Shown: piece by piece, positions 1-64,000 of the stretch
Position numbering within the stretch: position 1 is the first letter of the stretch
Layout: each line of letters begins with the position of its first letter
Virus record (IMG/VR): IMGVR_UViG_3300036857_000203
Location: 1 to 64,000 of that record
Source: a virus
Length of the DNA: 64,000 nt
Reading direction: 5' to 3' (one strand)
Notes under the pieces: model-generated
Databases searched by the model: none
Told to the model about the DNA's origin: nothing
The model's input: only the letters and a program-made list of their open reading frames with translations
Position numbers and translations under genes: made by a program

Positions 1-2
1 GC

Positions 3-3000
3 CAAGCCATTCGCTCTGGTAACGCCTTCGGCGGTGACCGCGCTGGCATCGCCGAAGGCATCCTCTCCGGGCAGCAGCAGCTGGCGCAGGCACCCGTCAT
101 CGCCGGCCTGAGACAAGCCGGCTATACCCAGGCGCTAGACGAGTACAACCGGCTCAAACAGTTCGGCCTGCAGGGTGCAGGCGCGGCGCTGGGCTGGGGC
201 GGACTTCAACAGCAGCAACAGCAGCGTGAGTTCGACGTCGCGCAGCAGAACGCGATGATGTCGTCGGCATATCCGTTCCAGACTTTGAACTGGTACGGCT
301 CGATCCTGGGCGGCATAGCGCCATTGCTGGGCACGACTGCTTCCGGTGCCAACAACCCGCCCGAGCAAAGTGGGCTGGGTGGCGCTCTGGGCGTTGGCTC
401 GGCGGCGGTGGGTCTGGGCAGTGCTGCGCTTGGTGCCTTCGGTGGCGGTGGTGGCAGTGCTCCCGGTGTTGGTCCTGGCGGCAAGCGCGGCGGCATCGTC
501 GGGCATGGTGGTATCGGGAGCTACGCACGCGGCGGCGGCATTGTCGATCTTGAACCGGGCGAGTGGCGCTATGCCGAGGGTGGCTCGGTCTGGGGTGACA
601 GCGACGACGAGGACCGACCCAGCGAGAGCAAGGCCGAGAGCTACAGCAGAGAGCCAGAACCTTTCCGCCCGCCAGAGACGACGTCGACCACAGCTGGCGG
701 CAGCTGGGGGCGCAATGTCGGTCAGCTCAAGACCTCGGCGCGGCAGCTGCCGCAGCCGGTGTTCCCGAGCGCGGGCGGCGGTGGCGGCGGGCAGCAGAAG
801 AGCGAGGCCGAGCAGTGGCTCAACCTCGGCAAGGGGGCGCTCGATCTCGGCATCAAGGCAGCGCCGTATCTGGCGATGTTGTCCGATCCCAAGACCAAGA
901 CCGATGTCCAACGTGTGGGCAGGACCGACGACGGCGAGCCGCTCTATGGGTTCCGGTATCGTGGCGATCCGAAGAGCTATCCCAAGGTGGTCGGGCCGAT
1001 GGCTCGGCCAATGGCCTGGGGTGGATACATTCCGCGCTTTGCCGACGGCGGTCCCACCGACGAGGACGACCAGCTCACGCTCACCGACCTGGGCGTGCTG
1101 TCTCCTGGTGGGAGAGAACTCCCACCCTCGATTGCTGGCCCGGTGCGCGGCTCGCCCGGCGGATTGCCGGTATCGGCCGAGGACATGCCCAACCTCGCGC
1201 GGGTGCGGGAGCGGTTTAGACCGGTTCTAGAGAATGATCCCAAGCTGGCGCGGCAGTTCGACGTCAACACCACGGCCGAGGTGGGTACGGACCCTGGGGC
1301 GCGGCGCTTCTATCAGGCGCTCACGCTCGACCGCGCTGCAGCGCGCGGCGAGAGTCTCCCGTATACGCTGAGCCGGGGGCCTGGGACGCCAGACCGGTTC
1401 TATCCCGCCTCGACCATGGCGGCGACCCGGCCGTCAGGCATGGGGCCAGCTCCCTCGCTGTGGATGGGCGCCAACCCAGCGAATTACGGCACCGGCAATG
1501 CCAGCTACGACCCACGCACTGGTCGCCATGTGGGGTTCGCGGGAGGTCCTCAGACGGGCTCCATACAGACCGGCAGCGGGATAGAGCGAGCCGGCGTCGA
1601 AGGGCCTGATCTGCCGGCGGTGCGGCGCTGGGGCTACGCGGGGCCGACGAGGACCGCCATTGGTCCCAGTGGTCCGCAGGGCACGGGTGTCATCTCGGCG
1701 AAGATGATCGACCGGGGCGAGCAGCTTGAGACCGGTCCTAGCGCAGCAACTGGTCCTGGCGGCACCCGCAGCAGTGGCGAGCGTACCGGCAGCATGCAGC
1801 CTTCCCTGCGCGCGGGCGAGACGAAGGATTACCCCAGCCTCGCCAAGCCGGCGCCGACGTTCGCGCAGCGGCTGGCGACCAATCCGTTCTGGCAGTTCGG
1901 CACCGCACTCATGGCAAAGCCGGGGATCAAGGGCCGCGAGCTGTCGGCCATTGGTGGCGCTGCTCAGTTCATGAGTGAGCAGCAGATTAAAGAGCGCAAC
2001 CGGGTGCTCGACGAGAAGCCGCAGATGATCAAGCAGGACGACGGCTCGATTGGTTTCCTGAGCAGCGATGGCAAGTTCACCCAGATGTTCGGGCCGAGTG
2101 CATCTGAGCAGCGCGAGGCGCAGAAGCACGCCCGCGACATGAGCCTGCCGAAGGAGGTCACCACCGAAAGAGAGGGGCGGTTCGGCAGCACTCAGACCAT
2201 CAAGACGCCGTATGTCTGGGATGAGCGGCAACAGAAGATGGTTCCGATGAACCCGGCGGCGACGCCGCAGCCAGAGACCCCGCAGGTCGCACCACCGGCA
2301 GCGCCTCCGCAGCCACCTGCAGCGACCCCTCCGCAGCAGCCGGCGCCAGATCAGCCGGCGCCACCGACCTCGCAGCGTCCGGTACGCCAGACCCAGGCAG
2401 CGGAGCCCACCGACTGGATGGAGATCGGTGCCAACACCGGCACGTTCTACAGCGCCTCGACGCAGCAATATAAGCAGCCCGATGGTTCCATCGTCCCTGC
2501 GCTCGATAAGGGCGTGCGGCCCACGATACCGTCGCAGACGCCCGCCGCTTCTGGGCCGGCGGTTGCGGCTGAAGGACCGGGCCTGCAGAACACCCAGCGC
2601 GCTTGGACGAGCGGCGAGGTCGCGCCGGCTGGTAGCATCACTGATCCAGCGGCGCTGGCTGTGCGCCGCAACGAGGCTGCACTGGCGGGGCTGTCGCCAG
2701 AAGATCAGCAGACGATCAAGAATATCGTCGACTACAAGGCCGATCCCAACAAGCTGTTCGTCGGCAGGACGGCCAACCTGCGCGATCCTGCGATGCGCAA
2801 GGCGCTGGAATACGATCCCACTTACAATCCTCAGTTATTGGCGCAGCGGCAGAAGGCTGCAGTCGCCTTCGGCGTCAATGGCGTAGAGGCGCGCAACATC
2901 CAGTCGCACGACACCGCTATCCAGCATCTGGGTCGCGCCATGACCAACATCGAGCGGCTCAACAACTATGACTATCAGTGGGTCAACCAAGCCAGGGACT

Positions 3001-3512
3001 GGGCGCAGAAGAAGATTCCCGGCATGCGTGATCCCGCACTGCAGCAGGCCATTGGCGCGCTGGACTTCGACTACCATGCCGTGGCGAGCGAGCTGATGCG
3101 TGCCTTCCGGGGCACCGGCTCGGCAAGCGAGCGCGAGGCACATCGCATCGCCGAGAAGCTCAACGTCTATGCGCCGTTGGATGTGCAGCGCGAGACCATC
3201 AGGGAGGCCACCGAGCTGCTCTACGGTCGTGTCGAGGCCTCGGCCAAGACCTACAACAGCGCGGTTGGCCCGGGCTACGAGCGCTCGCCGGAGTCCTGGC
3301 TGAGTGGCAAGAGCCGCGAGACGCTGGGCCGCGCGATCAGCATCGATCCTAACAAGCCGATCCCGGCGGCACCCACATCTGGTGCTACGCCGCAGCAACC
3401 GCAGGGGCCGGGCGCTCTGTCTGCCGAGGATCAGAAGGCGGTCGATTGGGCGCGGCGCAATTCTGATAATCCCAAGGCGAAAGAGATACTGCAGCTGCAC
3501 GGGTTACAGTGA
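3..3512 (+). CDS. Large virion protein with S74-chaperone-like segment (5' end outside window)
   Basis: The reading frame is open from base 3 with no start, so the true N-terminus lies upstream. The first in-frame ATG is only at 255, and the residues before it (Q-rich, ending near QQQQQQREFDVAQQN) read as normal protein. Around nt 880-1010 a segment, LSDPKTKTDVQRVG then LYGFRYRGDP, resembles the start of the peptidase S74 intramolecular chaperone domain of phage fibres and virion proteins, here internal rather than terminal. The rest is Gly/Pro/Gln-rich linker plus a helical C-terminal third (about nt 2640-3500). Two GGG(I/V) boxes, YARGGGIVD and YAEGGSVW, match boxes in other virion genes of this window. 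It abuts the next gene with a TGATG junction. Likely an internal, ejected or tail-associated virion protein; the exact role is inferred. Confidence 0.75.
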   Translation, partial: QAIRSGNAFGGDRAGIAEGILSGQQQLAQAPVIAGLRQAGYTQALDEYNRLKQFGLQGAGAALGWGGLQQQQQQREFDVAQQNAMMSSAYPFQTLNWYGSILGGIAPLLGTTASGANNPPEQSGLGGALGVGSAAVGLGSAALGAFGGGGGSAPGVGPGGKRGGIVGHGGIGSYARGGGIVDLEPGEWRYAEGGSVWGDSDDEDRPSESKAESYSREPEPFRPPETTSTTAGGSWGRNVGQLKTSARQLPQPVFPSAGGGGGGQQKSEAEQWLNLGKGALDLGIKAAPYLAMLSDPKTKTDVQRVGRTDDGEPLYGFRYRGDPKSYPKVVGPMARPMAWGGYIPRFADGGPTDEDDQLTLTDLGVLSPGGRELPPSIAGPVRGSPGGLPVSAEDMPNLARVRERFRPVLENDPKLARQFDVNTTAEVGTDPGARRFYQALTLDRAAARGESLPYTLSRGPGTPDRFYPASTMAATRPSGMGPAPSLWMGANPANYGTGNASYDPRTGRHVGFAGGPQTGSIQTGSGIERAGVEGPDLPAVRRWGYAGPTRTAIGPSGPQGTGVISAKMIDRGEQLETGPSAATGPGGTRSSGERTGSMQPSLRAGETKDYPSLAKPAPTFAQRLATNPFWQFGTALMAKPGIKGRELSAIGGAAQFMSEQQIKERNRVLDEKPQMIKQDDGSIGFLSSDGKFTQMFGPSASEQREAQKHARDMSLPKEVTTEREGRFGSTQTIKTPYVWDERQQKMVPMNPAATPQPETPQVAPPAAPPQPPAATPPQQPAPDQPAPPTSQRPVRQTQAAEPTDWMEIGANTGTFYSASTQQYKQPDGSIVPALDKGVRPTIPSQTPAASGPAVAAEGPGLQNTQRAWTSGEVAPAGSITDPAALAVRRNEAALAGLSPEDQQTIKNIVDYKADPNKLFVGRTANLRDPAMRKALEYDPTYNPQLLAQRQKAAVAFGVNGVEARNIQSHDTAIQHLGRAMTNIERLNNYDYQWVNQARDWAQKKIPGMRDPALQQAIGALDFDYHAVASELMRAFRGTGSASEREAHRIAEKLNVYAPLDVQRETIREATELLYGRVEASAKTYNSAVGPGYERSPESWLSGKSRETLGRAISIDPNKPIPAAPTSGATPQQPQGPGALSAEDQKAVDWARRNSDNPKAKEILQLHGLQ

Positions 3513-6500
3513 TGGCCGACGACTTCGACCCAGATGCCTATCTGGCGGGGAAGCGTTCAGCGCCGGCTGAACCAGAGTTTGACCCGGATGCTTACCTGCG
3601 CAGCAAGGCGCCACCTGAACGCGGCGTGCTGCACCGTGCCGTTGCGGCTCCGTGGGAGAGTATCAAGGAGAGCGGGCGGGCAATCGCCGCTCCTTTCATC
3701 CCGCCGAAGACCAAGAAGGAAGCGGAGGAGAGGGGAGGTGTCCTCTCCAGTGCAGGCGAGGTCGGCGGTGCCATCCTCAGCGCGGCCGGTGCAATCCCAG
3801 GCGCCATCCTTTCGCCGGCACAGTCGCTGGTCTCATCCGGCTTGGCGGCGATTACACCCGGCGAGAAGACCTCCGAGCAGAAGTACGAGGAGTGGATGCC
3901 CAAGGTGGGCACCGCCTTCATGGGGCTGGGACGAGCGCCGGGCGTCGCGGGCGCTGGCAAGTTCCCGATGCCGGACCCGATCCTGGCACGCACGAAGAAG
4001 GTCCCAGCCCAGGGCAAAGAAGCCGAGGCTGGGCGCTTCCTGGAGTCGCAGGCGACCGACCCAGCCAAGCTGCGGGCCGACCTTGCTGCGGCCGACCAGG
4101 AGATCGTGCCGGGCTCCCAGCCCACCACGCACCAGCTGACCGGACAGCTCGGGCAGCAAGAGCGGGTTGCCGCGCGCACCGATCCCGAGATGGTGGAGGC
4201 GTTCAAGCAGCGGCAGGCGGCACAGAACCGCGCCCGCCAGCAGGCGTTTGAGGGCGCCGAAGGGACAGGGTCGCCGGCCGAGGTCTCGCAGCACCTGCGC
4301 AACGAACTCAACGCGACGAACGCTGCCAACGAGGCTGCCGTCAGGACTGCTGAGCAGCGGGCTTTCGAAGCCCAGCAGCGGCTGGGCGCCGAGTACGACC
4401 CCACTGTCATGGGCGAGCGCATGCGCCGCGAGATCGAGATCGCGGAGACGGCGGCGCGCGAGCGCGAGCGTGGACTCTGGCGGGCGGTCGATCCCGAAGG
4501 CACGCTGGTTGCTGATCCCGCCGGCATCCAAGCGGTCGAACGGGGCATCTATAGCCCCGCAAGGATGACACCCACGGCACGGGCTGGGGTCTCCCAGGGC
4601 GAGGCAGAGATCAGCAACCTGATACAGAACTACGGGCGCTACATCCCGTTCCAGGAACTCACCGACTTGCGCTCTCTGGTCTCGACGCGCATGCGGGAAG
4701 AGCGCATGGCGCGCGGCGCCAACTCGCCATCGTTCGTGCGCCTCGTGCGGATGCGCCAGGGCATCGAGGATGCGTTGGTGTCGAGCGTGTCTGATGTGCA
4801 GCCCACAGGCGTGGCGCGCGGAGCCGGCGCCATCGGCGCCCAGGAGCGGGTGCAGGCGGCAAGCGCGGCCACCCGGCAGCGCGCCGAGCAGTTCAATCCT
4901 TTGCGCAACATCACGCGCAGCGAGGCTGGCGAGGCCTACAAGCTGGGACCGTCCTCGGTCCCGGGCAAGATCGTGCTGCCGGGAGCCAAGGGCTACGACA
5001 GCGTGTCGAACTATCTGCGCGCTGTCGGTAACGACGCCGGCATGTCCACGGTGCAGGATGCACTGCTTGGTCGTCTGCGTGCCGAGGTGTTTGACCGCGC
5101 CGGCACGTCACAGCAGGCGCAGAACAGGCTCGAAGGCTTCTTCCGCCGTTACGGGGATACGCTACGTGCCATCGATGAGCGTGACGGCGGGGCGTTCTCG
5201 CAGCGGCTGCGCTCGGCTGGTGGTGCCCAGGGCGCCGTCGAGGCCGCACAGCTGCGGCAGCGGACAGCAGAAGCCGCGCAGGCTACTGATCAGTTCAGGA
5301 AGTTGGCGGGCCTCACCGAGGAGGCCGACATTGCCAAGACCATCGGCAACATCTTCGGCAAGCAGGACTCCGTGCAGCGTGCCGCCGACCTGATGCGCCG
5401 GCTCGTCGGCAACCCGGCGGCAGAAGAGGGCGCTCGCCGCGCCGTTATCCAGCACATGCGCAATGTCCTGACCGGTGACGTGCTGGTGGGCGACACTCCC
5501 AACGTGCGGGCGCAGGCGTTCCAGAAGTACGTGCGGCTCAACAAGCCTGCGCTGCAACAGATACTGCGGCCCGAGCAGATCGAGACGCTGGAGCTGATCG
5601 CGCGCGACCTCCTGCGCGAGACCCGCACCAACCAGACCAAGGCTGTGGGCGGTGGCTCCGACACCTATCAGATGTTCAAGGCTGGCGAGCAGAAGCAGGG
5701 GGCGATCAGGAGTATTGCTAAGCGGCTCACCAGCCCGCTGGTGGGCAAGGTCATCACGCACTGGCTCGCCGGCACCTTCGGTGGCCCGGCTGCGTCAGTG
5801 GCGCTGGCGGTGGGTGAGGGCGGGCTTGAGGCCGGGCGAGCGGCGCGTGCCGGGCGCCGGGCGCAGGAGGCCATCGACATCCAGCGCATGATCGATGAGG
5901 CCATGCTCGACCCTGCCAAGGCGAAGCAGTACCTCGGCAAGACCCACACCTACAAAGCAAGGACCCCAGGTGCAAAGACCATCCTCGGATATGAAGCAGG
6001 CGCGGCCGAGAAACAACGACAGTCGATCCCACGCCAATCGGGCGGTGGTGTTCCTGCGATTGGCGGCACAGGAGGGCGATCCCCGGGAGCGAGAGAGATT
6101 GCTCGCGCTCGCCAAGCACGCCAAGGGGCAAGCCAAGCTCTACGCGATGGTGGAGAGGCGGGGCAGCAAGAAGCCGATCAAGGCTCGCGTGAGAAGCTAG
6201 CCACAGCACTGACCAGTGCCGGGCCGTTCGGCGGCTCGCCTGCCGGTGGCGGCGAGATGACGGGGGGTATGTTCAAGACCAAGGGCAAGATGGGCGAGCC
6301 GTTGACGCGCCAGAAGGTGGTCGACACTCTGCGCCAACACGGCATCACCGATCCCGAGGTGCTCAAGGGCTGGACCGAAGGCTGGGCCCATACCGCTGAG
6401 TCGCGTGCTGCGGGTGGGGGCGTCGATGAAGAGGGTGAGAGCCTCACGCAGCCGCTGTTCACCGACAAGGACCCCGACGACGATCCGGTCGACTACGCGA

Positions 6501-9500
6501 GGCGGATGCGGGGCTGGGCTGCCGGGCGCCGCGATCCGGGAGAGTACAAGCCCAACCTCATGCGACCGGAGATGCGGCCCGAGGAGGTTGAGCAATACGA
6601 GGGCTGGCGTGGCCCGACCGGCCGGCGCTTCCTGCAGGGGGGTGGGGGTGTGGACCCGACGCCGCCGCCGGTTCCCGACCCGCCGCCAACACCGGAGCCG
6701 ACGACCGACGCAATCGCTGGCTCGGACCTGATCCATCCATCCCTGCCGTTCTCGGACCAGGATCAGCAGCGCAAGCAAAGGGGTCTCGGCCTGATCCCAG
6801 GCATGTTTGCGGAAGGCGGTGGAGTGGACGATGACAAGCTCCCGCTTCCCGGCCAGAGCATCGGCCTGGGCAAGGAGCCGCGCGTGCCGCTGCCCACCAA
6901 CAAGGCCGGCGAGACCCTGCCCGAGTACATCGTCAAGGCCTGGGGGCGCGGCGCCCGTGACTGGGCGACGACGCCGGGCCGCGCCTACCGCGAGGGTCTT
7001 ACCCCCGAGGAGGAGACGAACTGGGGCGCCGGCACTGCCATGGGCATGATGGGGACCGGCACACCGTTCGCTGGTCCGGGTCTCGGTATCTTCGGTGGGC
7101 GCGGCGCGCACACGGCGAACCTCAAGATGCTGGAGAAGGCTGAGCAGATGCGTGCCAAAGGCGCCAGCCCGGAGGAGATATGGAACCAGACCGGCTGGTA
7201 TCGCGGCGCCGAGGGCAAGCCCCGCTTTGAGATATCAGATGCAGAAGCGCGGTTGGCGGAGCTTGATCCCGACCAGCTCAAGCGCGCCCGCGCGAGCGGC
7301 ACGGCACATCGGTTCAGCCCGGTTCTTAGCGACGTGCTGGAGCACCCCGAGCTGTATCGGGCCTATCCCGAGATGAAGGGGGTCACCGGAGAGGTGGTGA
7401 CCGATCCTCTCGGGCCTAGATACGGTGGTTTCTTTCAGCAACCCCAGCCGACTCTTGTGGGCGTGGACCCGCCCTACATCAGCGTGACCGGCCAGACCAG
7501 CGACCTCGCGCTCGAAGCGCTGCTGCACGAGGCGCAACACGGCGTGCAGAACCTGGAGCGCTTCACGCCCGGATCAAGCCCGGCCCTGGCCGCCAAGGTT
7601 GTCGGACGGGGGCGTCTTGGCCAGATGGCGGAGGTGCTGGCGCAGGATAAAGGGCTGGATTACCGGATGCTCTCGCCCAAGCAGAAGCAACAGTTTCGCG
7701 ACGAGGCCGGCGTCACGTCCTACGAGCTGATGGCCGGCGAGGTCGAGCCGCGCAACGTCCAGCTCCGTTGGAGGAAGGGCATCTCCCAGCTGCCGCCCTG
7801 GGAGACGGAGAACCCGGGGCGGCCATACCAGCTCGTCCCCTCGGGCCAGAAGCGCAAGCCCTTCGTCAAGCCGGTTCCCTACCAGGAGGGCGGCGCGGTC
7901 GAGGAGGAGAAGCCGCCCGAGATGCCTCCCGCCGTCATGGACAGCTGGGGTGATCCGTTCGAGCACGCTGCTCAGCGACAGGCGCGGGCGGTGCGGCCAA
8001 GGTCAGTCACCCAGGAGGGACGTAAGGAGGGCTTGGCGACCCGCGCCATCGAGAGCATGGCCCCTGATCCGACCTCGCCGCTGGACATCGGCATGACCGT
8101 GGCGGGCGGCCCCTTCGGCCGCGCTGCCAAGGTTGGCGCGGTCAGCCTGGGCATGTTGCTCGAAGGTCTGTCCCCAGCAGAGGCCGGCAGGGTCAAGACA
8201 CTGGTTGAGCTGGGCGTCGATCCGGCCGTCATCCGGCGCATCCTGAAGGGAACCAAGGAGCAAGGTGGCGGCACCTTCCCATTGCATGGCCCATCGCCAA
8301 CCGAAGGCCTGATGATGGGCAAGTACAGCAACGTCGACCCTCGCAGCCTCAGACTGCCGCCTGGGGAAGAGCTGTCCCGCAAGAACCTGGATGAGTTCAT
8401 CCGGCGTAACTACAAGACGCTGGAGGACAAGGATCGCTTCATTGGAACATGGCGCGATCCTGATACGGGCAAGACCTACGCGGAGGTATCGCAGCGCTTC
8501 CCGGCCGAGGATGTTCGACAGGCGGTGAAGTTCGGCGAGCGCACCGGACAGATCGCCGGCTACAACCTTGGCAAGGGCGAATCATTCCCGGTTGGTAACT
8601 GGCAGGAGTTCATCCGCTCGCCTGAGTTCCGCAAGCGCATGGCCGAGATGGAAGAGGTCGGTCATGAGTATCTCAAGGGCCAGAAGTACCCGGACTGGTG
8701 GACGAACGTACCGTTCGCGCGGGTGTACGGCGAGCGGCGTCTGCCCCAGGTCGCCGGCTACACCGCATCGACCGCGCCAAACGCGGCGCCACGCGAGAAC
8801 CTGCAGACCATGTCGGAGTACATGCGCCGCTCGATCAGGGGCGAGCCGATCGTCCAGCCCAGCTGGCGGATACCGGAAGGCACCATGAGCCGTCAGGCTG
8901 GCTCCGAGATCGGCATGGAGCAAAGCCGCATCCCCAACCTATTGAAGTCCGAGCGTGGCGCGCTGGGTGAGTTGCAGCGCAACAAGGTGCGCGAGGAGGC
9001 TGCAGCCTTCATGGGTGACCCCGGCGCCGTGGTGCTCGACCGGCATCAGATCAGGCTGTCGGAAGCCCCCGAGCGCAACATCTTCGCTGGTGTTGGAGAG
9101 GGCACGATCGGATCACGGCCGCTCGCTGGTGGGCAGCTCAATGATTACGAGAAGCTCAAGCGTGAGTTCACAGAGCACGGTGCCCGAACCGGGCGCGATC
9201 CACGCAGTCAAAGCGCTGATATCTGGACCGGTATCCGAGACACTATCCAGAGAACCGACGAGCTGTATGGCACGCCGTACCGAGGCTCGGCTATCCCCGG
9301 CGAGAGCAAGTCTTATGCTGATCACTTCGAGGACTTGCTGGAGGACAAGGCCAAGCACCTCAACATCAGCAAGGCGAAGATGGAGAGCGAGCTGAACAAG
9401 GGCAACGAGAACCTGCTCAGCTGGCTTCTGGTGACGACCCCGGCGCTTTACGCGGCTTATCGGCAGATGCAGGCACCTCGCGAAAGCGGAGCGCCATCCA

Positions 9501-9535
9501 GCGGAGGAATCCCGCGTGGCGGCGGCGAGCTATGA
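3512..9535 (+). CDS. Giant polyvalent virion protein with HEAQH metalloprotease-like motif
   Basis: 2007 residues from ATG 3512, which overlaps the upstream TGA by one base; GTG 3509 is an alternative. The N-terminus carries two FDPDAYL repeats (about residues 5-30), then long helical, Gln/Ala/Arg-rich regions (150-700). A cluster of GG(G/A)V boxes follows (about 970, 1050, 1105, 1470). HEAQH at residues 1339-1343 inside LLHEAQHGVQNLE fits the zinc-protease-like domain found in large polyvalent phage proteins. The C-terminal 400 residues form a separate soluble domain of unknown function. Such proteins are packaged in podovirus-like particles and delivered with the DNA. That role here is inferred from size, modularity and position after another virion gene. 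Confidence 0.75.
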   Translation: MADDFDPDAYLAGKRSAPAEPEFDPDAYLRSKAPPERGVLHRAVAAPWESIKESGRAIAAPFIPPKTKKEAEERGGVLSSAGEVGGAILSAAGAIPGAILSPAQSLVSSGLAAITPGEKTSEQKYEEWMPKVGTAFMGLGRAPGVAGAGKFPMPDPILARTKKVPAQGKEAEAGRFLESQATDPAKLRADLAAADQEIVPGSQPTTHQLTGQLGQQERVAARTDPEMVEAFKQRQAAQNRARQQAFEGAEGTGSPAEVSQHLRNELNATNAANEAAVRTAEQRAFEAQQRLGAEYDPTVMGERMRREIEIAETAARERERGLWRAVDPEGTLVADPAGIQAVERGIYSPARMTPTARAGVSQGEAEISNLIQNYGRYIPFQELTDLRSLVSTRMREERMARGANSPSFVRLVRMRQGIEDALVSSVSDVQPTGVARGAGAIGAQERVQAASAATRQRAEQFNPLRNITRSEAGEAYKLGPSSVPGKIVLPGAKGYDSVSNYLRAVGNDAGMSTVQDALLGRLRAEVFDRAGTSQQAQNRLEGFFRRYGDTLRAIDERDGGAFSQRLRSAGGAQGAVEAAQLRQRTAEAAQATDQFRKLAGLTEEADIAKTIGNIFGKQDSVQRAADLMRRLVGNPAAEEGARRAVIQHMRNVLTGDVLVGDTPNVRAQAFQKYVRLNKPALQQILRPEQIETLELIARDLLRETRTNQTKAVGGGSDTYQMFKAGEQKQGAIRSIAKRLTSPLVGKVITHWLAGTFGGPAASVALAVGEGGLEAGRAARAGRRAQEAIDIQRMIDEAMLDPAKAKQYLGKTHTYKARTPGAKTILGYEAGAAEKQRQSIPRQSGGGVPAIGGTGGRSPGAREIARARQARQGASQALRDGGEAGQQEADQGSREKLATALTSAGPFGGSPAGGGEMTGGMFKTKGKMGEPLTRQKVVDTLRQHGITDPEVLKGWTEGWAHTAESRAAGGGVDEEGESLTQPLFTDKDPDDDPVDYARRMRGWAAGRRDPGEYKPNLMRPEMRPEEVEQYEGWRGPTGRRFLQGGGGVDPTPPPVPDPPPTPEPTTDAIAGSDLIHPSLPFSDQDQQRKQRGLGLIPGMFAEGGGVDDDKLPLPGQSIGLGKEPRVPLPTNKAGETLPEYIVKAWGRGARDWATTPGRAYREGLTPEEETNWGAGTAMGMMGTGTPFAGPGLGIFGGRGAHTANLKMLEKAEQMRAKGASPEEIWNQTGWYRGAEGKPRFEISDAEARLAELDPDQLKRARASGTAHRFSPVLSDVLEHPELYRAYPEMKGVTGEVVTDPLGPRYGGFFQQPQPTLVGVDPPYISVTGQTSDLALEALLHEAQHGVQNLERFTPGSSPALAAKVVGRGRLGQMAEVLAQDKGLDYRMLSPKQKQQFRDEAGVTSYELMAGEVEPRNVQLRWRKGISQLPPWETENPGRPYQLVPSGQKRKPFVKPVPYQEGGAVEEEKPPEMPPAVMDSWGDPFEHAAQRQARAVRPRSVTQEGRKEGLATRAIESMAPDPTSPLDIGMTVAGGPFGRAAKVGAVSLGMLLEGLSPAEAGRVKTLVELGVDPAVIRRILKGTKEQGGGTFPLHGPSPTEGLMMGKYSNVDPRSLRLPPGEELSRKNLDEFIRRNYKTLEDKDRFIGTWRDPDTGKTYAEVSQRFPAEDVRQAVKFGERTGQIAGYNLGKGESFPVGNWQEFIRSPEFRKRMAEMEEVGHEYLKGQKYPDWWTNVPFARVYGERRLPQVAGYTASTAPNAAPRENLQTMSEYMRRSIRGEPIVQPSWRIPEGTMSRQAGSEIGMEQSRIPNLLKSERGALGELQRNKVREEAAAFMGDPGAVVLDRHQIRLSEAPERNIFAGVGEGTIGSRPLAGGQLNDYEKLKREFTEHGARTGRDPRSQSADIWTGIRDTIQRTDELYGTPYRGSAIPGESKSYADHFEDLLEDKAKHLNISKAKMESELNKGNENLLSWLLVTTPALYAAYRQMQAPRESGAPSSGGIPRGGGEL

Positions 9536-9644
9536 ACAGCTCGCGCTGTCGCTCGAAGCGTTCGCGCTGGAGCAGTTCAGCCCAGGCCTGATTGTATTGT
9601 TGCTTCGTCCAGCGTCGCATGCGTTACAGGTATAGCTCGGCAGC

Positions 9645-10052
9645 ATGAAAGTCAATCGCGCAGCGTTCCTCTACCTGGACCCGGTGCGGCCGGCGGCGAA
9701 CTTCGCCCAGTGCGTGCGCTGCCGCGACTGGGTGCGCGGCGATCGCAAGTGCGTGATCCATGGCCCAACGGTCAACGTGCCCGGCACCGCCTCGTGCGGC
9801 TTCTTCGTTGACGGACCCACGCAGCCACCAGGGACTAAGACCCACGCCTGGGTGACGCCCGAGGAGTCGGGTCTCGTGAACCGCGATGTGCGCTGCGAGA
9901 ACTGCAAGTATTACGAGAACGAGGACAATGAGAGTGAGTGCGGGCTCTTCCGCATGTTGAACGGCTGGCACCACGACATGTTTGAACTGGATGAGAAGGT
10001 GGACAAGCACGGCTGCTGCAACGCTCAAACACCGGGAGGCGACCATGGTTGA
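9645..10052 (+). CDS. Cysteine-rich small protein, likely metal-binding
   Basis: 135 residues. Cysteines are arranged as CVRCRDW, CVIHG, CGFF, CENCKYY, CGLF and a terminal CC, a spacing typical of zinc- or iron-sulfur-binding small phage proteins. It has no membrane segment. It overlaps the next gene by 8 bases (ATG 10045), so it belongs with the lysis-region genes. Function is not known to me; the paired CxxC motifs suggest a compact metal-stabilised fold. Confidence 0.75.
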   Translation: MKVNRAAFLYLDPVRPAANFAQCVRCRDWVRGDRKCVIHGPTVNVPGTASCGFFVDGPTQPPGTKTHAWVTPEESGLVNRDVRCENCKYYENEDNESECGLFRMLNGWHHDMFELDEKVDKHGCCNAQTPGGDHG

Positions 10053-10248
10053 GCGGGTGATCTACGCGCTGATCTACATCTGCGGGATCGCGCTCTGCTA
10101 CTTTCTTATTGTCTGGGTACTTGGGGCTATAGGCCTGCACCTGCCGGCGATGGTGTTGAACATCCTCATGGTGGTGCTGGTGCTGGTCGCGATCCTGATC
10201 CTGTGGCGGTTGTTCGCGGGCGCCGGCATCCCATGGTGGCCGCGCTGA
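10045..10248 (+). CDS. Small two-helix membrane protein (holin candidate)
   Basis: 67 residues from ATG 10045, preceded by a good ribosome site (GGGAGGCGACC). Two strongly hydrophobic stretches (about residues 5-28 and 33-58) leave only a short polar end with KR-type charge near the C-terminus. Size, two membrane spans and position two genes before the endolysin fit a class II holin. No sequence signature proves it, and other small membrane proteins downstream compete for that role. Confidence 0.65.
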   Translation: MVERVIYALIYICGIALCYFLIVWVLGAIGLHLPAMVLNILMVVLVLVAILILWRLFAGAGIPWWPR

Positions 10249-10346
10249 TGCGTGACCGTGGCCATAACGATCTGCCGTGGGCGATGGTCATTCTAGTGAC
10301 GACAGTCATCTTGACGTTGTTCGTAATCTGGTTGTTCTCTCACTAG
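10248..10346 (+). CDS. 32-residue single-span membrane peptide
   Basis: ATG 10248 overlaps the upstream TGA in an ATGA junction. The product begins MRDRGHNDLPW and continues as one hydrophobic helix to a terminal SH. The tight coupling to the two-span membrane gene and the clean charged-then-hydrophobic layout argue that this very short frame is translated. It may modulate the holin (antiholin-like) or be a single-span pinholin-type peptide; both are inference. Confidence 0.5.
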   Translation: MRDRGHNDLPWAMVILVTTVILTLFVIWLFSH

Positions 10347-10442
10347 CGTACGGTCAGGGTGAGAGCGCGCCGGCCGCACGCCGGCACTGCGGCAGGAGGA
10401 TTACGGACACTCTCTGCTACGACAGTCTGTTTACCGCACCGG

Positions 10443-10472
10443 GGCCCGGCGGCCTCGAACCACGCCGGGTCC
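10443..10472 (+). terminator. GC-rich hairpin before endolysin
   Basis: GGCCCGGCG pairs with CGCCGGGTC around an 11-base loop (9 pairs, one G-T). No T-run follows, so it may be a factor-dependent stop or a leader structure rather than an intrinsic terminator. It sits in the 164-base gap before the endolysin, where I see no other gene. Confidence 0.3.
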
Positions 10473-10510
10473 TGCGTGGTACCATAACGACCTGATTCGG
10501 AGGTCGTTTC

Positions 10511-12097
10511 ATGGCCGATATCCCGCCCTGGCTCTCTGTGATGCGGACCCTGACCGGGACCAAGGAGGTCTCAGGTCCCGAAGCCAACCCCGTCATTACC
10601 GGCATGACCACGGAGATTGCCCGCATCTGGGAGGATGTCCCGGGCATGGCGACCTACTGTAACCAGCCCGCCTGGGACAGCGACGAGACGGCATGGTGTG
10701 GGGTGGCCGCCGGCTTCTGTGTCAGCGAGGCCGGCTATATGCCCCCGTTCGGGGCAACCGACACCGACAAGTTCGGCTGGGCCGATAGCTTCCGCACCGA
10801 TCCCAACTTTGTGCAGCTCTCGGACTATGTGCCGGGTGCGATCGTAGTGATGACTAGAAGTGGCGGTAATCACGTCACGTTCTACGAGAGCGATGCCGGC
10901 GGCGGCTACATCAACTGCCGGGGTGGCAACCAGAGCAACAGCGTGAACGTCTCCTCGTTCGCGAAGTCTGGCGTCACCGGGATCATGTGGCCGCGCGAAG
11001 CGCCGATGCCGGACATCCCGCGCGGCACCATCCAGAAAGGCTCGAAGGGGCCGGACGTCGTGGCCTGCCAGACGATCCTCGGGGTGTACCCGGCGGACGG
11101 AGACTTCGGAAGCATCACTGACAGTGCCGTGCGTGGCTATCAGGCAGCGTGTTCTATCTCGGTCGACGGCGTGGTCGGCCCCACCACCTGGGGCAAGCTC
11201 GATGATCTCGACCTGCGAGTAAAGAAGGGCAACGACGGGCTCCCTCCTGAGTTGATCGGCGAGATCGTCGACGTTGCCGAGAATAGCGCCATCGCGAACT
11301 TCAGCTGGAAGGATCGCGGCAAGGCGCCGCTTGGCTACACCGCCGGTATAGCCCTCTGCTTCGCGCTCGCCCTTGACCGGCTCAATGCCGAGGACGAGGC
11401 GGCCTGGGAGATGGCCAAGGCCAACACCCACAACGCCGACAAGGACGTATTCGCTTGGTACGCGAGTGAGTTCACCAGCCAGGGCATGGACAACAGCGAA
11501 GATGCCGATCCGGAAGATCGGCTACGGCACCTGTTCGCCTTCATGCTGGGCCTGGGGCCACGAGAGTCCTCTGGCCGGTACCCCGAGGGCCGCGATCAGT
11601 CCGCGAGCAACGTGTCCGCCGACACAGCCGAGGCGGGAATGTTCCAGACCTCCTGGGATGTTCGCTCGTGCAGCGAGAACATCCCGCCGCTGCTCACCCA
11701 ATACTGGGCCAACCCCTGCGGCTTCCGCGAGGCGTTCAAGAAGGGTGTCACGCTCAAGTCATCTGATCTGGGAGGCTATGGCAGTGGACCCGGTGCGCAG
11801 TACCAGTTCCTGTCAAAGTTCGCACCCTGCTTTCATGCTCTAGTCACTGCGCTGGGGCTCAGGGATCGGCGCCAGCACTGGGGTCCGGTGAACCGCAAGG
11901 AGGTGCAGCTGCGGGCCGAGGCCGATCAGATGCTCTCTGCCGTGCAAGCGATGGTCGAGGATGCGCCGGAACCGGAGCCGCCCGAGCCTGAGCCGAGCGC
12001 GAACCGGGTCGACATCATCGCTGAGCACGTTGACGAGATCACCATCACCGGGGATGTCGATGTCACCCTCAATGGCGAGCCCTATGAGCAGCAGTAA
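10511..12097 (+). CDS. Modular endolysin: amidase/peptidase + peptidoglycan-binding + lysozyme-like
   Basis: 528 residues. Residues 1-160 resemble the NlpC/P60-CHAP type fold, with Cys63 in TAWCGVAAGFC and His121 in GGNHVTFYE as likely catalytic pair. Residues 172-235 match peptidoglycan-binding domain 1 (QKGSKGPDVVACQ, then DGDFGSITDSAV and DGVVGPTTW). Residues about 340-490 look like a lysozyme or transglycosylase domain, with a candidate catalytic Glu in GPRESSGRY and EAGMFQTSWD. There is no signal peptide, so export would need a holin. Start ATG 10511 has a GGAGG ribosome site. Two lytic domains plus a wall binder make a cell-wall hydrolase role secure; the exact bonds cut are inferred. 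Confidence 0.88.
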   Translation: MADIPPWLSVMRTLTGTKEVSGPEANPVITGMTTEIARIWEDVPGMATYCNQPAWDSDETAWCGVAAGFCVSEAGYMPPFGATDTDKFGWADSFRTDPNFVQLSDYVPGAIVVMTRSGGNHVTFYESDAGGGYINCRGGNQSNSVNVSSFAKSGVTGIMWPREAPMPDIPRGTIQKGSKGPDVVACQTILGVYPADGDFGSITDSAVRGYQAACSISVDGVVGPTTWGKLDDLDLRVKKGNDGLPPELIGEIVDVAENSAIANFSWKDRGKAPLGYTAGIALCFALALDRLNAEDEAAWEMAKANTHNADKDVFAWYASEFTSQGMDNSEDADPEDRLRHLFAFMLGLGPRESSGRYPEGRDQSASNVSADTAEAGMFQTSWDVRSCSENIPPLLTQYWANPCGFREAFKKGVTLKSSDLGGYGSGPGAQYQFLSKFAPCFHALVTALGLRDRRQHWGPVNRKEVQLRAEADQMLSAVQAMVEDAPEPEPPEPEPSANRVDIIAEHVDEITITGDVDVTLNGEPYEQQ

Positions 12098-12353
12098 TCT
12101 GCCCATGCACACGCTTCCGCAGCATCAGTATCCCAGGCTGCGGGGTTATCAGGTGGGAGAGGACGGTGAGGTCACTGTTCATCTTTGTCTCGGCCTTCCT
12201 TGTTGTGGTCTTGATCTGCTGATCGAGCACCCGCCCACCATGACGGCGCTGGAACTCTACCGCATTGCGGGGGAGTTCGTTGCAATGCGGGAGCGAGTCA
12301 AGCAGCTACCGAGCTTCCAGAGCTGTCGGATACCCCATGAGCCCGACCGCTGA
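12084..12353 (+). CDS. Small hypothetical protein with CLGLPCCG motif
   Basis: 89 residues from ATG 12084, overlapping the endolysin end by 14 bases. A Cys cluster (CLGLPCCGLDLL) lies in the middle. The C-terminal 22 residues contain RVKQLPSFQ and end PHEPDR. That tail is echoed by a short frame 260 bases downstream, which suggests a local duplication. Function unknown. Confidence 0.6.
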   Translation: MSSSNLPMHTLPQHQYPRLRGYQVGEDGEVTVHLCLGLPCCGLDLLIEHPPTMTALELYRIAGEFVAMRERVKQLPSFQSCRIPHEPDR

Positions 12354-12549
12354 GATCGGTAAGACGGCAAACGCCGCGATCGAGGCGCTCAAGACCTCGC
12401 CGGCCTTGCTCGTCCTGACGATCTTCATGGTGCTCTACATCGGCTTCAACAGCTATCTGGGCCTGCAGGAGCGCGATCGATGGAAGGAGCTGGTCGAGAC
12501 CGCCATGAAGTGGTGTCCGGCAGGCACGTATGAGAGGCCGAAACAATGA
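12337..12549 (+). CDS. Small single-span membrane protein, copy 1 of a paralogous pair
   Basis: 70 residues from ATG 12337. It has a soluble N-terminus with IGKTANAAIEAL, a hydrophobic span (about residues 22-42), then a charged tail ending in WCPAGTYERPKQ. It is a clear paralogue of the gene at 13047: both have (A/I)GKTAxAxIxAL, one span, an RW(K/E) motif and a terminal Cys. Overlap with its neighbours on both sides indicates translational coupling. Position in the lysis block suggests a lysis or envelope role. Confidence 0.7.
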   Translation: MSPTAEIGKTANAAIEALKTSPALLVLTIFMVLYIGFNSYLGLQERDRWKELVETAMKWCPAGTYERPKQ

Positions 12550-12614
12550 GGCGTGAACGGGTCAAGCAGCTTCCGGCGTTCAGTGTGTGCGCGGTTCCCC
12601 ATGAGCAAGGTTGA
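12546..12614 (+). pseudogene. 22-codon remnant duplicating the tail of the 12084 gene
   Basis: ATG 12546 overlaps the upstream stop (ATGA) and encodes RERVKQLPAF then VPHEQG before TGA. This mirrors RERVKQLPSF and IPHEPD at the end of the 12084 gene. In both places an ATG for the following gene sits inside the codons after the His. It looks like the leftover of a tandem duplication that also produced the paired membrane genes. Translation is possible but not shown. Confidence 0.45.
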
Positions 12615-12720
12615 GTTCAACCTTGGAGGGGTGCTGCGCTTCATCACTGAGCCGGATAACGCCGGAGCCTTCTTCACGATCCGCTATCGAGACTTCGAGA
12701 TAACCGCAAGAGGGAAAGAT

Positions 12721-13050
12721 ATGGCATACACACTGTCGGTTGGCACACAAGTTCATGTTCAGGTTGCCTACGTCGACTCGGCCGGCAATCCCGCCACGGT
12801 TGATGGTGAGGTGGGCTGGAACAGTTCCGACGAGACAATCGCCACGGTCACGGTCGAGAGTGGCGATACGACGAAGGCGTTGGTCCAGGCTGTTGGCAAG
12901 CTCGGACAGGTTCAGATCACGGCCACGGCAGATGCCGATCTTGGCGATGGCGTGCGCCCGCTGGTGACGCCAATGGATGTCGAGATCGTGGCTGGCGAGG
13001 CGGTGGCCGGAACCATTACCCCGGTGGGCGCCGCTGAGCCGATCCCGTGA
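12721..13050 (+). CDS. Ig-like fold protein, likely virion-associated
   Basis: 109 residues from ATG 12721, which has an AGAGGG ribosome site 8 bases upstream. The frame is open further up and could start at 12601 (MSKVEFNLGG) to give 149 residues. The sequence MAYTLSVGTQVHVQVAYVD followed by WNSSDETIATVTVESGD is typical of bacterial Ig-like (Big_2) domains used as decoration or adhesion modules on phage particles. It ends in a GTGA junction with the next gene. The role is inferred from the fold class. Confidence 0.7.
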   Translation: MAYTLSVGTQVHVQVAYVDSAGNPATVDGEVGWNSSDETIATVTVESGDTTKALVQAVGKLGQVQITATADADLGDGVRPLVTPMDVEIVAGEAVAGTITPVGAAEPIP

Positions 13051-13247
13051 ACTCTGGCATCACAGAACAAGCTGGCAAGACAGCACAGGCGACCATCTCG
13101 GCGCTGAGCAGCACGCCTCTGGTCTTGTCGCTGGTGATCTTCAACATCCTGTTCATGGGGCTGATCGCCTGGAGTACGCACGAGAGTGGCGCGCGCTGGG
13201 AGCGGATGATGCAGAAGGCTCTGGAGACTTGCGCCTCGAAGACATGA
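13047..13247 (+). CDS. Small single-span membrane protein, copy 2 of a paralogous pair
   Basis: 66 residues from GTG 13047, overlapping the upstream TGA. AGKTAQATISAL, a hydrophobic span (about residues 22-43), SGARWERMMQKALETC and a short tail align with the gene at 12337 along their whole length. ATG 13244 of the next gene overlaps its end. The two copies have diverged strongly, so the duplication is old or fast-evolving. Confidence 0.7.
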   Translation: MNSGITEQAGKTAQATISALSSTPLVLSLVIFNILFMGLIAWSTHESGARWERMMQKALETCASKT

Positions 13248-13627
13248 CGTTTGGCACCCGGTTCCTGCTTACGGTCGTGATCGTGCTGGCGATCCTGTTC
13301 GCGCTGGCAGCGTTGGGCTATTTCACCGGCAACTGGGATGAGGACGAGAGCGCGCGGCCGGGATACGGGCTGGCGAGCGCGAAGAGCCAGATCATCCAGC
13401 CGGAAATATGTATGGACGAAGCCACGCGCGAGCGTATTCGCGACATCGTACTGGAAGGCATAGACGAGGCCCTCAAAGAGCACACCAAGCACATCTTCTC
13501 TATCTGGTTAAAGGACAGCACCGACCAGCCACGACGAGCGGTCACCGGCATGGCAACCGGCATTCGTGCATATCTCGGGAGTCGAGCAAACGCTTTGAAG
13601 TGGATGCCACCCGTATGTCCGGGATGA
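13244..13627 (+). CDS. N-terminally anchored membrane protein
   Basis: 127 residues from ATG 13244 (ATGA junction). One N-terminal hydrophobic helix (residues 6-27) precedes an acidic linker and a helical region (ATRERIRDIVLEGIDEAL) with one Cys before and one near the end. A single anchor with a periplasm-facing helical domain is compatible with an inner-membrane spanin, and it is the last gene of the lysis block. No partner lipoprotein is obvious, so this is only a candidate. Confidence 0.6.
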   Translation: MTFGTRFLLTVVIVLAILFALAALGYFTGNWDEDESARPGYGLASAKSQIIQPEICMDEATRERIRDIVLEGIDEALKEHTKHIFSIWLKDSTDQPRRAVTGMATGIRAYLGSRANALKWMPPVCPG

Positions 13628-13664
13628 AGAACCCCGGCGCTGGATGACGCTCATACGGTGGTGA

Positions 13665-13925
13665 TCAGTCCAGCTGCAGCTTGCTGAAGCGCGCCTCGGC
13701 CGGGTCGGGTGGCTCTGGTTTGGGAGGCTCTGGTTTGGGAGCCAGTGATGCCGGCGGCCGGGACAGAGACAGATACCTGTACAGCTCCGTATACTGGTTC
13801 GTCTGTGCCAGAGCCATCTGCTCGGCCTGTTGTCGCTGCGCTTCCATCGATCGATAGTAGGCAGCGGGGGGAGGCGGATCGCAGACGCCAAGCACGACGG
13901 GTGGCCCTCCTCCGCTCTTGCACAT
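13665..13925 (-). CDS. Small Cys/Gly-start protein, last gene of leftward operon
   Basis: 86 residues from ATG 13925, two bases past the preceding stop; ATG 13937 is also possible. It begins MCKSGGGPP and ends with a PKPEPPKPEPPDP proline repeat and a short charged tail. The middle is Gln-rich and helical. MC-G-rich starts are common in small phage virion-associated proteins, but here the gene is with recombination genes. Function unknown. Confidence 0.55.
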   Translation of the reverse strand: MCKSGGGPPVVLGVCDPPPPAAYYRSMEAQRQQAEQMALAQTNQYTELYRYLSLSRPPASLAPKPEPPKPEPPDPAEARFSKLQLD

Positions 13926-13926
13926 G

Positions 13927-14307
13927 TCACTTCCCATTGTAGCGCTGGAAGCTCTGCAGCAGCTCGCTCGACATATCCTCCAAGTCGCGCTCTAGCTTCT
14001 GGAGTTCCTCCCACCTCGCCTTTGCTTTGGCACGCTGCTCCTCTGCTTCCGCTTCGATCTGGTGGAGGAGGCCCTCCGCGCGAGTGACTTGGCGGCGCGC
14101 CGCTTCGATGGCTGCGTCGTAGAGCTTGTCAGTGAGTTCGACAAAGCGTGGTACTCCTTGGTTATGATGCAGCGGCGGCTTGTTGGGTGGGCGCGCATTG
14201 AGATCGCGGGCCACACCCTTCAGCGCCGCTTCGACGCGGCTAATATCATGCGCCGTGTCGGCATTCGCCAGCACCTGCTTCATCGGTACCTTCTGTTGCT
14301 CGTCCAT
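13927..14307 (-). CDS. Coiled-coil protein
   Basis: 126 residues. From about residue 65 the sequence is a long charged helix (LLHQIEAEAEEQRAKAKARW and on), a strong coiled-coil candidate. The start is ATG 14307 with a GTGAAAGGA leader 10 bases upstream. It overlaps the preceding gene by 62 bases in another frame. No known family recognised. Confidence 0.65.
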   Translation of the reverse strand: MDEQQKVPMKQVLANADTAHDISRVEAALKGVARDLNARPPNKPPLHHNQGVPRFVELTDKLYDAAIEAARRQVTRAEGLLHQIEAEAEEQRAKAKARWEELQKLERDLEDMSSELLQSFQRYNGK

Positions 14308-14539
14308 TGTCGTGTCCTTTCACTCGCCTAAGTCTCACATCCTTGACGATCTCGCGGCCCAGCTCGGTGATCTCCCAGCCGTCAGGGTCGGAAACCTTGC
14401 GCAGGTAGCCTCGGATCACCAGCGCACGCCACACTCCATAAGGGAAGTTGATCTTCTCCCGCGAGCTGAACGGCAGGTAGTCGACTGCCGCAGCAGCCTT
14501 CAGCACGATGCACTGTCGCCAGCTAAGCAGTACGCTCAC
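14246..14539 (-). CDS. Winged-helix-like small protein
   Basis: 97 residues if read from GTG 14539, which sits just inside the end of the preceding gene; ATG 14563 would add 8 residues. The core WRALVIRGYLRKVSDPDGWE followed by ITELGREIVKD has the recognition-helix and wing pattern of winged helix-turn-helix proteins. Its C-terminal 20 residues overlap the start of the next gene. Probably DNA-binding; target unknown. Confidence 0.6.
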   Translation of the reverse strand: MSVLLSWRQCIVLKAAAAVDYLPFSSREKINFPYGVWRALVIRGYLRKVSDPDGWEITELGREIVKDVRLRRVKGHDNGRATEGTDEAGAGECRHGA

Positions 14540-14972
14540 GCAGCATTGCCTCGATCTCATCACGCAGTTGCTTGCGCGTAATCCCTGGCATGATTTCTTC
14601 GATGATCACGTTGGTGATCTTCTCCGTCAGAAGGCGGAGCTGTTCGTCGCTGATTCGCGTCAGGCTCTTACCCTTGGCCTCGATCTTACGTGTGTGTGGA
14701 TCGTAGATCGCTTTGCTGTAGCCGACACGCACCTTGAACGCTTCCATGGCATGATCCTTGTCGAGAAATTCGTCCGAATTGTTTGCAACAAGATGAACGA
14801 GAGCCCAAAGATACCGTAGCAACTGGATGTTCTTCTCACGTCTGATGGTGGCAGTCACATCGCTGTCCATGGAGATGATATGCAGGTCCTCTTCCGCCAT
14901 TTCAGAGGACGGAAACAATCCGACCTCACCACGATAGTGGGCACGACGCTTTCGAAGAAAGGTTTCGATCAC
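14523..14972 (-). CDS. DUF1367-like phage protein
   Basis: 149 residues from GTG 14972, chosen because AAGGAGG lies 8 bases upstream. The frame runs further up into the GCC repeat but that part is low-complexity. Features are LRYLWALVHLVANN, a KVRVG segment and GKSLTRISDEQLRLLTEKI, which fit the layout of DUF1367 proteins found beside phage recombination genes. Assignment by pattern only. Confidence 0.6.
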   Translation of the reverse strand: MIETFLRKRRAHYRGEVGLFPSSEMAEEDLHIISMDSDVTATIRREKNIQLLRYLWALVHLVANNSDEFLDKDHAMEAFKVRVGYSKAIYDPHTRKIEAKGKSLTRISDEQLRLLTEKITNVIIEEIMPGITRKQLRDEIEAMLRERTA

Positions 14973-14984
14973 GTCGCGCCCCTC

Positions 14985-15065
14985 CTTGCCTGCCTCACCT
15001 CGCCGAGCCAAGCCACACCGAGGCCTGTCTTGCCGTGACGAGCCAAGCCGAGCCGAGCCGCGCCA
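14985..15065. repeat. GCCNN pentanucleotide repeat island (short copy)
   Basis: Between the ERF gene and the next leftward gene the + strand reads as repeated gcc/NN units (for example agccaagccgagccgagccg). This is the same 5-base rhythm as the large island at 23.6 kb. In the leftward transcript it appears as GGCNN. It falls in a gap and directly precedes the GTG 14972 ribosome site. Confidence 0.6.
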
Positions 15066-15075
15066 TGAACGGGCA

Positions 15076-16212
15076 TCATTGGGTGCTCGGCAACCCTCCG
15101 CCCGTATCCTCATCATCCGGCGGATTGAGCCGCATCTCGGTGCGCTGCCATTCCGCCATCAGCATGCTCCAGTCGCTCTCATCAAAGTCGTTCTCGCGTG
15201 GGGCGACATACTGGTTCCAGAACGCCTCGGCAGCTTCCATGCTTTGCAGCTGGGCGAGTTGATTGGCGACCCAGTTCAGCGCCTCGCCTGGGTCGCTCGG
15301 CATGTTGCCGCCGCCGACCTCCGACAGGTCATTGAGCCGGCGTCCAGTCGCGGCCTGAATCATGTCGTAGGTGCCGGGGAAGTTATCGCTGATGTTCTGC
15401 AAGATCGGCTCGTTGATCGCATCCCAGGCTCTCACCTCGTCCACCGACTGCGCCTTGCCGATGTAGCGGATGAAGGCGCTCGCCCACTCATCTGGGCCCT
15501 TGCCCTGGCCAAGCACGATGCGATGCGGCTTGCTGTCGTCTGGTGTTGTCTGCGCGGGCGCCGTCTCGGCTGGCCGCTGCGAGGGCCCCGGCACCGGAGC
15601 CTTCTCCTGACGCTGATTCGCGTCCTCGTCTACATCGGGGAAGTCACCGGCAGGCACCTGGAACAAGGCCAGCAGGAAGTATTTGCGCGCGTTGGTGTGG
15701 CACTTGGCGACCGCCTTCTCGTCCCAGTTGCCCTTGCGATCGCGCGAGATGCACACCCCTGTGAAGCGCGGCTTCTCGGGCCATACCTCGCCCGATGAGT
15801 GGAGGATGCTGAACTCGTAGGTGACCGCGAGCCGGTTGCCCTCCAGTATCTCCTTGGAGACCTCGTTCTGGATCACGGCCAGACCAGCGGCGCCCATCAG
15901 CGGCGTCACCGCATAGAGCACGTCCTCCATGCGGGCATAGTTGTAGCCGAAGTACTCGTTCCGGCCCCGCTTCTCGATGGTATCGACCTTGGACATGACG
16001 GCGGCGATGGCGCCGGCAATGTGCCCGACCGGTGAGCGAAAGAACGGCGTTTCGCTGCGCGGAGCCACCGGGCCACCGTTGGTCTTCTGCGGGAGGGCCT
16101 GCTGCTCGCGCACGGCAATGGCGCGCTGAGCAATACCGCCGCCGAGGCCGCCCGGGCTCGGCTCTTTAGGCGTTGGGCTTGGAACGAGGGGCCGGCGTGG
16201 GGTGGTGGTCAT
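15076..16212 (-). CDS. erf: ERF-family single-strand annealing recombinase
   Basis: 378 residues. Residues about 63-195 match the ERF family: GHIAGAIAAVMSKVDTIEK, FGYNYARMEDVLYAVTPLM, GLAVIQNEV, and KCHTNARKYFLLALFQVP. ERF proteins anneal complementary single strands and drive phage recombination and circularisation. The N-terminal 60 residues are Pro-rich; the C-terminal half has an extra helical domain and an acidic end, as often seen. Start ATG 16212 overlaps the upstream stop. Neighbours are DNA-binding small proteins, consistent with a recombination module. Confidence 0.87.
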   Translation of the reverse strand: MTTTPRRPLVPSPTPKEPSPGGLGGGIAQRAIAVREQQALPQKTNGGPVAPRSETPFFRSPVGHIAGAIAAVMSKVDTIEKRGRNEYFGYNYARMEDVLYAVTPLMGAAGLAVIQNEVSKEILEGNRLAVTYEFSILHSSGEVWPEKPRFTGVCISRDRKGNWDEKAVAKCHTNARKYFLLALFQVPAGDFPDVDEDANQRQEKAPVPGPSQRPAETAPAQTTPDDSKPHRIVLGQGKGPDEWASAFIRYIGKAQSVDEVRAWDAINEPILQNISDNFPGTYDMIQAATGRRLNDLSEVGGGNMPSDPGEALNWVANQLAQLQSMEAAEAFWNQYVAPRENDFDESDWSMLMAEWQRTEMRLNPPDDEDTGGGLPSTQ

Positions 16213-16565
16213 TGGTCATCCTTCCAATCGTCTTCCTGTTCCTTGATCCTGGCTTTCAGCGCATCAACCGCAGCCTTGTTCTCGAAATGCAGTTCTCGCA
16301 TAGAGACAGTGCACTCTGTCGTGTATTCGTTAGGTTCTTGGATGTGCAAGCCGTCCTCGTAGAAGTAGAACGCGGCGTTCTTCAGGTACGTCTCGATTGC
16401 CTCGTGGATGATCTTGCGAATGAGGGAGTGAAACAGCGATTCATCGACGTTGATGTCGATCGAGTAGCGATCTTTGTCGATCGATACTGCCTTCCACAGG
16501 TCTTCGGGCCATTCACCCAGCTCCCAGGCCGTCAGGTCAACCTTGATAAGTCGCTTCTTTGTCAC
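16209..16565 (-). CDS. Hypothetical recombination-operon protein
   Basis: 118 residues from GTG 16565, overlapping genes on both sides by 4 bases. Acidic, mixed alpha/beta, with DRYSIDINVDESLFHSLIRK and an acidic C-terminus. No membrane segment or known motif. The sandwich position between the ERF gene and the 301-residue protein implies a linked role. Confidence 0.65.
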   Translation of the reverse strand: MTKKRLIKVDLTAWELGEWPEDLWKAVSIDKDRYSIDINVDESLFHSLIRKIIHEAIETYLKNAAFYFYEDGLHIQEPNEYTTECTVSMRELHFENKAAVDALKARIKEQEDDWKDDQ

Positions 16566-17467
16566 ACGGCCCTCGCGTCCTCGATTACGGTAACTCCTGG
16601 AACCTTGGCCCCCGCACGCACCGCCCTGTTGGCGAGCATCTGCACGGTGCCCCTCACGTCTTCGCTGTCCTCGAAGAACTTCAGACAGACCGCGTAATCA
16701 TCGATCCGCGCCTTCTTGGTCGACTTGAGCGTCTGGGCGCGGCCACGAGTACCAGCACGGGGACGAGGGGCATCAGCTGCAGCTGGCTCGCCCCTCGCCG
16801 CCGCTGCCTCGGCTTCCTGTTGTTGCGCCTCCGTCTGGCGCTGGAGCCAAGGCGTAGTGAGCCGGTACTTCAGGTTCTTGTAGACCTCGGCGGCAGTCTG
16901 GAGCGGCGACCACCGCGCTTGTATTCGCTTGAGTTCTTCGTCGTGGGGCTTGCGGTCGGCCTTGCGCTGCTCCTCGGCCTTCTTCCAGAGTTCCGCCAGA
17001 CGATCGGCGAGGTTGGCGATCCTGTTGGCTTCGTCCTGGTCCTGGATAGGTCCGCCCTTCAGGCGCTCCTCGGCCTCGCGCGCCAGGGGCTCGATTGCGT
17101 CCCGTAATCCTTCGAAGCTCTCATCGTCGGGCGGCTGGTTGTCGCCCATAGCGACCAGTTCGTGCTCGTCCGGCCACAGCCCACCGTTCTGAGCAACCTC
17201 ACGATAGGCCTGCTCGCTTACTGGGTGCTGACCGACCCGCGTCCAGAGTTCCAGGGCGCGCTGGGGCGTCACATCATCGTCGCCAATACGACAGTGCAGC
17301 TGACCGTTCTCGTTGGGCCAGTACGCGACAGGCCGGAACGTGCGCCGCGCGCCGTAGTGCTCCTTGCGCGGCTCCCGGTAGAACCCAGCCTGTGGGTGGC
17401 TCGGGCTCATCTGCACGGGCTTGCCGTTGAGCCGGTCGTGCCAGTACTGCCATTCCCATTCAGCCAT
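16562..17467 (-). CDS. Hypothetical protein with central coiled coil, ERF-linked
   Basis: 301 residues from ATG 17467 with GGAGG 5 bases upstream. The N-terminal ~100 residues are Trp/His-rich (MAEWEWQYWHDRLNGKPVQM). The centre (about 120-245) is a long charged helix (LADRLAELWKKAEEQRKADR). The C-terminal part has KKARIDDYAVCLKFFEDSED. No enzyme motif recognised. It may act with ERF; that is inferred from position only. Confidence 0.65.
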   Translation of the reverse strand: MAEWEWQYWHDRLNGKPVQMSPSHPQAGFYREPRKEHYGARRTFRPVAYWPNENGQLHCRIGDDDVTPQRALELWTRVGQHPVSEQAYREVAQNGGLWPDEHELVAMGDNQPPDDESFEGLRDAIEPLAREAEERLKGGPIQDQDEANRIANLADRLAELWKKAEEQRKADRKPHDEELKRIQARWSPLQTAAEVYKNLKYRLTTPWLQRQTEAQQQEAEAAAARGEPAAADAPRPRAGTRGRAQTLKSTKKARIDDYAVCLKFFEDSEDVRGTVQMLANRAVRAGAKVPGVTVIEDARAV

Positions 17468-17720
17468 TGCTCCTCCGCACGATGTTGCGCCAGACGCGCT
17501 CTTTGCCGAGTGCCCTCCCAGCGGCTTCAATAGTTGCGTTCTGCGGGCGCTTGGTGCCCTCGGGATTGAACCACGCCCTCATGCAGGCTTGGGATGGGCC
17601 GCCACCCTTCACGACTGATGACAGCTTGGTGTCACCCAGCATCTGCTGGATTTGGTAAATGACCGGGTCTTTGTCGCGGAACGTGTAGGCGCCGTAACCG
17701 TGTCCGTTCTTCTTTGCCAT
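17460..17720 (-). CDS. Helix-turn-helix-like small protein
   Basis: 86 residues from ATG 17720 in a TGATG junction. QNATIEAAGRALGKERVW near the C-terminus resembles the second half of phage Cro/C1-type domains, with MRAWFNP before it. Probably DNA-binding or a remnant of such a protein. Confidence 0.6.
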   Translation of the reverse strand: MAKKNGHGYGAYTFRDKDPVIYQIQQMLGDTKLSSVVKGGGPSQACMRAWFNPEGTKRPQNATIEAAGRALGKERVWRNIVRRSNG

Positions 17721-18082
17721 CACGCACCTTTAGCCACTGTATAGGTGAAACTACCCGTCTTGCCCTTGCCCGCCTTGCGGCGAGTAAGGACCTTCGCCTT
17801 CAGGGCGCCGTGGAGCACGTTGGAGTAGCTCTTCTCGCTGAGCCCGTGCGTCACACAGAACTCGCGAATCGTGCTCGGCCCCTTCATCTCGGTAATCTTG
17901 TTCTCGCGCAGGTACTGCATCAGCATCCCAACGCGATCCTGCGCTTTCGCGCGCACCTTGCCGTTCTTGACCTGGGCATTGGCGACGGGCTGCGGTGGCT
18001 TCATCTCCAGGACATGCCCGGAGAGCGCCCAAAGCACGTAGGAAAGTTTCCGGTCGTCAACGAATATCTCGATCCTAAACAT
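17720..18082 (-). CDS. Winged-helix-like DNA-binding protein
   Basis: 120 residues. After an N-terminal strand-rich part, residues 50-118 (VGMLMQYLRENKITEM, STIREFCVTHGLSEKSYSNV, KVLTRRKAGKGKTGSFTY) have the layout of a winged helix domain with a basic wing. It is coupled on both sides: its ATG overlaps the end of the tiny upstream gene and its TGA overlaps the next ATG. Likely binds DNA in the recombination block. Confidence 0.65.
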   Translation of the reverse strand: MFRIEIFVDDRKLSYVLWALSGHVLEMKPPQPVANAQVKNGKVRAKAQDRVGMLMQYLRENKITEMKGPSTIREFCVTHGLSEKSYSNVLHGALKAKVLTRRKAGKGKTGSFTYTVAKGA

Positions 18083-18146
18083 TGGCTGGCCTCCGATAAC
18101 GACGACGGATGCGCTCGCGGTTGATCTCGTAGAGGTTCTTTCTCAC
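18075..18146 (-). CDS. 23-residue basic peptide gene
   Basis: GTG 18146 overlaps the upstream stop (GTGA) and has a GGAAGGACA ribosome site. The stop overlaps the next start codon. The peptide begins (M)RKNLYEINRERIRRRYR and is very basic. Junctions on both sides of the frame and the ribosome site argue that it is translated, if only to couple its neighbours. Confidence 0.5.
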   Translation of the reverse strand: MRKNLYEINRERIRRRYRRPANV

Positions 18147-18478
18147 TGCAGTGTCCTTCCATAGGGTTGGTGTGGAGAGATCGGCGGCGCCTGGGACTCC
18201 GCCAGGATGTGCTGGTGCATGCGCGTGAGGCATTCGTTGGCGATCTTGTCCAGCTCAGTCTCCATCTCCTTGCGCCACTTCTCGGTGATGCGCGGAGAGA
18301 TAAGCCACATGAAGGCGATGCCGGCGTGGATGCCAGAGCCGAATATCCAGACTAGCTGCGCGGGAGGCTCGTTGTAGCCATAGAGCCCAACCCCAGCGAA
18401 CGCGATGCACATCACCGCGCCGTACGTGATGGAGAAGCCCCTGCTCATCAGCACTTCAAGTGCGCGGTCTGGTTTCAC
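18143..18478 (-). CDS. Two-span membrane protein
   Basis: 111 residues from GTG 18478. Two hydrophobic helices (about residues 17-33 and 43-61) are followed by a charged cytoplasmic-type helix (ITEKWRKEMETELDKIANEC) and a Pro/His tail. It overlaps the start of the tiny basic gene. Membrane protein inside a recombination operon; function unknown. Confidence 0.65.
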   Translation of the reverse strand: MKPDRALEVLMSRGFSITYGAVMCIAFAGVGLYGYNEPPAQLVWIFGSGIHAGIAFMWLISPRITEKWRKEMETELDKIANECLTRMHQHILAESQAPPISPHQPYGRTLQ

Positions 18479-18605
18479 GTTTCACCTTTGGGAGCGTCAC
18501 CTTCACCTTCTTGGCGCGCTGCGTGTAGATCGCCTTGCGCACGCCCTTGGAGCCCGCGCCCGGCCACCGCTTGGTCTTGTTGAGCGATACCATCCTTGTC
18601 GTCAT
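18456..18605 (-). CDS. 49-residue highly basic protein
   Basis: ATG 18605 overlaps the upstream stop (ATGA). The product is Lys/Arg-rich with KGVRKAIYTQRAKKVKVTLP. It could bind nucleic acid. It overlaps the following GTG start by 23 bases. Evidence is the junction and the coherent basic composition. Confidence 0.5.
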   Translation of the reverse strand: MTTRMVSLNKTKRWPGAGSKGVRKAIYTQRAKKVKVTLPKVKRETRPRT

Positions 18606-19159
18606 CGCTTCACCACTGTTCCATCCATCTTGCGCTTGAAGCGCTTGTCGAAACCGCGTGAGCGAAGTGTGCGGGCTGGACGAATGGCCACTGCTGAGAC
18701 GTCATCAGCTTTCCGGCACTGTCCGTCCAGCCCTATCCGCAGCTGCGAGACTGCGGAGTTCTTGACTTGTCTGGAGGCCGGACGAGGGGCTGCTGCGACG
18801 TGAGCACCATGTCCAGCATGCCGTTTAGACTCGCCCGACCCTGTCCGCAGCGTAGGTGCTTCCGCTGCGGCATTCATAAACGGTTCGTTCCACGCCCGGA
18901 TGCGTCGGCCCTTGTCGATGATCTTGCGATCTCGCTTTGTCTTCTCACGGTGGGCCTTGATCGGGAGCGGAGTCAAGTTCCAGAACCTGTCGGCATCCGG
19001 GTGGCCACTCTCGTGAAAGATGTTGTGATCAAAGTGGTAGAGCGAGATGATCTGGTCTTCCGTCATCTGCTTTGCGTCGTTATACGGAACACCACCCGGC
19101 AAGCGCAGCAGTGTTGCTGCAAGCTTCGTCTTCAAGCTGATGTGCTTGCGTTTAGCCAC
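18602..19159 (-). CDS. HNH-like nuclease family protein
   Basis: 185 residues from GTG 19159. The N-terminal 85 residues, LKTKLAATLLRLPGGVPYND, QIISLYHFDHNIFHESGHPD, FWNLTPLPIKAHREKTKRD, match a phage HNH-like family in which FDHN and NLTP...HR provide the metal-binding residues. The last ~25 residues (RSRGFDKRFKRKMDGTVVKR) are also typical of the family. In between lies an Ala/Arg-rich insertion of about 60 residues. First gene of the leftward operon, just below a promoter. Confidence 0.72.
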   Translation of the reverse strand: MAKRKHISLKTKLAATLLRLPGGVPYNDAKQMTEDQIISLYHFDHNIFHESGHPDADRFWNLTPLPIKAHREKTKRDRKIIDKGRRIRAWNEPFMNAAAEAPTLRTGSGESKRHAGHGAHVAAAPRPASRQVKNSAVSQLRIGLDGQCRKADDVSAVAIRPARTLRSRGFDKRFKRKMDGTVVKR

Positions 19160-19174
19160 ACCCAGATATATACA
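19146..19174 (+). promoter_or_regulatory. Rightward promoter for RHH gene (near-leaderless)
   Basis: TTGCGT (19146-19151), 17 bases, TATACA (19169-19174). The expected start of transcription is within a few bases of ATG 19184, implying an almost leaderless message. No ribosome site is visible before that ATG, which agrees. Confidence 0.5.
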
Positions 19175-19194
19175 TTACATGCCATGACAGTCAA
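19167..19194 (-). promoter_or_regulatory. Leftward promoter for 19.2-13.7 kb operon
   Basis: On the minus strand TTGACT (19194-19189), 16-base spacer, TATATA (19172-19167), just upstream of GTG 19159. It overlaps the start of the opposing ribbon-helix-helix gene, so the two directions must compete. Confidence 0.6.
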
Positions 19195-19378
19195 CAACGA
19201 CACCCCAACTATCCAGGTCTCGTTTCGGTTGGATCGCGATCTGGTCGAACGCATGCGCGAGGTTGCGAGTTCCAAGGACTGGCCGCCGCCGCCCAGCCAG
19301 ACCGAGATCGTCTCCCGAGGCATTGAGCTGGTCTTGTCCAAGCTCAAGAGCAAGCGGACTCGGGCGCGCGCAGCATGA
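19184..19378 (+). CDS. Ribbon-helix-helix regulator
   Basis: 64 residues. IQVSFRLDRDLVERMREVAS gives the short strand plus helix of the RHH fold, then PPSQTEIVSRGIELVLSKL the second helix. Start ATG 19184 lies directly after the -10 box. Sits divergent from the recombination operon and so could repress both promoters. Ends in an ATGATG overlap with the next gene. Confidence 0.7.
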   Translation: MTVNNDTPTIQVSFRLDRDLVERMREVASSKDWPPPPSQTEIVSRGIELVLSKLKSKRTRARAA

Positions 19379-19590
19379 TGATCCACATCGTGCTGCTGCA
19401 GGGCGTCCGGCCGGTCGAGGCCTGGACCGACAAGCTCTATGCCATGCGCCGGTCGCAGGAGCTTGGCGGTGGAAGTGTGATGACACTGGAGCTTCGCAGT
19501 GAGAACACCCCCGAGACCGCTGCCGACAACGCGATCGCGGACGCGGACAGGGAACCCAGGGCGCGACCCGCTCAGCGAACGCGGAGCTGA
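19375..19590 (+). CDS. Hypothetical small protein
   Basis: 71 residues from ATG 19375 (or 19378), overlapping the RHH stop. The first half looks folded (MMIHIVLLQGVRPVEAWTDK); the second half is Ala/Arg/Glu-rich and overlaps the methyltransferase-like gene in another frame. Function unknown. Confidence 0.5.
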   Translation: MMIHIVLLQGVRPVEAWTDKLYAMRRSQELGGGSVMTLELRSENTPETAADNAIADADREPRARPAQRTRS

Positions 19591-20125
19591 TTGCTATCCG
19601 ACCCCGCCCGAGGCCACCTGGGCTCTCCTGAGAGCTGAGCAATTACCGGAATACATCTGGGAGCCGGCGGCCGGGCGTGGTGCCATCGCGGGCGTGTTGC
19701 GTGAGGCTGGCCACAGGGTCTCCTGCAGCGATCTTGTGGACTACGGCGGCCTGGATCAGCACGCCGACTTCCTGATCACCGTGGGTCCGCCGGTCGGATG
19801 CACCTGCATCGTCACCAACCCTCCCTACAAGCTCGCGGCACCGTTCGTGCGCCATGCGATCAAGCTCGTCCCGAAGGTGTGCATGCTTCTGCGGTTGGCG
19901 TTCCTGGAAGGCACCGGCCGCGACGATATCCTGGACAAGCTCACGAGGGTGCACCTGTTTAAGAACCGGCTCCCGCGCATGCACAGAGACAATTGGAATG
20001 GTCCGAGGGCCACCTCCACGATCGCCTTTGGGTGGTTTATTTGGGAGTGCGAGCACCAGGGGCCGGTCGCGCTGCATCGCATCAGATGGGAGAAGCTAGA
20101 TGGCAATGCGGATCGCGCTGCTTAA
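19499..20125 (+). CDS. DNA adenine methyltransferase-like protein
   Basis: 208 residues from GTG 19499. DCYPTPPEATWALLRAE, IWEPAAGRGAIAGVLREAGH (motif I region) and IVTNPPYKLAAPFV (motif IV, NPPY) fit N6-adenine-type methyltransferases. The family's usual SAM-binding loop is present. A long target-recognition domain is missing, as in other short phage versions that may protect the phage DNA or be catalytically altered. The first 28 residues overlap the previous gene and may not all be translated. Confidence 0.72.
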   Translation: MRTPPRPLPTTRSRTRTGNPGRDPLSERGADCYPTPPEATWALLRAEQLPEYIWEPAAGRGAIAGVLREAGHRVSCSDLVDYGGLDQHADFLITVGPPVGCTCIVTNPPYKLAAPFVRHAIKLVPKVCMLLRLAFLEGTGRDDILDKLTRVHLFKNRLPRMHRDNWNGPRATSTIAFGWFIWECEHQGPVALHRIRWEKLDGNADRAA

Positions 20126-20336
20126 TACGCAGATAGCTCTGCGCGCGCGCCAGATCGCACACGAGGCGACCAGGACCTGCAAGGGTGAACTGTTGCCCCC
20201 CGATGACGACCATCACACGCCGAAGTGCAACAAGCTCAAGCACGAGATCGAAGACCTCTGTCGGCTAATCAAGCTCGCTTCGCACCAAGGTGAACGGCGC
20301 GAGGAGGCGGAACCGTTTGCGCTGTCGGTGGAATAG
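20100..20336 (+). CDS. Hypothetical helical protein
   Basis: 78 residues from ATG 20100 (GGGAGAAGC upstream), overlapping the methyltransferase end by 26 bases. Mostly alpha-helical and charged, with two Cys (TCKGE, PKCNK, DLCRL region). No known family. Confidence 0.55.
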   Translation: MAMRIALLNTQIALRARQIAHEATRTCKGELLPPDDDHHTPKCNKLKHEIEDLCRLIKLASHQGERREEAEPFALSVE

Positions 20337-20348
20337 ATTGGTAGTTCG

Positions 20349-21086
20349 ATGCTGATAAGGGACTGGTATCGGCAGCAGAGACCGCTGATGGAGGCGCACG
20401 CTCGGCAGCGTGAGCGGCTGAACTACGGCGCAGGCGGGCGGCTGTGGGGACCACACAGAGAGATAGCCGGGATGGAGGGCCAAGCCTCGCTGGCGTGTGC
20501 CACCGGCAGCGAGATTCAGATGATCGACTTCGCGCAGGGCGGCGACGGCGGCGTGGACGTCTGGCTGCTCCTGTTCTTTGATGGCGAGTACCACTGGATC
20601 AAGGTTGATGCGAAGGGCGTATGGAACAAGCCGGTCTACATGCTGATCCCGACCAGGGACCTCGTCCATCGGACTGAGCCGCTGACGTTCGATCCTGTTG
20701 GAGGCAGGCTCCAGGTCGGCGCAGTGGTTGCAAACACCATCTACGTCCAGGCCTATCGCCACCGGGGCCAGGATGGGAACGAGAACAACGTCGATCTCGG
20801 CCCCTGGCCAATCAACGGCTGGGCGTGGGGCCATGAGGTGATGAAGTACTCGGCGGATTGGTACAAGGGGAACAATAGGTACGTCCACATGGTGCCGTCC
20901 TGGGGCGAGGAGAGCGTGCTCCACCCCATGGAGGAGCTGATGGCGATGTACTGTGACCGGTGGCGCATGCAGAACCTTCGGGAGCGGGTCGCCATGTACT
21001 GCGATGACGTGACGCTACGTGGAGGATACGGGGGACAGCCCCCACATGGTGGTGGACGACCAACACAGGAGGCACATCATGCCTAG
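20349..21086 (+). CDS. Hypothetical 245-residue protein
   Basis: Beta-rich centre with LACATGSEIQMIDFAQGGDG, WLLLFFDGEYHWIKVD and aromatic clusters (INGWAWGHEVMKYSADWYKG). No signal peptide or catalytic pattern recognised. Its last residues overlap the ribosome site and start of the next gene. Conserved-looking composition suggests a real enzyme or binding protein, but I cannot name it. Confidence 0.6.
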   Translation: MLIRDWYRQQRPLMEAHARQRERLNYGAGGRLWGPHREIAGMEGQASLACATGSEIQMIDFAQGGDGGVDVWLLLFFDGEYHWIKVDAKGVWNKPVYMLIPTRDLVHRTEPLTFDPVGGRLQVGAVVANTIYVQAYRHRGQDGNENNVDLGPWPINGWAWGHEVMKYSADWYKGNNRYVHMVPSWGEESVLHPMEELMAMYCDRWRMQNLRERVAMYCDDVTLRGGYGGQPPHGGGRPTQEAHHA

Positions 21087-21384
21087 CGAATTATTCGACT
21101 CTGACAAGCTCATCGCATGGCTGCGCCAGCAGCCGCCCGACGAGGAATACACCTGGAGCGATCCGGTGTTCTGCCTGATGGGGCGCTACGTCACCGACGT
21201 GGGGAGGCCCAAAGACCTCTACGGCTATAGCGACATGCCGCACTATCACGAGATTGCCGAGACCAAGCCGCACACGTTCGGAGCAGCGCTCCAGCGGGCC
21301 GAGGCACTCAAGGCGCTGCCGGCACCCGCGCTGCAGATCGAGGACAAGAGCCGCGAGCTGGTGACGGTGGAAGCGGCGGGATGA
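21079..21384 (+). CDS. Hypothetical small protein
   Basis: 101 residues from ATG 21079 with AGGAGG 6 bases upstream; the frame is open to 21019 but that stretch overlaps the previous gene. Begins MPSELFDSDKLIAWLRQQPP. Helical ends around a central segment with WSDPVFCLMGRYV. Coupled to the HNH gene by a 4-base overlap. Confidence 0.6.
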   Translation: MPSELFDSDKLIAWLRQQPPDEEYTWSDPVFCLMGRYVTDVGRPKDLYGYSDMPHYHEIAETKPHTFGAALQRAEALKALPAPALQIEDKSRELVTVEAAG

Positions 21385-21860
21385 ACTTCTGGGCGGACCT
21401 TCAGTACGAACCGGAAACCGGTAAGTTCTACCGGCTGAAGTCCGCTCGCAGCGTGAAGGCTGGAGATGAGGCTGGTTGCCTGAACCCCTCAACTCAGTAT
21501 TGGATCATCCGCGTCGGAGGGAGAAGTTATCGCCGTGGGCGATTGGCATGGCTTTATATGACCGGTCGCTGGCCGATCGCGCAGATTGATCACATCAATG
21601 GGGTAAAGACTGATGACCGGATCGAGAATCTCCGAGAGGCGACTAATTCACAGAACGCCTTAAACAAACGACGGACACGCCAGAACACATCAGGTTTCAA
21701 GGGCGTCACTTGGCATAAACGCACTCGCCGCTGGCATGCTCAGATCAACATCGGCGGCAAGAATAAGTACATCGGTAGTTTCCGGTCTCCCGAGGAGGCC
21801 CATGACGCTTATTGGCGGGCTGCGCAGGATGGTCACGGTGCGTTTGGGAGGAAAGAGTGA
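21381..21860 (+). CDS. HNH homing-type endonuclease with AP2-like C-terminus (copy 1)
   Basis: 159 residues. IAQIDHINGVKTDDRIENLR carries the HNH core (DH...N...N), followed by EATNSQNALNK. The C-terminal 55 residues (NTSGFKGVTWHKRTRRWHAQ, KYIGSFRSPEEAHDAYWRAA) match an AP2-like DNA-binding module. Such genes move between phages as free-standing homing nucleases. It is the paralogue of the gene at 56302. It is wedged between two coupled genes, and the helicase GTG overlaps its stop. Confidence 0.85.
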   Translation: MNFWADLQYEPETGKFYRLKSARSVKAGDEAGCLNPSTQYWIIRVGGRSYRRGRLAWLYMTGRWPIAQIDHINGVKTDDRIENLREATNSQNALNKRRTRQNTSGFKGVTWHKRTRRWHAQINIGGKNKYIGSFRSPEEAHDAYWRAAQDGHGAFGRKE

Positions 21861-23467
21861 AGGAACTCAGACCTTACCAAGAAGACGCCCTCCAGGCGAT
21901 CCGGCAGACGGTAGGCCAGGGGGTGAAACGTCTCGTGTGTCAATCACCTACTGGGTCAGGCAAGACGTTGCTCGCGGCAACGATCGTTGACGGCGCGCTG
22001 CGCAAGGGCAACCGGCTGTGTTTCACGGTGCCGGCGATCGACCTTGTCGATCAGACCGTGGAGATGTTCTACGCCCAGGGCATCAAGGACGTCGGCGTCA
22101 TCCAGGCTGACCACCGGATGACCAACTGGCAGATGCCAATCCAAGTCGCGAGCATCCAGACTATCCGCTCGCGCGGAATCTATCCCGAGGCCCAGGTCGT
22201 CGTCATTGACGAGTGCCACCAGTTGCACAAGGCGCACGTCAAGTGGTTGAGCGATCCTGACTGGCAAGCAGTGCCGTTCATCGGGCTCAGTGCAACTCCC
22301 TGGACGCGCGGCCTCGGGAAGCACTTCTCGTCCTTATTGGTGATGTCTACGACGAAAGAGCTGATCGAGGAGGGGTACTTATCCAGGTTCCGGGTGTTTG
22401 CGGCGGATCATCCTGATCTGAGCAATGTTCCGACCATGGGCAAGACCGGCGATTACAAGGAAGCGCCGCTGTCCACCGTGATGAGCCAGCAGCAGCTGAT
22501 GGCGAACGTGATCGAGACCTGGAGGGTGCGCCACAACGCTGACAAGACGCTGTGCTTCGCAGTTGATCGTGCGCACGCGAAGTCGCTGCAAGAGCGCTTC
22601 CTCGACGCTGGCATCTCATGCGCGTACCAGGACGCCAACACACCGAGCGCAGAGCGTGCAGAGATCAAGAGGAGATTCCATAGTGGAGATTATCGTGTGG
22701 TTTGCAGTGTCGGAACATTGTGCACGGGCGTCGACTGGGACGTCAGATGTCTCGTCTTGGCAAGGCCGACGAAGAGCGAAATGCTTTACGTGCAAATCAT
22801 TGGTCGAGGCTTACGAACGGCTGAGGGCAAGACTCACCTGCTTGTTCTCGATCACACGTCCACAACGGAGCGGCTCGGGCTGGTGACCGACGTTCACCAC
22901 GATAGCTTGTCGATGGGCAAGCTCGATGAGAATAAGGCTGCTCCGCGTAAGCCGCCGCTGCCTCGACCCTGTCCGCAGTGCAGCTGCCTGATGGCGGTCG
23001 GTGTACGAGTCTGCGAGGAGTGCGGCTTCGAGCGCAAGATCGTGTCGAAGGTCACCGAGAGAGACGGTCAGCTGGTGGAGTTCGATGGGACGTTTCGCAA
23101 GAAGGGCAAGACTGATCCCAAGTTGCTGCCGTATTCGTTCGCGGAGAAGATCAAATACTTTCAGCAGCTGCGCGGCTATGAGGTAATGCGTGGCTATCGG
23201 AAAGGTTGGGCCGCGAATCAATTCCGGGAGAAGTTCAATGAAGGCTGGCCCCCGTGGTCCTGGAACGATCTCGCACCAATGGCGCCCGGCCCCGAAGTCA
23301 CGTCCTGGATCAAATCCCGACTCATTGCATGGGCACAGAGTAAAGCTCGAACTGCTAGCGCTGCAGCTGGCACTCCACGGTCCGACAGCGGTAACACCCA
23401 GCGCAGTTCGTATTCTGGCGCGAAGCCCGCTGTGGCTGGAGACGAGACTACTCCTCCGTGGGAGTAA
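21857..23467 (+). CDS. DEAD-like superfamily 2 helicase
   Basis: 536 residues from GTG 21857 with a GGGAGGAAAG ribosome site. Motifs: LRPYQ (Q-like) at 4-8, Walker A SPTGSGKT about 30-37, DECH at 118-121, SAT in GLSATPW near 143, and motif VI QIIGRGLRT near 313. Two CxxC pairs (CPQC, then CEEC) form a zinc-binding knuckle around residues 372-395. The layout matches phage DEAD/RES-III type helicases of about 500 residues that unwind DNA in replication or recombination. It is the only obvious replication enzyme in the window. Confidence 0.88.
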   Translation: MKELRPYQEDALQAIRQTVGQGVKRLVCQSPTGSGKTLLAATIVDGALRKGNRLCFTVPAIDLVDQTVEMFYAQGIKDVGVIQADHRMTNWQMPIQVASIQTIRSRGIYPEAQVVVIDECHQLHKAHVKWLSDPDWQAVPFIGLSATPWTRGLGKHFSSLLVMSTTKELIEEGYLSRFRVFAADHPDLSNVPTMGKTGDYKEAPLSTVMSQQQLMANVIETWRVRHNADKTLCFAVDRAHAKSLQERFLDAGISCAYQDANTPSAERAEIKRRFHSGDYRVVCSVGTLCTGVDWDVRCLVLARPTKSEMLYVQIIGRGLRTAEGKTHLLVLDHTSTTERLGLVTDVHHDSLSMGKLDENKAAPRKPPLPRPCPQCSCLMAVGVRVCEECGFERKIVSKVTERDGQLVEFDGTFRKKGKTDPKLLPYSFAEKIKYFQQLRGYEVMRGYRKGWAANQFREKFNEGWPPWSWNDLAPMAPGPEVTSWIKSRLIAWAQSKARTASAAAGTPRSDSGNTQRSSYSGAKPAVAGDETTPPWE

Positions 23468-23508
23468 TCTGTTCACCGGGGCCGAGATCAACATCTTGAT
23501 GGGCGGAG

Positions 23509-23541
23509 TGCACCCCCATGGCTGTTGCTGCTGGGGGTGCA
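23509..23541 (+). terminator. Perfect hairpin after helicase
   Basis: TGCACCCCCA pairs with TGGGGGTGCA (10 perfect pairs) around a 13-base loop, 41 bases after the helicase stop. No T-run, but the stability and location make it the likely end of the rightward transcript. Confidence 0.55.
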
Positions 23542-23580
23542 TCCGTCAGTTACGACAGCGGGTGATAGCCCACCGTCGCA

Positions 23581-24147
23581 GGCTGGAGGCTAAGCCTGCC
23601 AAGCCCGGCCAGGACTGAACGCACCAAGCCAAGCCCGGCCCTGCCTTGCCTCGCCTCGCCAAGCCCTAGCTAGCCGGGCCAGGACTGCCACGCCAAGCCA
23701 AGCCCTGTCAGGTCCTGGCGTGCCGTGCCTTGCCGTGCCGTGCCTGCCGGGCCAAGCCGTGCCTGTCCGAGGCCTGCCGCGTCTTGCCGGGCCTAGCCCT
23801 GCCGGGCCTGCCGCGACATGCCGCGTCTTGTCAGGTCGGGACATGCCGGGCCATACCGCGCCCGCCTTGCCTCAACTGCCGCGACATGCCGAGCCTGGAC
23901 CTGCCATGTCCAGCCGTCCGAGCCGGGCCAATGCCACGCCTGCCGAGCCAAGCCAGCGTCGGGCCAAGGCATGCCGTGACATGTCATCCACGTAGATGAC
24001 GTGCCTGCCATGCCCCGCCTTGCCGCGCACCGCCGGGCCGAGCCTCGCCGGGCCAAGCCCCGCCGCACCGGGCCTGCCGGGCCGCGCCATGCCGAGCCAC
24101 GTCCCACCGGGACGCGCCACGCCAAGCCGCGCCGAGCCTGCGTTACC
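23581..24147. repeat. Large GCCNN pentanucleotide repeat island
   Basis: About 565 bases between convergent genes in which gcc recurs every 5 bases with the other two positions variable (gccaa, gcccg, gccag, gccgt, gcctt). Five-base units shift the reading frame every repeat, so all frames give similar Pro/Cys/Ala/Arg-rich nonsense and no frame is gene-like. A small inverted repeat (GTCATC-CACGTA-GATGAC, 23983-24000) interrupts it. The rest of the gap, 23542-23580, holds nothing I recognise. Confidence 0.75.
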
Positions 24148-24160
24148 GTGCCTAAGACTT

Positions 24161-24691
24161 CTACCGTTGGGCCGCAGCCCTCGGTCTCTCCCCCGGCCGC
24201 CGACGCGGCGGCTGCGGGCGAGATGGCGGTTTCTTCTCGTCGTCTTTGCCAAGCTCATTCACGATGCTGTCGAGCCGGGCGTAGAACTCGCTTTCCAGTT
24301 TGGTTGTTCGCGCATGACCATGTGCATCGACCAGCAAGTTGCGGACTCGATCCATGAGCACTGCCAGGATGCGCGAGTTCTTCTCCTTCGTTGCACTCGC
24401 AACATCGACGTACGTGCCGACCGCCGACCTGGGATCGGGGTCGTGCCGATATCGCGGAAGCACGCGCGAGAGATCGATGTCGTTGATCTCGGGACGGGGA
24501 CAGCTACGGATGATCTCCTCGGCACGCGCCAAGAGATACCTTCGATGAACTCGCGCCGGGTCCCAATCGAACAACTTGTTCAACTCGCTGTTCTGATCCC
24601 TCCCCGCCTCCACGACATCGCGTGCGTTGATCGTGCCGTTACCGTCGCGCAGCTCATCGAGTGCGGTGATCTGCTCGGTCGTAAGATTCAT
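24161..24691 (-). CDS. Hypothetical soluble protein
   Basis: 176 residues, mostly helical, with LNKLFDWDPARVHRRYLLAR and DRVRNLLVDAHGHARTTKLE. The tail is Pro/Arg-rich and disordered. It overlaps the preceding gene by 4 bases and shares its promoter at 25.5 kb. No family name known to me. Confidence 0.65.
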   Translation of the reverse strand: MNLTTEQITALDELRDGNGTINARDVVEAGRDQNSELNKLFDWDPARVHRRYLLARAEEIIRSCPRPEINDIDLSRVLPRYRHDPDPRSAVGTYVDVASATKEKNSRILAVLMDRVRNLLVDAHGHARTTKLESEFYARLDSIVNELGKDDEKKPPSRPQPPRRRPGERPRAAAQR

Positions 24692-25506
24692 GTGCTCGCT
24701 CCTGGTTGCTCGGGTTGATCGCTTGAACGAGAGCGCGTTACGGGATCGCGCCGCCGCATCACCTCAGCGTCGTACCAGCCCAGCAAGTCGGCGCTCTCTT
24801 CGTCAGCGAACGATGGATCATCGAGCGCTGCGAGCTGTGCCTCGCGCCCCTCTTTCTCGACAATGTCCATCCATTCGGGATGATCGTGGCTCACGACATC
24901 CCAGGAGCCGAAAGAGAATGCGCCGCGTTCCTGGCGCCCGTCGCCGACACCGACAATCATGCCGGCGTTCATCGCTAGATTGAGCACGTCGTCGAGCGTG
25001 ATCAGGTCGCGCACATAGCGAAAGCTCATGGAGCACGCCCAGCGCGGGAAGTAGGCGCGCGTGCGGATGTCGGGCGTCTTGGCGATGCCGGCCTGCCGCA
25101 CCATCGACATGTGCAGCTGCGGGATGCCGTACAGGAAGATCGTCGGCGTGGTTACGGTAATGAGCCGGCCCACTTCCGCTCGTGTTGCGCCCGGCGTGTC
25201 GACTGCCGCCTGGGCGAGCGCTTTCTTGATGCTGTTGCCGGGGAGGTGGACGGCGGCTGGCGCATCGGCGTCGCGGCAGCGATAGACCGAGGCGCGGAAC
25301 TCTTCGAGCGGATCGTGCTTGAGGGTGGCTGCGCGTGCTGCCCGGTTGGGAGCGCGTGGGGGGAGGAGTATCTGGCGCTTCGCCTTCTCGGTGAAGCGGT
25401 TCATCACGAGCGCGCTTGTGCCCAGGAGATGGAGAGTCGCGCCCACCATCTGCAATCGACTGATGAGCGGGCGCTCCGCACCAGTCTGCTTTGCCGCTTT
25501 CGCCAT
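24688..25506 (-). CDS. Phage protein with glycine-rich GVGD motif, function unknown
   Basis: 272 residues. It opens with LQMVGATLHLLGTSALVMNR and FTEKAKRQILLPP, has LPGNSIKKALAQAAVD in the middle, then ACSMSFRYVRDLITLDDVLN and MIVGVGDGRQERGAFSFGSW. I recall the same order (xGTxPLxxxRF...FPAxAFKKA...GVGxWRPE...GxFG) in unrelated phages near recombination genes. The late glycine-rich loop is reminiscent of RAMP/Cas7-type folds, but that is speculation. First gene of a two-gene leftward unit, directly opposite the Cro-like gene. Confidence 0.7.
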   Translation of the reverse strand: MAKAAKQTGAERPLISRLQMVGATLHLLGTSALVMNRFTEKAKRQILLPPRAPNRAARAATLKHDPLEEFRASVYRCRDADAPAAVHLPGNSIKKALAQAAVDTPGATRAEVGRLITVTTPTIFLYGIPQLHMSMVRQAGIAKTPDIRTRAYFPRWACSMSFRYVRDLITLDDVLNLAMNAGMIVGVGDGRQERGAFSFGSWDVVSHDHPEWMDIVEKEGREAQLAALDDPSFADEESADLLGWYDAEVMRRRDPVTRSRSSDQPEQPGAST

Positions 25507-25507
25507 A

Positions 25508-25536
25508 TTGAGGGTTCCTGTGATCGAGTGTATATA
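25508..25536 (+). promoter_or_regulatory. Rightward promoter of Cro-like switch
   Basis: TTGAGG (25508-25513), 17 bases, TATATA (25531-25536), about 45 bases before ATG 25583. Confidence 0.55.
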
Positions 25537-25558
25537 GAACAGGCGGATGCCTATCCAA
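25531..25558 (-). promoter_or_regulatory. Leftward promoter sharing the same TATATA box
   Basis: On the minus strand TTGGAT (25558-25553), 16 bases, TATATA (25536-25531). The -10 box is self-complementary and used by both directions, so polymerase can occupy only one promoter at a time. Confidence 0.5.
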
Positions 25559-25582
25559 CGCAGACTATATCAGGAAACTACG

Positions 25583-25792
25583 ATGCACAAGCGGGAAGAG
25601 TCGGCGAACCTGAACGAGGGACTACGCGCCGCGATCGACGCTTGCGGTTCGCGCTATGCCCTGGCCAAGCGGCTCGGCCTGACACCGGTAGCAGTGCTTG
25701 ATTGGTGGCGCATCCCGGCGGACTTGGTGGTCGAGGTGGAGAGAGTATCGGGCGTGCCCCGCGAGAGGCTACGCCCGGAGCTGTACTACTAA
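25583..25792 (+). CDS. Cro/YdaS-like helix-turn-helix regulator
   Basis: 69 residues from ATG 25583 (AGGA upstream). LRAAIDACGSRYALAKRLGL followed by TPVAVLDWWRIPADLVVEVE is the YdaS/Cro helix-turn-helix pattern, ending GVPRERLRPELYY as is typical for this group. It is the single rightward gene in a leftward region and faces divergent overlapping promoters, the classic layout of a Cro-type repressor. Its stop overlaps the stop of the convergent gene. Confidence 0.8.
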   Translation: MHKREESANLNEGLRAAIDACGSRYALAKRLGLTPVAVLDWWRIPADLVVEVERVSGVPRERLRPELYY

Positions 25793-26337
25793 CGCCCGCG
25801 CAGGAAGCGCTCAGCCTCGCGACCGGTGAGCGGCGGCTTGCGCAGCTTGCCGGTCAGCGCGGCTTGCTTGTGCTCCTCACGCACCCTACGCTTCTCCTTC
25901 TCCACGAGCCGCCTCTGCTCGACAGTGGGAGCTTTGTTGTGACTGTTAGCGACGGCGTAGGCCGCCTCAGCGACATCCTTGGCGAGAGGGCTCCGCTTGA
26001 GATAGGTGGGAATCTCAAGCTCATCCAGCTGACCAGCAAGTGGTTTGTCGCCGGGCTTCTCCTGCACGACGGGCGCGTCGTTAACGTCGCTCCGATCCTC
26101 GGCTACATGCACGGCTGGACCCGGCAGCGGGTCCTTCGCTACGCCCGCATCCGGCACTGGACGGCCACAGAGCTTTGAAGCTTGCCGCAGCCTAAGCCGG
26201 TCGAGCGTCTTGCGCAGACCAGGAAGCTTGACCTCGGCATTCACCAGGGCCGCGAGCGCGCCGTTGCGTTGCATCTCCAGGCGAGCGACTTGGGCACGCA
26301 GAAGGCGGATGTCTCTTTGGAGCTTTGTCTCTTTCAT
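25789..26337 (-). CDS. Coiled-coil N-terminal hypothetical protein
   Basis: 182 residues from ATG 26337; an in-frame ATG 15 bases earlier belongs to the ATGAAAGG leader. The first 70 residues form a coiled coil (LLRAQVARLEMQRNGALAAL). The C-terminal half is basic, with VEQRRLVEKEKRRVREEHKQ. Own promoter at 26371-26399. Function unknown. Confidence 0.65.
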   Translation of the reverse strand: MKETKLQRDIRLLRAQVARLEMQRNGALAALVNAEVKLPGLRKTLDRLRLRQASKLCGRPVPDAGVAKDPLPGPAVHVAEDRSDVNDAPVVQEKPGDKPLAGQLDELEIPTYLKRSPLAKDVAEAAYAVANSHNKAPTVEQRRLVEKEKRRVREEHKQAALTGKLRKPPLTGREAERFLRGR

Positions 26338-26370
26338 GGTGTTACCTTTCATGTATCGCACTAGATAGGT

Positions 26371-26399
26371 AGTGTAGCACATCTGCAACACTATGTCAA
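26371..26399 (-). promoter_or_regulatory. Strong leftward promoter
   Basis: On the minus strand TTGACA (26399-26394), 17 bases, TACACT (26376-26371). Flanked by mirrored AGATA/TATCT repeats (near 26363-26370 and 26406-26416) that could be operator half-sites. Drives the 26337 gene. Confidence 0.65.
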
Positions 26400-26411
26400 G
26401 ATGGCAGATAC

Positions 26412-26516
26412 CTATCTCAGTGGCATCTGACAGCCGCCCATTATTGCGATTACGCTGATGCAGATCGCCACCGCCAGGACGAGGATCGCCACCTCGCGCA
26501 TGGTGTAATGCCTCAT
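26412..26516 (-). CDS. 34-residue lipoprotein-like peptide
   Basis: ATG 26516 overlaps the upstream stop (ATGA). One hydrophobic helix ends in AIMGGCQMPLR, a lipobox-like Gly-Gly-Cys. It could be a very short outer-membrane lipoprotein (spanin-like) or a membrane peptide. Support comes from the overlap and the coherent signal-peptide layout. Confidence 0.5.
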   Translation of the reverse strand: MRHYTMREVAILVLAVAICISVIAIMGGCQMPLR

Positions 26517-27097
26517 CGGCCAACCCTCTCTGAGGCCGGCACCCAATGCGTGAGTGGCCACGGCACATTGCGCTGATCAGGATGATCACCCGGCCATCCG
26601 TTGCAGTGCCCGATCTCGTGCCGCAGCAGCAGACCAGTGTTCCAGCCGCGCGTACGCATCACCTCGTCCTCGACCAAATAGATCACGCAGCTCTTAGCGT
26701 TGTGACGGGCGCATGCCAGCATCTTTGGATTATAGACGTTGCATGCTGCGCGCAGCGCTTCGAACGTCGGCAGCATTATGATCGTCAGGTCGCCATCGTA
26801 GGGCTTGTCGTACTCAGGTGGCGGCAAGATCGGATACTGCGTCTGCGGCGGACGTGGTGCCGGCGCCAGATACCCCATGTCATTCGGATTGTGGGGTCGA
26901 TTGTTGGTGGGCTGGAGATCAGCCTTGGGCGCCGGGGGCGGTATGGGCACGACCTTGGAGGGCAGCGGCACGATCTTGGGAGCGGCTGTGATGTTGTTCA
27001 CGCGCTGGGGGTGGACCGGCGAACTGATGCTGATCACCCCCAGCGTTATTGCCGCCAGAGCAAGCGCGAACCAAGCTAGCTGCTTGTCGGTGAACAT
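26513..27097 (-). CDS. Membrane-anchored zinc metalloprotease-like protein
   Basis: 194 residues from ATG 27097 after an ATGAAAGG leader. An N-terminal hydrophobic helix (residues 8-26) serves as anchor or signal, followed by a Pro-rich linker (35-100). HEIGHCNGWPGDH at residues 160-172 is an HExxH zinc motif extended with Gly and a third His, like metzincins. A soluble catalytic domain outside the membrane could process envelope or virion proteins. The 34-residue lipoprotein-like gene is coupled to its end. Confidence 0.75.
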   Translation of the reverse strand: MFTDKQLAWFALALAAITLGVISISSPVHPQRVNNITAAPKIVPLPSKVVPIPPPAPKADLQPTNNRPHNPNDMGYLAPAPRPPQTQYPILPPPEYDKPYDGDLTIIMLPTFEALRAACNVYNPKMLACARHNAKSCVIYLVEDEVMRTRGWNTGLLLRHEIGHCNGWPGDHPDQRNVPWPLTHWVPASERVGR

Positions 27098-27107
27098 GTT
27101 GGACCTT

Positions 27108-27197
27108 TCATGCGTTACCTGTGAGGATTATCCCCACAGCGATGACGACGATGACGACAAAGATAGTTGCGCGTATAGATGTTCCCGCCGAGAACAT
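27108..27197 (-). CDS. 29-residue membrane peptide
   Basis: ATG 27197 opens MFSAGTSIRATIF and a hydrophobic helix. Its TGA is embedded in the CATGAAAGG leader of the protease-like gene. No clear ribosome site, so translation is uncertain. The layout resembles other tiny one-helix genes here. Confidence 0.35.
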   Translation of the reverse strand: MFSAGTSIRATIFVVIVVIAVGIILTGNA

Positions 27198-27271
27198 CTA
27201 ATTCGGGCCGTTGTGTATGCGGTCGAATACCTGCCCCATTGTGTGGGTCTATGTGTTGAAGTGACGTCATT

Positions 27272-27487
27272 TCAGCCCAGCTGGCTCACGATCTGCTCGA
27301 ACTTCCGCTCGCTGGTGGTGAGCCGCATGATCACCAGGAGCCGCAGCAAGCGTGCTGCAGGCTCTGGGATGGTGGCGCCCTCGGCGTAACGGTAGGGCGT
27401 ACGACGCCCGAGACCGAGGACCTGGGCCATACGCAGATGCGTCCAGCCCAGGGTCTCTCGTGCATTACGGTATTCGCTCGTGGTCAT
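27272..27487 (-). CDS. XRE-family helix-turn-helix regulator
   Basis: 71 residues from ATG 27487 with AGAGGAG upstream. RETLGWTHLRMAQVLGLGRR and TPYRYAEGATIPEPAARLLR match the short phage XRE domain. It could recognise the palindromes found in this region. Follows the 64-residue gene by 8 bases. Confidence 0.8.
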   Translation of the reverse strand: MTTSEYRNARETLGWTHLRMAQVLGLGRRTPYRYAEGATIPEPAARLLRLLVIMRLTTSERKFEQIVSQLG

Positions 27488-27495
27488 GGTCTCCT

Positions 27496-27690
27496 CTAAT
27501 CTTCCATCAGTGCTGATCCAGGATCGACGTTGCCCTCGATGATGAAGCAGTCCTTGCGTGTCAGCGGCTTGCCGCCGTTGAACTCCAGGCTGATCGTTGA
27601 GCCTGGGAGCCAGACCTTGACCTCGCGGTCCAGGTCCTCGGGTTTGACTGCGTCGATGATCGTCCGCAGCTGTCGAGCGCTGAGGCTCAT
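27496..27690 (-). CDS. Hypothetical small protein
   Basis: 64 residues. The N-terminus LSARQLRTIIDAVKPEDLDR is helical, followed by a strand-rich part (REVKVWLPGSTISLEF). This resembles small phage proteins annotated only as hypothetical. Coupled by a 4-base overlap to the gene before it. Confidence 0.6.
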   Translation of the reverse strand: MSLSARQLRTIIDAVKPEDLDREVKVWLPGSTISLEFNGGKPLTRKDCFIIEGNVDPGSALMED

Positions 27691-27947
27691 CGTCCTCTCT
27701 CCTTCAGAAACGCGATGGTGGCCGCAATCTCCGCAGCCCAGGCCTCCAGGTCGGCGATGGTGTGCGCGACGTTGGAATGCTGTCGCAGCGTCTCGGTGCG
27801 GATGTCCGCCAGCGAGAGCGGCAATGGCCTGTTCTCGGTGGGCTGCGATGGCGTCGGGACCGGCGGATCGCTCAGCAGCGGCCCGTGCTCCTGGATGGCG
27901 TCCTCCAGGGTGCTGATCTCACGCTTCTTGTGCTTGCGCTTCGCCAT
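27687..27947 (-). CDS. Hypothetical helical protein
   Basis: 86 residues from ATG 27947 (AAAGGAGCAAG upstream); the frame is open to 27980 but that part overlaps the preceding gene. Begins MAKRKHKKREIS, has a Pro-rich centre and a C-terminal helix (VAHTIADLEAWAAEIAATIA). Confidence 0.6.
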   Translation of the reverse strand: MAKRKHKKREISTLEDAIQEHGPLLSDPPVPTPSQPTENRPLPLSLADIRTETLRQHSNVAHTIADLEAWAAEIAATIAFLKERGR

Positions 27948-28746
27948 GGTCTTGCTCCTTTCTGAGTTGGGTTGAGACATAGTCGTGGTGGTCGAACGGG
28001 ATTACCGGAATGTTGTCGGCGAGCCCGTCCAGGTCGGGGCAGTCGCCGCCGATGTAGTTGGCGACCATGTGCCCGATGATCGCGCCCTGGTGGCGCTGGC
28101 GTAGCTGATAGGGCTTATCGGCGTCGGGCGGCAGCACGGTGAGCACATCGAAGAAGCTGTAGGACCCCCCCTTGTGCCGCAGCACGCCCACGGCAGTCAG
28201 TTCGGTGTTGGCGAGGCTGATCGACGTGTTCCGGTGCTTCTCGCTCTCGCGCATGATCATGCCGGCGAAGCCGCACATGGCGACCATGCCGCCGGCCTCA
28301 AAGATGTCGAGCTTGCTGCGCTCGGCAATGCCGCCCAGGGCGTGCCAGGAGAAGAACGCGAGCTTGGTGCGCTGAGCACTGAGCTTGCCTCTGCGCTGTA
28401 GCCGCATGACATAGGTGCGCACCATCACGCCATGCTCGCGGCCCGGGACCAGCGGATGCTTGTCCACCTCCCAGGTGAGTAGCTCCACGATGGCAGAGCG
28501 CTTGCGCTTGAAGTGCCCGTTGACGAAGCAGCAGCGCTCGCCCTGGGCGGCCTTGAGGCGCTGCACGCCGGCCATGAACTGGTCGGCAGCTTGCCTGGGG
28601 CCGCCCGTGATCGAGCCCAGGAACTTCTCCATGGCCTGGGTCCAGAGCGTGCAGCCCGGGGTGAGTATGCCGGCGCCCATCATCTGGCGTTCAGCCAGAT
28701 CGCGGGTGAGTTGCGCGATGAAGATGCGGCCGGCGGTGCTGATCAT
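27919..28746 (-). CDS. Hypothetical 275-residue protein
   Basis: The N-terminal half is helical (IFIAQLTRDLAERQMMGAGI). The middle has a basic patch (GHFKRKRSAIVELLTWEVDK) and RTKLAFFSWHALGGIAERSK, similar to an S-x-HAL-x(3)-AER pattern I have seen in several mobile-element proteins of unknown role. The C-terminal part is strand-rich. No catalytic site identified. It overlaps both neighbours. Confidence 0.65.
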   Translation of the reverse strand: MISTAGRIFIAQLTRDLAERQMMGAGILTPGCTLWTQAMEKFLGSITGGPRQAADQFMAGVQRLKAAQGERCCFVNGHFKRKRSAIVELLTWEVDKHPLVPGREHGVMVRTYVMRLQRRGKLSAQRTKLAFFSWHALGGIAERSKLDIFEAGGMVAMCGFAGMIMRESEKHRNTSISLANTELTAVGVLRHKGGSYSFFDVLTVLPPDADKPYQLRQRHQGAIIGHMVANYIGGDCPDLDGLADNIPVIPFDHHDYVSTQLRKEQDHGEAQAQEA

Positions 28747-29207
28747 CGCAGCATCCCCATGAAGCGGCCCTGCATCGCGTCGTAATCGTTCATGTGTAGC
28801 GGCGAGAGCGTCGCCGGCCCACGCTCGGGGCGCAGGATGAAGAAGTTCCCAGAGAGCACGTTTCCCCAGCGATCCTCGGCATTGATTATCAGCACCTCGC
28901 GCCGGTCAGGGTGCTCGCTCGGGCGCGGTCCCTCTTTCGCTTCGGTCATCGTGTTCACCGTGGCAATCCAGGCCTCGCAGATGAAGGCTAAGCGCTTCAC
29001 ATGCTTTGCCTGGAACATCATGCGCAGCCCGCGCTGGGTGATGTCCTTCTCCTCGTCGCTCGACCAGGGTGTGGCGATCAAGACGTGCTCATCATTGCCA
29101 TCGACGACATGCCACATCGGAAGAATCTCCCCGCTCTCGCCGAATATCCGCATGGCGTTCTCGGCAGCGTTGGCAAAGAAGTCTTCAAGCTCGGTCTTGG
29201 GGGTCAT
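28743..29207 (-). CDS. Hypothetical 154-residue protein
   Basis: Start ATG 29207 was chosen because ATGAAGGGACGCGAGAC precedes it; an earlier in-frame ATG at 29240 lacks a ribosome site. Alternating strands and helices with MWHVVDGNDEHVLIATPW and NAEDRWGNVLSGNFFILRPE. Resembles small phage proteins of unknown function. Coupled to the next gene. Confidence 0.6.
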   Translation of the reverse strand: MTPKTELEDFFANAAENAMRIFGESGEILPMWHVVDGNDEHVLIATPWSSDEEKDITQRGLRMMFQAKHVKRLAFICEAWIATVNTMTEAKEGPRPSEHPDRREVLIINAEDRWGNVLSGNFFILRPERGPATLSPLHMNDYDAMQGRFMGMLR

Positions 29208-29303
29208 GTCTCGCGTCCCTTCATGTTCTCCGGTAATCACGCCCGCCCCGGAAGCTCCTCAGCAAACAGGGCGGGCGCTTATCCGCTGGGAGCGGTCGGG
29301 GGA

Positions 29304-29525
29304 CTATTCCCCAGCGGCATCTGGCGGCAGGAGCCTGCCATCGACGTACCGGTAATTGACCGGGTCGTCGCTCTCTACGACGCGGGTCTCGCGCACCATC
29401 ATCCAGCGCATGGAGAGGTCGAAGACGTTCTGCTCGGCCTCCTCGCGAGTGGCGAATCGCAGTGCGTTGCCGCACCATTGCCCAGAGTTGTCGGCGATCA
29501 CTTCGGGGGCGTAGCTCTTGGGCAT
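29304..29525 (-). CDS. Hypothetical 73-residue protein
   Basis: From ATG 29525, with an ATGAAAGGAAAGAC leader. NSGQWCGNALRFATREEAEQ, then VVESDDPVNYRYVDGRLLP. The AATREEAEQ-type helix after paired Trp/Asn is typical of short phage proteins that I cannot assign. Confidence 0.6.
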   Translation of the reverse strand: MPKSYAPEVIADNSGQWCGNALRFATREEAEQNVFDLSMRWMMVRETRVVESDDPVNYRYVDGRLLPPDAAGE

Positions 29526-29526
29526 G

Positions 29527-29802
29527 TCAGTCTTTCCTTTCATGGTCTGGGTTGGGGTCCTTGGCTTCACTGTCAAACACCATTGCCGCTGCCTCCAGGA
29601 ACTTCTTCTTGTTCTCCTGGTGTGCGCCATGCACCTGCACGACGATCATGGCGGCGGCCTTGAGAAACATCGCGATAAGACATGAGAAGACATCGCGCCG
29701 CCGGCCAGCAATCTCAAATGCCTGAGTCGTGTCCTTGATCAGGTGATAGAGCTTGCCCTCGGCATAGCCCTGCAGGTCCTGCTGGAGTTGGGTGAGCGGC
29801 AT
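29527..29802 (-). CDS. Hypothetical 91-residue protein
   Basis: ATG 29802 overlaps the upstream stop (TGATG) with AAGGAG 8 bases before. An amphipathic helical protein with LQQDLQGYAEGKLYHLIKDT and a semi-hydrophobic stretch (SCLIAMFLKAAAMIVVQVHG). Not clearly membrane. Confidence 0.6.
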   Translation of the reverse strand: MPLTQLQQDLQGYAEGKLYHLIKDTTQAFEIAGRRRDVFSCLIAMFLKAAAMIVVQVHGAHQENKKKFLEAAAMVFDSEAKDPNPDHERKD

Positions 29803-30074
29803 CACACGGGCTCCTTCTGCCAGATGCCCTGGGCAATGCAGGCAATCTGAAGCTCGCGTTCAAACGCCTTCACGACACGCTTGAAGGTGGCCTTCGTCGG
29901 GTCGCAATGGCGGGTGCGGCTCCAGGTGCCGCTGCTTACGCTGTATTCCCATTGGCTCCATTCCCAGGCGGGATGCGCGGCTACGCGGGTGCGCTTCACC
30001 CGATATTGCTGATCGCCCACGACAATGTCGTAGCGCTCGGTGACGTTTCTCCAATCAATGGCTGGCTTGGTCAT
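29802..30074 (-). CDS. Hypothetical 90-residue protein
   Basis: Strand-rich, basic and Trp-rich (HPAWEWSQWEYSVSSGTWSR), ending in a helix (VVKAFERELQIACIAQGIW). Coupled by overlaps to both neighbours. Function unknown. Confidence 0.6.
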   Translation of the reverse strand: MTKPAIDWRNVTERYDIVVGDQQYRVKRTRVAAHPAWEWSQWEYSVSSGTWSRTRHCDPTKATFKRVVKAFERELQIACIAQGIWQKEPV

Positions 30075-30283
30075 GTTTCAGTTCCTTTCATGGGTTCACG
30101 GCGGATAATTTCGGCGCGCTGGCACTCCCAGCCGCGTTCGTCCGCGACAGCGCCGGCCACTGCCAGGGCGGTGGCATCGTCAGTGGCGTTCACGGTGAGG
30201 CTCTGAGGATCGAAGACATCCAGCGAGCCCTCGGGGCGGACGTGGACGAGGAGGAGATAGCGGGTCATGGGTTTAGTGGTCAT
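30071..30283 (-). CDS. Hypothetical 70-residue protein
   Basis: MTRYLLLVHVRPEGSLDVFD then a helix (DATALAVAGAVADERGWECQ). Its last codons (MKGTET) are the ATGAAAGGAAC leader of the next gene, so that leader sits inside a reading frame. Confidence 0.6.
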   Translation of the reverse strand: MTTKPMTRYLLLVHVRPEGSLDVFDPQSLTVNATDDATALAVAGAVADERGWECQRAEIIRREPMKGTET

Positions 30284-30617
30284 GGTGCCAAGTCACTTTG
30301 CCGCCATGACCAACGTGGGCGTGCATGCCGGCGTGGGTGTTGGGAGCGCGACCCGCTAAGGCCTGAGCTTGACGAACGAGTTCAATGAACATTGGCGACC
30401 CGGTCTTGGCCAAGATTCTGAACGAGCACGCATCCGACACGCCGTCCTTGCTCGTGTCCTCCCAGCCGGCGAAGGCGGGCGCGCCGGTTGCGGGATCGAT
30501 CACGAGGCGGATGCGCCCAGCAGCGAGCCCCTGGGCGAGGCGGGTGACCGCCTCGCGTACTTCCTTGGCGCGCTCCTGGATGGTCTGGCGCGGACGCAGT
30601 TTCGTGTCGCATGCCAT
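30273..30617 (-). CDS. Hypothetical 114-residue protein
   Basis: Start ATG 30617 with GGAGGG 6 bases upstream; the frame extends far upstream antisense to nothing useful and was not chosen. A helical N-terminus (IQERAKEVREAVTRLAQGLA) precedes RIRLVIDPATGAPAFAGWED and a His-rich tail. Unknown function. Confidence 0.6.
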   Translation of the reverse strand: MACDTKLRPRQTIQERAKEVREAVTRLAQGLAAGRIRLVIDPATGAPAFAGWEDTSKDGVSDACSFRILAKTGSPMFIELVRQAQALAGRAPNTHAGMHAHVGHGGKVTWHHDH

Positions 30618-30627
30618 AGTGCCCTCC

Positions 30628-31410
30628 TCACAGGTCCAGCTGGCGCGGCGTAGCGCTGTAGCCCTCGAAGGGCAGATCATCGTCCAGGTCCACGCCCCGG
30701 CCCTCGCCCTCGCTTGCCTCGACCGGGGCGGCGTCGTCCAGGTCCAGGAACGAGATGCGGGCTTCCTCCAGGCGCTGGATGGCGACGTTGTCCACCTCAA
30801 CGGCAGCGCCCTCGCCGGCCTTGACGATGTCGCGGGCAACCTTCCTGGCCACCTCGATGGCCTTGCTCACGCGCTCGCTGGCGTTGGGTTCCAGCATCTT
30901 GCCCAGGGTGCGGGCTTCGTTGGCGGCCTTGCGGATGGCCTGGGGATCGAGGTTCTTGACGCCATCGCGCATGGCGTCGACGAAGTCGCGCACCTGTTCG
31001 TTGATGGCGCGCACCGCCTCTACGTCATCGGCACTCACGCGGCCGATCATCACAGTGACGCCCACGTAGGTCCAGGTCGCGGTGGCGTTGAAGTCCTCGG
31101 CAAGCTGGCGCGCCTCGCGCACCGCCTGACGAAGCCTCTCCTCGCGCTCGGTCGGGCACATCAGGCCGAAGTCGCCGGCCTTGACGCAAGCCGACTGAAT
31201 CTTGGAGCGGGCAGCGGAGCGGACCTTGGAGGCGCGAGCTTGCTCGGCGGGGTCCTTGGTGGTGCGCTCGGTTTCCCAACGGGCGCGGCCCTCACCCTCG
31301 GCAGTGATATGATCCTGCTCAAGCTCCAGGGTCTTGTACTTGACGTTGCCCTTGACGGTGGTGCGGGCGCGCACCAGCAGGCCGGGGCGGAGGGTTGCGA
31401 TATCAGACAT
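30628..31410 (-). CDS. Hypothetical protein partnering the AAA+ ATPase
   Basis: 260 residues, nearly all helical, beginning MSDIATLRPGLLVRARTTVK. A central region (SACVKAGDFGLMCPTEREER) and a long helix-rich part (ATATWTYVGVTVMIGRVSAD) follow. Acidic C-terminus. I recall this protein family beside AAA+ ATPases in other phages, but its biochemical role is not known to me. Own promoter at 31453-31481 just after the ATPase stop. Confidence 0.65.
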   Translation of the reverse strand: MSDIATLRPGLLVRARTTVKGNVKYKTLELEQDHITAEGEGRARWETERTTKDPAEQARASKVRSAARSKIQSACVKAGDFGLMCPTEREERLRQAVREARQLAEDFNATATWTYVGVTVMIGRVSADDVEAVRAINEQVRDFVDAMRDGVKNLDPQAIRKAANEARTLGKMLEPNASERVSKAIEVARKVARDIVKAGEGAAVEVDNVAIQRLEEARISFLDLDDAAPVEASEGEGRGVDLDDDLPFEGYSATPRQLDL

Positions 31411-31440
31411 CGTGGGTTCCTTTCACCGGGTTGGAGTAAC

Positions 31441-31481
31441 CCGTGCCACGTGTATATGTCACCGTGGCACGGTCTTGTCAA
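31441..31481 (-). promoter_or_regulatory. Leftward promoter inside a 10-bp inverted repeat operator
   Basis: On the minus strand TTGACA (31481-31476), 17 bases, CATATA (31458-31453). CCGTGCCACG (31441-31450) and CGTGGCACGG (31463-31472) are perfect inverted repeats around the -10 box, and TGTCACCGTGGCA (31457-31469) is a near copy of the 13-base palindrome at 33149. A bound repressor would block the -10 box. Confidence 0.7.
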
Positions 31482-31487
31482 TACATG

Positions 31488-33110
31488 TCATGCTAAGTCT
31501 AGCGCACGCTCGGTAGAGAACGCCGGACGCTCGGCGTCGGGGGTGGTGGCGAGACGAGCGCGCTTGCTCCAGGTGCGCAGGCGCTTGACTTGGTCGGCCA
31601 TGCTGTCCACCAGCGGCACGACCTTGCTGGCGGCGTTGAGGATGTCGGTGGCTGCGAGCGCACGCTGACCATCGGTGAAGCTCGCGAACAACGCCTCCTG
31701 CACGAGGTTGGCGACCTCTGCCGCCGTGAAGGTGTCGGTGGCTTTGACGATGGCCGCCGTGTCCTCGGTGCTGAACGGCTGGCGCTTGAACTTGGCCAGG
31801 GTGACGTTGAGCACTTCGGCGCGCTCGCGCGCAGTCGGAACGTCCAGGAACCACATCTCATCCCAGCGCCCCTTGCGGAGAAGCTCGACGGGGAGCCGGT
31901 CAGGGTCATTGGCCGTTGCCAGGATGAAGGCCTCGGACTTGCGGTCATTCATCCAGCTGAGCAACACCGCGAGTTTGTCTGCGGCCACGCCGCCGTCACC
32001 GGCAGGACCCGCGCCACCGGAGAGGGTCTTGTCCACCTCATCGAGCCAGAGCACGCACGGCCCCAGGGCATCGACGGTGTCGAGCATGGCGCGGATATTC
32101 TGCTCGCTCTCGCCCAAGAACTTGCTGCCGGTCGCGCCCAGGTCGCCTTGGACGAGCGGGCATAGCCATGACGTGGCGAGGGCTTGGGCAGTGAAAGTCT
32201 TGCCGCTGCCGGGAATGCCCACGAGCAAGCAGCCCTTGGGGCGCTGGATGCCGTAGGCACGAGCCTCGGGGCTCCAGGCGAGCTTGCGCTGGACAAGCCA
32301 GGGCTTCAGGGCATCGAGCCCGCCCACCGCGTCCAAGCCGCCAGGGAGCGGCTCAACCCAGCGCAGCATGCCGTTGGAGGCGATGATGCGCTTCTTCTCC
32401 TCACTGATCACCGCTGGCTCGATGGCGCGGCTTTGCACGATGCTCTTGGCGAAGCAGCCTTCGGCCTGCGGGCCGGTGAGGCCGACAGCGGCGTCCACGA
32501 TGGCTTCGCGCTTGCCGTTGAGCGGCTGCACCTTGCCAGGGTTCTGCCGGATGGCAGTGGCAATGGCCACATCGGCCATGCGGCCAAGCTCTTCACGGTC
32601 GGGCAATGGCCACTCCACCGTGACGGCGTCGTTGGCAACATCACTCGGAACCTTGGCCCCAGGCGCAAGCACGATGACGCTGGTGCCGGTGGCGGGCAGG
32701 GTGCGGGAGAGATTGCGCAGCCAGCGGGTGACGGTGACACCCGGGCCGCCATCGCACCACTTGTGCAGATCGCGGAGAATCCAGACCTCCTTGCCGCCGT
32801 CACGGGAACGCTCGCTGATCTTCTTGAGCAGGCTCACCGCATCGATGGGGGCGTTTGCCCCACCCTGGAGGGCGGCTGCGATGGGGTCGGTGGAGGCATC
32901 GTTGCCCATGCCGGCGACGGGATTGCCGCCCACATCGGTGGCACCCTCGGCGCAATCCCAGAAGAACGGCATGTAGCCCGCGCTCTTGGCGGCTTCGATC
33001 AGGCATAACTCGATCCGCCTCTCCTCGCGGGAGTTGACCCAGAGCACGCCGTTGCGTGCCTTGATCAGTGATGCGACATCAGCGCCCTGGACTTGAGACT
33101 TGGTCGGCAT
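31488..33110 (-). CDS. AAA+ ATPase
   Basis: 540 residues from ATG 33110; the in-frame ATG at 33128 belongs to the ATGAAAGGTAATCC leader. GIPGSGKT (about residue 297) is Walker A, LWLDEVDKTL (about 350) Walker B, and ATANDPDRLPVELLRKGRWD (about 400) the second region of homology with the arginine finger. The FtsH/Cdc48-like core sits in the C-terminal half. The N-terminal 250 residues are a separate domain (GVLWVNSREERRIELCLIEA). Probably remodels protein complexes; a bacterial or phage target is not visible. Flanked by two promoters with the same operator. Confidence 0.87.
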   Translation of the reverse strand: MPTKSQVQGADVASLIKARNGVLWVNSREERRIELCLIEAAKSAGYMPFFWDCAEGATDVGGNPVAGMGNDASTDPIAAALQGGANAPIDAVSLLKKISERSRDGGKEVWILRDLHKWCDGGPGVTVTRWLRNLSRTLPATGTSVIVLAPGAKVPSDVANDAVTVEWPLPDREELGRMADVAIATAIRQNPGKVQPLNGKREAIVDAAVGLTGPQAEGCFAKSIVQSRAIEPAVISEEKKRIIASNGMLRWVEPLPGGLDAVGGLDALKPWLVQRKLAWSPEARAYGIQRPKGCLLVGIPGSGKTFTAQALATSWLCPLVQGDLGATGSKFLGESEQNIRAMLDTVDALGPCVLWLDEVDKTLSGGAGPAGDGGVAADKLAVLLSWMNDRKSEAFILATANDPDRLPVELLRKGRWDEMWFLDVPTARERAEVLNVTLAKFKRQPFSTEDTAAIVKATDTFTAAEVANLVQEALFASFTDGQRALAATDILNAASKVVPLVDSMADQVKRLRTWSKRARLATTPDAERPAFSTERALDLA

Positions 33111-33144
33111 AGGAGGATTACCTTTCATGGGTTACGGGAATACG

Positions 33145-33173
33145 TATATGCCACGGTGGCATCCTGGTTTCAA
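33145..33173 (-). promoter_or_regulatory. Leftward promoter with perfect palindromic operator
   Basis: On the minus strand TTGAAA (33173-33168), 17 bases, CATATA (33150-33145). TGCCACGGTGGCA (33149-33161) is a perfect 13-base palindrome lying in the spacer and touching the -10 box. Drives the ATPase gene; TGA of the previous gene overlaps the -35 box. Confidence 0.7.
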
Positions 33174-33316
33174 GCCCCACGGCGAAAGATTACATTGATC
33201 ACAGCGAGCGCGGCTATTACGACGACAACGGTGCCTGCTGTGGTCTGTAAGCTGTAGCCGTTCCAAAGCGTAATTGCCGCCACAATAATCACGGTTGCCC
33301 AGTTATCGCTGGTCAT
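33170..33316 (-). CDS. 48-residue membrane protein
   Basis: ATG 33316 overlaps the upstream stop (ATGA). Two short hydrophobic stretches (WATVIIVAAITLWNGY, VVVVIAALAVINVIF) indicate one or two spans. Ends RRGA. Function unknown. Confidence 0.55.
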   Translation of the reverse strand: MTSDNWATVIIVAAITLWNGYSLQTTAGTVVVVIAALAVINVIFRRGA

Positions 33317-33516
33317 GACGCGCACCCCTCGCACACGACTTGGACGTGGCGCACGCTCGCCTTGGGAAACTTGGCCTGAAGCTCGGCCCGCACGAGGTGG
33401 GCTGGGGCATCGGCGTGGAACGGCAGCGGATAGGTGCCGGCGGGATAGGCGCCGCCCTCGGGGAAGGTGGCGGTCCAGCAATGGCCTGGGCGGTTGGGCT
33501 TGATGACGATGGTCAT
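33313..33516 (-). CDS. Hypothetical 67-residue protein
   Basis: Start ATG 33516 after an ATGAAAGGAACCTGAC leader; the frame upstream is only GCC repeat. MTIVIKPNRPGHCWTATFPE, then VRAELQAKFPKASVRHVQVV and CEGCAS. Small mixed fold, unassigned. Confidence 0.6.
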   Translation of the reverse strand: MTIVIKPNRPGHCWTATFPEGGAYPAGTYPLPFHADAPAHLVRAELQAKFPKASVRHVQVVCEGCAS

Positions 33517-33548
33517 TGTCAGGTTCCTTTCATGCGTGTATAGCGGTT

Positions 33549-33615
33549 GATGGCAAGGCAAGGCGCGGCAGGGCACGGCCCGGCGATACAGGGCTGGGCC
33601 CGGCACGGCGCGCCT
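33549..33615. repeat. GCCNN pentanucleotide repeat island (opposite orientation)
   Basis: On the + strand ggcaaggcaaggcgcggcag and onward repeats ggc every 5 bases, i.e. GCCNN on the minus strand. It lies between two leftward genes, directly upstream of the leader of the 33516 gene. Same family as the islands at 15.0 and 23.6 kb but flipped. Confidence 0.6.
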
Positions 33616-33625
33616 CGGGGGGGGG

Positions 33626-34336
33626 TCATGCCCCCTCCCCAATATCGAGCTTGTCTTCACCCCAGGGCAGGCCATAGCGGACGGCGCAGGCCTTGCCGTA
33701 GCCTACTGCGAGGCTCTTCTTGGCGGTGGGGCTGTCGCCGCCCAGGGCAAGGTTGCAGAACACGCAGCGGCCGGTGAGCGTGGCGCTCTCCTTGGCGACC
33801 TTGGCCGGCTCGCAGGCGAACTCACGCAGGCGCTTGGCGATGGCCTCGGTGCGACCGTTGGCAACGCGCGCCGGCTGATACTGCCCATCGACCGTTACGC
33901 GGCCCAGCCACACGCGGCGCGGGCCCCAGTCGCCTTCCTCGAAGACGTCATTGTCCTTCACATCGATGCTGCCGGGGACCTTCGCCTTGGCGCTGGCGAT
34001 CGAGAGGCGAACGACGGTGTCGGCCTCGGGGACGGCCAGGGTGATGGCGGGCTTCTTGAGGCTGACCTTGGCGCGGTCGAACAACTGCAACACGCCGCCC
34101 AGGTCGCCAACGGCTTGAATGGCCTGCGCGGGCTTGGCCTGGGGCGCTAGCGACCAGACCTGATCGCCGTAGCGGTTCTTGCCCTGGTAGGTACCCAGGG
34201 TGACTTCCTGGGTGCGGCCGTCGCGCTTGTAGACGATGACGGTGCCACCGGGCTCGGCGTTGGCGGCCTTGTCCTCGGGGATGCGAACGCCCCAGGTGGT
34301 GGCGTCGAGCTTCACGTAGGAGGTCGGGAAAGACAT
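33626..34336 (-). CDS. DUF6011-like zinc-binding protein
   Basis: 236 residues from ATG 34336 (leader ATGAAAGGCCACTGAAC). The C-terminal 45 residues, GRCVFCNLALGG then SLAVGYGKACAVRYGLPWG, carry the CxxC...GYGxxC pattern of DUF6011. The rest is strand-rich (TVIVYKRDGRTQEVTLGTYQ). Probably a small nucleic-acid or protein-binding zinc fold. First gene of the long leftward block. Confidence 0.7.
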   Translation of the reverse strand: MSFPTSYVKLDATTWGVRIPEDKAANAEPGGTVIVYKRDGRTQEVTLGTYQGKNRYGDQVWSLAPQAKPAQAIQAVGDLGGVLQLFDRAKVSLKKPAITLAVPEADTVVRLSIASAKAKVPGSIDVKDNDVFEEGDWGPRRVWLGRVTVDGQYQPARVANGRTEAIAKRLREFACEPAKVAKESATLTGRCVFCNLALGGDSPTAKKSLAVGYGKACAVRYGLPWGEDKLDIGEGA

Positions 34337-34377
34337 GTTCAGTGGCCTTTCATGGGTGAGAGCGACAACGGGATACA

Positions 34378-34404
34378 CGTATAGCACCGCAATGCATCTG
34401 TCAA
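34378..34404 (-). promoter_or_regulatory. Possible leftward promoter
   Basis: On the minus strand TTGACA (34404-34399) with TATACG (34383-34378) 15 bases away, a short spacer. The following leader, ...CTCACCCATGAAAGG, is like those after the other promoters. Confidence 0.45.
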
Positions 34405-34958
34405 TGGGTGGATTACGGTAATCGTCGCTGCGGTGCAGCAATAAGTTCCTGGGTGGGGATAGTGGGGATAGCGCGCAAAGGGCTTCCCGAATCAGACGCA
34501 ATCGCTTAAACGCATCAAGCCCCACAAGGATCGCTCCCTGCAGGGCTTGGTTTATGTCCGCGAGCTTGGTCGGCGCTCGGACACAAGGTCTGAAACACAA
34601 GACCTTGTACTCCGCCCCCCGACCAACAGCAAGCGGTAGATGCGCTCGATGGAACGCGACCATCGAGGCGGTGCGCTCTCAACGTTGCCGGAACCGCACC
34701 TTCCGGCACGCTAGCGGAGCATTGGCGGTGCCTCGCGCGCGCGTGCGCGGCAGCGGATATCTGGAGAGAAAGAGAGGGGTCTACCGAGTAGAGCACTATC
34801 TCTCACACTCACTGTTACCTTTGGATAGAACAGAAAGGTTCTTAGTAATTAGAAAGAATCTTTCTAGAACATCTAAGGAAGATAGGAAGAGGAGAGAATG
34901 GTGGTAAGGCACTAGAGGGGCAGAACCGGGTTGTAACAACTGAGTGGATACTGCCACG
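34405..34958. other. Non-coding divergent region with Z-DNA-like and AT-rich segments
   Basis: No convincing gene on either strand. It contains an alternating purine-pyrimidine run (GCGCGCGCGTGCGCG near 34735), then an AT-rich stretch (34795-34890) that stands out from the GC-rich surroundings. Nested inverted repeats at 34838-34870 (GTTCT...TAGAAAG-AAT-CTTTCTA...GAAC) lie inside it. The area between the leftward block and the rightward small-gene block is a candidate for promoters or an origin. Confidence 0.5.
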
Positions 34959-34964
34959 ATGGCA
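34952..34964. promoter_or_regulatory. Operator-like palindrome over start codon
   Basis: TGCCACGATGGCA is one step from the perfect TGCCACGGTGGCA palindrome at 33149 and overlaps ATG 34959. A bound repressor could block expression of that gene. Confidence 0.4.
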
Positions 34965-35420
34965 CGAGACAACTGGAGACGCATAGCGCAAGAGGCCTGG
35001 AATGCTCCTGGCTGGAAGCAAGCGGCCACTGAATACGCTCGTGATCCGCATGGATTACTTGATGACATGCCAGCAAGGGACCCTTGGGTGCGCCGGCATC
35101 AGTGGGAGAGACACAAGCGGCTTGTGCAGTTGGAGCGGGTACTGATTGGCATTGCTGTGCATGGGCCAAGCACGATGCAAGAGCCTGAGCATGCGAAGTT
35201 CATTGCGTGGGCCAAGGTGAGCTGGCGGTATACATATACGCAGATCATGGCCAAGCAGCGCGAGGAGTGGTTGAGGCGCGAGGCCGAATCGCGTCAAGCT
35301 CCTGCTGCCCATCCTGCTGGCTGTGCGTGTTGGGACTGTGTGCTGGCGCTGTATGGGGCAGCTGCCAAGCACCGTGCGGTGCTCGACCAGAGGGCGAGGG
35401 CAAAGGACGAGGCGTTCTGA
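34959..35420 (+). CDS. Hypothetical 153-residue protein
   Basis: Start ATG 34959; GTG 34944 is an alternative. Basic and Trp-rich (MARDNWRRIAQEAWNAPGWK), with a C-terminal CACWDC motif that could bind a metal. First gene of the rightward small-gene block. Ends in a TGATG junction. Confidence 0.6.
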   Translation: MARDNWRRIAQEAWNAPGWKQAATEYARDPHGLLDDMPARDPWVRRHQWERHKRLVQLERVLIGIAVHGPSTMQEPEHAKFIAWAKVSWRYTYTQIMAKQREEWLRREAESRQAPAAHPAGCACWDCVLALYGAAAKHRAVLDQRARAKDEAF

Positions 35421-35596
35421 TGAGCCCGGAGCAGGATGATAAGGGAGCGTGGTTCATTACGTTGCCCAATGGCGAGCGGGCGGAATTTGGCAGCAACGCT
35501 GAGGCGTGGCGCTGGCTTGACCGGCATGAGCGGCGCGAGACGTGGGTGAGCAGCAAGGCACAGTGGCGCATGCCGGCAAAGTACGATGCGCCGTGA
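35420..35596 (+). CDS. Hypothetical 58-residue protein
   Basis: ATG 35420 overlaps the upstream TGA. GAWFITLPNGERAEFGSNAE then AWRWLDRHERRETWVSSKAQ. Compact strand-helix protein. Unknown. Confidence 0.6.
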   Translation: MSPEQDDKGAWFITLPNGERAEFGSNAEAWRWLDRHERRETWVSSKAQWRMPAKYDAP

Positions 35597-35949
35597 TGGT
35601 ATCGTGGTGGGACACATATTAGTGTCACGGTGGCAGATAAGTTCCAATGGAAATGGAGGTACCAAGGTACGCGGTTGTGGTCTACAACCAACAGCTGAAA
35701 TGGCCGTACAGCGGTTTCTAGCGCTGGACCTTATGCAGGGTAGCTCCCCGTAGTCAGACCCCGCAGAATCGCTTCTAATGGCGAATGGCGATGGGGTCGT
35801 GTAGTCACATATTGACATGTAAAGCGTCAGATGGTTGCAGATGTAACGATCGGGCTATGAGCTAAGTGCCTGATATTGTTGGTAGTCGCCGGAAACTACA
35901 ATCAACTACGTAGCTATACGTTGCTACGCATGTAGTTGGGGGTACGCAG
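35597..35949. other. Non-coding regulatory stretch with operator and inverted repeats
   Basis: No gene seen. TGTCACGGTGGCA (35623-35635) repeats the palindrome of the leftward promoters. CAACTACGTAGC...GCTACGCATGTAGTTG (35903-35938) is a long inverted repeat with a TATACG core right before the next start, and TTGACA occurs at 35813. Likely promoter and operator DNA for the genes that follow. Confidence 0.5.
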
Positions 35950-36141
35950 ATGCCACAGACACAGGACTTTGCGGTTGGCCCCGGCCCGGACGGCAAGCCG
36001 CTCTTGCATGTCGCGCACTGCCCAGCGGTGCGTGCCCAGGCCGAGGCGGGCGAGCCGGTGATGACGCTGATCGGCTGCGAGCGCCACCCGCGCGAGCTTG
36101 ACGTTGCCAAGCACGATTGCCTGCGCGAGACCCTGTCATGA
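35950..36141 (+). CDS. Hypothetical 63-residue protein
   Basis: MPQTQDFAVGPGPDGKPLLH, then VAHCPAVRAQAEAGEPVMTL with three Cys. Start ATG 35950 follows the inverted repeat. ATGA junction to the next gene. Confidence 0.6.
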   Translation: MPQTQDFAVGPGPDGKPLLHVAHCPAVRAQAEAGEPVMTLIGCERHPRELDVAKHDCLRETLS

Positions 36142-36386
36142 TCGAGCCCACCTACACGATCGAGCACGACGACGGCAGCGGCGACCTGCCGGGCTGGTAC
36201 GTGCGCCGCACCCTCCCTACGCCAGTGCGATCGCCCCCAGGCGGCGCCGTCTCCATCGCCGGCCCCTTCAAGCATGAGCGCAGCGCCCAACGCTGGCTGA
36301 CCTTGCGCAGGCTCGAAGGCTCGCTGACCCGCATGCTGCCCATCCCACCCGCCAGCATGATGCGGCGCGAAGGTCCAACAGCATGA
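36138..36386 (+). CDS. Hypothetical 82-residue protein
   Basis: ATG 36138 overlaps the upstream stop. YTIEHDDGSGDLPGWYVRRT, GPFKHERSAQRWLTLRRLEG. Reads as a small alpha/beta domain. Coupled to the next gene (ATGA). Confidence 0.6.
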   Translation: MIEPTYTIEHDDGSGDLPGWYVRRTLPTPVRSPPGGAVSIAGPFKHERSAQRWLTLRRLEGSLTRMLPIPPASMMRREGPTA

Positions 36387-36583
36387 GAACAAGGGATGGC
36401 CAATGGCTGCGTGGACGCCTGTGCGGCAAGGGCACATCAGTGGGCCGCGACACCACAGTGCGGTTCGTCTGCGCTCAGTGCGGTGCAACAGCTGCCAGCG
36501 CCCAGATGCTGTGCTATCCAATCCCGGCGCAATCGCCCAGCGGAGCCCGTACAGCCCTCGACGGCGACCCGGAGCTGGGGTAG
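36383..36583 (+). CDS. Small zinc-ribbon-like protein
   Basis: 66 residues. FVCAQCGATAASAQMLCYP provides CxxC and a further Cys, as in half zinc ribbons. Start ATG 36383 in an ATGA junction. Unknown role. Confidence 0.55.
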   Translation: MRTRDGQWLRGRLCGKGTSVGRDTTVRFVCAQCGATAASAQMLCYPIPAQSPSGARTALDGDPELG

Positions 36584-36619
36584 AGGTCGACAGGTCGCGG
36601 TCCAGCAGAAACAGCTGTA

Positions 36620-37078
36620 ATGGCTAAGAGAACACGGTCTAAAGCCAGACCGAAACAAGCCGTAGTCCAGGCACCCGACGATGCACCCGCCCAAGTCGCT
36701 AGACGCCGCGCCAACGGCCAATGGCGGCCAGGGTATTCAGGCACGATGGGCACCGACGCGGCACGCGCACGGCGTCAACTGAATCTCTCGACCATCTCGG
36801 CCCTACAGTCCGCCTTCGACCGTTACGGTAGATCGGCCATCGAGAAGGTCGCGCGTCAGCAGCCCGCGATCTTCCTCAAGATGTTGGTATTGCTTGTCCC
36901 GCGCGAGCTTGAGATTACCCAGGCGCAGGGCCCGCGCGGGATGAGTGACGAGGCATTGGAGCAGGCTGTCCAGGCCATCGAGGGCTTCCTGGCCAAGCGC
37001 GCCGCCGGCCCTGGCGCCGACGCGCGGGTGATCGAGGCGCAGCCAGCGGCGGATGATCCATCCGCTGACAAGCCTTGA
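36620..37078 (+). CDS. Hypothetical basic protein, possible small-terminase-like
   Basis: 152 residues. A basic start (MAKRTRSKARPKQAVVQAPD), RRANGQWRPGYSG, then helical SAFDRYGRSAIEKVARQQPA and PAIFLKMLVLLVPRELEITQ. The xxPGxSG motif followed by a helical region is typical of phage DUF5681/terminase-small-like proteins, but it is 5.6 kb from the large terminase, so the assignment is weak. Confidence 0.6.
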   Translation: MAKRTRSKARPKQAVVQAPDDAPAQVARRRANGQWRPGYSGTMGTDAARARRQLNLSTISALQSAFDRYGRSAIEKVARQQPAIFLKMLVLLVPRELEITQAQGPRGMSDEALEQAVQAIEGFLAKRAAGPGADARVIEAQPAADDPSADKP

Positions 37079-37394
37079 TCCATAAGGGATATTCGGCGAA
37101 GTTCCCGTTCTGCCCATATCCTTACCCACACCCCAGGTCGCGACCCCACCCCAGCGCCGTTACCGTAATCCATTGATATTACGGGAGAACCGCGCGCCGC
37201 GCCACGCAGCCCCAGGGCAGGGCGCCCGGGCCCCCGAGGGGGGGTGGGGGGGGCGGCACAGAGAGCAGCTCATGGCTCAGGCCCCTCCCCCAAATCCCTC
37301 GCATTTCTCGGTCCCCGACCCACAACCAACTGATCTTACTATGATTTCGTCCGGGTTGCGCAGCAGACCCCCGGCCTTATTTCTGCGTACCTCC
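37079..37394. other. Intergenic stretch with homopolymer G/C runs
   Basis: No gene identified. GTTACCGTAATCC followed by ATTACGGGAG (37158-37183) forms a loose inverted repeat, and GC runs (cccgggcccccgaggggggg near 37226-37250) can fold. I see nothing else. Confidence 0.4.
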
Positions 37395-37895
37395 TTATTT
37401 GTGAAATTTCGCGCGGTGTTTCCGGGAGCGCAGGGTGGAGGGGCTGGGGTTTGCAACACGAGGACGTCCGCCTGGGTTTGCAACGCCCCCCTTTGCAACG
37501 CGCTTGGGGTTTGCAACAGTGGGGTTTGCAACGGGTGGTGACGATGGCGAGGTATGCGGGGTATCTGCGGCCGGTCCGGGATGCGATCTTGTACCGGCGT
37601 CGGCTGGGGTGGTCGTGTTTGGAGATTGCGCGTGACCTGATGGCGCGTGGGTTGGTGGAGCGGATGTGGGATGAGCGGCTGGCGAACTCGGTGCGGTATC
37701 TGTTGCGGCGGGAGGGGCAATGGGAGCCGCTGCCTTGGTGGAATAACGATCCGGCACGAGTGGCCGACGTTTCGGCTTGGGAGGAGGAGCTGGTGCTTTG
37801 GCTTCGGCGCGGGGGGTGCCGTGTGAGGGGTTGAGGTCTGGACATTCGGTCGTCCAGTGGTCGTATGTCTGGCAGTGGCGGCAGTAGGGTTTCAT
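37395..37895 (-). CDS. Zinc-knuckle protein with VANP repeats (antisense to another frame)
   Basis: 166 residues from ATG 37895 with GGAGAA upstream. The N-terminus CRHCQTYDHWTTEC is an exact CX2CX4HX4C knuckle. A Pro/Ala/Thr-rich linker leads to repeated VANP units and a basic end (STLRSRKHRAKFHK). I recall VAN-repeat proteins with N-terminal zinc knuckles in other phages. The linker part is antisense to the 37544 gene and could be compositional shadow, but the knuckle and VANP units lie outside that gene. Only one of the two may be real. Confidence 0.5.
   Translation of the reverse strand: MKPYCRHCQTYDHWTTECPDLNPSHGTPRAEAKAPAPPPKPKRRPLVPDRYSTKAAAPIAPPAATDTAPSSPAAHPTSAPPTHAPSGHAQSPNTTTPADAGTRSHPGPAADTPHTSPSSPPVANPTVANPKRVAKGGVANPGGRPRVANPSPSTLRSRKHRAKFHK
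37544..37834 (+). CDS. Helix-turn-helix-like protein (opposed by an antisense frame)
   Basis: 96 residues from ATG 37544. MARYAGYLRPVRDAILYRRR, LGWSCLEIARDLMARGLVER, NSVRYLLRREGQWEPLPWW: a helix-turn-helix-like pattern with codons ending mostly in G or C. It runs with the other rightward genes. No good ribosome site. Fully overlapped on the other strand by the zinc-knuckle frame. Confidence 0.5.
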   Translation: MARYAGYLRPVRDAILYRRRLGWSCLEIARDLMARGLVERMWDERLANSVRYLLRREGQWEPLPWWNNDPARVADVSAWEEELVLWLRRGGCRVRG

Positions 37896-37909
37896 GAAAG
37901 GGTTCTCCG

Positions 37910-38194
37910 ATGGACGAGGAGCGCATTCATCACGAGGTGGTTCGCGGGGTTGAGCGGGTGGATGATCCGCTGATTGTGCAGCAGTGCAAGGTTGCGCTGG
38001 CGAGGTGTGTGGCGCTGGACGGGGTGTTTGTGGGGGTGGCGTTCGAGGGCTTCCAGGGGCTTGGTGGCGAGCGTGAGGAGGTTGCTGGCGAGCTGGTGCT
38101 CACGGTTGAGCTGGCGGAGGCGGTGGCTGAGTTGCTGGTCAAGGCGGTGGCGAAGGCCAGGGCGGCGGGAGCGGACCATGATACCCAGCAGTGA
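37910..38194 (+). CDS. Hypothetical 94-residue protein
   Basis: ATG 37910 after CATGAAAGGGTTCTCCG, the same leader found on leftward genes. Helical and Val/Ala-rich (QQCKVALARCVALDGVFVGV, LTVELAEAVAELLVKAVAKA). Overlaps the next gene by 17 bases. Confidence 0.6.
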   Translation: MDEERIHHEVVRGVERVDDPLIVQQCKVALARCVALDGVFVGVAFEGFQGLGGEREEVAGELVLTVELAEAVAELLVKAVAKARAAGADHDTQQ

Positions 38195-38411
38195 GGCGGT
38201 GGCCGAGAACGTGCGCAGGCACTGCGAGGCGATGGCTGAGGAGATCGCCCGGCGGTGCGAGGTGAAGGGGCTGGATCGGGTTCTGGTGATCCGCGAGAAC
38301 GCGGTGATGGTGCTGCTCGACTGGTTCCTGGGAGACTGGGTTCCACCGCACGGAAACAGTGCTAAGCTCCCGCTGGAAGGTGATTCTAACATTCCAGCTC
38401 AGGGAGATTGA
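38178..38411 (+). CDS. Hypothetical 77-residue protein
   Basis: ATG 38178. Helical N-terminus (VAENVRRHCEAMAEEIARRC) and a C-terminal hydrophobic helix (VMVLLDWFLGDWVPP). Same size class and overlap style as its neighbours. Unknown. Confidence 0.6.
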   Translation: MIPSSEAVAENVRRHCEAMAEEIARRCEVKGLDRVLVIRENAVMVLLDWFLGDWVPPHGNSAKLPLEGDSNIPAQGD

Positions 38412-38413
38412 GC

Positions 38414-38740
38414 ATGCCCAGGAGCCGCACGCGACCGATCGTCGGGGATATTGTCTGGTTGCTGGATGCCTCGCCGCCGACCGCCTATCCGACGGCGGCG
38501 ATCGTGGTGGGGATTGCCACCCCGGCCGGTTCCGGCTTCGGCATCGGCATGCCGGGCGCCGGGCCGATCCTCGACCTGTGCGCGTTCCTGGCCACCGGCA
38601 ATACCGCGCCTGCGCTCGGGGTGAGGTTCTATTACGGCACCCGCCCGCCACCCGGGGCGGTGAACTGGTGTACCATGCCGCGGGTGAACATGCCGGCCAG
38701 CCCGACCTCGTTCCCGAGCGGCGCGGCAGTCGGCGAGTGA
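38414..38740 (+). CDS. Hypothetical beta-rich protein
   Basis: 108 residues from ATG 38414 (AGGGAG upstream). TRPIVGDIVWLLDASPPTAY, GIATPAGSGFGIGMPGAGPI and WCTMPRVNMPASP: Gly/Pro/Thr-rich and extended, as in small virion or tail proteins. Role inferred only. Confidence 0.6.
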   Translation: MPRSRTRPIVGDIVWLLDASPPTAYPTAAIVVGIATPAGSGFGIGMPGAGPILDLCAFLATGNTAPALGVRFYYGTRPPPGAVNWCTMPRVNMPASPTSFPSGAAVGE

Positions 38741-38779
38741 TCCAGTTCATCCCGTTTGCGCAAACAGGAGGAGACCACC

Positions 38780-39097
38780 ATGGCGGGCGCGGCGAAGAGC
38801 GAAGGCGGCGAGACCCTGCACGAGCAGAGGAACCTGACCGAAGAGGAAATCGCGGAGCGCACGGCGGCCAAGCTCAAGGCTGACGAGGAGAAGAGCCAGA
38901 AGGTGCGTGACGAGCTGGACGCCGAGAGGAAGAAGGCCGAGGAGCAGGCCAAGAAGGAGGCCGAGGAGGTCAGGGCCGACAAGGAGAAGGCCGAGCAGGA
39001 GGCCAAGAAGGGCGCCAAGGCCAAGAAGGAGGAGCCCGCCGCGTCCCAGCCGGCCGCCGCCGCCCCAGCCGGCAGCCACGGCAGCCGGGCGCGCTAG
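38780..39097 (+). CDS. Highly charged coiled-coil protein
   Basis: 105 residues from ATG 38780 with CAGGAGGAGACC upstream. Almost continuous E/K/A heptads (EEIAERTAAKLKADEEKSQK, RADKEKAEQEAKKGAKAKKE) form a long single helix, then an Ala/Pro tail. Stops exactly where the leftward 39360 gene ends (4-base overlap). Could be scaffold-like or an inhibitor; unknown. Confidence 0.6.
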   Translation: MAGAAKSEGGETLHEQRNLTEEEIAERTAAKLKADEEKSQKVRDELDAERKKAEEQAKKEAEEVRADKEKAEQEAKKGAKAKKEEPAASQPAAAAPAGSHGSRAR

Positions 39098-39360
39098 CTC
39101 TCGCCTCGCAGCTTCCCGGCCAGCGCGCGGCAGTCGCCGGCATACATCGCTCGGTTGGCGAACAGCTCCAGCTTGGCTGGTGTTGCCAGATTGGCAGCCA
39201 GCGCATCGAGGAAGGCGGCGGCCTCGGTGTTCTGCGCCCGCAGTCGCTCGATCTCGTCGGCGCCGTCAAACGGCGCGTCATCTGGCGTGAAGCCCATCCC
39301 TGTCAATTCGCGGTAGCCCCACTCGTGTGGACCCATCAGCCGTTTAACGATATCGCTCAT
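39094..39360 (-). CDS. ADCRALA-family protein, copy 4
   Basis: 88 residues. TEAAAFLDALAANLATP then AGDCRALAGKLRGES is the C-terminal module shared with the three genes upstream. The N-terminal 45 residues (MSDIVKRLMGPHEWGYRELT) are unique. ATGA junction with the preceding gene. Function unknown. Confidence 0.65.
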   Translation of the reverse strand: MSDIVKRLMGPHEWGYRELTGMGFTPDDAPFDGADEIERLRAQNTEAAAFLDALAANLATPAKLELFANRAMYAGDCRALAGKLRGES

Positions 39361-39677
39361 GGCTTCATTCCAAACTCGGCGTCATCACAGGGCGCGACAT
39401 CGGGGTCGTACTCGCGCTCGCCCCGCAGCTTCGCCGCCATTGCGCGGCAATCGGCGGCGGCTTGCTGTTGCTCCTTCAGGTGATTGCCGATGGCTGGCCA
39501 GCGCGTCATGTGGTGCGCCAGCACGTCAAGGAAGGCGGCGGCTTCGGTGATCTGTTCGCGCTGTTGCGACCGTTCGCGCGCAAGCTCGCTGGCGTCCCTT
39601 GCAAGCTCGCGATAACACTCCGCGCACATCGCGGGGGCGGTATGGCCGCATGACCAATCCCACGTTCCCGGCCTCAT
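39357..39677 (-). CDS. ADCRALA-family protein, copy 3
   Basis: 106 residues. An N-terminal Cys/His set (WSCGHTAPAMCAECYRELAR) looks like a small zinc site. TEAAAFLDVLAHHM and AADCRAMAAKLRGER form the shared module, followed by an acidic tail. ATGA junctions on both sides. Confidence 0.65.
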   Translation of the reverse strand: MRPGTWDWSCGHTAPAMCAECYRELARDASELARERSQQREQITEAAAFLDVLAHHMTRWPAIGNHLKEQQQAAADCRAMAAKLRGEREYDPDVAPCDDAEFGMKP

Positions 39678-39916
39678 GTCTCGCCCCGCAGCTTGCGCGC
39701 CAGCGCGCGGCAGTCGGCGGCTTTATTCGGCCAATCGTCGCGCTCGAAGATATCCGCCAGTCCGTCGAGGAAGGCGGCGGCGCGGCGGTTGCGCTCCTCG
39801 GCAAGCTCCAGCTTGTTCCAGACTGTCTGGTTCTCGGCGCGCAGATGCTCCAGCTCGTTGCGCTCGTCCTGCGCCCGCATCGGCCAGGGCTTGTCAGGTT
39901 CGCTCTTGTTGTTCAT
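39674..39916 (-). CDS. ADCRALA-family protein, copy 2
   Basis: 80 residues from ATG 39916 (the frame is open to 40045 but lacks support). A coiled-coil segment (RNELEHLRAENQTVWNKLEL) precedes RRAAAFLDGLADIF and KAADCRALARKLRGET. Downstream gene start overlaps its stop. Confidence 0.6.
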   Translation of the reverse strand: MNNKSEPDKPWPMRAQDERNELEHLRAENQTVWNKLELAEERNRRAAAFLDGLADIFERDDWPNKAADCRALARKLRGET

Positions 39917-40098
39917 GGCATGTACATACATGCATGGTGGGCCATGGTGGGGATGTGCAAGCTCCATCCCCGGGGAAGGGGCGGCTTGCCGGGCTTCGCG
40001 GCTCGCCTGTTGCAGGTCCGCCGAGCCCGGCCTTGTTGGAACCATGAAAGGTATAACGGGCTCCTCGCGCGCTGCCGCCGCGCCTGCGTAGGGGCACC

Positions 40099-40302
40099 CT
40101 AATCGACGGCGTCGTATGCCTGCAACGCCGCCTGCAGGCCACTGGCACAGGCGCGGCAGTCCGCCGCCGCCTTCCGAAACTCGGGGATCGATGCCTGCAG
40201 CGATCGAGTGCTCAGATTATCCAGGCGGCTCGCCATGCCGCGCAGAAAGCCGGCGGCCAGGGTGAGGTTGGCAACGAGGTGGTCCTCGCGGTCGCTTGCC
40301 AT
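40099..40302 (-). CDS. ADCRALA-family protein, copy 1 (divergent)
   Basis: 67 residues from ATG 40302 with an ATGAAAGGACC leader. NLTLAAGFLRGMASRLDNL and FRKAAADCRACASGLQAAL keep the AxFLxxxA and ADCRA core but the C-terminus differs. The 182 bases between it and copy 2 hold only a possible promoter (TGTACATACATGCA). Confidence 0.6.
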   Translation of the reverse strand: MASDREDHLVANLTLAAGFLRGMASRLDNLSTRSLQASIPEFRKAAADCRACASGLQAALQAYDAVD

Positions 40303-40360
40303 CGGGGGGTCCTTTCATCTGGGTTGTATAAGTGATTGGTCGCAGCGAAGTTCGCAGGGT

Positions 40361-40753
40361 TCATGCCAGCTCGCCCAGCTCCTTGAAGCCCACCAGGATG
40401 TCGGGCGGCGTGGGAAGCTCCCCGCGCGTGTAGCGCCACATGTGCAGCACATTGGAGTAGTTGTTGATGTAGCGGCTCTTGGGTGGATGAAATTGGATCA
40501 CGCAGTCTTCCGGCTCCCAGCAGCGGTCCTTGACCCAACTCATCTCCAGCCAGTTCGGAATGCGGCGCCTTGTCGACACCGAGCAATGTTCCCAGCCCTG
40601 GGCTTCGGGATCGCTGGCGTCAGCCACGATGATGGTCAGCTTCTCGCCGCACGGCCCGGGCACCTCGTGGAAGGCGCCATAGCTGGCGCCCGGCGGGCTA
40701 CGGTACTCGCCGCGCACAATACGGTAATGCTCAAGATGTGGATCGATCTTCAC
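40361..40753 (-). CDS. DUF7694-like protein
   Basis: 130 residues from GTG 40753. RRRIPNWLEMSWVKDRCWEP, EDCVIQFHPPKSRYINNYSN, VLHMWRYTRGELPTPPDILV match a phage family in which xQFHPPxSxYxNxxxxxLHxW is constant (known as DUF7694). Function unestablished. Confidence 0.7.
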   Translation of the reverse strand: MKIDPHLEHYRIVRGEYRSPPGASYGAFHEVPGPCGEKLTIIVADASDPEAQGWEHCSVSTRRRIPNWLEMSWVKDRCWEPEDCVIQFHPPKSRYINNYSNVLHMWRYTRGELPTPPDILVGFKELGELA

Positions 40754-40762
40754 GCGCTCTCC

Positions 40763-40894
40763 TCATGGCGGCCAGCGCCTGCGATTTCGGCGGGCAATGT
40801 GGACCAGATGATGATGAACCGCGACCGAGACCCAGAAGCCCAGGTTGAACATGATCGTGCTCCACAGGAACAGCCATGCCCAGAAGTCTTCCAT
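40763..40894 (-). CDS. 43-residue membrane protein
   Basis: ATG 40894 with a strong GGGAGGGGG ribosome site. One hydrophobic helix (MEDFWAWLFLWSTIMFNLGF) then a His/Arg-rich tail. The terminator-like hairpin lies just upstream, so it may need read-through. Confidence 0.6.
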   Translation of the reverse strand: MEDFWAWLFLWSTIMFNLGFWVSVAVHHHLVHIARRNRRRWPP

Positions 40895-40907
40895 AACCCC
40901 CTCCCTC

Positions 40908-41027
40908 AGAAAGAAACCGCCGCCGGGTACGGACTGGGTTCCCGGCGGCGGCGGCTGTTCCCCTACGTAGGCGTACGACGCGGGAACAGTGCGGCAACGG
41001 CTTTGCATAGCATGGTAGACGACACTA
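40908..41027 (-). ncRNA. Candidate structured small RNA or attenuator leader
   Basis: A transcript from the promoter at 41034-41061 would run ~120 bases to the terminator and carries no gene. It can form GCATAG/CTATGC (41030-41005), CTGTTCCC/GGGAACAG (40989-40955, perfect 8 bp, with an inner CGTA/TACG pair) and the terminal GC hairpin. Promoter, compact folding and a terminator are all present. It could be an sRNA or a conditional leader of the 43-residue gene. Confidence 0.5.
40917..40951 (-). terminator. Intrinsic terminator on minus strand
   Basis: CCGCCGCCGGG pairs perfectly with CCCGGCGGCGG (11 bp, 13-base loop), and the leftward transcript continues with TTTCTTTCT. This is the clearest intrinsic terminator in the window. 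It sits only 22 bases before the start codon of the 43-residue gene. Confidence 0.75.
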
Positions 41028-41033
41028 TGCACG

Positions 41034-41061
41034 CATATACCTGTGGATAAACGTATGTCAG
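41034..41061 (-). promoter_or_regulatory. Leftward promoter of the hairpin RNA
   Basis: On the minus strand CTGACA (41061-41056), 16 bases, TATATG (41039-41034). It follows the stop of the 121-residue gene. Confidence 0.5.
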
Positions 41062-41081
41062 GTACCCGACCCCCAAACGGG

Positions 41082-41447
41082 TCAACGGTCATGGCCAAAC
41101 AGCTTCTTCATCGCTTCGTTCCACTTCAGGTGCGCAGCCTGCAGCGCTGCGCTGGGCGGCCGGTCGGCAAGCCGCAGATCGGCCATCAAACCGTCGATCA
41201 GCACCGTCGAGGTGTTCAGGGCGTTGCCGAGAAGCGTATTGCGCTCGACGTGCTGCGCCAGATTCTGCGCCATGAACTTGTAGGCCATGTCCTTGCGCTT
41301 CACCTCCTCTTCCAGGCCAGCGATCTTGCCGTGGGCGGCATGTAGCTCCTGCTCCAGCTGCTTGATCTCGAAACTGTGCACATTGGCCCGCTCACGCAGC
41401 TCTTTCGTCAGGTCCTCAAGGTCCTGGGCGTGGTCCTCCTCGCTCAC
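41082..41447 (-). CDS. Coiled-coil protein, paralogue of 41692 gene
   Basis: 121 residues from GTG 41447 (GAAGGAACGC upstream). A coiled coil (HSFEIKQLEQELHAAHGKIA) is followed by NALNTSTVLIDGLMADL, then AALQAAHLKWNEAMKKLFGH. The C-terminal 45 residues align with the next-upstream gene (ALxxSxxLIxxLMxxL, AHxxWxxAMxxI). Function unknown. Confidence 0.65.
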   Translation of the reverse strand: MSEEDHAQDLEDLTKELRERANVHSFEIKQLEQELHAAHGKIAGLEEEVKRKDMAYKFMAQNLAQHVERNTLLGNALNTSTVLIDGLMADLRLADRPPSAALQAAHLKWNEAMKKLFGHDR

Positions 41448-41458
41448 TTTGCGTTCCT

Positions 41459-41692
41459 TCAGCGCCGGATCGCCTGCATCGCCCGCCTCCAGGCCTCGTG
41501 CGCGGTCGCCAGCCCGGGGCTCATCACCTGTCCCTCTGGTAGCCATAGCATCAGCGCCTCGATCAGCTGGCAGGAACGATCGAGCGCGTGGATCACCAAC
41601 GCAGCATCGCGCCGGCATGCTGCCAGCTCGTCCTTGAGCTGCGCGACCTCGTGCAGTGCCTCGACCCCGTCGTCCATGCCCGCTGCTACCAT
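41459..41692 (-). CDS. Small helical protein, paralogue of 41447 gene
   Basis: 77 residues from ATG 41692 (ATG 41677 is also possible). VAQLKDELAACRRDAALVIH, ALDRSCQLIEALMLWLPEGQ, TAHEAWRRAMQAIRR. Lacks the long coiled coil of its paralogue. Divergent from the ribbon-helix-helix gene across a 38-base promoter gap. Confidence 0.6.
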   Translation of the reverse strand: MVAAGMDDGVEALHEVAQLKDELAACRRDAALVIHALDRSCQLIEALMLWLPEGQVMSPGLATAHEAWRRAMQAIRR

Positions 41693-41695
41693 GTA

Positions 41696-41724
41696 TTGAT
41701 TATGGATACAACGGCGCGTATTGT
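41696..41724 (+). promoter_or_regulatory. Rightward promoter of RHH gene (leaderless)
   Basis: TTGATT (41696-41701), 17 bases, TATTGT (41719-41724). ATG 41731 is 7 bases after the -10 box, so transcription would begin at or next to the start codon. No ribosome site is present. Confidence 0.55.
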
Positions 41725-41730
41725 CGAATC

Positions 41731-41931
41731 ATGGGGACAAAGCGCAAGCTTCCCACCGGGCCGGTCAAGGCCCTGCGCTCGTCGGCGATGATGATCCGCG
41801 TCACCGACGTCCAACGCCGCGCCTTCGAACGCCGGGCATCGATGTCGGGGCTCAGCACATCGTCGTGGGCCCGGATGATCCTGCTGCGGCAGGTCTCGCG
41901 CGAGGAATTGGAGGAGGGAGACGAGAAATGA
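41731..41931 (+). CDS. Ribbon-helix-helix regulator
   Basis: 66 residues. SSAMMIRVTDVQRRAFERRA gives the strand and first helix, STSSWARMILLRQVSREELE the second helix, as in MobC- or Arc-like RHH proteins. A leaderless message from the promoter overlapping its upstream gap suggests autoregulation. The stop overlaps the Acb2-like start (ATGA), so it leads the packaging operon. Confidence 0.65.
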   Translation: MGTKRKLPTGPVKALRSSAMMIRVTDVQRRAFERRASMSGLSTSSWARMILLRQVSREELEEGDEK

Positions 41932-42224
41932 GCCTGGGTGAAGATCGCGTGCGGCTGGGGTTCAATCCCTCAGCGGATAACGTGGTGGATCAGTTCAAGC
42001 GGATGACCGCAGATTTGATCGATGCGTGCAACGAGAACAACAGCATCGGCAAGTCCTCCGAAGAGGGCCGGCTGTGGGCATTGGCTATGACGTACTATGA
42101 GATCGCTGCGATGTTCGCGGTGAAAGCAGCAACCGCATCGCAGAAGCCGAGCATCGATCCTGCGGTGAAAGAATATCCCGCCGACCATCCGGCGTCCGGT
42201 GACCTCGGGAGCGTGCCGCTTTGA
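41928..42224 (+). CDS. Acb2/Tad1-type cyclic-nucleotide sponge candidate
   Basis: 98 residues from ATG 41928 (ATGA junction). The pattern DRVRLGFNPSADNVV, KRMTADLIDACNE, RLWALAMTYYEIAAMFAVKA is that of the Acb2 family: R-V-x-F-N-P-S, a LID helix, and an E-x(2)-AMxAVKA end. Members are short helical proteins that form hexamers, bind CBASS or Thoeris signalling nucleotides and so block host abortive defence. The last 25 residues are a flexible tail. I infer the same role here; the binding residues were not checked against a structure. Confidence 0.75.
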   Translation: MSLGEDRVRLGFNPSADNVVDQFKRMTADLIDACNENNSIGKSSEEGRLWALAMTYYEIAAMFAVKAATASQKPSIDPAVKEYPADHPASGDLGSVPL

Positions 42225-42688
42225 GCTGGGTTGACGGCGAGGCGGCCTGGATTGCCGCGCACTATCTGCATGGCCACACCCAGCGCCAGATTGCCGATGA
42301 GCTGGGGCTTACTCCCGCCTGCATCAATGTCCAGGTCAGAAGGTTCTGTGAAGTGTGGGCACGGCAATCGGTGGAGCTGGTCTACGACAGTGCGCGCAAG
42401 GTCGTCCTGCGCCGCGCACTCGATCGCTATCTCATTGGCGGCGGTGTGCCCATTAAGCCGGACACGGCGACTAAGCGCGCCTTGCTGCGGCCAATCCCGT
42501 ACTTCGATGAGACTTACAGCAAAGCGCGTTATGAGCACGCTTGGCTGTTGCGGGCCGAGGGCGAATCCCTGCAAGTGATCGGAGATCGCGTCGGGGTCAG
42601 CAGGGAGCGGGCGGGCCAGATGATCCTGAAGTACGGCCGGACCATGACGTGGGCGATGCTGCGCACCCGGTTCAGGATTGCAGCATGA
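42221..42688 (+). CDS. Double helix-turn-helix protein before TerL, small-terminase candidate
   Basis: 155 residues from TTG 42221. Two HTH-like segments, TQRQIADELGLTPACINVQV and SLQVIGDRVGVSRERAGQMI (sigma-4-like), flank a basic helical part. Position immediately before and coupled to the large terminase (ATGA) is the usual place for a DNA-recognising small terminase. A transcription factor is the alternative. Confidence 0.6.
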   Translation: MSWVDGEAAWIAAHYLHGHTQRQIADELGLTPACINVQVRRFCEVWARQSVELVYDSARKVVLRRALDRYLIGGGVPIKPDTATKRALLRPIPYFDETYSKARYEHAWLLRAEGESLQVIGDRVGVSRERAGQMILKYGRTMTWAMLRTRFRIAA

Positions 42689-44409
42689 CCGACACTGCCG
42701 TCGCAGCGCTCAACACCGGGCTCGATAAGTTTCCGATCACCGAGCAGCAGGCGCTTGAGACGCTCAAGACGCTCAAGGCGGAGATCGCCGTCCGCGCCAA
42801 TCGCAAGAAGCAGGCCAAGGCCGGCGGGCTGATCGAGTTCGTGCGCTACTTCTGGAGCGTGCTGGAGCCCGAGACCAAGATGGTCGAAGGCTGGCTCCTG
42901 GAAGCCATCTGCGAGCACCTGGAAGCGATTACCTTCGGCAAGATCACGCGCTGCCTGATCAACGTGCCGCCAGGATCGATGAAGTCGCTCATGGTGAACG
43001 TGTTCTGGCCCGCCTGGGAATGGGGGCCGATGAACATGCCGCACCTGCGCTACGTCTCTTTCAGTTATTCGAGCGGCCTGACCGAGCGCGATAACACCAA
43101 GTTCCGCAAGCTGGTGATGAGTGAGAAGTACAAGGAGCTGTGGGGTGAAAGGTTCAACCTTGAGAAGGAAGGCGAGATCAAGATCACCAACGACAAGACG
43201 GGGTCGAAGTTCGCGTCGTCGGTCAAGGGCATCGGAACCGGAGAGCGTGGAGATCGCGTGGTCATCGATGACCCTCACGATGTTCATAAGAGCGAATCAG
43301 ACGTGGTTCGAACTGACACCGTGCGCTGGTTTCGAGAGACGATCACGGATCGACTTAACAACCTTGACGACAGTGCCATCATCATCATTATGCAGCGCGT
43401 TCATCAGTCTGATATCAGCGGCTTTATCCTTGAGCAGGGTTGGGCGTACTGCCACCTCATGGTCCCCATGGAGTTCGAAGCCGGACGTGAGCCATTCAAT
43501 CCGCTCGGCTGGAAGGACCCGCGCACCGAAGATGGCGATCTCGCATGGCCCGAACGTTTCTCCCCCGAAGCGGTCGCCAACATCGAGCGCGAGAAGGGCA
43601 GCTTCGCCTACGCCGGGCAGTATCAGCAAAGACCTTCGCCCCGAGGGGGAGGAATAATCCAGCGCAACTGGTGGCGACCCTACACTGAAGCTGAATGCCC
43701 AAAGTTCGGCGTCCCGTGGCCGAAGTTTCCGGTGATGAGCTACACCGTGCTCTCGCTCGACACCGCGCAGACCGAGAAGAAGCAGAACGATCCCACGGCG
43801 GGCGTCGTGTTGGGTGTGTGCCGCGACATCTGGGAGAACCGGAGATTAATACTCATGTGGGCGTGGGCGGAACGCCTGGAGCTGTACGAGCTGGTCAAGA
43901 AGATCGAGGAAACCTGCAAGAAGTTCAAGGTCGACCGGGTTCTGATCGAGGACAAAGCCTCGGGTTATCCGGTCAGCCAGGAGCTGCGCCGTCGCGGGAG
44001 AGTGATCTCCGATGTGATGAGCCACAACCCCAAGACCGCCGACCGCGCTGACTTCGGTGTGACGCTCATTACGCCGGAAGGCGATCACGTCGCCCGCGCC
44101 TATGCCTGCCAGAACCTGTTCGAGTGCGGAATGATCTATGCCCCGGCCGAGGGCACCGGCATGGGCGACTTCCTGTTCAAGGATTGGGCCGATCGCGTCA
44201 TTGGCGAGCTGGCCGACATGCCCAAGGGCACGCACGATGATCTTGCGGATGCCATGACCCAGGCGCTCACGCATATGCGGAAATTGGGCCTCGCGACCCT
44301 GCCGGACGAGGACGAGCTGGAGGATCTGATCGAGAAGAAGACCTACCGGCGCGAGCCCTCTCCATTGTATCCGGCTTACGGCGGCGGATTGACCATTCCC
44401 CTGCGATAA
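42685..44409 (+). CDS. terL: Large terminase subunit
   Basis: 574 residues from ATG 42685 overlapping the upstream stop; the frame runs earlier to 42541 but that part lies inside the previous gene. VPPGSMKS (94-101) is the terminase Walker A variant, VVIDDPHD (about 192-199) Walker B. MQRVHQSD follows as coupling motif. The RNase H-like nuclease is seen in SLDTAQ (about 357), LIEDKASG (about 421) and THDDLADAM (about 515). It powers DNA translocation into the prohead and cuts concatemers. Confidence 0.95.
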   Translation: MTDTAVAALNTGLDKFPITEQQALETLKTLKAEIAVRANRKKQAKAGGLIEFVRYFWSVLEPETKMVEGWLLEAICEHLEAITFGKITRCLINVPPGSMKSLMVNVFWPAWEWGPMNMPHLRYVSFSYSSGLTERDNTKFRKLVMSEKYKELWGERFNLEKEGEIKITNDKTGSKFASSVKGIGTGERGDRVVIDDPHDVHKSESDVVRTDTVRWFRETITDRLNNLDDSAIIIIMQRVHQSDISGFILEQGWAYCHLMVPMEFEAGREPFNPLGWKDPRTEDGDLAWPERFSPEAVANIEREKGSFAYAGQYQQRPSPRGGGIIQRNWWRPYTEAECPKFGVPWPKFPVMSYTVLSLDTAQTEKKQNDPTAGVVLGVCRDIWENRRLILMWAWAERLELYELVKKIEETCKKFKVDRVLIEDKASGYPVSQELRRRGRVISDVMSHNPKTADRADFGVTLITPEGDHVARAYACQNLFECGMIYAPAEGTGMGDFLFKDWADRVIGELADMPKGTHDDLADAMTQALTHMRKLGLATLPDEDELEDLIEKKTYRREPSPLYPAYGGGLTIPLR

Positions 44410-44423
44410 TTGGAGTTACGTGG

Positions 44424-44729
44424 ATGATTGCGGATATTCGTGATACCGACGAGGTCGACTTCCTGCGGCATTGGTCGGAACGGGTCTGGGACACCGTGCA
44501 GCTCGCGCAGATCAAGGCCATCGAAGAGCAGATGGTCAACTACGCCATGACGGCGTGGCGGCCGGCAGGAAGCATCCTCCCACCAAGCGACATCCTCATT
44601 ATCTGCGCGTGCGAAGAGGGCGTGGTGCTGATGGTGCAGAACCAGTTCGGCGAGTGGCGCACCTCGGAGGGCAAGCCGCACAAACCCCCCAGGGCTTGGA
44701 TGCCCTGCCCGGCGCCCCCCAAGGCTTAG
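44424..44729 (+). CDS. DUF551-like small protein
   Basis: 101 residues. PPSDILIICACEEGVVLMVQ, then EWRTSEGKPHKPPRAWMPCP ends like DUF551 proteins (xxxWMPxPxPP). The N-terminal 45 residues are helical. Function unknown; between terminase and virion genes. Confidence 0.6.
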   Translation: MIADIRDTDEVDFLRHWSERVWDTVQLAQIKAIEEQMVNYAMTAWRPAGSILPPSDILIICACEEGVVLMVQNQFGEWRTSEGKPHKPPRAWMPCPAPPKA

Positions 44730-44803
44730 TGTAAGCCTAGCGAATCGCCGGCATTACGGTAGACTGCCGCCCGATCCTCCTTTGAGGGAGCGCGGGCTGG
44801 GTC

Positions 44804-45775
44804 ATGCTGATTCTTGCCTCTACCAGTGACAAGCTGCGGGTGAACTGCAGCGCCGGCACTGTCAATATCCATGCCAGCTGGCTCGACAACGTGTCGGGGG
44901 CGGTCAATCCGGGCCGGACCAATACCACGCTCACGGGCGCCGGCACCTTCGACGTCGTGGCGGCACCGGCCGCTGGCGTGTTCCGCAACGTCAAGACGCT
45001 CTATGTGCATAATCTCGACGCCACCAGCAAGGACATCACCGTCATCCACACCGACGGCACCATCGTCGCCGAGCTGTACAAGACTACGCTGGCCGGGCAC
45101 GCGACACTCTCTTACATCGACGAGCTGGGCTTCGTCAGCGACCTGTCGGCCACCCAGCTGGTTGAAGGGCTGGTGCGGCGTTGGACCTTCACCAAGATCA
45201 CCGCCACCAACGCGGCATGGCCGGTCCCAGCCGGAACCAGGGAGCTGAAGGTCGAGGCGTGGGGCGGCGGCTCGTCCGGTGCCGGCGCATCCGCTGGCTG
45301 GCGCGGCGCGGGCGGCGGTGGCGGCGGCTACGTGTGCAAGTTCTACAGCGGCATCATGGATGCGACCCTGAACATCACCATCGGTCAGGGCGGCCCTGGT
45401 GCCGGCGACGGCTCCAACGGCAACCCTGGCGCCAGCACCACGGTGGTCGGCGCCAACCTGGGCACCTTGACGGCCGGCGGCGGCCTGCCGGCTCCCCGCA
45501 CCGGGCGCTCGGAGGGCGGCTCTGGCGGCGGTGCCAGCGGCGGAGACATCAACATCAATGGCGGCGACGGTTACGCCAATGCCTTCAACTTCAACGATAG
45601 TCCTGACGGCATCTACGGCTTCGGCGGCGACTCGCCGCGTGGCGGCATGGGCGGCAAGGCCAATGTCACCACTCCCGGAGGCATCCCCGGTGGCGGCGGG
45701 GCCGGCGCCAACCATCCCGGCGGCACCAGTAGCGGCGCCGGGGCGCGCGGCGAGGTGCATATCTTCTCGCGATAG
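44804..45775 (+). CDS. Glycine-rich virion protein, long copy of a paralogous pair
   Basis: 323 residues. The first 115 residues (NIHASWLDNVSGAVNPGRTN, RNVKTLYVHNLDATSKDITV, IHTDGTIVAELYKTTLAGHA) are strand-rich and recur in the next gene. The C-terminal 190 residues are a glycine-rich domain (GGGSSGAGASAGWRGAGGGG) as in phage fibre or tip proteins. The portal gene follows. Probably a particle-surface protein. Confidence 0.7.
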   Translation: MLILASTSDKLRVNCSAGTVNIHASWLDNVSGAVNPGRTNTTLTGAGTFDVVAAPAAGVFRNVKTLYVHNLDATSKDITVIHTDGTIVAELYKTTLAGHATLSYIDELGFVSDLSATQLVEGLVRRWTFTKITATNAAWPVPAGTRELKVEAWGGGSSGAGASAGWRGAGGGGGGYVCKFYSGIMDATLNITIGQGGPGAGDGSNGNPGASTTVVGANLGTLTAGGGLPAPRTGRSEGGSGGGASGGDININGGDGYANAFNFNDSPDGIYGFGGDSPRGGMGGKANVTTPGGIPGGGGAGANHPGGTSSGAGARGEVHIFSR

Positions 45776-45800
45776 TGGGATACCCCAGGGGTAATGCAAG

Positions 45801-46154
45801 ATGCTGCTTCTGACCTCGGTCAATGATCTTCTGCAGATCGCGCTCAGCACAGCCGGGCCGGTCGACGTGCACACCAGCTGGGTCGATACCGTGACGGCGA
45901 CCGGAAGTATTACGCCTGGGCGCACCAATATTGCCGCGATCTCAGCCGGGCTGACGGTCGTCGTGAGCGCTCCTGTTGCCGGTGCCCAGCGTAACGTGAA
46001 GACCCTGCACATCCGCAACAAGAGTGCGGCACCATGTCAGGTGATTGTGATGCACAGCGACGGCACCAACACCGAGCACCTTTATGACACCACGCTTGGC
46101 GGTGGCGGCGCCCTGCAGTGCACCGACCAGGGCGGCTTCCGGTTATTGGGTTGA
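45801..46154 (+). CDS. Short paralogue of the glycine-rich virion protein
   Basis: 117 residues matching residues 1-115 of the preceding product: VHTSWVDTVTATGSITPGRT, RNVKTLHIRNKSAAPCQVIV, MHSDGTNTEHLYDTTLGGGG. It lacks the Gly-rich domain. A palindrome TACCCCAGGGGTA (45782-45794) sits just before the start. Confidence 0.7.
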   Translation: MLLLTSVNDLLQIALSTAGPVDVHTSWVDTVTATGSITPGRTNIAAISAGLTVVVSAPVAGAQRNVKTLHIRNKSAAPCQVIVMHSDGTNTEHLYDTTLGGGGALQCTDQGGFRLLG

Positions 46155-46166
46155 TGTGAGAGCCAG

Positions 46167-48461
46167 ATGGCAAACGGTGTCGCTCCCACCGAGCATTACC
46201 TCAACGAAAGCGACCACTACCGTAATCTGGCGCGCAATCTTGAGATCGACAGCGGCGGCCAGGAGGGCGGCGAGGACGATCTGACCGTCGTCGTCCAGCC
46301 TGAGGCCGAGGAGCCAGTCGAGCAGATCGGCATCGAGCGCGCCGACGGTGCGCTGATTATCCGCCTGGACGGCAAGCCCTTCGTGCGCGAGCCCAAGGTC
46401 GCCGCCAAGGAGCACGACGCGAATTTAGCCGAGTTCGTCGACCAGATCGAGCTGGCTCGCATCTGCGACGAACTCTTGAACGGCATCGACAGCGATCTGC
46501 AGACGAGACTGGAGTGGCTGGAGCGGCGTGCGGCCGGCATCAAGCACCTCGGGCTGAAGATCGAGAACCCGCGCTCGCCTTCGGCCGATGCCGATACCGC
46601 CGTCGAGGGGCAGGCCACCATCCGCTCTCCCGTCATGCTGGACGCGGTCTTGCGCTTCCAGGCCAACGCCCGGGGCGAGCTGCTCCCGGCCGGCGGCCCA
46701 GTGAAGATGCGCAATGACAGCATGCCGAAGACGCCCCATCGCGACTTCATGGAGCAGCAGATGCAGGTGCCGCGCGAGCGGCGCGGAGACGACCGGGACA
46801 TCCAGGCCGACGCCCTGGAGATGCTCTTTAACCGTTACCTGACTGAGGTCGACAAGGAGTACTACCCCGATACGACCCGCATGTTCTTCATGCAGGGCTA
46901 TGGCGGCTGCGGCTTCAAGAAGGTCTACCGCTGCCCGATCAGGCGCCGCCCAGTGTCACGCGCCATCGATGCCGCCGATATCATCGTGTCCGACAACGAG
47001 GTGTCGCTGCACGAGTGCGGAAGGGTCACGCATCGTATCGAAATGCGACAGAGCGTGATGCGACGCATGCAGCTCGCCGGCACGTATCAGGACATCGATC
47101 TCACCACGCCGGTCGGGCCACAGCCCGATGCCATGGAGCAGGCCGAGAGCGACGTCGCCGGCCTCGCCAGCTGGTCTCAGCGCCCGGAGGATTACAAGCA
47201 CTGCGTCTACGAGACTTATTGCGAGCTGGACATCGCCGGCTTCGAGCACACCGAGAATGGCAAGATCACAGGTCTGCCTCTCCCATACCGCGTTTCCATC
47301 GACAAAGATTCCCAGACCATCCTGGAAATCCGCCGTAATTGGGCCGAGAACGACGACCGCTACATCAAGCACATGCCGATCGTGAAGTACCCGTTCGTGG
47401 ACGGCATGGGTTTCTACGGCATCGGCCTCCTGCACATCATGGGCAATGCCACCGCCGCGATCACCACGGCGTGGCGGCTGGCGCTCGACAGCGCAGGGTT
47501 CGCGTCCTGGCCGGGCTTCCTCTACAGCGAGACCGTCGGTCGCCAGGACACCATGACCTTCCGGGTCGGCCTGGGCGCTGGCGTGCGAGTGAACACGGGC
47601 GGCCAGCCGATCGCCCAGCACATCATGGACCTGCCGTACAAAGACGTGACGGCGGGGCTGGTGCAGGTCACCACGCACATCGAAGAAGAGGCCCGCCGGG
47701 TTGGCGGGACGCCCGAGCTGATGGTGGGCGAGGGCCGCCAGGACGTGCCGGTGGGCACCACCATTGCGATGCTCGATCAGGCGGTGAAGGTCTTGGACTC
47801 TGTGCACAAGGGCATGCACATCGCCCAGGCCGAAGAGTTCGGGCTGATGCGCGAGCTGTTCAAGGAGGACCCCGACGCGCTCTTGTGTGCGGAGCCGCAG
47901 GAGGGCGCGGTCTGGCAGTGGCAGCGCGAGGACCTCGTCCGGGCGCTCAACGACTGCAACCTGACGCCGCAGGCCGACCCCAACACCCCATCACACACCA
48001 TAAGAGTGATGAAGGCGGTCGCCCTCGTGCAGCTCGTCCAGCTCAACCCGGCGATGTTCGACCTGCACGCCGTGGTGCGAAGAGTGTCTACCATGGTTGG
48101 CTTGGGCAACATCGATGAGCTGTTCGCGCCCCCGCAGGCGCAGCAGGACGCCAAGACCGCCGGCAAGGCGGCCGAGCTGGCGCAGAAGGCGCAGAAGCTG
48201 GCGGCCGACGAGCGTGACTCTCAGCGCAAGGCGGCACTCCAGCAGTTGGAGATGCAGCTCAAGGCGCTGGTCGAAAGCGCGACCATTCAGGACAACGCGG
48301 CCGAGAGACAATCGCGTGAGCGCATCGAGGGCGCGAAATTGAGCCAGAAGAGACTTGAATTGGCGCAATCGGCATTGGTTCATCCGACCGCGACTCCAGT
48401 AGCGCAAGAGTTTCCTGGTCTTCCGCCGGGTATGCAGCTGCCGAGGGGGAGGCTCATCTGA
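46167..48461 (+). CDS. Portal protein
   Basis: 764 residues, the size of podovirus (P22-like) portals. The N-terminal 100 residues are acidic. The core holds MEQQMQVPRERRGDDRDIQA and GYGGCGFKKVYRCPIRRRPV, with a long C-terminal helix (about 655-735, KAAELAQKAQKLAADERDSQ) forming the barrel. It follows terminase by two small genes and precedes scaffold and coat, the expected order. Twelve copies form the channel for DNA entry and exit. Confidence 0.87.
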   Translation: MANGVAPTEHYLNESDHYRNLARNLEIDSGGQEGGEDDLTVVVQPEAEEPVEQIGIERADGALIIRLDGKPFVREPKVAAKEHDANLAEFVDQIELARICDELLNGIDSDLQTRLEWLERRAAGIKHLGLKIENPRSPSADADTAVEGQATIRSPVMLDAVLRFQANARGELLPAGGPVKMRNDSMPKTPHRDFMEQQMQVPRERRGDDRDIQADALEMLFNRYLTEVDKEYYPDTTRMFFMQGYGGCGFKKVYRCPIRRRPVSRAIDAADIIVSDNEVSLHECGRVTHRIEMRQSVMRRMQLAGTYQDIDLTTPVGPQPDAMEQAESDVAGLASWSQRPEDYKHCVYETYCELDIAGFEHTENGKITGLPLPYRVSIDKDSQTILEIRRNWAENDDRYIKHMPIVKYPFVDGMGFYGIGLLHIMGNATAAITTAWRLALDSAGFASWPGFLYSETVGRQDTMTFRVGLGAGVRVNTGGQPIAQHIMDLPYKDVTAGLVQVTTHIEEEARRVGGTPELMVGEGRQDVPVGTTIAMLDQAVKVLDSVHKGMHIAQAEEFGLMRELFKEDPDALLCAEPQEGAVWQWQREDLVRALNDCNLTPQADPNTPSHTIRVMKAVALVQLVQLNPAMFDLHAVVRRVSTMVGLGNIDELFAPPQAQQDAKTAGKAAELAQKAQKLAADERDSQRKAALQQLEMQLKALVESATIQDNAAERQSRERIEGAKLSQKRLELAQSALVHPTATPVAQEFPGLPPGMQLPRGRLI

Positions 48462-48490
48462 CGAAGACACACCTCGATGCTCGCAAGGGA

Positions 48491-48928
48491 ATGGAGACGC
48501 CTGAGTATAGGGCATGGCTGAACATGCGCCGTCGTTGCCGCGCTAAGAACCGCTGGAGCTACAAGTATTACGGCGGGCGTGGCATCAAGATATGCGAGCG
48601 CTGGAGCAGCTATGAGAACTTCTTGGCTGACATGGGCCGCAAGCCATCACCGGCTCACAGCTTGGACCGGATCAATAACGACGGGGACTACGAGCCCGGT
48701 AACTGTCAGTGGGCGACATCAGTGCAACAGGTGCGGAATCGTCGTCACCCCGCGGGTCCTTCCGGGGCCAGAGGGGTCCTGATCAAGCGAGACCCGCGAG
48801 GTTACGTCTATATCCATGCGCGAATCTGGCAGAACGGTCGTCTCCGTCAGCTTGGCGCGTTCAATACTGTGGAAGAGGCGGCAGCGGCCTATGATGCTGC
48901 AAAGCGCGAATCAGGAGGCCTCCGATGA
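48491..48928 (+). CDS. HNH homing-type endonuclease with AP2-like C-terminus
   Basis: 145 residues from ATG 48491; a CTG 33 bases upstream is in frame. PEYRAWLNMRRRCRAKN, SLDRINNDGDYEPGNCQWAT and QVRNRR are the HNH motifs of this group. RGYVYIHARIWQNGRLRQLG, AFNTVEEAAAAYDAAKRES form an AP2-like module. It sits between portal and the next virion gene, a typical place for a mobile nuclease, and ends in an ATGA junction. Confidence 0.8.
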   Translation: METPEYRAWLNMRRRCRAKNRWSYKYYGGRGIKICERWSSYENFLADMGRKPSPAHSLDRINNDGDYEPGNCQWATSVQQVRNRRHPAGPSGARGVLIKRDPRGYVYIHARIWQNGRLRQLGAFNTVEEAAAAYDAAKRESGGLR

Positions 48929-50085
48929 GCCACCCATACAAAGGTCAAGCGGACAGCTCGCAGCGCGCGCGTCTCAAGCGCCTCGGCGCCACCGCCGGCA
49001 AGAGCTTCGGCTCATCGGCGATGTACAGCAAGAAATCATACCCGAAAGGGGCTGGCACCCAGCGGGAGTACACGATCTCTGGCGGCAAGGCGAAGAGCCG
49101 GCCCGATCGCTTCGCCTATGGCGGCGGCGTAAAGAGCAAGAAGCGCCGGCCGCACGCAACGACCAATATCATCATCTCTCACGCTGGCGGCAGAGGCGGC
49201 TTCGGTGGTGCTGGTGGCCAGCCCGGTGGACCCGTTCCGGTGCCGGTACCCCGACCAGTGCCGGTGCCGGTCGGTGCCGGCCCGGGGCCGATGGCGCCTG
49301 GGCCGGCACCTGTACGCCCACCGATTGCAGGTGGACCGATGCCGGCAGGACCGCCGCCCATGGCGCGGCCTCCGATGCCGGGTGGCCCTCCCCCTGTCCC
49401 CGTACGCCCTCCCGGCATGAAAGCCGGTGGTGCGGTAAAGAAGGCTGCCAATGGTGGCTTTCTGAAGGAGAGCCCGGGCAAGGGCTATCCCGGTTACCCG
49501 CACTCACCGATCAAGGAGGGCGGCGACAAGGTCTCCGCACACAAGAAGGGTGGTGGCGTCAAGAAGCTGCAGTTCGGCGGTGGCTCGGGCCTGGGCTCGG
49601 GCGCAAATCCGGGGACCGCGCAGGGGCAGGGCCTCGCGGGGCTCCTCGGCACTGCGGCGCCTGGGCGCTCACCGATGCCGGCACAACGCGGCACGCCGAC
49701 GATCTCTGGGGTCGACCAGATTCCGGCGCAGCCGCTGACGGTGCCGCAACCCAAGCTCGCCAGCGCGTTCCTGCAGCGGCCGGCTCCTGGGACCACCACC
49801 ACCTTCAACAAGGGTGGTGCGGTGCATGACGATGAGGCGCAGGACAAGAAGCTCTTCAAGCGGATGATGAAGTCCGAGAAGCGGGCGGCCGGCGGCATCG
49901 TGAAGACCCCGGTCACCAATGCTTCCGGCGGCGGTGCCGGCGGCAAGGCGCGGCTCAAGAAGACCGGCGCCGCCAAGAGCGTGCCGGCCAAGACCGAAAG
50001 CGGGTCACCCAACCCCGGCCATAATCCAGCTCCTCGTGGGATGACCGGGTCGAGCTATCACCAGTGGGGCAAGGGAGTGTCCTGA
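48925..50085 (+). CDS. Low-complexity virion protein with GG(G/A)V boxes
   Basis: 386 residues. An initial basic segment, then long Pro/Gly/Val runs (PVPVPVPRPVPVPVGAGPGP) and Gly-Lys boxes (KAGGAVKKAANGGFL, KKGGGVKKLQFGGG, NKGGAVHDDEAQ). Likely an internal head or core protein, disordered and positively charged, that may lie along DNA. Shares the boxes with the giant proteins at the left edge and with the 54373 gene. Confidence 0.65.
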   Translation: MSHPYKGQADSSQRARLKRLGATAGKSFGSSAMYSKKSYPKGAGTQREYTISGGKAKSRPDRFAYGGGVKSKKRRPHATTNIIISHAGGRGGFGGAGGQPGGPVPVPVPRPVPVPVGAGPGPMAPGPAPVRPPIAGGPMPAGPPPMARPPMPGGPPPVPVRPPGMKAGGAVKKAANGGFLKESPGKGYPGYPHSPIKEGGDKVSAHKKGGGVKKLQFGGGSGLGSGANPGTAQGQGLAGLLGTAAPGRSPMPAQRGTPTISGVDQIPAQPLTVPQPKLASAFLQRPAPGTTTTFNKGGAVHDDEAQDKKLFKRMMKSEKRAAGGIVKTPVTNASGGGAGGKARLKKTGAAKSVPAKTESGSPNPGHNPAPRGMTGSSYHQWGKGVS

Positions 50086-50337
50086 TTGGAGGGTCTCGAC
50101 AGTGCATTCGCGGCTGCGCTGCACCGCTGGCTGGTGCGCGAGATCAGTGGCGACGTCGCCGAGAATTACCAAGGGCAGCTGCGTGCGCTCTACACGGCGC
50201 ACGACTGGGACGCGGTGTGCCGGATCAAGGGCATCATCTTCGCTTATGACCAAGTGCTGAAGGTGATGGAAGAGATCGCCCGGAAGATGAACGAGCCGCA
50301 CGAGCGGCCACAATACGTGACGGGGAGAGTTAATTGA
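50086..50337 (+). CDS. Hypothetical 83-residue head-region protein
   Basis: TTG 50086 immediately after the upstream TGA. A helical protein (FAAALHRWLVREISGDVAEN, YQGQLRALYTAHDWDAVCRI). Coupled to the next gene by a 4-base overlap. Small helical proteins in this position are sometimes scaffold or head-assembly factors. Confidence 0.6.
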   Translation: MEGLDSAFAAALHRWLVREISGDVAENYQGQLRALYTAHDWDAVCRIKGIIFAYDQVLKVMEEIARKMNEPHERPQYVTGRVN

Positions 50338-50837
50338 ACATTCCGATAATTGGCCGGACCAGCGAGCTGCCTCCTCCGAGGCTGAGTTCTCTGGCGACCA
50401 TGCACCAGGGGCCGATGCCGCCCTGGCGCACCGACGAAGAGAAAGAAGACTACAAGGCCGACCCGAAGGGATTCCTGCTCGATCGTTGGGCGCTGTTGGA
50501 GGACAACGTCGAGCCGTTCCACAACTGGGTGATCACGGCGACCTACTTCCTGCCCGACTACCTGGAGACTGCTTCGGGGCACAAGCTCTACCTGCCCGAC
50601 AAGACCCACGACGAAGCGTTGTGGCAGGGGAAAGTTGGTCTGGTGGTCGCCAAGGGGCCGCTGGCGTTCCTGGACGATGACCATGTCAAGTTCCAGGGCC
50701 AGAACGTCGAGATCGGCGACTGGGTGATGTACGACATCATGGAAGGACGTCAGTTCACCATCGAGCGGTTGCACTGTCGCAGGTTAAAGGACCTGCAGAT
50801 CGTCGCCCGCATCAAGGACCCCAGATTAATCTACTAG
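50334..50837 (+). CDS. GroES-like fold structural protein
   Basis: 167 residues from TTG 50334. WQGKVGLVVAKGPLAFLDDD, GQNVEIGDWVMYDIMEGRQF and ERLHCRRLKDLQIVARIKDP follow the GroES beta-barrel rhythm seen in phage head-linked proteins (GxVxxVGxxxxxxxxxxKxGDxVxY). It could be a co-chaperone or a minor head protein. The N-terminus is an extended Pro-rich arm. Confidence 0.6.
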   Translation: MNIPIIGRTSELPPPRLSSLATMHQGPMPPWRTDEEKEDYKADPKGFLLDRWALLEDNVEPFHNWVITATYFLPDYLETASGHKLYLPDKTHDEALWQGKVGLVVAKGPLAFLDDDHVKFQGQNVEIGDWVMYDIMEGRQFTIERLHCRRLKDLQIVARIKDPRLIY

Positions 50838-50864
50838 CGCCACCGCATTGGCGTGGAGGCAGTT

Positions 50865-51860
50865 ATGGCAGACGAGGTTAATCCCACCGCAGGGGAGAAC
50901 GAGAACCTCATCGTTAACCTGGACGAGGAGGACAACCCGGGCACAACTCAAGCCAGCTCAGGGGCGGACGGCAAGCCGCCACCCGTCCCCAGCCCATCGG
51001 CGCCCCCAGCGGCGCAGGAGGGCCTTGCCGAGCTGAACCGGCAAGTGGAGGCCGAGCGCGCCGAGCGCGTTCGCGTCACCCAAGTGGCGCAGCAGATCGC
51101 CCGCGAGCGCGATGAGGCGGTGGCCTTTGCGCAGGAGGCCGAGCGCAGGGGTGTCTCCACCTACGAGCTGTACAACGAGAACCAGATCAAGGCTGTCCAG
51201 GACAAGATGATCGCGCTGTCCAATGGTGCCGAGCAGGCCATGGTGGACGGCGATTTCAAGCGCGCACAGGCGCTGAACCTGGAGATCGGCCGCCTGGGTG
51301 GCAATCTCGCCGTGCTGGAGCGTGATCAGGCGATCCTGACGCAACAAAGGGAGCAAGCTGCGCAACAGGCGCGGCAGCGTCCGCAGCAAGCACAGCAACC
51401 ACGTCCTGCTGCGCCTGTGCAGCCAACCGACCCGCTGGAGCGCGCCATCCAGGGCAAGACCGAGGCGGCCAAGGAGTTCATCAGGAAGCATCCCGAGATC
51501 GTGCGCAGCGATGGCACCATCAAGCGGGTGGCGCTGGACGCCCACGAGCGTGCCCTGGACGAGGGGCACCGGGCGGACAGCCCCGGCTACTTCGAGTACA
51601 TCGAGAGGTCGATCATGGCACAGCAACCCCAGAACGGTGGGGGCAATCCTCCGCCGCGCGGCGCGCCCACTCTCCAGCATGGTGCGGCACCGGTCTCGCG
51701 TGGCGGTAGTCCAGGAGGTGGCGGTGGCGGCGGCAACGGCACCTTCGTGATGACACCCAAGATGCGGCGCCTCGCCGAGGAGCAAGGGGTCGAGCCGCGC
51801 GAGTGGGCCAGGAACTATGTGAGGCTTCTGGCCGAGGGCCGGATCACGCCCATTACCTAA
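50865..51860 (+). CDS. Scaffolding protein candidate
   Basis: 331 residues from ATG 50865 with GGAGGCAGTT upstream. An acidic N-terminus (NLDEEDNPGTTQ), long helices (AELNRQVEAERAERVRVTQV, RAQALNLEIGRLGGNLAVLE), and a Gln/Ala linker. A C-terminal small domain (MTPKMRRLAEEQGVEPREWA) could be the coat-binding hook. It sits just before the coat genes, where scaffold genes belong. Confidence 0.75.
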   Translation: MADEVNPTAGENENLIVNLDEEDNPGTTQASSGADGKPPPVPSPSAPPAAQEGLAELNRQVEAERAERVRVTQVAQQIARERDEAVAFAQEAERRGVSTYELYNENQIKAVQDKMIALSNGAEQAMVDGDFKRAQALNLEIGRLGGNLAVLERDQAILTQQREQAAQQARQRPQQAQQPRPAAPVQPTDPLERAIQGKTEAAKEFIRKHPEIVRSDGTIKRVALDAHERALDEGHRADSPGYFEYIERSIMAQQPQNGGGNPPPRGAPTLQHGAAPVSRGGSPGGGGGGGNGTFVMTPKMRRLAEEQGVEPREWARNYVRLLAEGRITPIT

Positions 51861-51875
51861 CCCAGGGGGTTAACT

Positions 51876-52451
51876 ATGATGGAAGTCCCGTCGCCCTTCC
51901 GAGAGGCGCCACATGAGGGCGGCCTCGCAGGAGGGCTTGCTGCCGGCGAAGCGATACTCCGGTCCGAGGTGCATGGTGAGCTGCGCGTCGATCCCGATCG
52001 TACTCGCCAGCATCAGGGCACTGCCTCTATCGATCCGTACGACATCGCCGACATCATGGCGAAGTACGCTCCCACCAGGGGCGATCCGACCAAGGGCAAC
52101 GTCAACAACGAGATCGACTTCAACTGGAAACGCTTCGAGACCTACGGCAAGCCCGACTTCGCCGAGGGCCGGATGTATCAGCAGCAGGGTTGGCGGGCGG
52201 TGCAGCACCATCACTTCCCGGGGCGCTTTGCGCCTCCTGGCACTCAGGGACCGGTGGTGGTCAAGGACATGATCCTGATGGAAAGGCCCATGCGCTTGAC
52301 AGTGCAGGCCAGAAATGAGGAGATACTGGAAGCGACTCGCGCTATGCAGGTGCACCGCCAGAAGGTGGCGGAGACCCCGGACGGTCACTCCGAGCGTGTC
52401 GTGTACGCCAACCGCACCCAGCGCGAGGCGATCTCTATCCCCGACGAATAA
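51876..52451 (+). CDS. Hypothetical 191-residue head-region protein
   Basis: Mixed alpha/beta, with KGNVNNEIDFNWKRFETYGK, GMYQQQGWRAVQHHHFPGRF-like aromatic stretch and EILEATRAMQVHRQKVAETP. Located between scaffold and coat-region genes. Probably an assembly or decoration factor; unassigned. Confidence 0.55.
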   Translation: MMEVPSPFREAPHEGGLAGGLAAGEAILRSEVHGELRVDPDRTRQHQGTASIDPYDIADIMAKYAPTRGDPTKGNVNNEIDFNWKRFETYGKPDFAEGRMYQQQGWRAVQHHHFPGRFAPPGTQGPVVVKDMILMERPMRLTVQARNEEILEATRAMQVHRQKVAETPDGHSERVVYANRTQREAISIPDE

Positions 52452-52471
52452 CGTCGGCGGCTTCAGGTAAG

Positions 52472-52492
52472 AGCGTCCACCGCCTGGACGCT
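52472..52492. terminator. Perfect hairpin in gap before coat-region genes
   Basis: AGCGTCCA pairs with TGGACGCT (8 bp) around CCGCC. No T-run follows. It sits in a 112-base gap that holds no gene and may tune the dose of the coat operon. Confidence 0.4.
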
Positions 52493-52563
52493 GGGCACAT
52501 CCACCGCTCGGACTGCGGCGAAGCTCGCCAAGGCCGGCAACCCTTGAGGAGGGGAGCCAGCTC

Positions 52564-53154
52564 ATGGCGAACACCAATTCACCGTTTGGACTGCGCGCTG
52601 TCCGCCGTGGCGATGGTGCGGCTTGGACGAGCGCTCACAACACCCGCAAGATGCAGAACAACGCTGGCGCCTGCAATCGGGGCGACATCGTCAAGACGCT
52701 CGTCGATGGCACCGTTGCCGTCAGCACGACCGCCGACGCGGCTGTGAACGTCGGCGTCGTTGAGGGCTTCCACTACCTGTCGGCGGCCCTCGGTTATCCG
52801 ATCTGGACGAATTATTGGCCGGGCGCGGGTGCGCTCGGGCTGGTCGACGTCTTCGTCATCGATGACCCCAACGTGGTGTTCGAGATCATGGCGAGCGCCG
52901 GGCCGATCACTTTGGCCGACATCGGTTCCAGCGCGAACATCGTCATCAATGCGAGCACCACCGGCTTCTCCAAGTGGGCGCTCGGTGCTCCCGCCGCTGG
53001 TGCGGGCAGCGACGTGCTGCCGTTCAAGATCGTCGCGCTCGGCAACAATGGCGTGAATGTTGGCGAGAACGGCTACGACGCCGCTTCGGCGAACAACATT
53101 GTCGAGGTGGCGTGGAACGCCCACTACCTCAAGCCCGGCACGCTGTCGGTCTGA
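52564..53154 (+). CDS. Beta-rich head-decoration-like protein
   Basis: 196 residues from ATG 52564 (GAGGAGGGG upstream). MANTNSPFGLRAVRRGDGAA, VAVSTTADAAVNVGVVEGFH, and a stretch of alternating small strands. The MANxNAPFGxRPV type start is common among phage proteins encoded beside the major coat. Likely a capsid stabiliser or accessory protein. Confidence 0.65.
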   Translation: MANTNSPFGLRAVRRGDGAAWTSAHNTRKMQNNAGACNRGDIVKTLVDGTVAVSTTADAAVNVGVVEGFHYLSAALGYPIWTNYWPGAGALGLVDVFVIDDPNVVFEIMASAGPITLADIGSSANIVINASTTGFSKWALGAPAAGAGSDVLPFKIVALGNNGVNVGENGYDAASANNIVEVAWNAHYLKPGTLSV

Positions 53155-53183
53155 GGTCGGCAAAGGCAACGGAGGGATAGGTC

Positions 53184-54095
53184 ATGGCAATCGACATGGC
53201 ATCGATCAAGAACGAACTGTTCCCCGGCCTTGCCGCCGTGGAAGGTCGTTACAAGAAGATCGAGACCAAGTGGTCTCGGCTGTTCGAGAAGCGCTCATCC
53301 AAGATGGCGCTCGAAAGACGTACGCAGATGGCGTACCTGCCGCTCGCCCGTGAGAAGGGCGAAGGCGCTTCGACCTACTTCGATGAGAGAGCAGGTGAGC
53401 GCTGGATGTACAGCGCCGAGATGCGAGAATTGTCGCTCGGCTACATCATCACCCGGCGCGCTGTGGAGGACAATCAATACAAGGCGGAGTTCAACCCGTC
53501 CAATCTCGGCCTGCAGGACGTCTTCGCGACGACCAAGGAAATCTACGCGGCGAACATCTTCAACACCGGCACGGTGTTCGATCAGACCGTCGGTGGTGAC
53601 CAGAAATCGTTGTTCGCGATCGACCACCCGGTCGACGTCGGTGTGATCGGCAACCGGCCGGCAGCCGACATCGACCTCAACGAGAGTTCGTTGCTGACGG
53701 CGATGACCGTCATCCGCAACAACTGGGTCGACGAGCGCAACATCAAGATCAGTGCGCGAGCGGAACTGGTGCTCGTTCCAGCTGCCCTGGAACAGGTGAT
53801 CGTAAGACTGCTCCGCACTGAGCTGCGTCCGGGAACCAACGACAACGACGTCAATGCCATCCAGCACGTCGGCGGCGGGCTGCGCGACTACATCGTCAAC
53901 GAGTTCCTCACGTCGAACTTCGCGTGGTTCATCAAGACCGACAAGCGCGGGCTGATCTACTACGACCGCGTGCCGTTCGAGATGGACATGTACGTGGATT
54001 TCGACACTGATAACCTCAAGGTGAAGGGCCGCGAGCGCTACGCATTCAGCTACTTCGACTGGCGCGGCGTCTACGGGTCCTACCCCACCAGCTGA
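53184..54095 (+). CDS. Major capsid protein
   Basis: 303 residues. MASIKNELFPGLAAVEGRYK, LAREKGEGASTYFDERAGER, AEFNPSNLGLQDVFATTKEI and LVLVPAALEQVIVRLLRTEL are typical of HK97-fold coat proteins of this size class (Mu/P2-like). It is flanked by strong signals: an upstream GGAGGG and a downstream perfect terminator. Most abundant virion protein expected. There is no obvious cleavage signal. Confidence 0.85.
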   Translation: MAIDMASIKNELFPGLAAVEGRYKKIETKWSRLFEKRSSKMALERRTQMAYLPLAREKGEGASTYFDERAGERWMYSAEMRELSLGYIITRRAVEDNQYKAEFNPSNLGLQDVFATTKEIYAANIFNTGTVFDQTVGGDQKSLFAIDHPVDVGVIGNRPAADIDLNESSLLTAMTVIRNNWVDERNIKISARAELVLVPAALEQVIVRLLRTELRPGTNDNDVNAIQHVGGGLRDYIVNEFLTSNFAWFIKTDKRGLIYYDRVPFEMDMYVDFDTDNLKVKGRERYAFSYFDWRGVYGSYPTS

Positions 54096-54101
54096 GCAAA
54101 C

Positions 54102-54127
54102 GTCGGCACATCCACGCATGTGCCGAC
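54102..54127 (+). terminator. Perfect terminator after coat gene
   Basis: GTCGGCACAT pairs with ATGTGCCGAC (10 bp, 6-base loop), followed by ATTCATTCT. It lies 6 bases after the coat stop, giving partial termination and higher coat expression. Confidence 0.65.
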
Positions 54128-54148
54128 ATTCATTCTGGGGAGGAGCTG

Positions 54149-54376
54149 ATGGCGCGTCCACCTTCTGGTCCGATTGGCAACTCTCCCCGCGACTTGCGCG
54201 ATGACTTTGTCGGAGAGGAGCCCGACCCGTGCAAGGGCGGCGCGATCCCGACCAAGACGCGCGGCCCCAGGCGGGTCACCGGCAATACGTTCCACGCAAA
54301 GGTGAGTGGTGGCGGTGCGAGCAAGCGCGCCGATCGCGAGCCTCACTTCAGGCGGGGAGGCTTCGTGCGCCGATGA
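54149..54376 (+). CDS. Small basic virion-associated protein
   Basis: 75 residues from ATG 54149 (GGGAGGAGCTG upstream). Basic, Gly-rich, with GGASKRADREPHFRRGGFVR at the end. It carries the RGG(F)V box of the larger virion proteins. ATGA junction with the next gene. Confidence 0.6.
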   Translation: MARPPSGPIGNSPRDLRDDFVGEEPDPCKGGAIPTKTRGPRRVTGNTFHAKVSGGGASKRADREPHFRRGGFVRR

Positions 54377-55206
54377 AGAAGGACGATCCGAAGAAGAAGA
54401 AGAAACTGCCGTTCTATGGCCGGGCCTACGGCGGTGCCGCGCGACGGCGTGCCGACCGCAAGGCTTATCGTAGGGGTGGTGCGGTATCGAAGGCAGACGG
54501 CGAGCCGATCTCCCCCAACGAGCCTAATGCGCCGGTCGGCGGCAAGGTGCTGCAGACGTTCAAGAGGGGTGGCGTGGCCAAGCGTCAAGATGGTGGTGCT
54601 ACTGAGAAGCCGAAAGAGTCGCCGCGACCCTTTGACCGAGCGAATGAGCCGAAAGGTCTAGGTTGGGAGCCGCCGGGTGGCTGGAAGCCGCCAGATAAGG
54701 CGGTAACCGGGTCATCGATCGATAGGCCGACGTTGAGGCGCAGGAGCGGCGGCGCGGTAAAGAAGCGCGCCGTCGGTGGGACATCGGATGACGACAGGCC
54801 GACCGTGCCGAGGAGCAGCAGTGTCGACGACCTCACGACAGCCGGTCTCAAGCCGCTGCTCCCTGCCCTGGGTGCCGGTGATCTGACCGGCGGGCTCGGT
54901 GCCGGCGCCGCTGCTGCGCCACCCCCGCCCATGGCGGGGACACCGAGTGGACCGCCAGGGCCGGTGCCTGCGGGTGGGCCAGGGATGCGGCGCGGCGGCG
55001 CGGTGAAGAAGCGCCAGGACGGTGGCCCTACCGATGCCGAGCGCGAGGAGGGACTGGATCAGCTTAAGAAGAAGATGACCTCTCCGCTGGGCGGCAAGAT
55101 TGGTCGTTATCAGGAGGCGCAGTCCAGGAACATCGTTGATTCGCTACGGCCACGAAGCTTCGGTGGCCGTGCTGAGCCCGCGCTGCGCAAGAGCGGCGGT
55201 GACTGA
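54373..55206 (+). CDS. Basic low-complexity virion protein with GGAV boxes
   Basis: 277 residues from ATG 54373. A Lys tract (KKDDPKKKKKLP), then repeated boxes YRRGGAVSKADG, FKRGGVAKRQDGG, RRSGGAVKKRAVGG, MRRGGAVKKRQDGGPTD. It resembles the 48925 product. Probably a DNA-associated internal protein. A C-terminal helix (REEGLDQLKKKMTSPLGGKI) is the only folded part. Confidence 0.65.
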   Translation: MKKDDPKKKKKLPFYGRAYGGAARRRADRKAYRRGGAVSKADGEPISPNEPNAPVGGKVLQTFKRGGVAKRQDGGATEKPKESPRPFDRANEPKGLGWEPPGGWKPPDKAVTGSSIDRPTLRRRSGGAVKKRAVGGTSDDDRPTVPRSSSVDDLTTAGLKPLLPALGAGDLTGGLGAGAAAAPPPPMAGTPSGPPGPVPAGGPGMRRGGAVKKRQDGGPTDAEREEGLDQLKKKMTSPLGGKIGRYQEAQSRNIVDSLRPRSFGGRAEPALRKSGGD

Positions 55207-55327
55207 TACCCGCGTGCGGCCCGTCTGCACACGCTCCACACGCGGATAGGGGAGGCTGGACCCGCGTTTAGGCCCTCCCCCTGGCGTACGGCGAGGTCCA
55301 GTCTCCCCGCACAATGAGGGAACGATA

Positions 55328-55579
55328 GTGGTAGCTCCGACGAACGCACTTCCGGTCCAGGATCAGGGCGCTGTTCCCTACGCGAAGGTCAAGGCGCTGC
55401 CGGTGATCTTGGTCACTGCCGGGGACCAGCCGTTTGCGCCAGTCGCCATTCTGCCGGTCAGGGTGTTCCCGAATGATGGCTCATATCCGGTCGCCAAGGT
55501 GCAGCCGCAGTATGCATCGTTGGTGGCAAGCGGGCCGCTCGCAAAGGTTACCCCCATCCCCATCGTTGTTGTGGGGTGA
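55328..55579 (+). CDS. Hypothetical beta-strand protein
   Basis: 83 residues from GTG 55328. Val/Pro-rich repeating strands (AKVKALPVILVTAGDQPFAP, AILPVRVFPNDGSYPVAKVQ). Small virion proteins have this look. The 121-base gap upstream contains GC-rich hairpin-prone sequence and no gene. Confidence 0.55.
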   Translation: MVAPTNALPVQDQGAVPYAKVKALPVILVTAGDQPFAPVAILPVRVFPNDGSYPVAKVQPQYASLVASGPLAKVTPIPIVVVG

Positions 55580-55582
55580 GTC

Positions 55583-56305
55583 ATGACGGCTGGGACCAAC
55601 ACCAGCAGGAGCTACAACTTCGCGCCCTCGCTCGCCGATGTGGTGATCACGGCCTATGGCCGTTGCCAGATCAGGCGCAGCGCCATCACGCCCGAGCATC
55701 TGCACGATGCCGCCATGGAGGCGAACCTGCTGCAGAGCGAGTGGTCGAACAACCAAGTCAACCTCTGGACCGTGGACTTGCAGAGCATCCCGCTGGTGCC
55801 CGGGAAAGCCAAGTACGACGTAGACCCAGCCACCGTGATGATCCTTGGTAGCTACATCGCAACTGGCAGCTCGCCCGAGAAGGATAGGCTCATCACCTCG
55901 CTCGACCGCGACACCTACGCGGCGTTCCCAGACAAGACTACGCCGGGTACTCCGAGCCAGTACTGGTACGATGCACAGATACTGCCGACAATCACGCTCT
56001 GGCAGCCGCCCGATGACATCGAGCCGCGCTGGCTGAAGTTCTATCGCGCGCGGCAGATACAGGATGCGCTCTTGCCCGATGGCCTGGAGCCAGAGGTGCC
56101 TTATCGGTTTCTCGACGCCTACGTCGGAGGTCTGGCGTGGCGGTTGGCTGTGCACTACGCGCCGGCCATGGCGGACAGCTTGAAGACGTTGGCCAAAGAA
56201 GCGTTTGATACCGCGAAGAACCGTGACGTCGAGAAGAGTTCACTACGCATCGTGCCGGCCATGTCGATATACACGAATGCGGTTTATTCCAAGGAGGATC
56301 GATGA
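55583..56305 (+). CDS. Head-tail connector / tail accessory protein
   Basis: 240 residues. AYGRCQIRRSAITPEHLHDA, LLQSEWSNNQVNLWTVDLQS, LDAYVGGLAWRLAVHYAPAM: the pattern fits P22 gp4-like or adaptor proteins, whose alpha-helical domain binds the portal. Follows coat genes and precedes fibre genes, as expected for a neck protein. Confidence 0.72.
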   Translation: MTAGTNTSRSYNFAPSLADVVITAYGRCQIRRSAITPEHLHDAAMEANLLQSEWSNNQVNLWTVDLQSIPLVPGKAKYDVDPATVMILGSYIATGSSPEKDRLITSLDRDTYAAFPDKTTPGTPSQYWYDAQILPTITLWQPPDDIEPRWLKFYRARQIQDALLPDGLEPEVPYRFLDAYVGGLAWRLAVHYAPAMADSLKTLAKEAFDTAKNRDVEKSSLRIVPAMSIYTNAVYSKEDR

Positions 56306-56784
56306 CGCCAGCTGAGGTTCGCGAGCTGTTTGATTACGATGCCAGCACAGGTGAGCTGCGCTGGCGTGGCGGGCGTAGGGCTGGTGGCATCGCTGGCATG
56401 GTGAACAAGGCCGGATACCGGGTGGTGTGGGGCAGGGGTGGCAAGGAATCGCGGAAGATGTTCTTAGCGCACCGCTTGATCTGGCTGTGGGTTTACGGTG
56501 AATGGCCGACTAAGATCGATCACATCAGCGGCGATAAGGCGGACAACCGGCTCGCCAATCTGCGACAGGCCACAAACTCCGGTAACAGCGCTAACTCAAG
56601 ACTTCAGGCCCGGAGTAAGAGCGGCTTCAAGGGCGTGTGGCGGCACGGGCCGGGTTGGGCAGCGAGCATCCGCAAGGACAATGTGACCCGTCACTTGGGC
56701 ACCTTTCCTACACCAGAGCTGGCATACGCTGCTTACTGCAGGGCCGCTGATTCGCTTCATGGTGAGTTCGCGAGGTTCGTGTGA
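56302..56784 (+). CDS. HNH homing-type endonuclease with AP2-like C-terminus (copy 2)
   Basis: 160 residues. RLIWLWVYGEWPTKIDHISG, NRLANLRQATNSGNSANSRL and SKSGFKGVWRHGPGWAASIR, RHLGTFPTPELAYAAYCRAA match the 21381 gene along its length. The DH and N residues of the HNH core are present. It interrupts the neck-protein region and couples to both neighbours. Confidence 0.85.
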   Translation: MTPAEVRELFDYDASTGELRWRGGRRAGGIAGMVNKAGYRVVWGRGGKESRKMFLAHRLIWLWVYGEWPTKIDHISGDKADNRLANLRQATNSGNSANSRLQARSKSGFKGVWRHGPGWAASIRKDNVTRHLGTFPTPELAYAAYCRAADSLHGEFARFV

Positions 56785-57089
56785 TGGGTGGATTCGCCCC
56801 GAAGGGCCATGCAAGGCTAGACCCCAGTAAACCCAGTGCCTTTGCACTGTGCGATACATGTGGCTTCATGTATTGCCACCGCGATCTCAAGTGGAAGGTT
56901 GAATGGACCGGCAACGAGCTGCGGCGCACCGGCTTCCTCGCCTGTCCGACCTGCTGGGATCATCCCAACTACACGCTTCGCGCCAAGGCTCTTCCGCCCG
57001 ACCCAGTGCCGATCCTCAATCCGCGCGGTACGGAGCAGAAGGCGACACCGCCGGTTAATCCAGACTTCGTGCCGCCGAAGATACCGTAG
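56784..57089 (+). CDS. Zinc-ribbon-like hypothetical protein
   Basis: 101 residues from ATG 56784 (TGATG junction). ALCDTCGFMYCHRDLKWKVE and ACPTCWDHPNYTLRAKALPP supply two CxxC pairs. The C-terminal third is Pro-rich and extended. Often found near phage connector genes; function unknown. Confidence 0.7.
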   Translation: MGGFAPKGHARLDPSKPSAFALCDTCGFMYCHRDLKWKVEWTGNELRRTGFLACPTCWDHPNYTLRAKALPPDPVPILNPRGTEQKATPPVNPDFVPPKIP

Positions 57090-57098
57090 GAGACGGAT

Positions 57099-57530
57099 GT
57101 GGCGACTGGGAACAAGATATATCCGCTCTGGAAGCAGGCGTTGATGCAGGAGCTGCCCGAGGACAAATCGCTCGATCAGGGCGGCATCGATCCATTGCAG
57201 GGTGTTTATGTCTCGCTGGTCGACACCGATGCCTACGTCTATTCGGACGGGCACGAGTTCTACAGCAGCATCGTGGGCGTACAGGGCACGCCGCAGATGC
57301 TGATCGATGCCACGGTGGTGGGTCGCATCTTTGCCGGCGGCACTGTCGTCTACACCAATGTTACCGGCACCAAGGTTGGTGGGCTGGTGCTCGCCCGGCA
57401 GAACGAGGGCGCGAACACTTCTTGGCGCCTCGTGCTTTACGAGGACACCGGGATTATTGGTCTTCCGCTCGTGCCTAGTGGCGGAAACATCATGGTCGAG
57501 TGGAACGTGCAAGGTATCTTTGGACTGTGA
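57099..57530 (+). CDS. Hypothetical tail/neck-region protein
   Basis: 143 residues from GTG 57099 (AGGAGACGGAT upstream). [60 protein letters not shown]: a strand-rich compact protein, as in small neck or tail completion proteins. Confidence 0.65.
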
Positions 57531-57534
57531 ACCT

Positions 57535-57852
57535 ATGAGCAAAGACCCGCTCGATACCCAAGGCGCCGAGCGTGAACTCTTTGAGTCGATCGCCAAGCTG
57601 GTGGTCGGCAGGCCCAACCTTGTCGTGCAGAGCGTGGGGATGAACCTCATCGTCAATGCGATCCGGCAGACAGTGGCCAAGCGCAGCGATGCCGAGGCGA
57701 TGTTCGATGAGCTGTTCGGGCGCGGCAAGAGCGTGCTGCTCGACGTGCACTATGACTCTGTGACCGGCAATCGGCGCAGCGTCTTCCCGTTCACCCAGGT
57801 GATAAAGGCGCCCTTCCACGACGAAGGCAACGTGATCTTCCATGGGAAGTGA
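57535..57852 (+). CDS. Hypothetical tail/neck-region protein
   Basis: 105 residues from ATG 57535. Helical N-terminal part ([40 protein letters not shown]) and a short strand end. Closely spaced with the fibre-region genes. Not assigned. Confidence 0.6.
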
Positions 57853-57855
57853 TGG

Positions 57856-58212
57856 ATGCAGCCAGCCAACCTTCCGCTGGAGATATATCGCGGCGACAGC
57901 CAGCGCATGCGGGTCAAGCTCTATGTACCCGGTACGCCGCCGTCGCCGGTCGATCTGACTGACGTTGTCGCCAAGGCGCAGATACGCGACCGCCCGGCCG
58001 GCGACACGATCATCAACCTGATCTGCACCATCGAGCTTCCCAACATCATCGAGATCGAGCTGACGGCCGGCGACAGCTTCAAGCTTCCGGTCGCCGGGGT
58101 CTGGGACCTGCAGCTCACGTTCTCCTCGGGCGAGGTGAAGACGCCGCTGGCCGGGCAGGTGTCGGTCACCCCAGATGTGACGGACAGCACGCCCTTCCCG
58201 CAGCCGGTGTGA
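57856..58212 (+). CDS. BppU-like N-terminal tail protein
   Basis: 118 residues from ATG 57856. [60 protein letters not shown] is the beta domain seen at the start of baseplate upper (BppU-type) and fibre attachment proteins. Ends just before the collagen-like fibre gene. Probably the fibre-base or attachment protein. Confidence 0.65.
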
Positions 58213-58219
58213 GGGGGCG

Positions 58220-60226
58220 ATGAACGGCAGCGTCGAGATCGTCAACCTGGAGATCACGAGCTTCCTGGTCGAGGCCGATCTCCTGCTCGTGCCCGGTCCC
58301 GAGTTCGTTGAGGTCCAGGTCGACATCGGTCCGGTCGGTCCGGTCGGCCCGGCAGGGCCTGTCGGTCCCGTGGGTCCTATGGGGGAGACGGGTCCTCCCG
58401 GCCCGGATGGTGCTCCCGGGGGTCCCGGCCCGGCCGGCGCGGATGGTGCGGTTGGTCCGCAAGGGCCGGTCGGCGCCACGGGCGCTACCGGAGCGACCGG
58501 AGCGACTGGTCCGCAGGGTGATACCGGCCCGCAAGGCCCGGTCGGCGACCAGGGTCCTGCTGGCTCGACCGGGCCGCAGGGTCCGCAAGGGGTGCCCGGT
58601 ACGCCCGGGGCAACCGGGCCACAGGGGCCGCAGGGCGATACTGGCCCCGCAGGGCCGCCGGGACCGGGCAACGTCATCAGTGTCGGCACACCGGTCGCTG
58701 GTCAGGTCGCCGAGTGGACTGACGCCACGCACATCCAGGGTGTCAGCACCTACGCCAAGCTCGCCTCACCCGCGCTGACTGGAACGCCGACCGTCCCGAC
58801 TGCGGCGCCCGGTACCAACACCACCCAGGCTGCCAGCACTGCCTACGTCACCGCCGCCGACAATGCGGTGAAGACCCAGCTCATCGGCTCTGCCAGCTCT
58901 GGCATGGACACGTTGGGCGAGATCGAGAACTACATCCTCGCCAACATCAATCCTGTGCTCGGCAACAAGGCGGACATCAATTCGCCGACCCTGACAGGAG
59001 ACCCGAAGAGCGTAACCCCCGCTACTTCAGATAACGATACCTCCATTGCCACCACAGCCTACGTCAAGTCCAACCTCGCCAACTATCAGCCGCTCGATGC
59101 TGATCTCACGGCAATCGCGGCGCTGACTGGCACCAATGTCATCTATTACAGGTCCGCCGCCAACACTTGGTCGCCGGTCACCATTGGCACCGGGCTGACG
59201 TTCAGCTCGGGTACGCTGTCGGCGCCATCTGGTGGCGGCAACGTATCCAACGTCGGCACACCTACCAACGGTCAGTGGGCGCGCTGGACCTCGGCGACGA
59301 CCATCGAAGGGGTGGCAGCAGGTTCGACCGGCTTCGTGCTGAAGACCGGCGATACTATGTCGGGGACGCTTACTGTCATCCCGACCGGCAGCACCGATGG
59401 CGTGCTTCTGAGTGGTGTCACGACGCAGGCCCGCGTCCAGGCCACCGGCGGCACCGACGTCAGTTTGTTGCACGCCAGCAAGGGTACAGGGGCGCATTAT
59501 TTCTACACCAATGGCTTCAGCAATCTGCAAGCCGTGATCATCCATCAGACAACTAGTTCTGCGTATCTGCAAATCTCGGGCGGCGACGGCGTCACTAATT
59601 TATCGATGTCTAATGGCAGTAATGTTAGGGCGACGACGCCTGCCGCTGCGTCGAATGACACGAGCATTGCAACGACGGCGTGGGTGCAGGCCGCGATCCC
59701 CAAGGGTACTTTGGTGCAGATCGCGCGGGCGGATGTGTCGAGTGCGGTGGCGACGGTGGACTTCACATCAGGGATTAATACGACCTACGATGAATATGAG
59801 ATACATTACTTTAATGTGCGGGGTAATGTAGAAAACTCACTGCTGTTTCAAATCAGCCAAGATGGTGGGGCGACCTGGAAAGCAGATGGAAACTATCAAT
59901 ATGGTGGGTTTGCAGTTGGCTCTCTCGGTTCGCCGAGTTGGCTTCAACAAACGGCTTCAACTGGTGGGATAGCGTCTTACCCAACTGTCGCGGTAACGAG
60001 TAATGGGGCAATTAATGGAACTCTCAAGATGTGGAAGCCTAATTTGAACCAATTCAATATGATTATGGTTGATGCGGTGTCACACTATTCGGCCAGTTCA
60101 TTTACTCGTATCAGTATTGCCAATGGTTATGCGGGAAATACAAACGGATTTAATGCTATTCGTTTCTTCGTTAGTGGTAGCAACATCACGCAAGGCACCT
60201 TCATCCTATACGGGATCAAGAAATGA
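58220..60226 (+). CDS. Collagen-like tail fibre
   Basis: 668 residues. Residues about 35-150 are Gly-X-Pro type triplets ([20 protein letters not shown]), a trimeric collagen helix. The next ~350 residues hold repeated [15 protein letters not shown]-type segments and Thr/Ser-rich beta domains. The C-terminal ~170 residues ([20 protein letters not shown]) form a beta-rich head for receptor binding. From about nt 59550 to 60200 the DNA becomes AT-richer than its surroundings, which suggests this receptor-binding end was swapped in from elsewhere. Confidence 0.85.
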
Positions 60227-60387
60227 CCGATTACAAGCTGGTTGACGGCGAGCTATTCCCGCTTTCTCCCGAAGAGCAGGCGGAATTGGACAAGCAGCGC
60301 TCTACGCCAAGGGTCGCTACTGCGCCCTGGCTGAACGGACCTACTGTGGCGCAGGCCTTCGAGGAGCACATCAATGTCAAGTCTTAA
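60223..60387 (+). CDS. 54-residue fibre-adjacent protein (assembly-factor candidate)
   Basis: ATG 60223 overlaps the fibre stop (ATGA). [40 protein letters not shown]. Very short acidic-helical proteins translated right after fibre genes are often fibre chaperones. It overlaps the next start by 14 bases. Confidence 0.55.
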
Positions 60388-60727
60388 TCACATTGCCGCA
60401 GCGAGAGACGACACCTTCGCCGGCCGCGTGACGATGATCTCGCTCAAGGTGGCGCAGAACGTGGCGGCGGAGGATCCGGGCGCGGCCGATCATGAGGTGC
60501 GGGTGCAGTACGCCCAGCGCATCTTCCGGGGCGCGGATCAGACAAAGTTACTATCGGCTCACGTCATTGCCAGCAATCCGACCATTCAGGCGAAGATCGA
60601 TGAGGAGCCCACGCAGTACGGCGCAAATGTCGGAGACGACGAGATCGAGTTTGCGCTGTCCAGCATCTGGACCGCCAGGGCCATGGCATTCGTTGACGTT
60701 CCCGCAACGCAGGTCGGGGGCGTCTGA
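60374..60727 (+). CDS. Hypothetical virion-region protein
   Basis: 117 residues. [60 protein letters not shown]: mixed, helix-rich. ATG overlap with the next gene at 60727. Commonly found near fibre genes; function unknown. Confidence 0.65.
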   Translation: MSSLNHIAAARDDTFAGRVTMISLKVAQNVAAEDPGAADHEVRVQYAQRIFRGADQTKLLSAHVIASNPTIQAKIDEEPTQYGANVGDDEIEFALSSIWTARAMAFVDVPATQVGGV

Positions 60728-61101
60728 TGGCTTTCACTGTCCCTCCGTATGTTTACGAGATATTCGACCACGAATATCGGCGCCCCGAATGGTTCGGTAC
60801 TCCGACGACTGTTGCCGCTGGCTGGTTCGATGCCCAGAGGACGGTAACGGCATGGTTTGATGACGAGCTGATCAATGGGGCCGAGATCGTTCCCAAGCAG
60901 CTCGCCACACTCTGGGCGCCGTTCGTTGACGACGACGATGTGATCTTCAAGATGGAGGGCGAGAATGGCGAGTCGCTGATCACGGTGATCGTGTTCCCGG
61001 CGATGTTCGATGACGAGGACCTCATCTTCAGCCCGGTCGCGATCCGCAAGCTTGAGCCGCCGGATCGTTACCTCAAGAACGAGATCATCAGGACCCGGTA
61101 G
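60727..61101 (+). CDS. Hypothetical virion-region protein
   Basis: 124 residues. FTVPPYVYEIFDHEYRRPEW, AAGWFDAQRTVTAWFDDELI, DDDDVIFKMEGENGESLITV: beta-rich, acidic. Similar small domain proteins occur beside short-tail genes. Unassigned. Confidence 0.6.
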   Translation: MAFTVPPYVYEIFDHEYRRPEWFGTPTTVAAGWFDAQRTVTAWFDDELINGAEIVPKQLATLWAPFVDDDDVIFKMEGENGESLITVIVFPAMFDDEDLIFSPVAIRKLEPPDRYLKNEIIRTR

Positions 61102-61120
61102 AATCAGATAGGTTCGTGCC

Positions 61121-61468
61121 ATGTATCTGGGCAGAGAGTTCTCACCGCAGGAGTTCAACGAGTCCGAAGTGTTCGGTCTCGACTTCGTCAACGATCTCGA
61201 TGACGAGGAGCAGCTGCTGTCGTCGGTGTGGACGATCAAGGTGGCGCAGGGCTCCGATCCCAATCCTAAGGTTCACTTGCAGGGTCCGCCAATGGTGGTG
61301 GTGCCGCTCGGCAGTATCTGGAAGACGGCGACCATCCAGCGCATCGGTGGGCTGTGGCCGGACGTGACCTATGTGGTACGAGCGGTGGTGATCACCGACC
61401 GGGGAAATACCCGCAGCCTGTGGACGCATATCCGTGGAGTGAGAGAGCTGCAGCTGAGCTTCGGGTGA
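61121..61468 (+). CDS. Beta-sandwich virion-region protein
   Basis: 115 residues. YLGREFSPQEFNESEVFGLD, FVNDLDDEEQLLSSVWTIKV, WKTATIQRIGGLWPDVTYVV: an immunoglobulin-like strand pattern (WTIKV...YVVRAVV). Resembles short proteins of the tail or neck. No enzyme motif. Confidence 0.6.
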   Translation: MYLGREFSPQEFNESEVFGLDFVNDLDDEEQLLSSVWTIKVAQGSDPNPKVHLQGPPMVVVPLGSIWKTATIQRIGGLWPDVTYVVRAVVITDRGNTRSLWTHIRGVRELQLSFG

Positions 61469-61480
61469 GGAGACCGTGCA

Positions 61481-62299
61481 GTGACATACGATGAGGTCCT
61501 GACATCTCTGATGACGCTGGGCGCGATCCCGCTCAACAGCGAGGACTCGAACTTCCTGCGTATTATCACGGCGATGTTCAACTACGCCGAGGGCAGGATA
61601 TATCGCGAGCTGTCGTTCCTGGCGACCGACACCGTCGAGAAGGTCACGCTGCCGGCGATGGAGCGCGAGGTCGAACTCCCGGATAACGTCCTCACGGTGC
61701 GCTCAATCGGCATCTATGTGCCGCCGCCGTCTACGCCGACCCCCCCGCCCGAGGGGCCGCCCACGCGCCATATCCGCAGGCATTACCCGGAACGCATCTC
61801 GCCCGAGGCGCTCGACATCTTCTGGCCGCAGCCCAACTTCAAGCCCAGTGTGCCGAAGAAGTATGCCATCAGAGCCATCCGGTTGGTGGGTACTGAGGCG
61901 CCCAATCCCGATCCGCCGGGAACGCAGCCGCTGCCGCCGATCTACATCCCGGAGCAGTTCCGGCTGATTGCCGCTTTCATGCCGTCGCCCGATCGTATCT
62001 ACATCGGCGAGGTGTACGGCGGCATTCAGCCGAGGCCGCTTTCCGACAGCAATCCCGAGACCTACCTCAGCCGCTACTATGCCGAGCTGCTCATCGCTGC
62101 TTGCATGGTGTTCCTCACCGGGTATCAGCGCGATTACGGGGCACAGTCCGATGATCCGCAGCGGGCGATGAGCTGGGAGGCACAGTATCAAACGCTGAAG
62201 GCGGGCGTCACACAGGAGACTGGCAGGCAACGCGGCGAAGGACCCGGCTTCACGGCGCTGCCGCCGGCACAGCAGGCGCAGCAGCCGAGGTCGCCCTGA
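61481..62299 (+). CDS. Tail tubular / adaptor-like protein
   Basis: 272 residues from GTG 61481 (GAGGAGACCGTGCA). Helical N-terminal part (TMFNYAEGRIYRELSFLATD-like region), VTLPAMEREVELPDNVLTVR, a Pro-rich loop, and LSRYYAELLIAACMVFLTGY. It fits podovirus tail-tube A or neck adaptor proteins that have a four-helix and barrel layout. Overlaps the next ATG. Confidence 0.65.
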   Translation: MTYDEVLTSLMTLGAIPLNSEDSNFLRIITAMFNYAEGRIYRELSFLATDTVEKVTLPAMEREVELPDNVLTVRSIGIYVPPPSTPTPPPEGPPTRHIRRHYPERISPEALDIFWPQPNFKPSVPKKYAIRAIRLVGTEAPNPDPPGTQPLPPIYIPEQFRLIAAFMPSPDRIYIGEVYGGIQPRPLSDSNPETYLSRYYAELLIAACMVFLTGYQRDYGAQSDDPQRAMSWEAQYQTLKAGVTQETGRQRGEGPGFTALPPAQQAQQPRSP

Positions 62300-64000
62300 T
62301 GCCGCTGGTCAAGCCGCGCGCAGACCCTGGCTTCCTCTCGCAGGCCACCCAGGTCCAGGCCGTCGGTGGCTGGTACGCCGGCAATCTTGTGCGCTGGCGC
62401 ACGGCACTGCTGGAGAAGATGGGCGGCTGGCGCCGGCTGATCCAGCAACCGTTTCCGACCATCATCCGCAGGATGCATGCGTGGCTCGATCTCGGTAACC
62501 TGAAGAACCTTCTCATCGCCTGCGACGACGGCGTGCGTCTGCTGGTCGAGAAGACGCTGTATGTGATGGGCCGCGCCCTCACCATGCAGGGCGGCTTTAT
62601 CCCGCAGCTGGGTGCGACGGCGGACGCGACAAGATTCAGCGTTGCGCTCAACGCCACCGAGGTGACGGTCAAGACGCCCGTCCATATCGCTGCTGGCGAG
62701 ATATTCTTCGTCAGGGTGCCGATCTCGATCGGCGGGCGGATCATCCTGGCTGGCTCGTCCTTCTCGGTGAAAGCTATCACTCCTACTGGCTTTACCTTTG
62801 ACATGCCGATGCCGGCGCTGGCGGCAGAGACCGATACCTATGGCATTCCGTTGCTCACCAACGACATCGTCAATGGGTTTACCGTCACCTGGAAAGCGCA
62901 TGGATTGGGGGTTGGTTCTCAGATCAAATTGTCGCAAGCGACATCGCTCAAGGTCGGTGCCGCTGGCGTGTGGGAGAAGGTGAAGTTCTCGGCGCCCGGC
63001 GGTTCGGCTGGGATCGTTGCCAGCGTGGTCGACGCCGATCACTTCACCTTCAACATGGGGACGCTCGGCACCGGCGACGGTGCCGGCGGTGCCTCGCATC
63101 AGGTCTATGTCGGCAGCTCCATCGAGATACCGACCGCTGGCAGCGTCATCGCGACAGCTGGCTCCGTCATTGGGGTGGTTCAGCCGACCACGCCCATCAA
63201 TCCGCAAAGAGACGCATGGTTTCTGGCCAACCTCGGCGAGGACGGGCTGGCGCTGGCCTCTGGACGGCAGCTGGAGGTGTACAAACCACCGATCAGCAAC
63301 GGGCCATTCCTCACCCCCGTGGGGGCTGGCTCGCCAGCGACCGCGCCGCAGAAGAGCAGAGGCATGATCGTGGCCATGCCGCAGGCGCAGGTGATCCTGT
63401 TCGGTACCGAGGTCGGCACCAAGGCTGCCGACGGCATCACGACGCTGTTCGGGGATGGTGTGGTCGATCCGCTGCTCATCCGCTGGTCGGATGTCGGCAC
63501 CTACGACAACTATCAGCTGGGAGTGGCCACCCAGGCTGGCAGCTTCCGGCTCTCGCGCGGCTCCAAGATCGTGGGGATGCATCAGGCGCCGCAGGCCACG
63601 ATGATCCTGACCGACACTGATCTGTGGCAGATGAGCTATATCGGCCCGCCGCTGATCTACGGCTTCACCATCATGGGCAGTGGATGTGGTCTGGCAGCGC
63701 CGCATGCAATCGGCACGATCGGGCGAACGACCATCTGGAAGGGACAGAAGAACTTCTGGCGGTTCGATACCGGCGTGCAGCCGTTGCCCTGCACGGTGTG
63801 GGATTACATCTTCGAGGACCTCGATACTGTCAACCGCAACAAGTGTCACGCTGCACCCAATTCCACGACCGGCGAGCTGGGGTTCTACTTCCCGTCCAAG
63901 ACCACGATCATTGGTGTCGAAACCAACCTGTTGCTGTTCTCGCAGGACTTCACCAGAGGCTGGCTGGCGAACAACGTCGTTGTAACGAGGCTGTCGACCT
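62299..64000 (+). CDS. Propeller-like tail or packaged-DNA-stabilising protein (3' end outside window)
   Basis: ATG 62299 overlaps the upstream stop (TGATG). The frame is open for 567 codons to the window end. LVKPRADPGFLSQATQVQAV, NLVRWRTALLEKMGGWRRL, later IGRTTIWKGQKNFWRFDTGV, PLPCTVWDYIFEDLDTVNRN: repeated strand modules like P22 gp10 or T7 gp12 (beta-propeller plugs). Also contains an Ig-like stretch around nt 62900-63200. Likely the tail-tip or DNA-retention protein; the C-terminus is missing. Confidence 0.75.
   Translation, partial: MPLVKPRADPGFLSQATQVQAVGGWYAGNLVRWRTALLEKMGGWRRLIQQPFPTIIRRMHAWLDLGNLKNLLIACDDGVRLLVEKTLYVMGRALTMQGGFIPQLGATADATRFSVALNATEVTVKTPVHIAAGEIFFVRVPISIGGRIILAGSSFSVKAITPTGFTFDMPMPALAAETDTYGIPLLTNDIVNGFTVTWKAHGLGVGSQIKLSQATSLKVGAAGVWEKVKFSAPGGSAGIVASVVDADHFTFNMGTLGTGDGAGGASHQVYVGSSIEIPTAGSVIATAGSVIGVVQPTTPINPQRDAWFLANLGEDGLALASGRQLEVYKPPISNGPFLTPVGAGSPATAPQKSRGMIVAMPQAQVILFGTEVGTKAADGITTLFGDGVVDPLLIRWSDVGTYDNYQLGVATQAGSFRLSRGSKIVGMHQAPQATMILTDTDLWQMSYIGPPLIYGFTIMGSGCGLAAPHAIGTIGRTTIWKGQKNFWRFDTGVQPLPCTVWDYIFEDLDTVNRNKCHAAPNSTTGELGFYFPSKTTIIGVETNLLLFSQDFTRGWLANNVVVTRLST

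What the first reader, a model, noticed from the sequence alone, without database searches (positions are those of the whole stretch)
23581..24147. 565-base island of 5-base GCCNN periodicity
gcc recurs every 5 bases with variable intervening pairs over hundreds of bases, so no frame can be coding (each unit shifts the frame). It fills the gap between convergent genes and is split by an inverted repeat (23983-24000). I know no standard phage element of this form. It could be a protein-binding array (two units are close to one helical turn), a structured RNA, or a recombination/replication site.
Basis: seen in the sequence. Interest (0 to 1): 0.8.

Follow-up and report, generated by a model that had tools for sequence, protein, structure and literature searches.

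The report
Phage VIPR guide-RNA array with decodable targets
The odd five-base repeat is an array of guide RNAs belonging to VIPR, a recently described CRISPR-like weapon that phages use against each other, and its guides can be read out to point at genes of this phage's own close relatives.

Summary
In detail: lag-5 self-match is 0.53 in the island and 0.26 across the window. Read on the minus strand, GCCNN becomes GGCNN, the GGY/NN repeat of vrRNAs in VIPR systems (preprint PMC13142463). Next to the array lie a Vap-like gene (24161-24691) and a vipr gene (24688-25506). The Vipr protein is homologous to SUSP1 Vipr (PDB 36pp) and its model matches Cas7-type RAMPs. Of 120 viral loci picked only by the DNA repeat, 84 carry a vipr homologue, and 464 of 474 nearby runs lie on vipr's strand. 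Two orphan vrRNAs lie at 14990-15064 and 33552-33611. A colinear sister phage lacks the 2.2-kb cassette and all arrays. Decoded with the published 1-nt skip rule, and with no other skip, three guides hit that sister's helicase, NinB and phrog_4046 genes (0 of 1500 shuffles each). Other guides point, less firmly, to vipr, a DUF5681 gene and family-A DNA polymerases. Four guides sit beside this phage's own diverged copy of the gene they target. That linkage is the new part; the system itself is a new member of a known kind. Expression and interference are untested.

The parts
23596..24138 (-). Main vrRNA array: head-to-tail runs of GGYNN units, several joined by a 1-nt overlap at a GGCAG|GC junction
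   Evidence: Segmentation and run finding; same junction in about 30 other VIPR loci
24074..24138 (-). vrRNA A, 13 units (12 guide NN + AG). Best matches are vipr genes at one homologous site: own 25175 (20/24), L276 (19/24), L091 (19/24)
24005..24074 (-). vrRNA B, 14 units. Points to DUF5681-type gene motif PGESGNPAG: L306 23/26, related phage L287 853-1338 18/26
23983..24000 (-). Perfect inverted repeat (hairpin) just 3' of vrRNA B
   Evidence: Sequence; fold, z near 0 for the longer stretch, so not exceptional in energy
23809..24004 (-). Degenerate part of the array (broken GGY units); no guide with a confident target decoded
23744..23808 (-). vrRNA F, 13 units. Points to family-A DNA polymerase motif GKVxELALGYLG, 20-22 of 24 in 7 contigs
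23685..23744 (-). vrRNA G, 12 units; target not found
23596..23680 (-). vrRNA H, 17 units. Targets the helicase gene of related phages: L304 27/32, sister G001 26/32, own helicase 21/32
23551..23580 (-). Strong hairpin after the last vrRNA, a possible terminator or tail
   Evidence: Fold (region z = -2.8)
24161..24691 (-). Candidate Vap, 176 aa. Its homologues sit next to vipr in many other VIPR loci; no known fold
24688..25506 (-). vipr gene, 272 aa, RAMP-fold protein with G-loop (phrog_4652)
23555..25798 (.). Cassette (array + vap + vipr + a small plus-strand ORF 25547-25792) replaced by about 45 bp in the sister phage
   Evidence: BLASTN window vs sister record
14990..15064 (-). Orphan vrRNA 1, 15 units ending GGCAG, between the ERF and NinB-like genes. 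Targets NinB of relatives: 23/28 in G001 and in G002, own copy 19/28
   Evidence: the sister has only about 35 bp here
33552..33611 (+). Orphan vrRNA 3, 12 units, beside gene 33626-34663. Targets that gene's orthologue in the sister (22/24); own copy 18/24
23129..23176 (+). Own-genome site in the helicase orthologous to the vrRNA H target, with mismatches
14749..14790 (+). Own-genome site in the NinB-like gene orthologous to the orphan 1 target, with mismatches
34080..34115 (+). Own-genome site in gene 33626-34663 orthologous to the orphan 3 target, with mismatches
25175..25210 (+). Own-genome site in vipr matching vrRNA A (20/24)

Best explanation
The island is the guide-RNA (vrRNA) array of a phage-encoded VIPR system. 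Inferred by homology with the published system: the minus strand is transcribed into vrRNAs of about 12-17 GGYNN units; Vipr (24688-25506), a Cas7-like RAMP, coats them; the NN pairs, read with one skipped base between them, pair with double-stranded DNA and block expression of the target gene. Shown here: the locus has the required protein and RNA anatomy, and three guides match, with exactly that code, the helicase, NinB and phrog_4046 genes of closely related phages, while the phage's own copies match less well. Inferred: the phage uses the system to suppress competing relatives in the same cell, and spares itself because its own alleles are mismatched. Four guides lie within about 0.5-1 kb of the phage's own allele of the targeted gene, so guide and resistant allele would be inherited together.
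For: Vipr family: profile match to PDB 36pp 'SUSP1 Vipr protein' E=3.9e-40, SUSP1 Vipr profile-sequence comparison prob 99.9, pairwise BLASTP E=1e-6 over the G-loop region, AlphaFold model (pLDDT 84.7) whose 33 Foldseek hits at E<=0.001 are CRISPR RAMP complexes or subunits. The scan of SUSP1 recovers one vrRNA upstream and three downstream, as published. Association: vipr homologue in 84 of 120 loci chosen by DNA repeat alone, against 1 of 27 helicase-relative loci, which is also the only one of those with arrays; strand agreement 464 of 474. Targeting: skip-1 scores in the sister 26/32, 23/28 and 22/24, none of 1500 shuffles reaching any; skips 0, 2 and 3 show no excess. The orphan 3 pattern hits only the sister in all of IMG/VR; all four vrRNA H pattern hits are helicases of related phages. 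All four own-genome sites lie with NN at codon positions 1,2, i.e. the skipped base at the wobble position. Guide NN composition fits codon positions 1,2 best.
Against: No RNA or interference data. No perfect target was found; the best are 22/24 and 27/32, so the actual intended phage may not be in the collection. vrRNAs A, B and F do not exceed shuffles in the sister genome; their assignments rest on wider searches, and for F and B the scan pattern was relaxed by me around the suspected motif. vrRNA G has no target and part of the array (23809-24004) is degenerate. The local skip-rule test on unrelated loci gave no signal. The Vap candidate shows no similarity to SUSP1 Vap1. The window protein alone matches 36pp only at E=0.02; the strong values need the family profile.
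Confidence: 0.93

Rival explanations
1. Self-regulation: the guides partly match the phage's own genes (vipr, helicase, NinB, phrog_4046) and tune their expression, rather than attacking competitors.
For: vrRNA A matches the phage's own vipr best (20/24), better than any other sequence held. All four guides have an in-frame partial match in a neighbouring own gene.
Against: For vrRNA H, orphan 1 and orphan 3 related phages match better than the phage itself (26-27 vs 21, 23 vs 19, 22 vs 18), and own-genome scores alone are close to the shuffle level.
Confidence: 0.12
2. The array is a DNA element: iterons, a partition centromere or a recombination site bound by a protein on helical repeats.
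For: Regular 5-bp spacing, two units being close to one helical turn; phage intergenic position.
Against: Conserved letters are strand-locked to vipr (464 of 474), units come in RNA-sized runs of about 8-14, and NN letters decode to genes of relatives under one skip rule only. The conserved neighbour is a RAMP, not a Rep or ParB protein.
Confidence: 0.03
3. A degenerate simple-sequence repeat produced by slippage, without function.
For: GC-rich pentamer tandem repeats can arise by slippage; part of this array is degenerate.
Against: The variable positions approach random (spacer entropy typically 3-3.8 of 4 bits in degenerate viral islands) while GGY stays fixed. Such islands track a specific gene in many viruses, and guide-target matches are far outside shuffles.
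Confidence: 0.02

Closest known systems
VIPR (Viral Interference Programmable Repeat), type II, Escherichia phage SUSP1 and Pseudomonas fulva prophage (PMC13142463)
   Same: RAMP-fold Vipr homologue, adjacent small gene, GGY/NN vrRNAs on the vipr strand, 1-nt skip code, phage-encoded, targets in competing phages
   Different: SUSP1 has four separated vrRNAs, which the preprint says carry a structured 3' tail; here most vrRNAs form a continuous array with 1-nt-overlap GGCAG junctions and no shared tail, plus orphan vrRNAs 9 kb away. The Vap candidate is unrelated to SUSP1 Vap1 by profile comparison.
VIPR 'staggered arrays with overlapping vrRNAs' (mentioned in PMC13142463, fig. S18)
   Same: Possibly the same architecture: consecutive runs here overlap by one base (105 cases across loci)
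   Different: The supplement could not be read, so identity with this type is not tested.
CRISPR-Cas class 1 (Cas7/Csm3 RAMP effectors)
   Same: RAMP protein fold; guide RNA with a periodic break in pairing
   Different: No direct repeats with long spacers, no cas genes in the scanned neighbourhood, non-contiguous guide.
Phage homing endonucleases and marker exclusion (own knowledge)
   Same: What the linkage resembles: a weapon encoded beside the resistant allele of the locus it attacks in a rival
   Different: Works through RNA guides and probably repression, not cutting; a resemblance in logic only.

Membership tests
VIPR | Vipr: RAMP-fold protein with G-loop, homologous to known Viprs | tested here: met
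VIPR | vrRNAs of 9-16 tandem YNNGG repeats with fixed GGY and hypervariable NN | tested here: met
   Runs of 12, 13, 13, 14, 15 units and one of 17 in the window; across loci GGC/GGT make up most units and runs peak at 8-14
VIPR | Accessory gene (vap) next to vipr | tested here: inconclusive
   Conserved overlapping neighbour found beside vipr in many loci, but no similarity to SUSP1 Vap1 and no known fold; other vap types could not be compared
VIPR | Invariable structured 3' tail on each vrRNA | tested here: inconclusive
   No common tail between units; hairpins follow vrRNA B, vrRNA H and orphan 3. The preprint says array architectures vary by type
VIPR | Targets decoded by the 1-nt skip rule | tested here: met
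   Three guides, sister genome, 0 of 1500 shuffles; skips 0, 2, 3 no excess
VIPR | Carried by phages, proviruses or related mobile elements | tested here: met
   IMG/VR virus record; cassette absent from colinear sister
VIPR | vrRNA expressed and bound by Vipr; target repressed | not testable with these tools
   Needs RNA and reporter experiments
CRISPR-Cas | Direct repeats separated by unique spacers of about 30 nt | tested here: not met
   Unit is 5 nt with 2 variable bases
CRISPR-Cas | Cas proteins by family match | tested here: not met
   No Pfam or PADLOC match for 24161-24691 or 24688-25506

The most novel reading that the evidence does not exclude
VIPR guides are placed beside the phage's own allele of the gene they attack in relatives, so that guide and resistant allele travel together, a programmable version of marker exclusion that would let the phage drive its own alleles through recombining relatives. 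The same arrangement appears for four of seven guides in this window and for guides in a few unrelated VIPR loci (L130 twice, L209, L096, possibly L123).
Probability: 0.4. Interest if true: 0.85.

Novelty: new member of a known kind. Interest (0 to 1): 0.68.

Why it matters
It independently supports, from sequence alone and in a phage unrelated to those studied, both the anatomy and the 1-nt skip code of a guide-RNA system known from a single preprint, and it names targets that can be tested. It also ties a common but unexplained repeat in viral contigs, and the unannotated family phrog_4652, to VIPR. If the guide-beside-own-allele arrangement is general, it suggests how such systems avoid self-targeting and why they are kept.

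Tried and rejected
Rfam found nothing in the window or in 17 other array loci, including no hammerhead ribozymes. Pfam, NCBIfam and PADLOC give no family for Vipr or the Vap candidate. No near relative in the annotated phage collection at megablast sensitivity. Decoding 70 random guides against all loci then held gave no excess for any skip: the database was too small and unrelated. The exact 12-unit pattern of vrRNA F gave no hit; the relaxed one did. DNA-binding array, slippage repeat and coding repeat were considered and rejected on strand locking, spacer entropy and target decoding. The test of guides against neighbouring own genes over 366 guides gives a small excess only (z>3: 7 for codon phase 1,2 against 2 and 1 for the other phases), part of which comes from this window; it is treated as suggestive.

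Full report
OBSERVATION. The island is real. Self-match at lags 5, 10 and 15 is about twice the background and no control lag reaches its joint score. The repeat spans about 23596-24138 and lies between convergent genes. The window is 64 kb of a 72,435-bp IMG/VR virus record. Two smaller islands of the same kind lie at 14990-15064 and 33552-33611.

HOW IT WAS IDENTIFIED. A literature search found one preprint, PMC13142463, describing VIPR: a RAMP-type protein, Vipr, with guide RNAs (vrRNAs) of 9-16 YNNGG repeats, in which NN pairs read with one skipped base specify a double-stranded DNA target. GCCNN on the plus strand is GGCNN on the minus strand.

THE PROTEIN. The gene at 24688-25506 (-) encodes 272 aa. 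It is weakly but significantly similar to the SUSP1 protein I take for Vipr (BLASTP E=1e-6 over the G-loop region). The assignment in SUSP1 rests on its position: two genes flanked by one GGYNN run upstream and three downstream, as the preprint states. A profile of 55 relatives matches PDB entry 36pp, named SUSP1 Vipr protein, at E=3.9e-40 and SUSP1 Vipr with probability 99.9; the window protein alone reaches only E=0.02. The AlphaFold model (mean pLDDT 84.7) finds CRISPR RAMP complexes and subunits (Csm, type VII, Cmr6) for all 33 matches at E<=0.001, with modest TM-scores of about 0.3-0.5. All 55 relatives fall in phrog_4652, a family of unknown function.

ASSOCIATION. Among 120 viral loci selected by the DNA repeat alone, 84 carry a vipr homologue in the stretch held, against 1 of 27 loci selected by the neighbouring helicase; that one, L023, is the only one of the 27 with arrays. 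Of 474 GGYNN runs within 3 kb of a vipr gene, 464 are on its strand. Homologues with runs beside them also occur in Gordonia phages Pipp, UmaThurman and ODay, in Pseudomonas phage LESphi2 and in cyanophage Cy-LDV1. The gene at 24161-24691 has homologues beside vipr in many of these loci and is my Vap candidate, though it shows no similarity to SUSP1 Vap1 and no known fold.

ARRAY ARCHITECTURE. Several runs end in GGCAG and the next run starts on the last G, so that consecutive vrRNAs overlap by one base; this is seen 105 times across loci and defines about 30 loci including this one. It may be the 'staggered' type of the preprint, whose supplement was not available.

THE CASSETTE IS AN INSERTION. 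A sister phage record (IMGVR_UViG_3300037153_000392) is colinear with the window at roughly 65-95% DNA identity, but window 23555-25798 corresponds to about 45 bp there. Its whole 49,918-bp record contains no array. At orphan 1 the sister has about 35 bp where the window has about 175.

TARGETS. I decoded seven guides and scored them on five related phage records with skips of 0 to 3. Only skip 1 gave outliers: vrRNA H 26/32 in the sister's helicase, orphan 1 23/28 in its NinB-like gene, orphan 3 22/24 in the orthologue of gene 33626-34663. None of 1500 shuffles of NN order reached any of these. G002 is also raised (23, 23 and 20). Scans of all IMG/VR with patterns partly relaxed at known mismatches returned four contigs for vrRNA H, all helicases of related phages, the best 27/32, and a single contig for orphan 3, the sister. 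Because those patterns were built to accept the sister's mismatches, the sister's presence in the scans is not independent evidence; the exclusivity is.

WEAKER ASSIGNMENTS. vrRNA A: the three best matches among all sequence held are vipr genes at the same homologous site, own 20/24, L276 and L091 19/24; one of 12 shuffles also reached 20 in that database, so the score alone is not decisive. vrRNA B: one IMG/VR hit, a DUF5681 gene, 23/26, and a related phage at 18/26. vrRNA F: seven hits, all family-A DNA polymerases at one motif, 20-22 of 24. For B and F I recognised the motif in the decoded guide first and then relaxed the pattern, which favours such genes. vrRNA G: none. These three do not stand out in the sister genome.

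CODE CHECK. In all four own-genome sites the NN pairs fall on codon positions 1 and 2 of the gene, so the skipped base is the wobble base. Across 3,997 guide dinucleotides, codon positions 1,2 fit best (KL 0.11 bits, against 0.17 and 0.38), a moderate effect. A test on unrelated loci gave no signal.

GUIDE BESIDE OWN ALLELE. vrRNA H, orphan 1, orphan 3 and vrRNA A lie about 0.2-1 kb from the phage's own version of the targeted gene, which matches less well in the first three cases. Among 366 guides in all VIPR loci, in-frame matches to nearby own genes with z>3 number 7 for codon phase 1,2 against 2 and 1 for the other phases; besides this window they include L130 (two guides), L209 and L123, with L096 just below. 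This is suggestive, not proven.

MECHANISM. Most likely the array is transcribed into vrRNAs, Vipr binds them, and the complex represses genes of competing relatives, the phage being spared by mismatches in its own alleles. The anatomy and the coded matches are shown; transcription, binding, repression and the competitive role are inferred from the preprint. Self-regulation, above all of vipr by vrRNA A, is not excluded.

NOVELTY. A new member of a known kind. New here are the decoded targets in near relatives, the orphan guides far from vipr, and the linkage of guides to the own allele.

Noticed in passing
L277, L278, L281 (Gordonia phages Pipp, ODay, UmaThurman), L279 (Pseudomonas phage LESphi2), L280 (cyanophage Cy-LDV1): Hypothetical proteins of these sequenced phages are Vipr homologues with GGYNN runs beside them; their vrRNA targets could be decoded.
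   Followed up: partly
PHROGs family phrog_4652: This family of unknown function matched all 55 Vipr relatives and could be annotated as Vipr.
   Followed up: yes
L130:11454-11592, L209:3500-3569, L096:5835-5899: Guides with in-frame partial matches in the gene directly beside them, as in the window.
   Followed up: partly
L036-L154, loci without a detected vipr such as L101, L039, L035: About 36 of 120 repeat-selected viral loci lack a vipr homologue in the stretch held; some are simple repeats, others have long variable arrays (L101, 68 units) and may have a more distant Vipr or orphan arrays.
   Followed up: no
window 23809-24004: The middle of the array is degenerate, with broken GGY units and a hairpin; possibly decayed guides.
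   Followed up: partly
window 21381-21860 and 56302-56784: Two ORFs that look like HNH/AP2-type homing endonucleases by eye; not searched.
   Followed up: no
window 37189-37311: G-rich, weakly 5-periodic stretch near the 37-kb GC-skew peak; not a GGYNN run.
   Followed up: no
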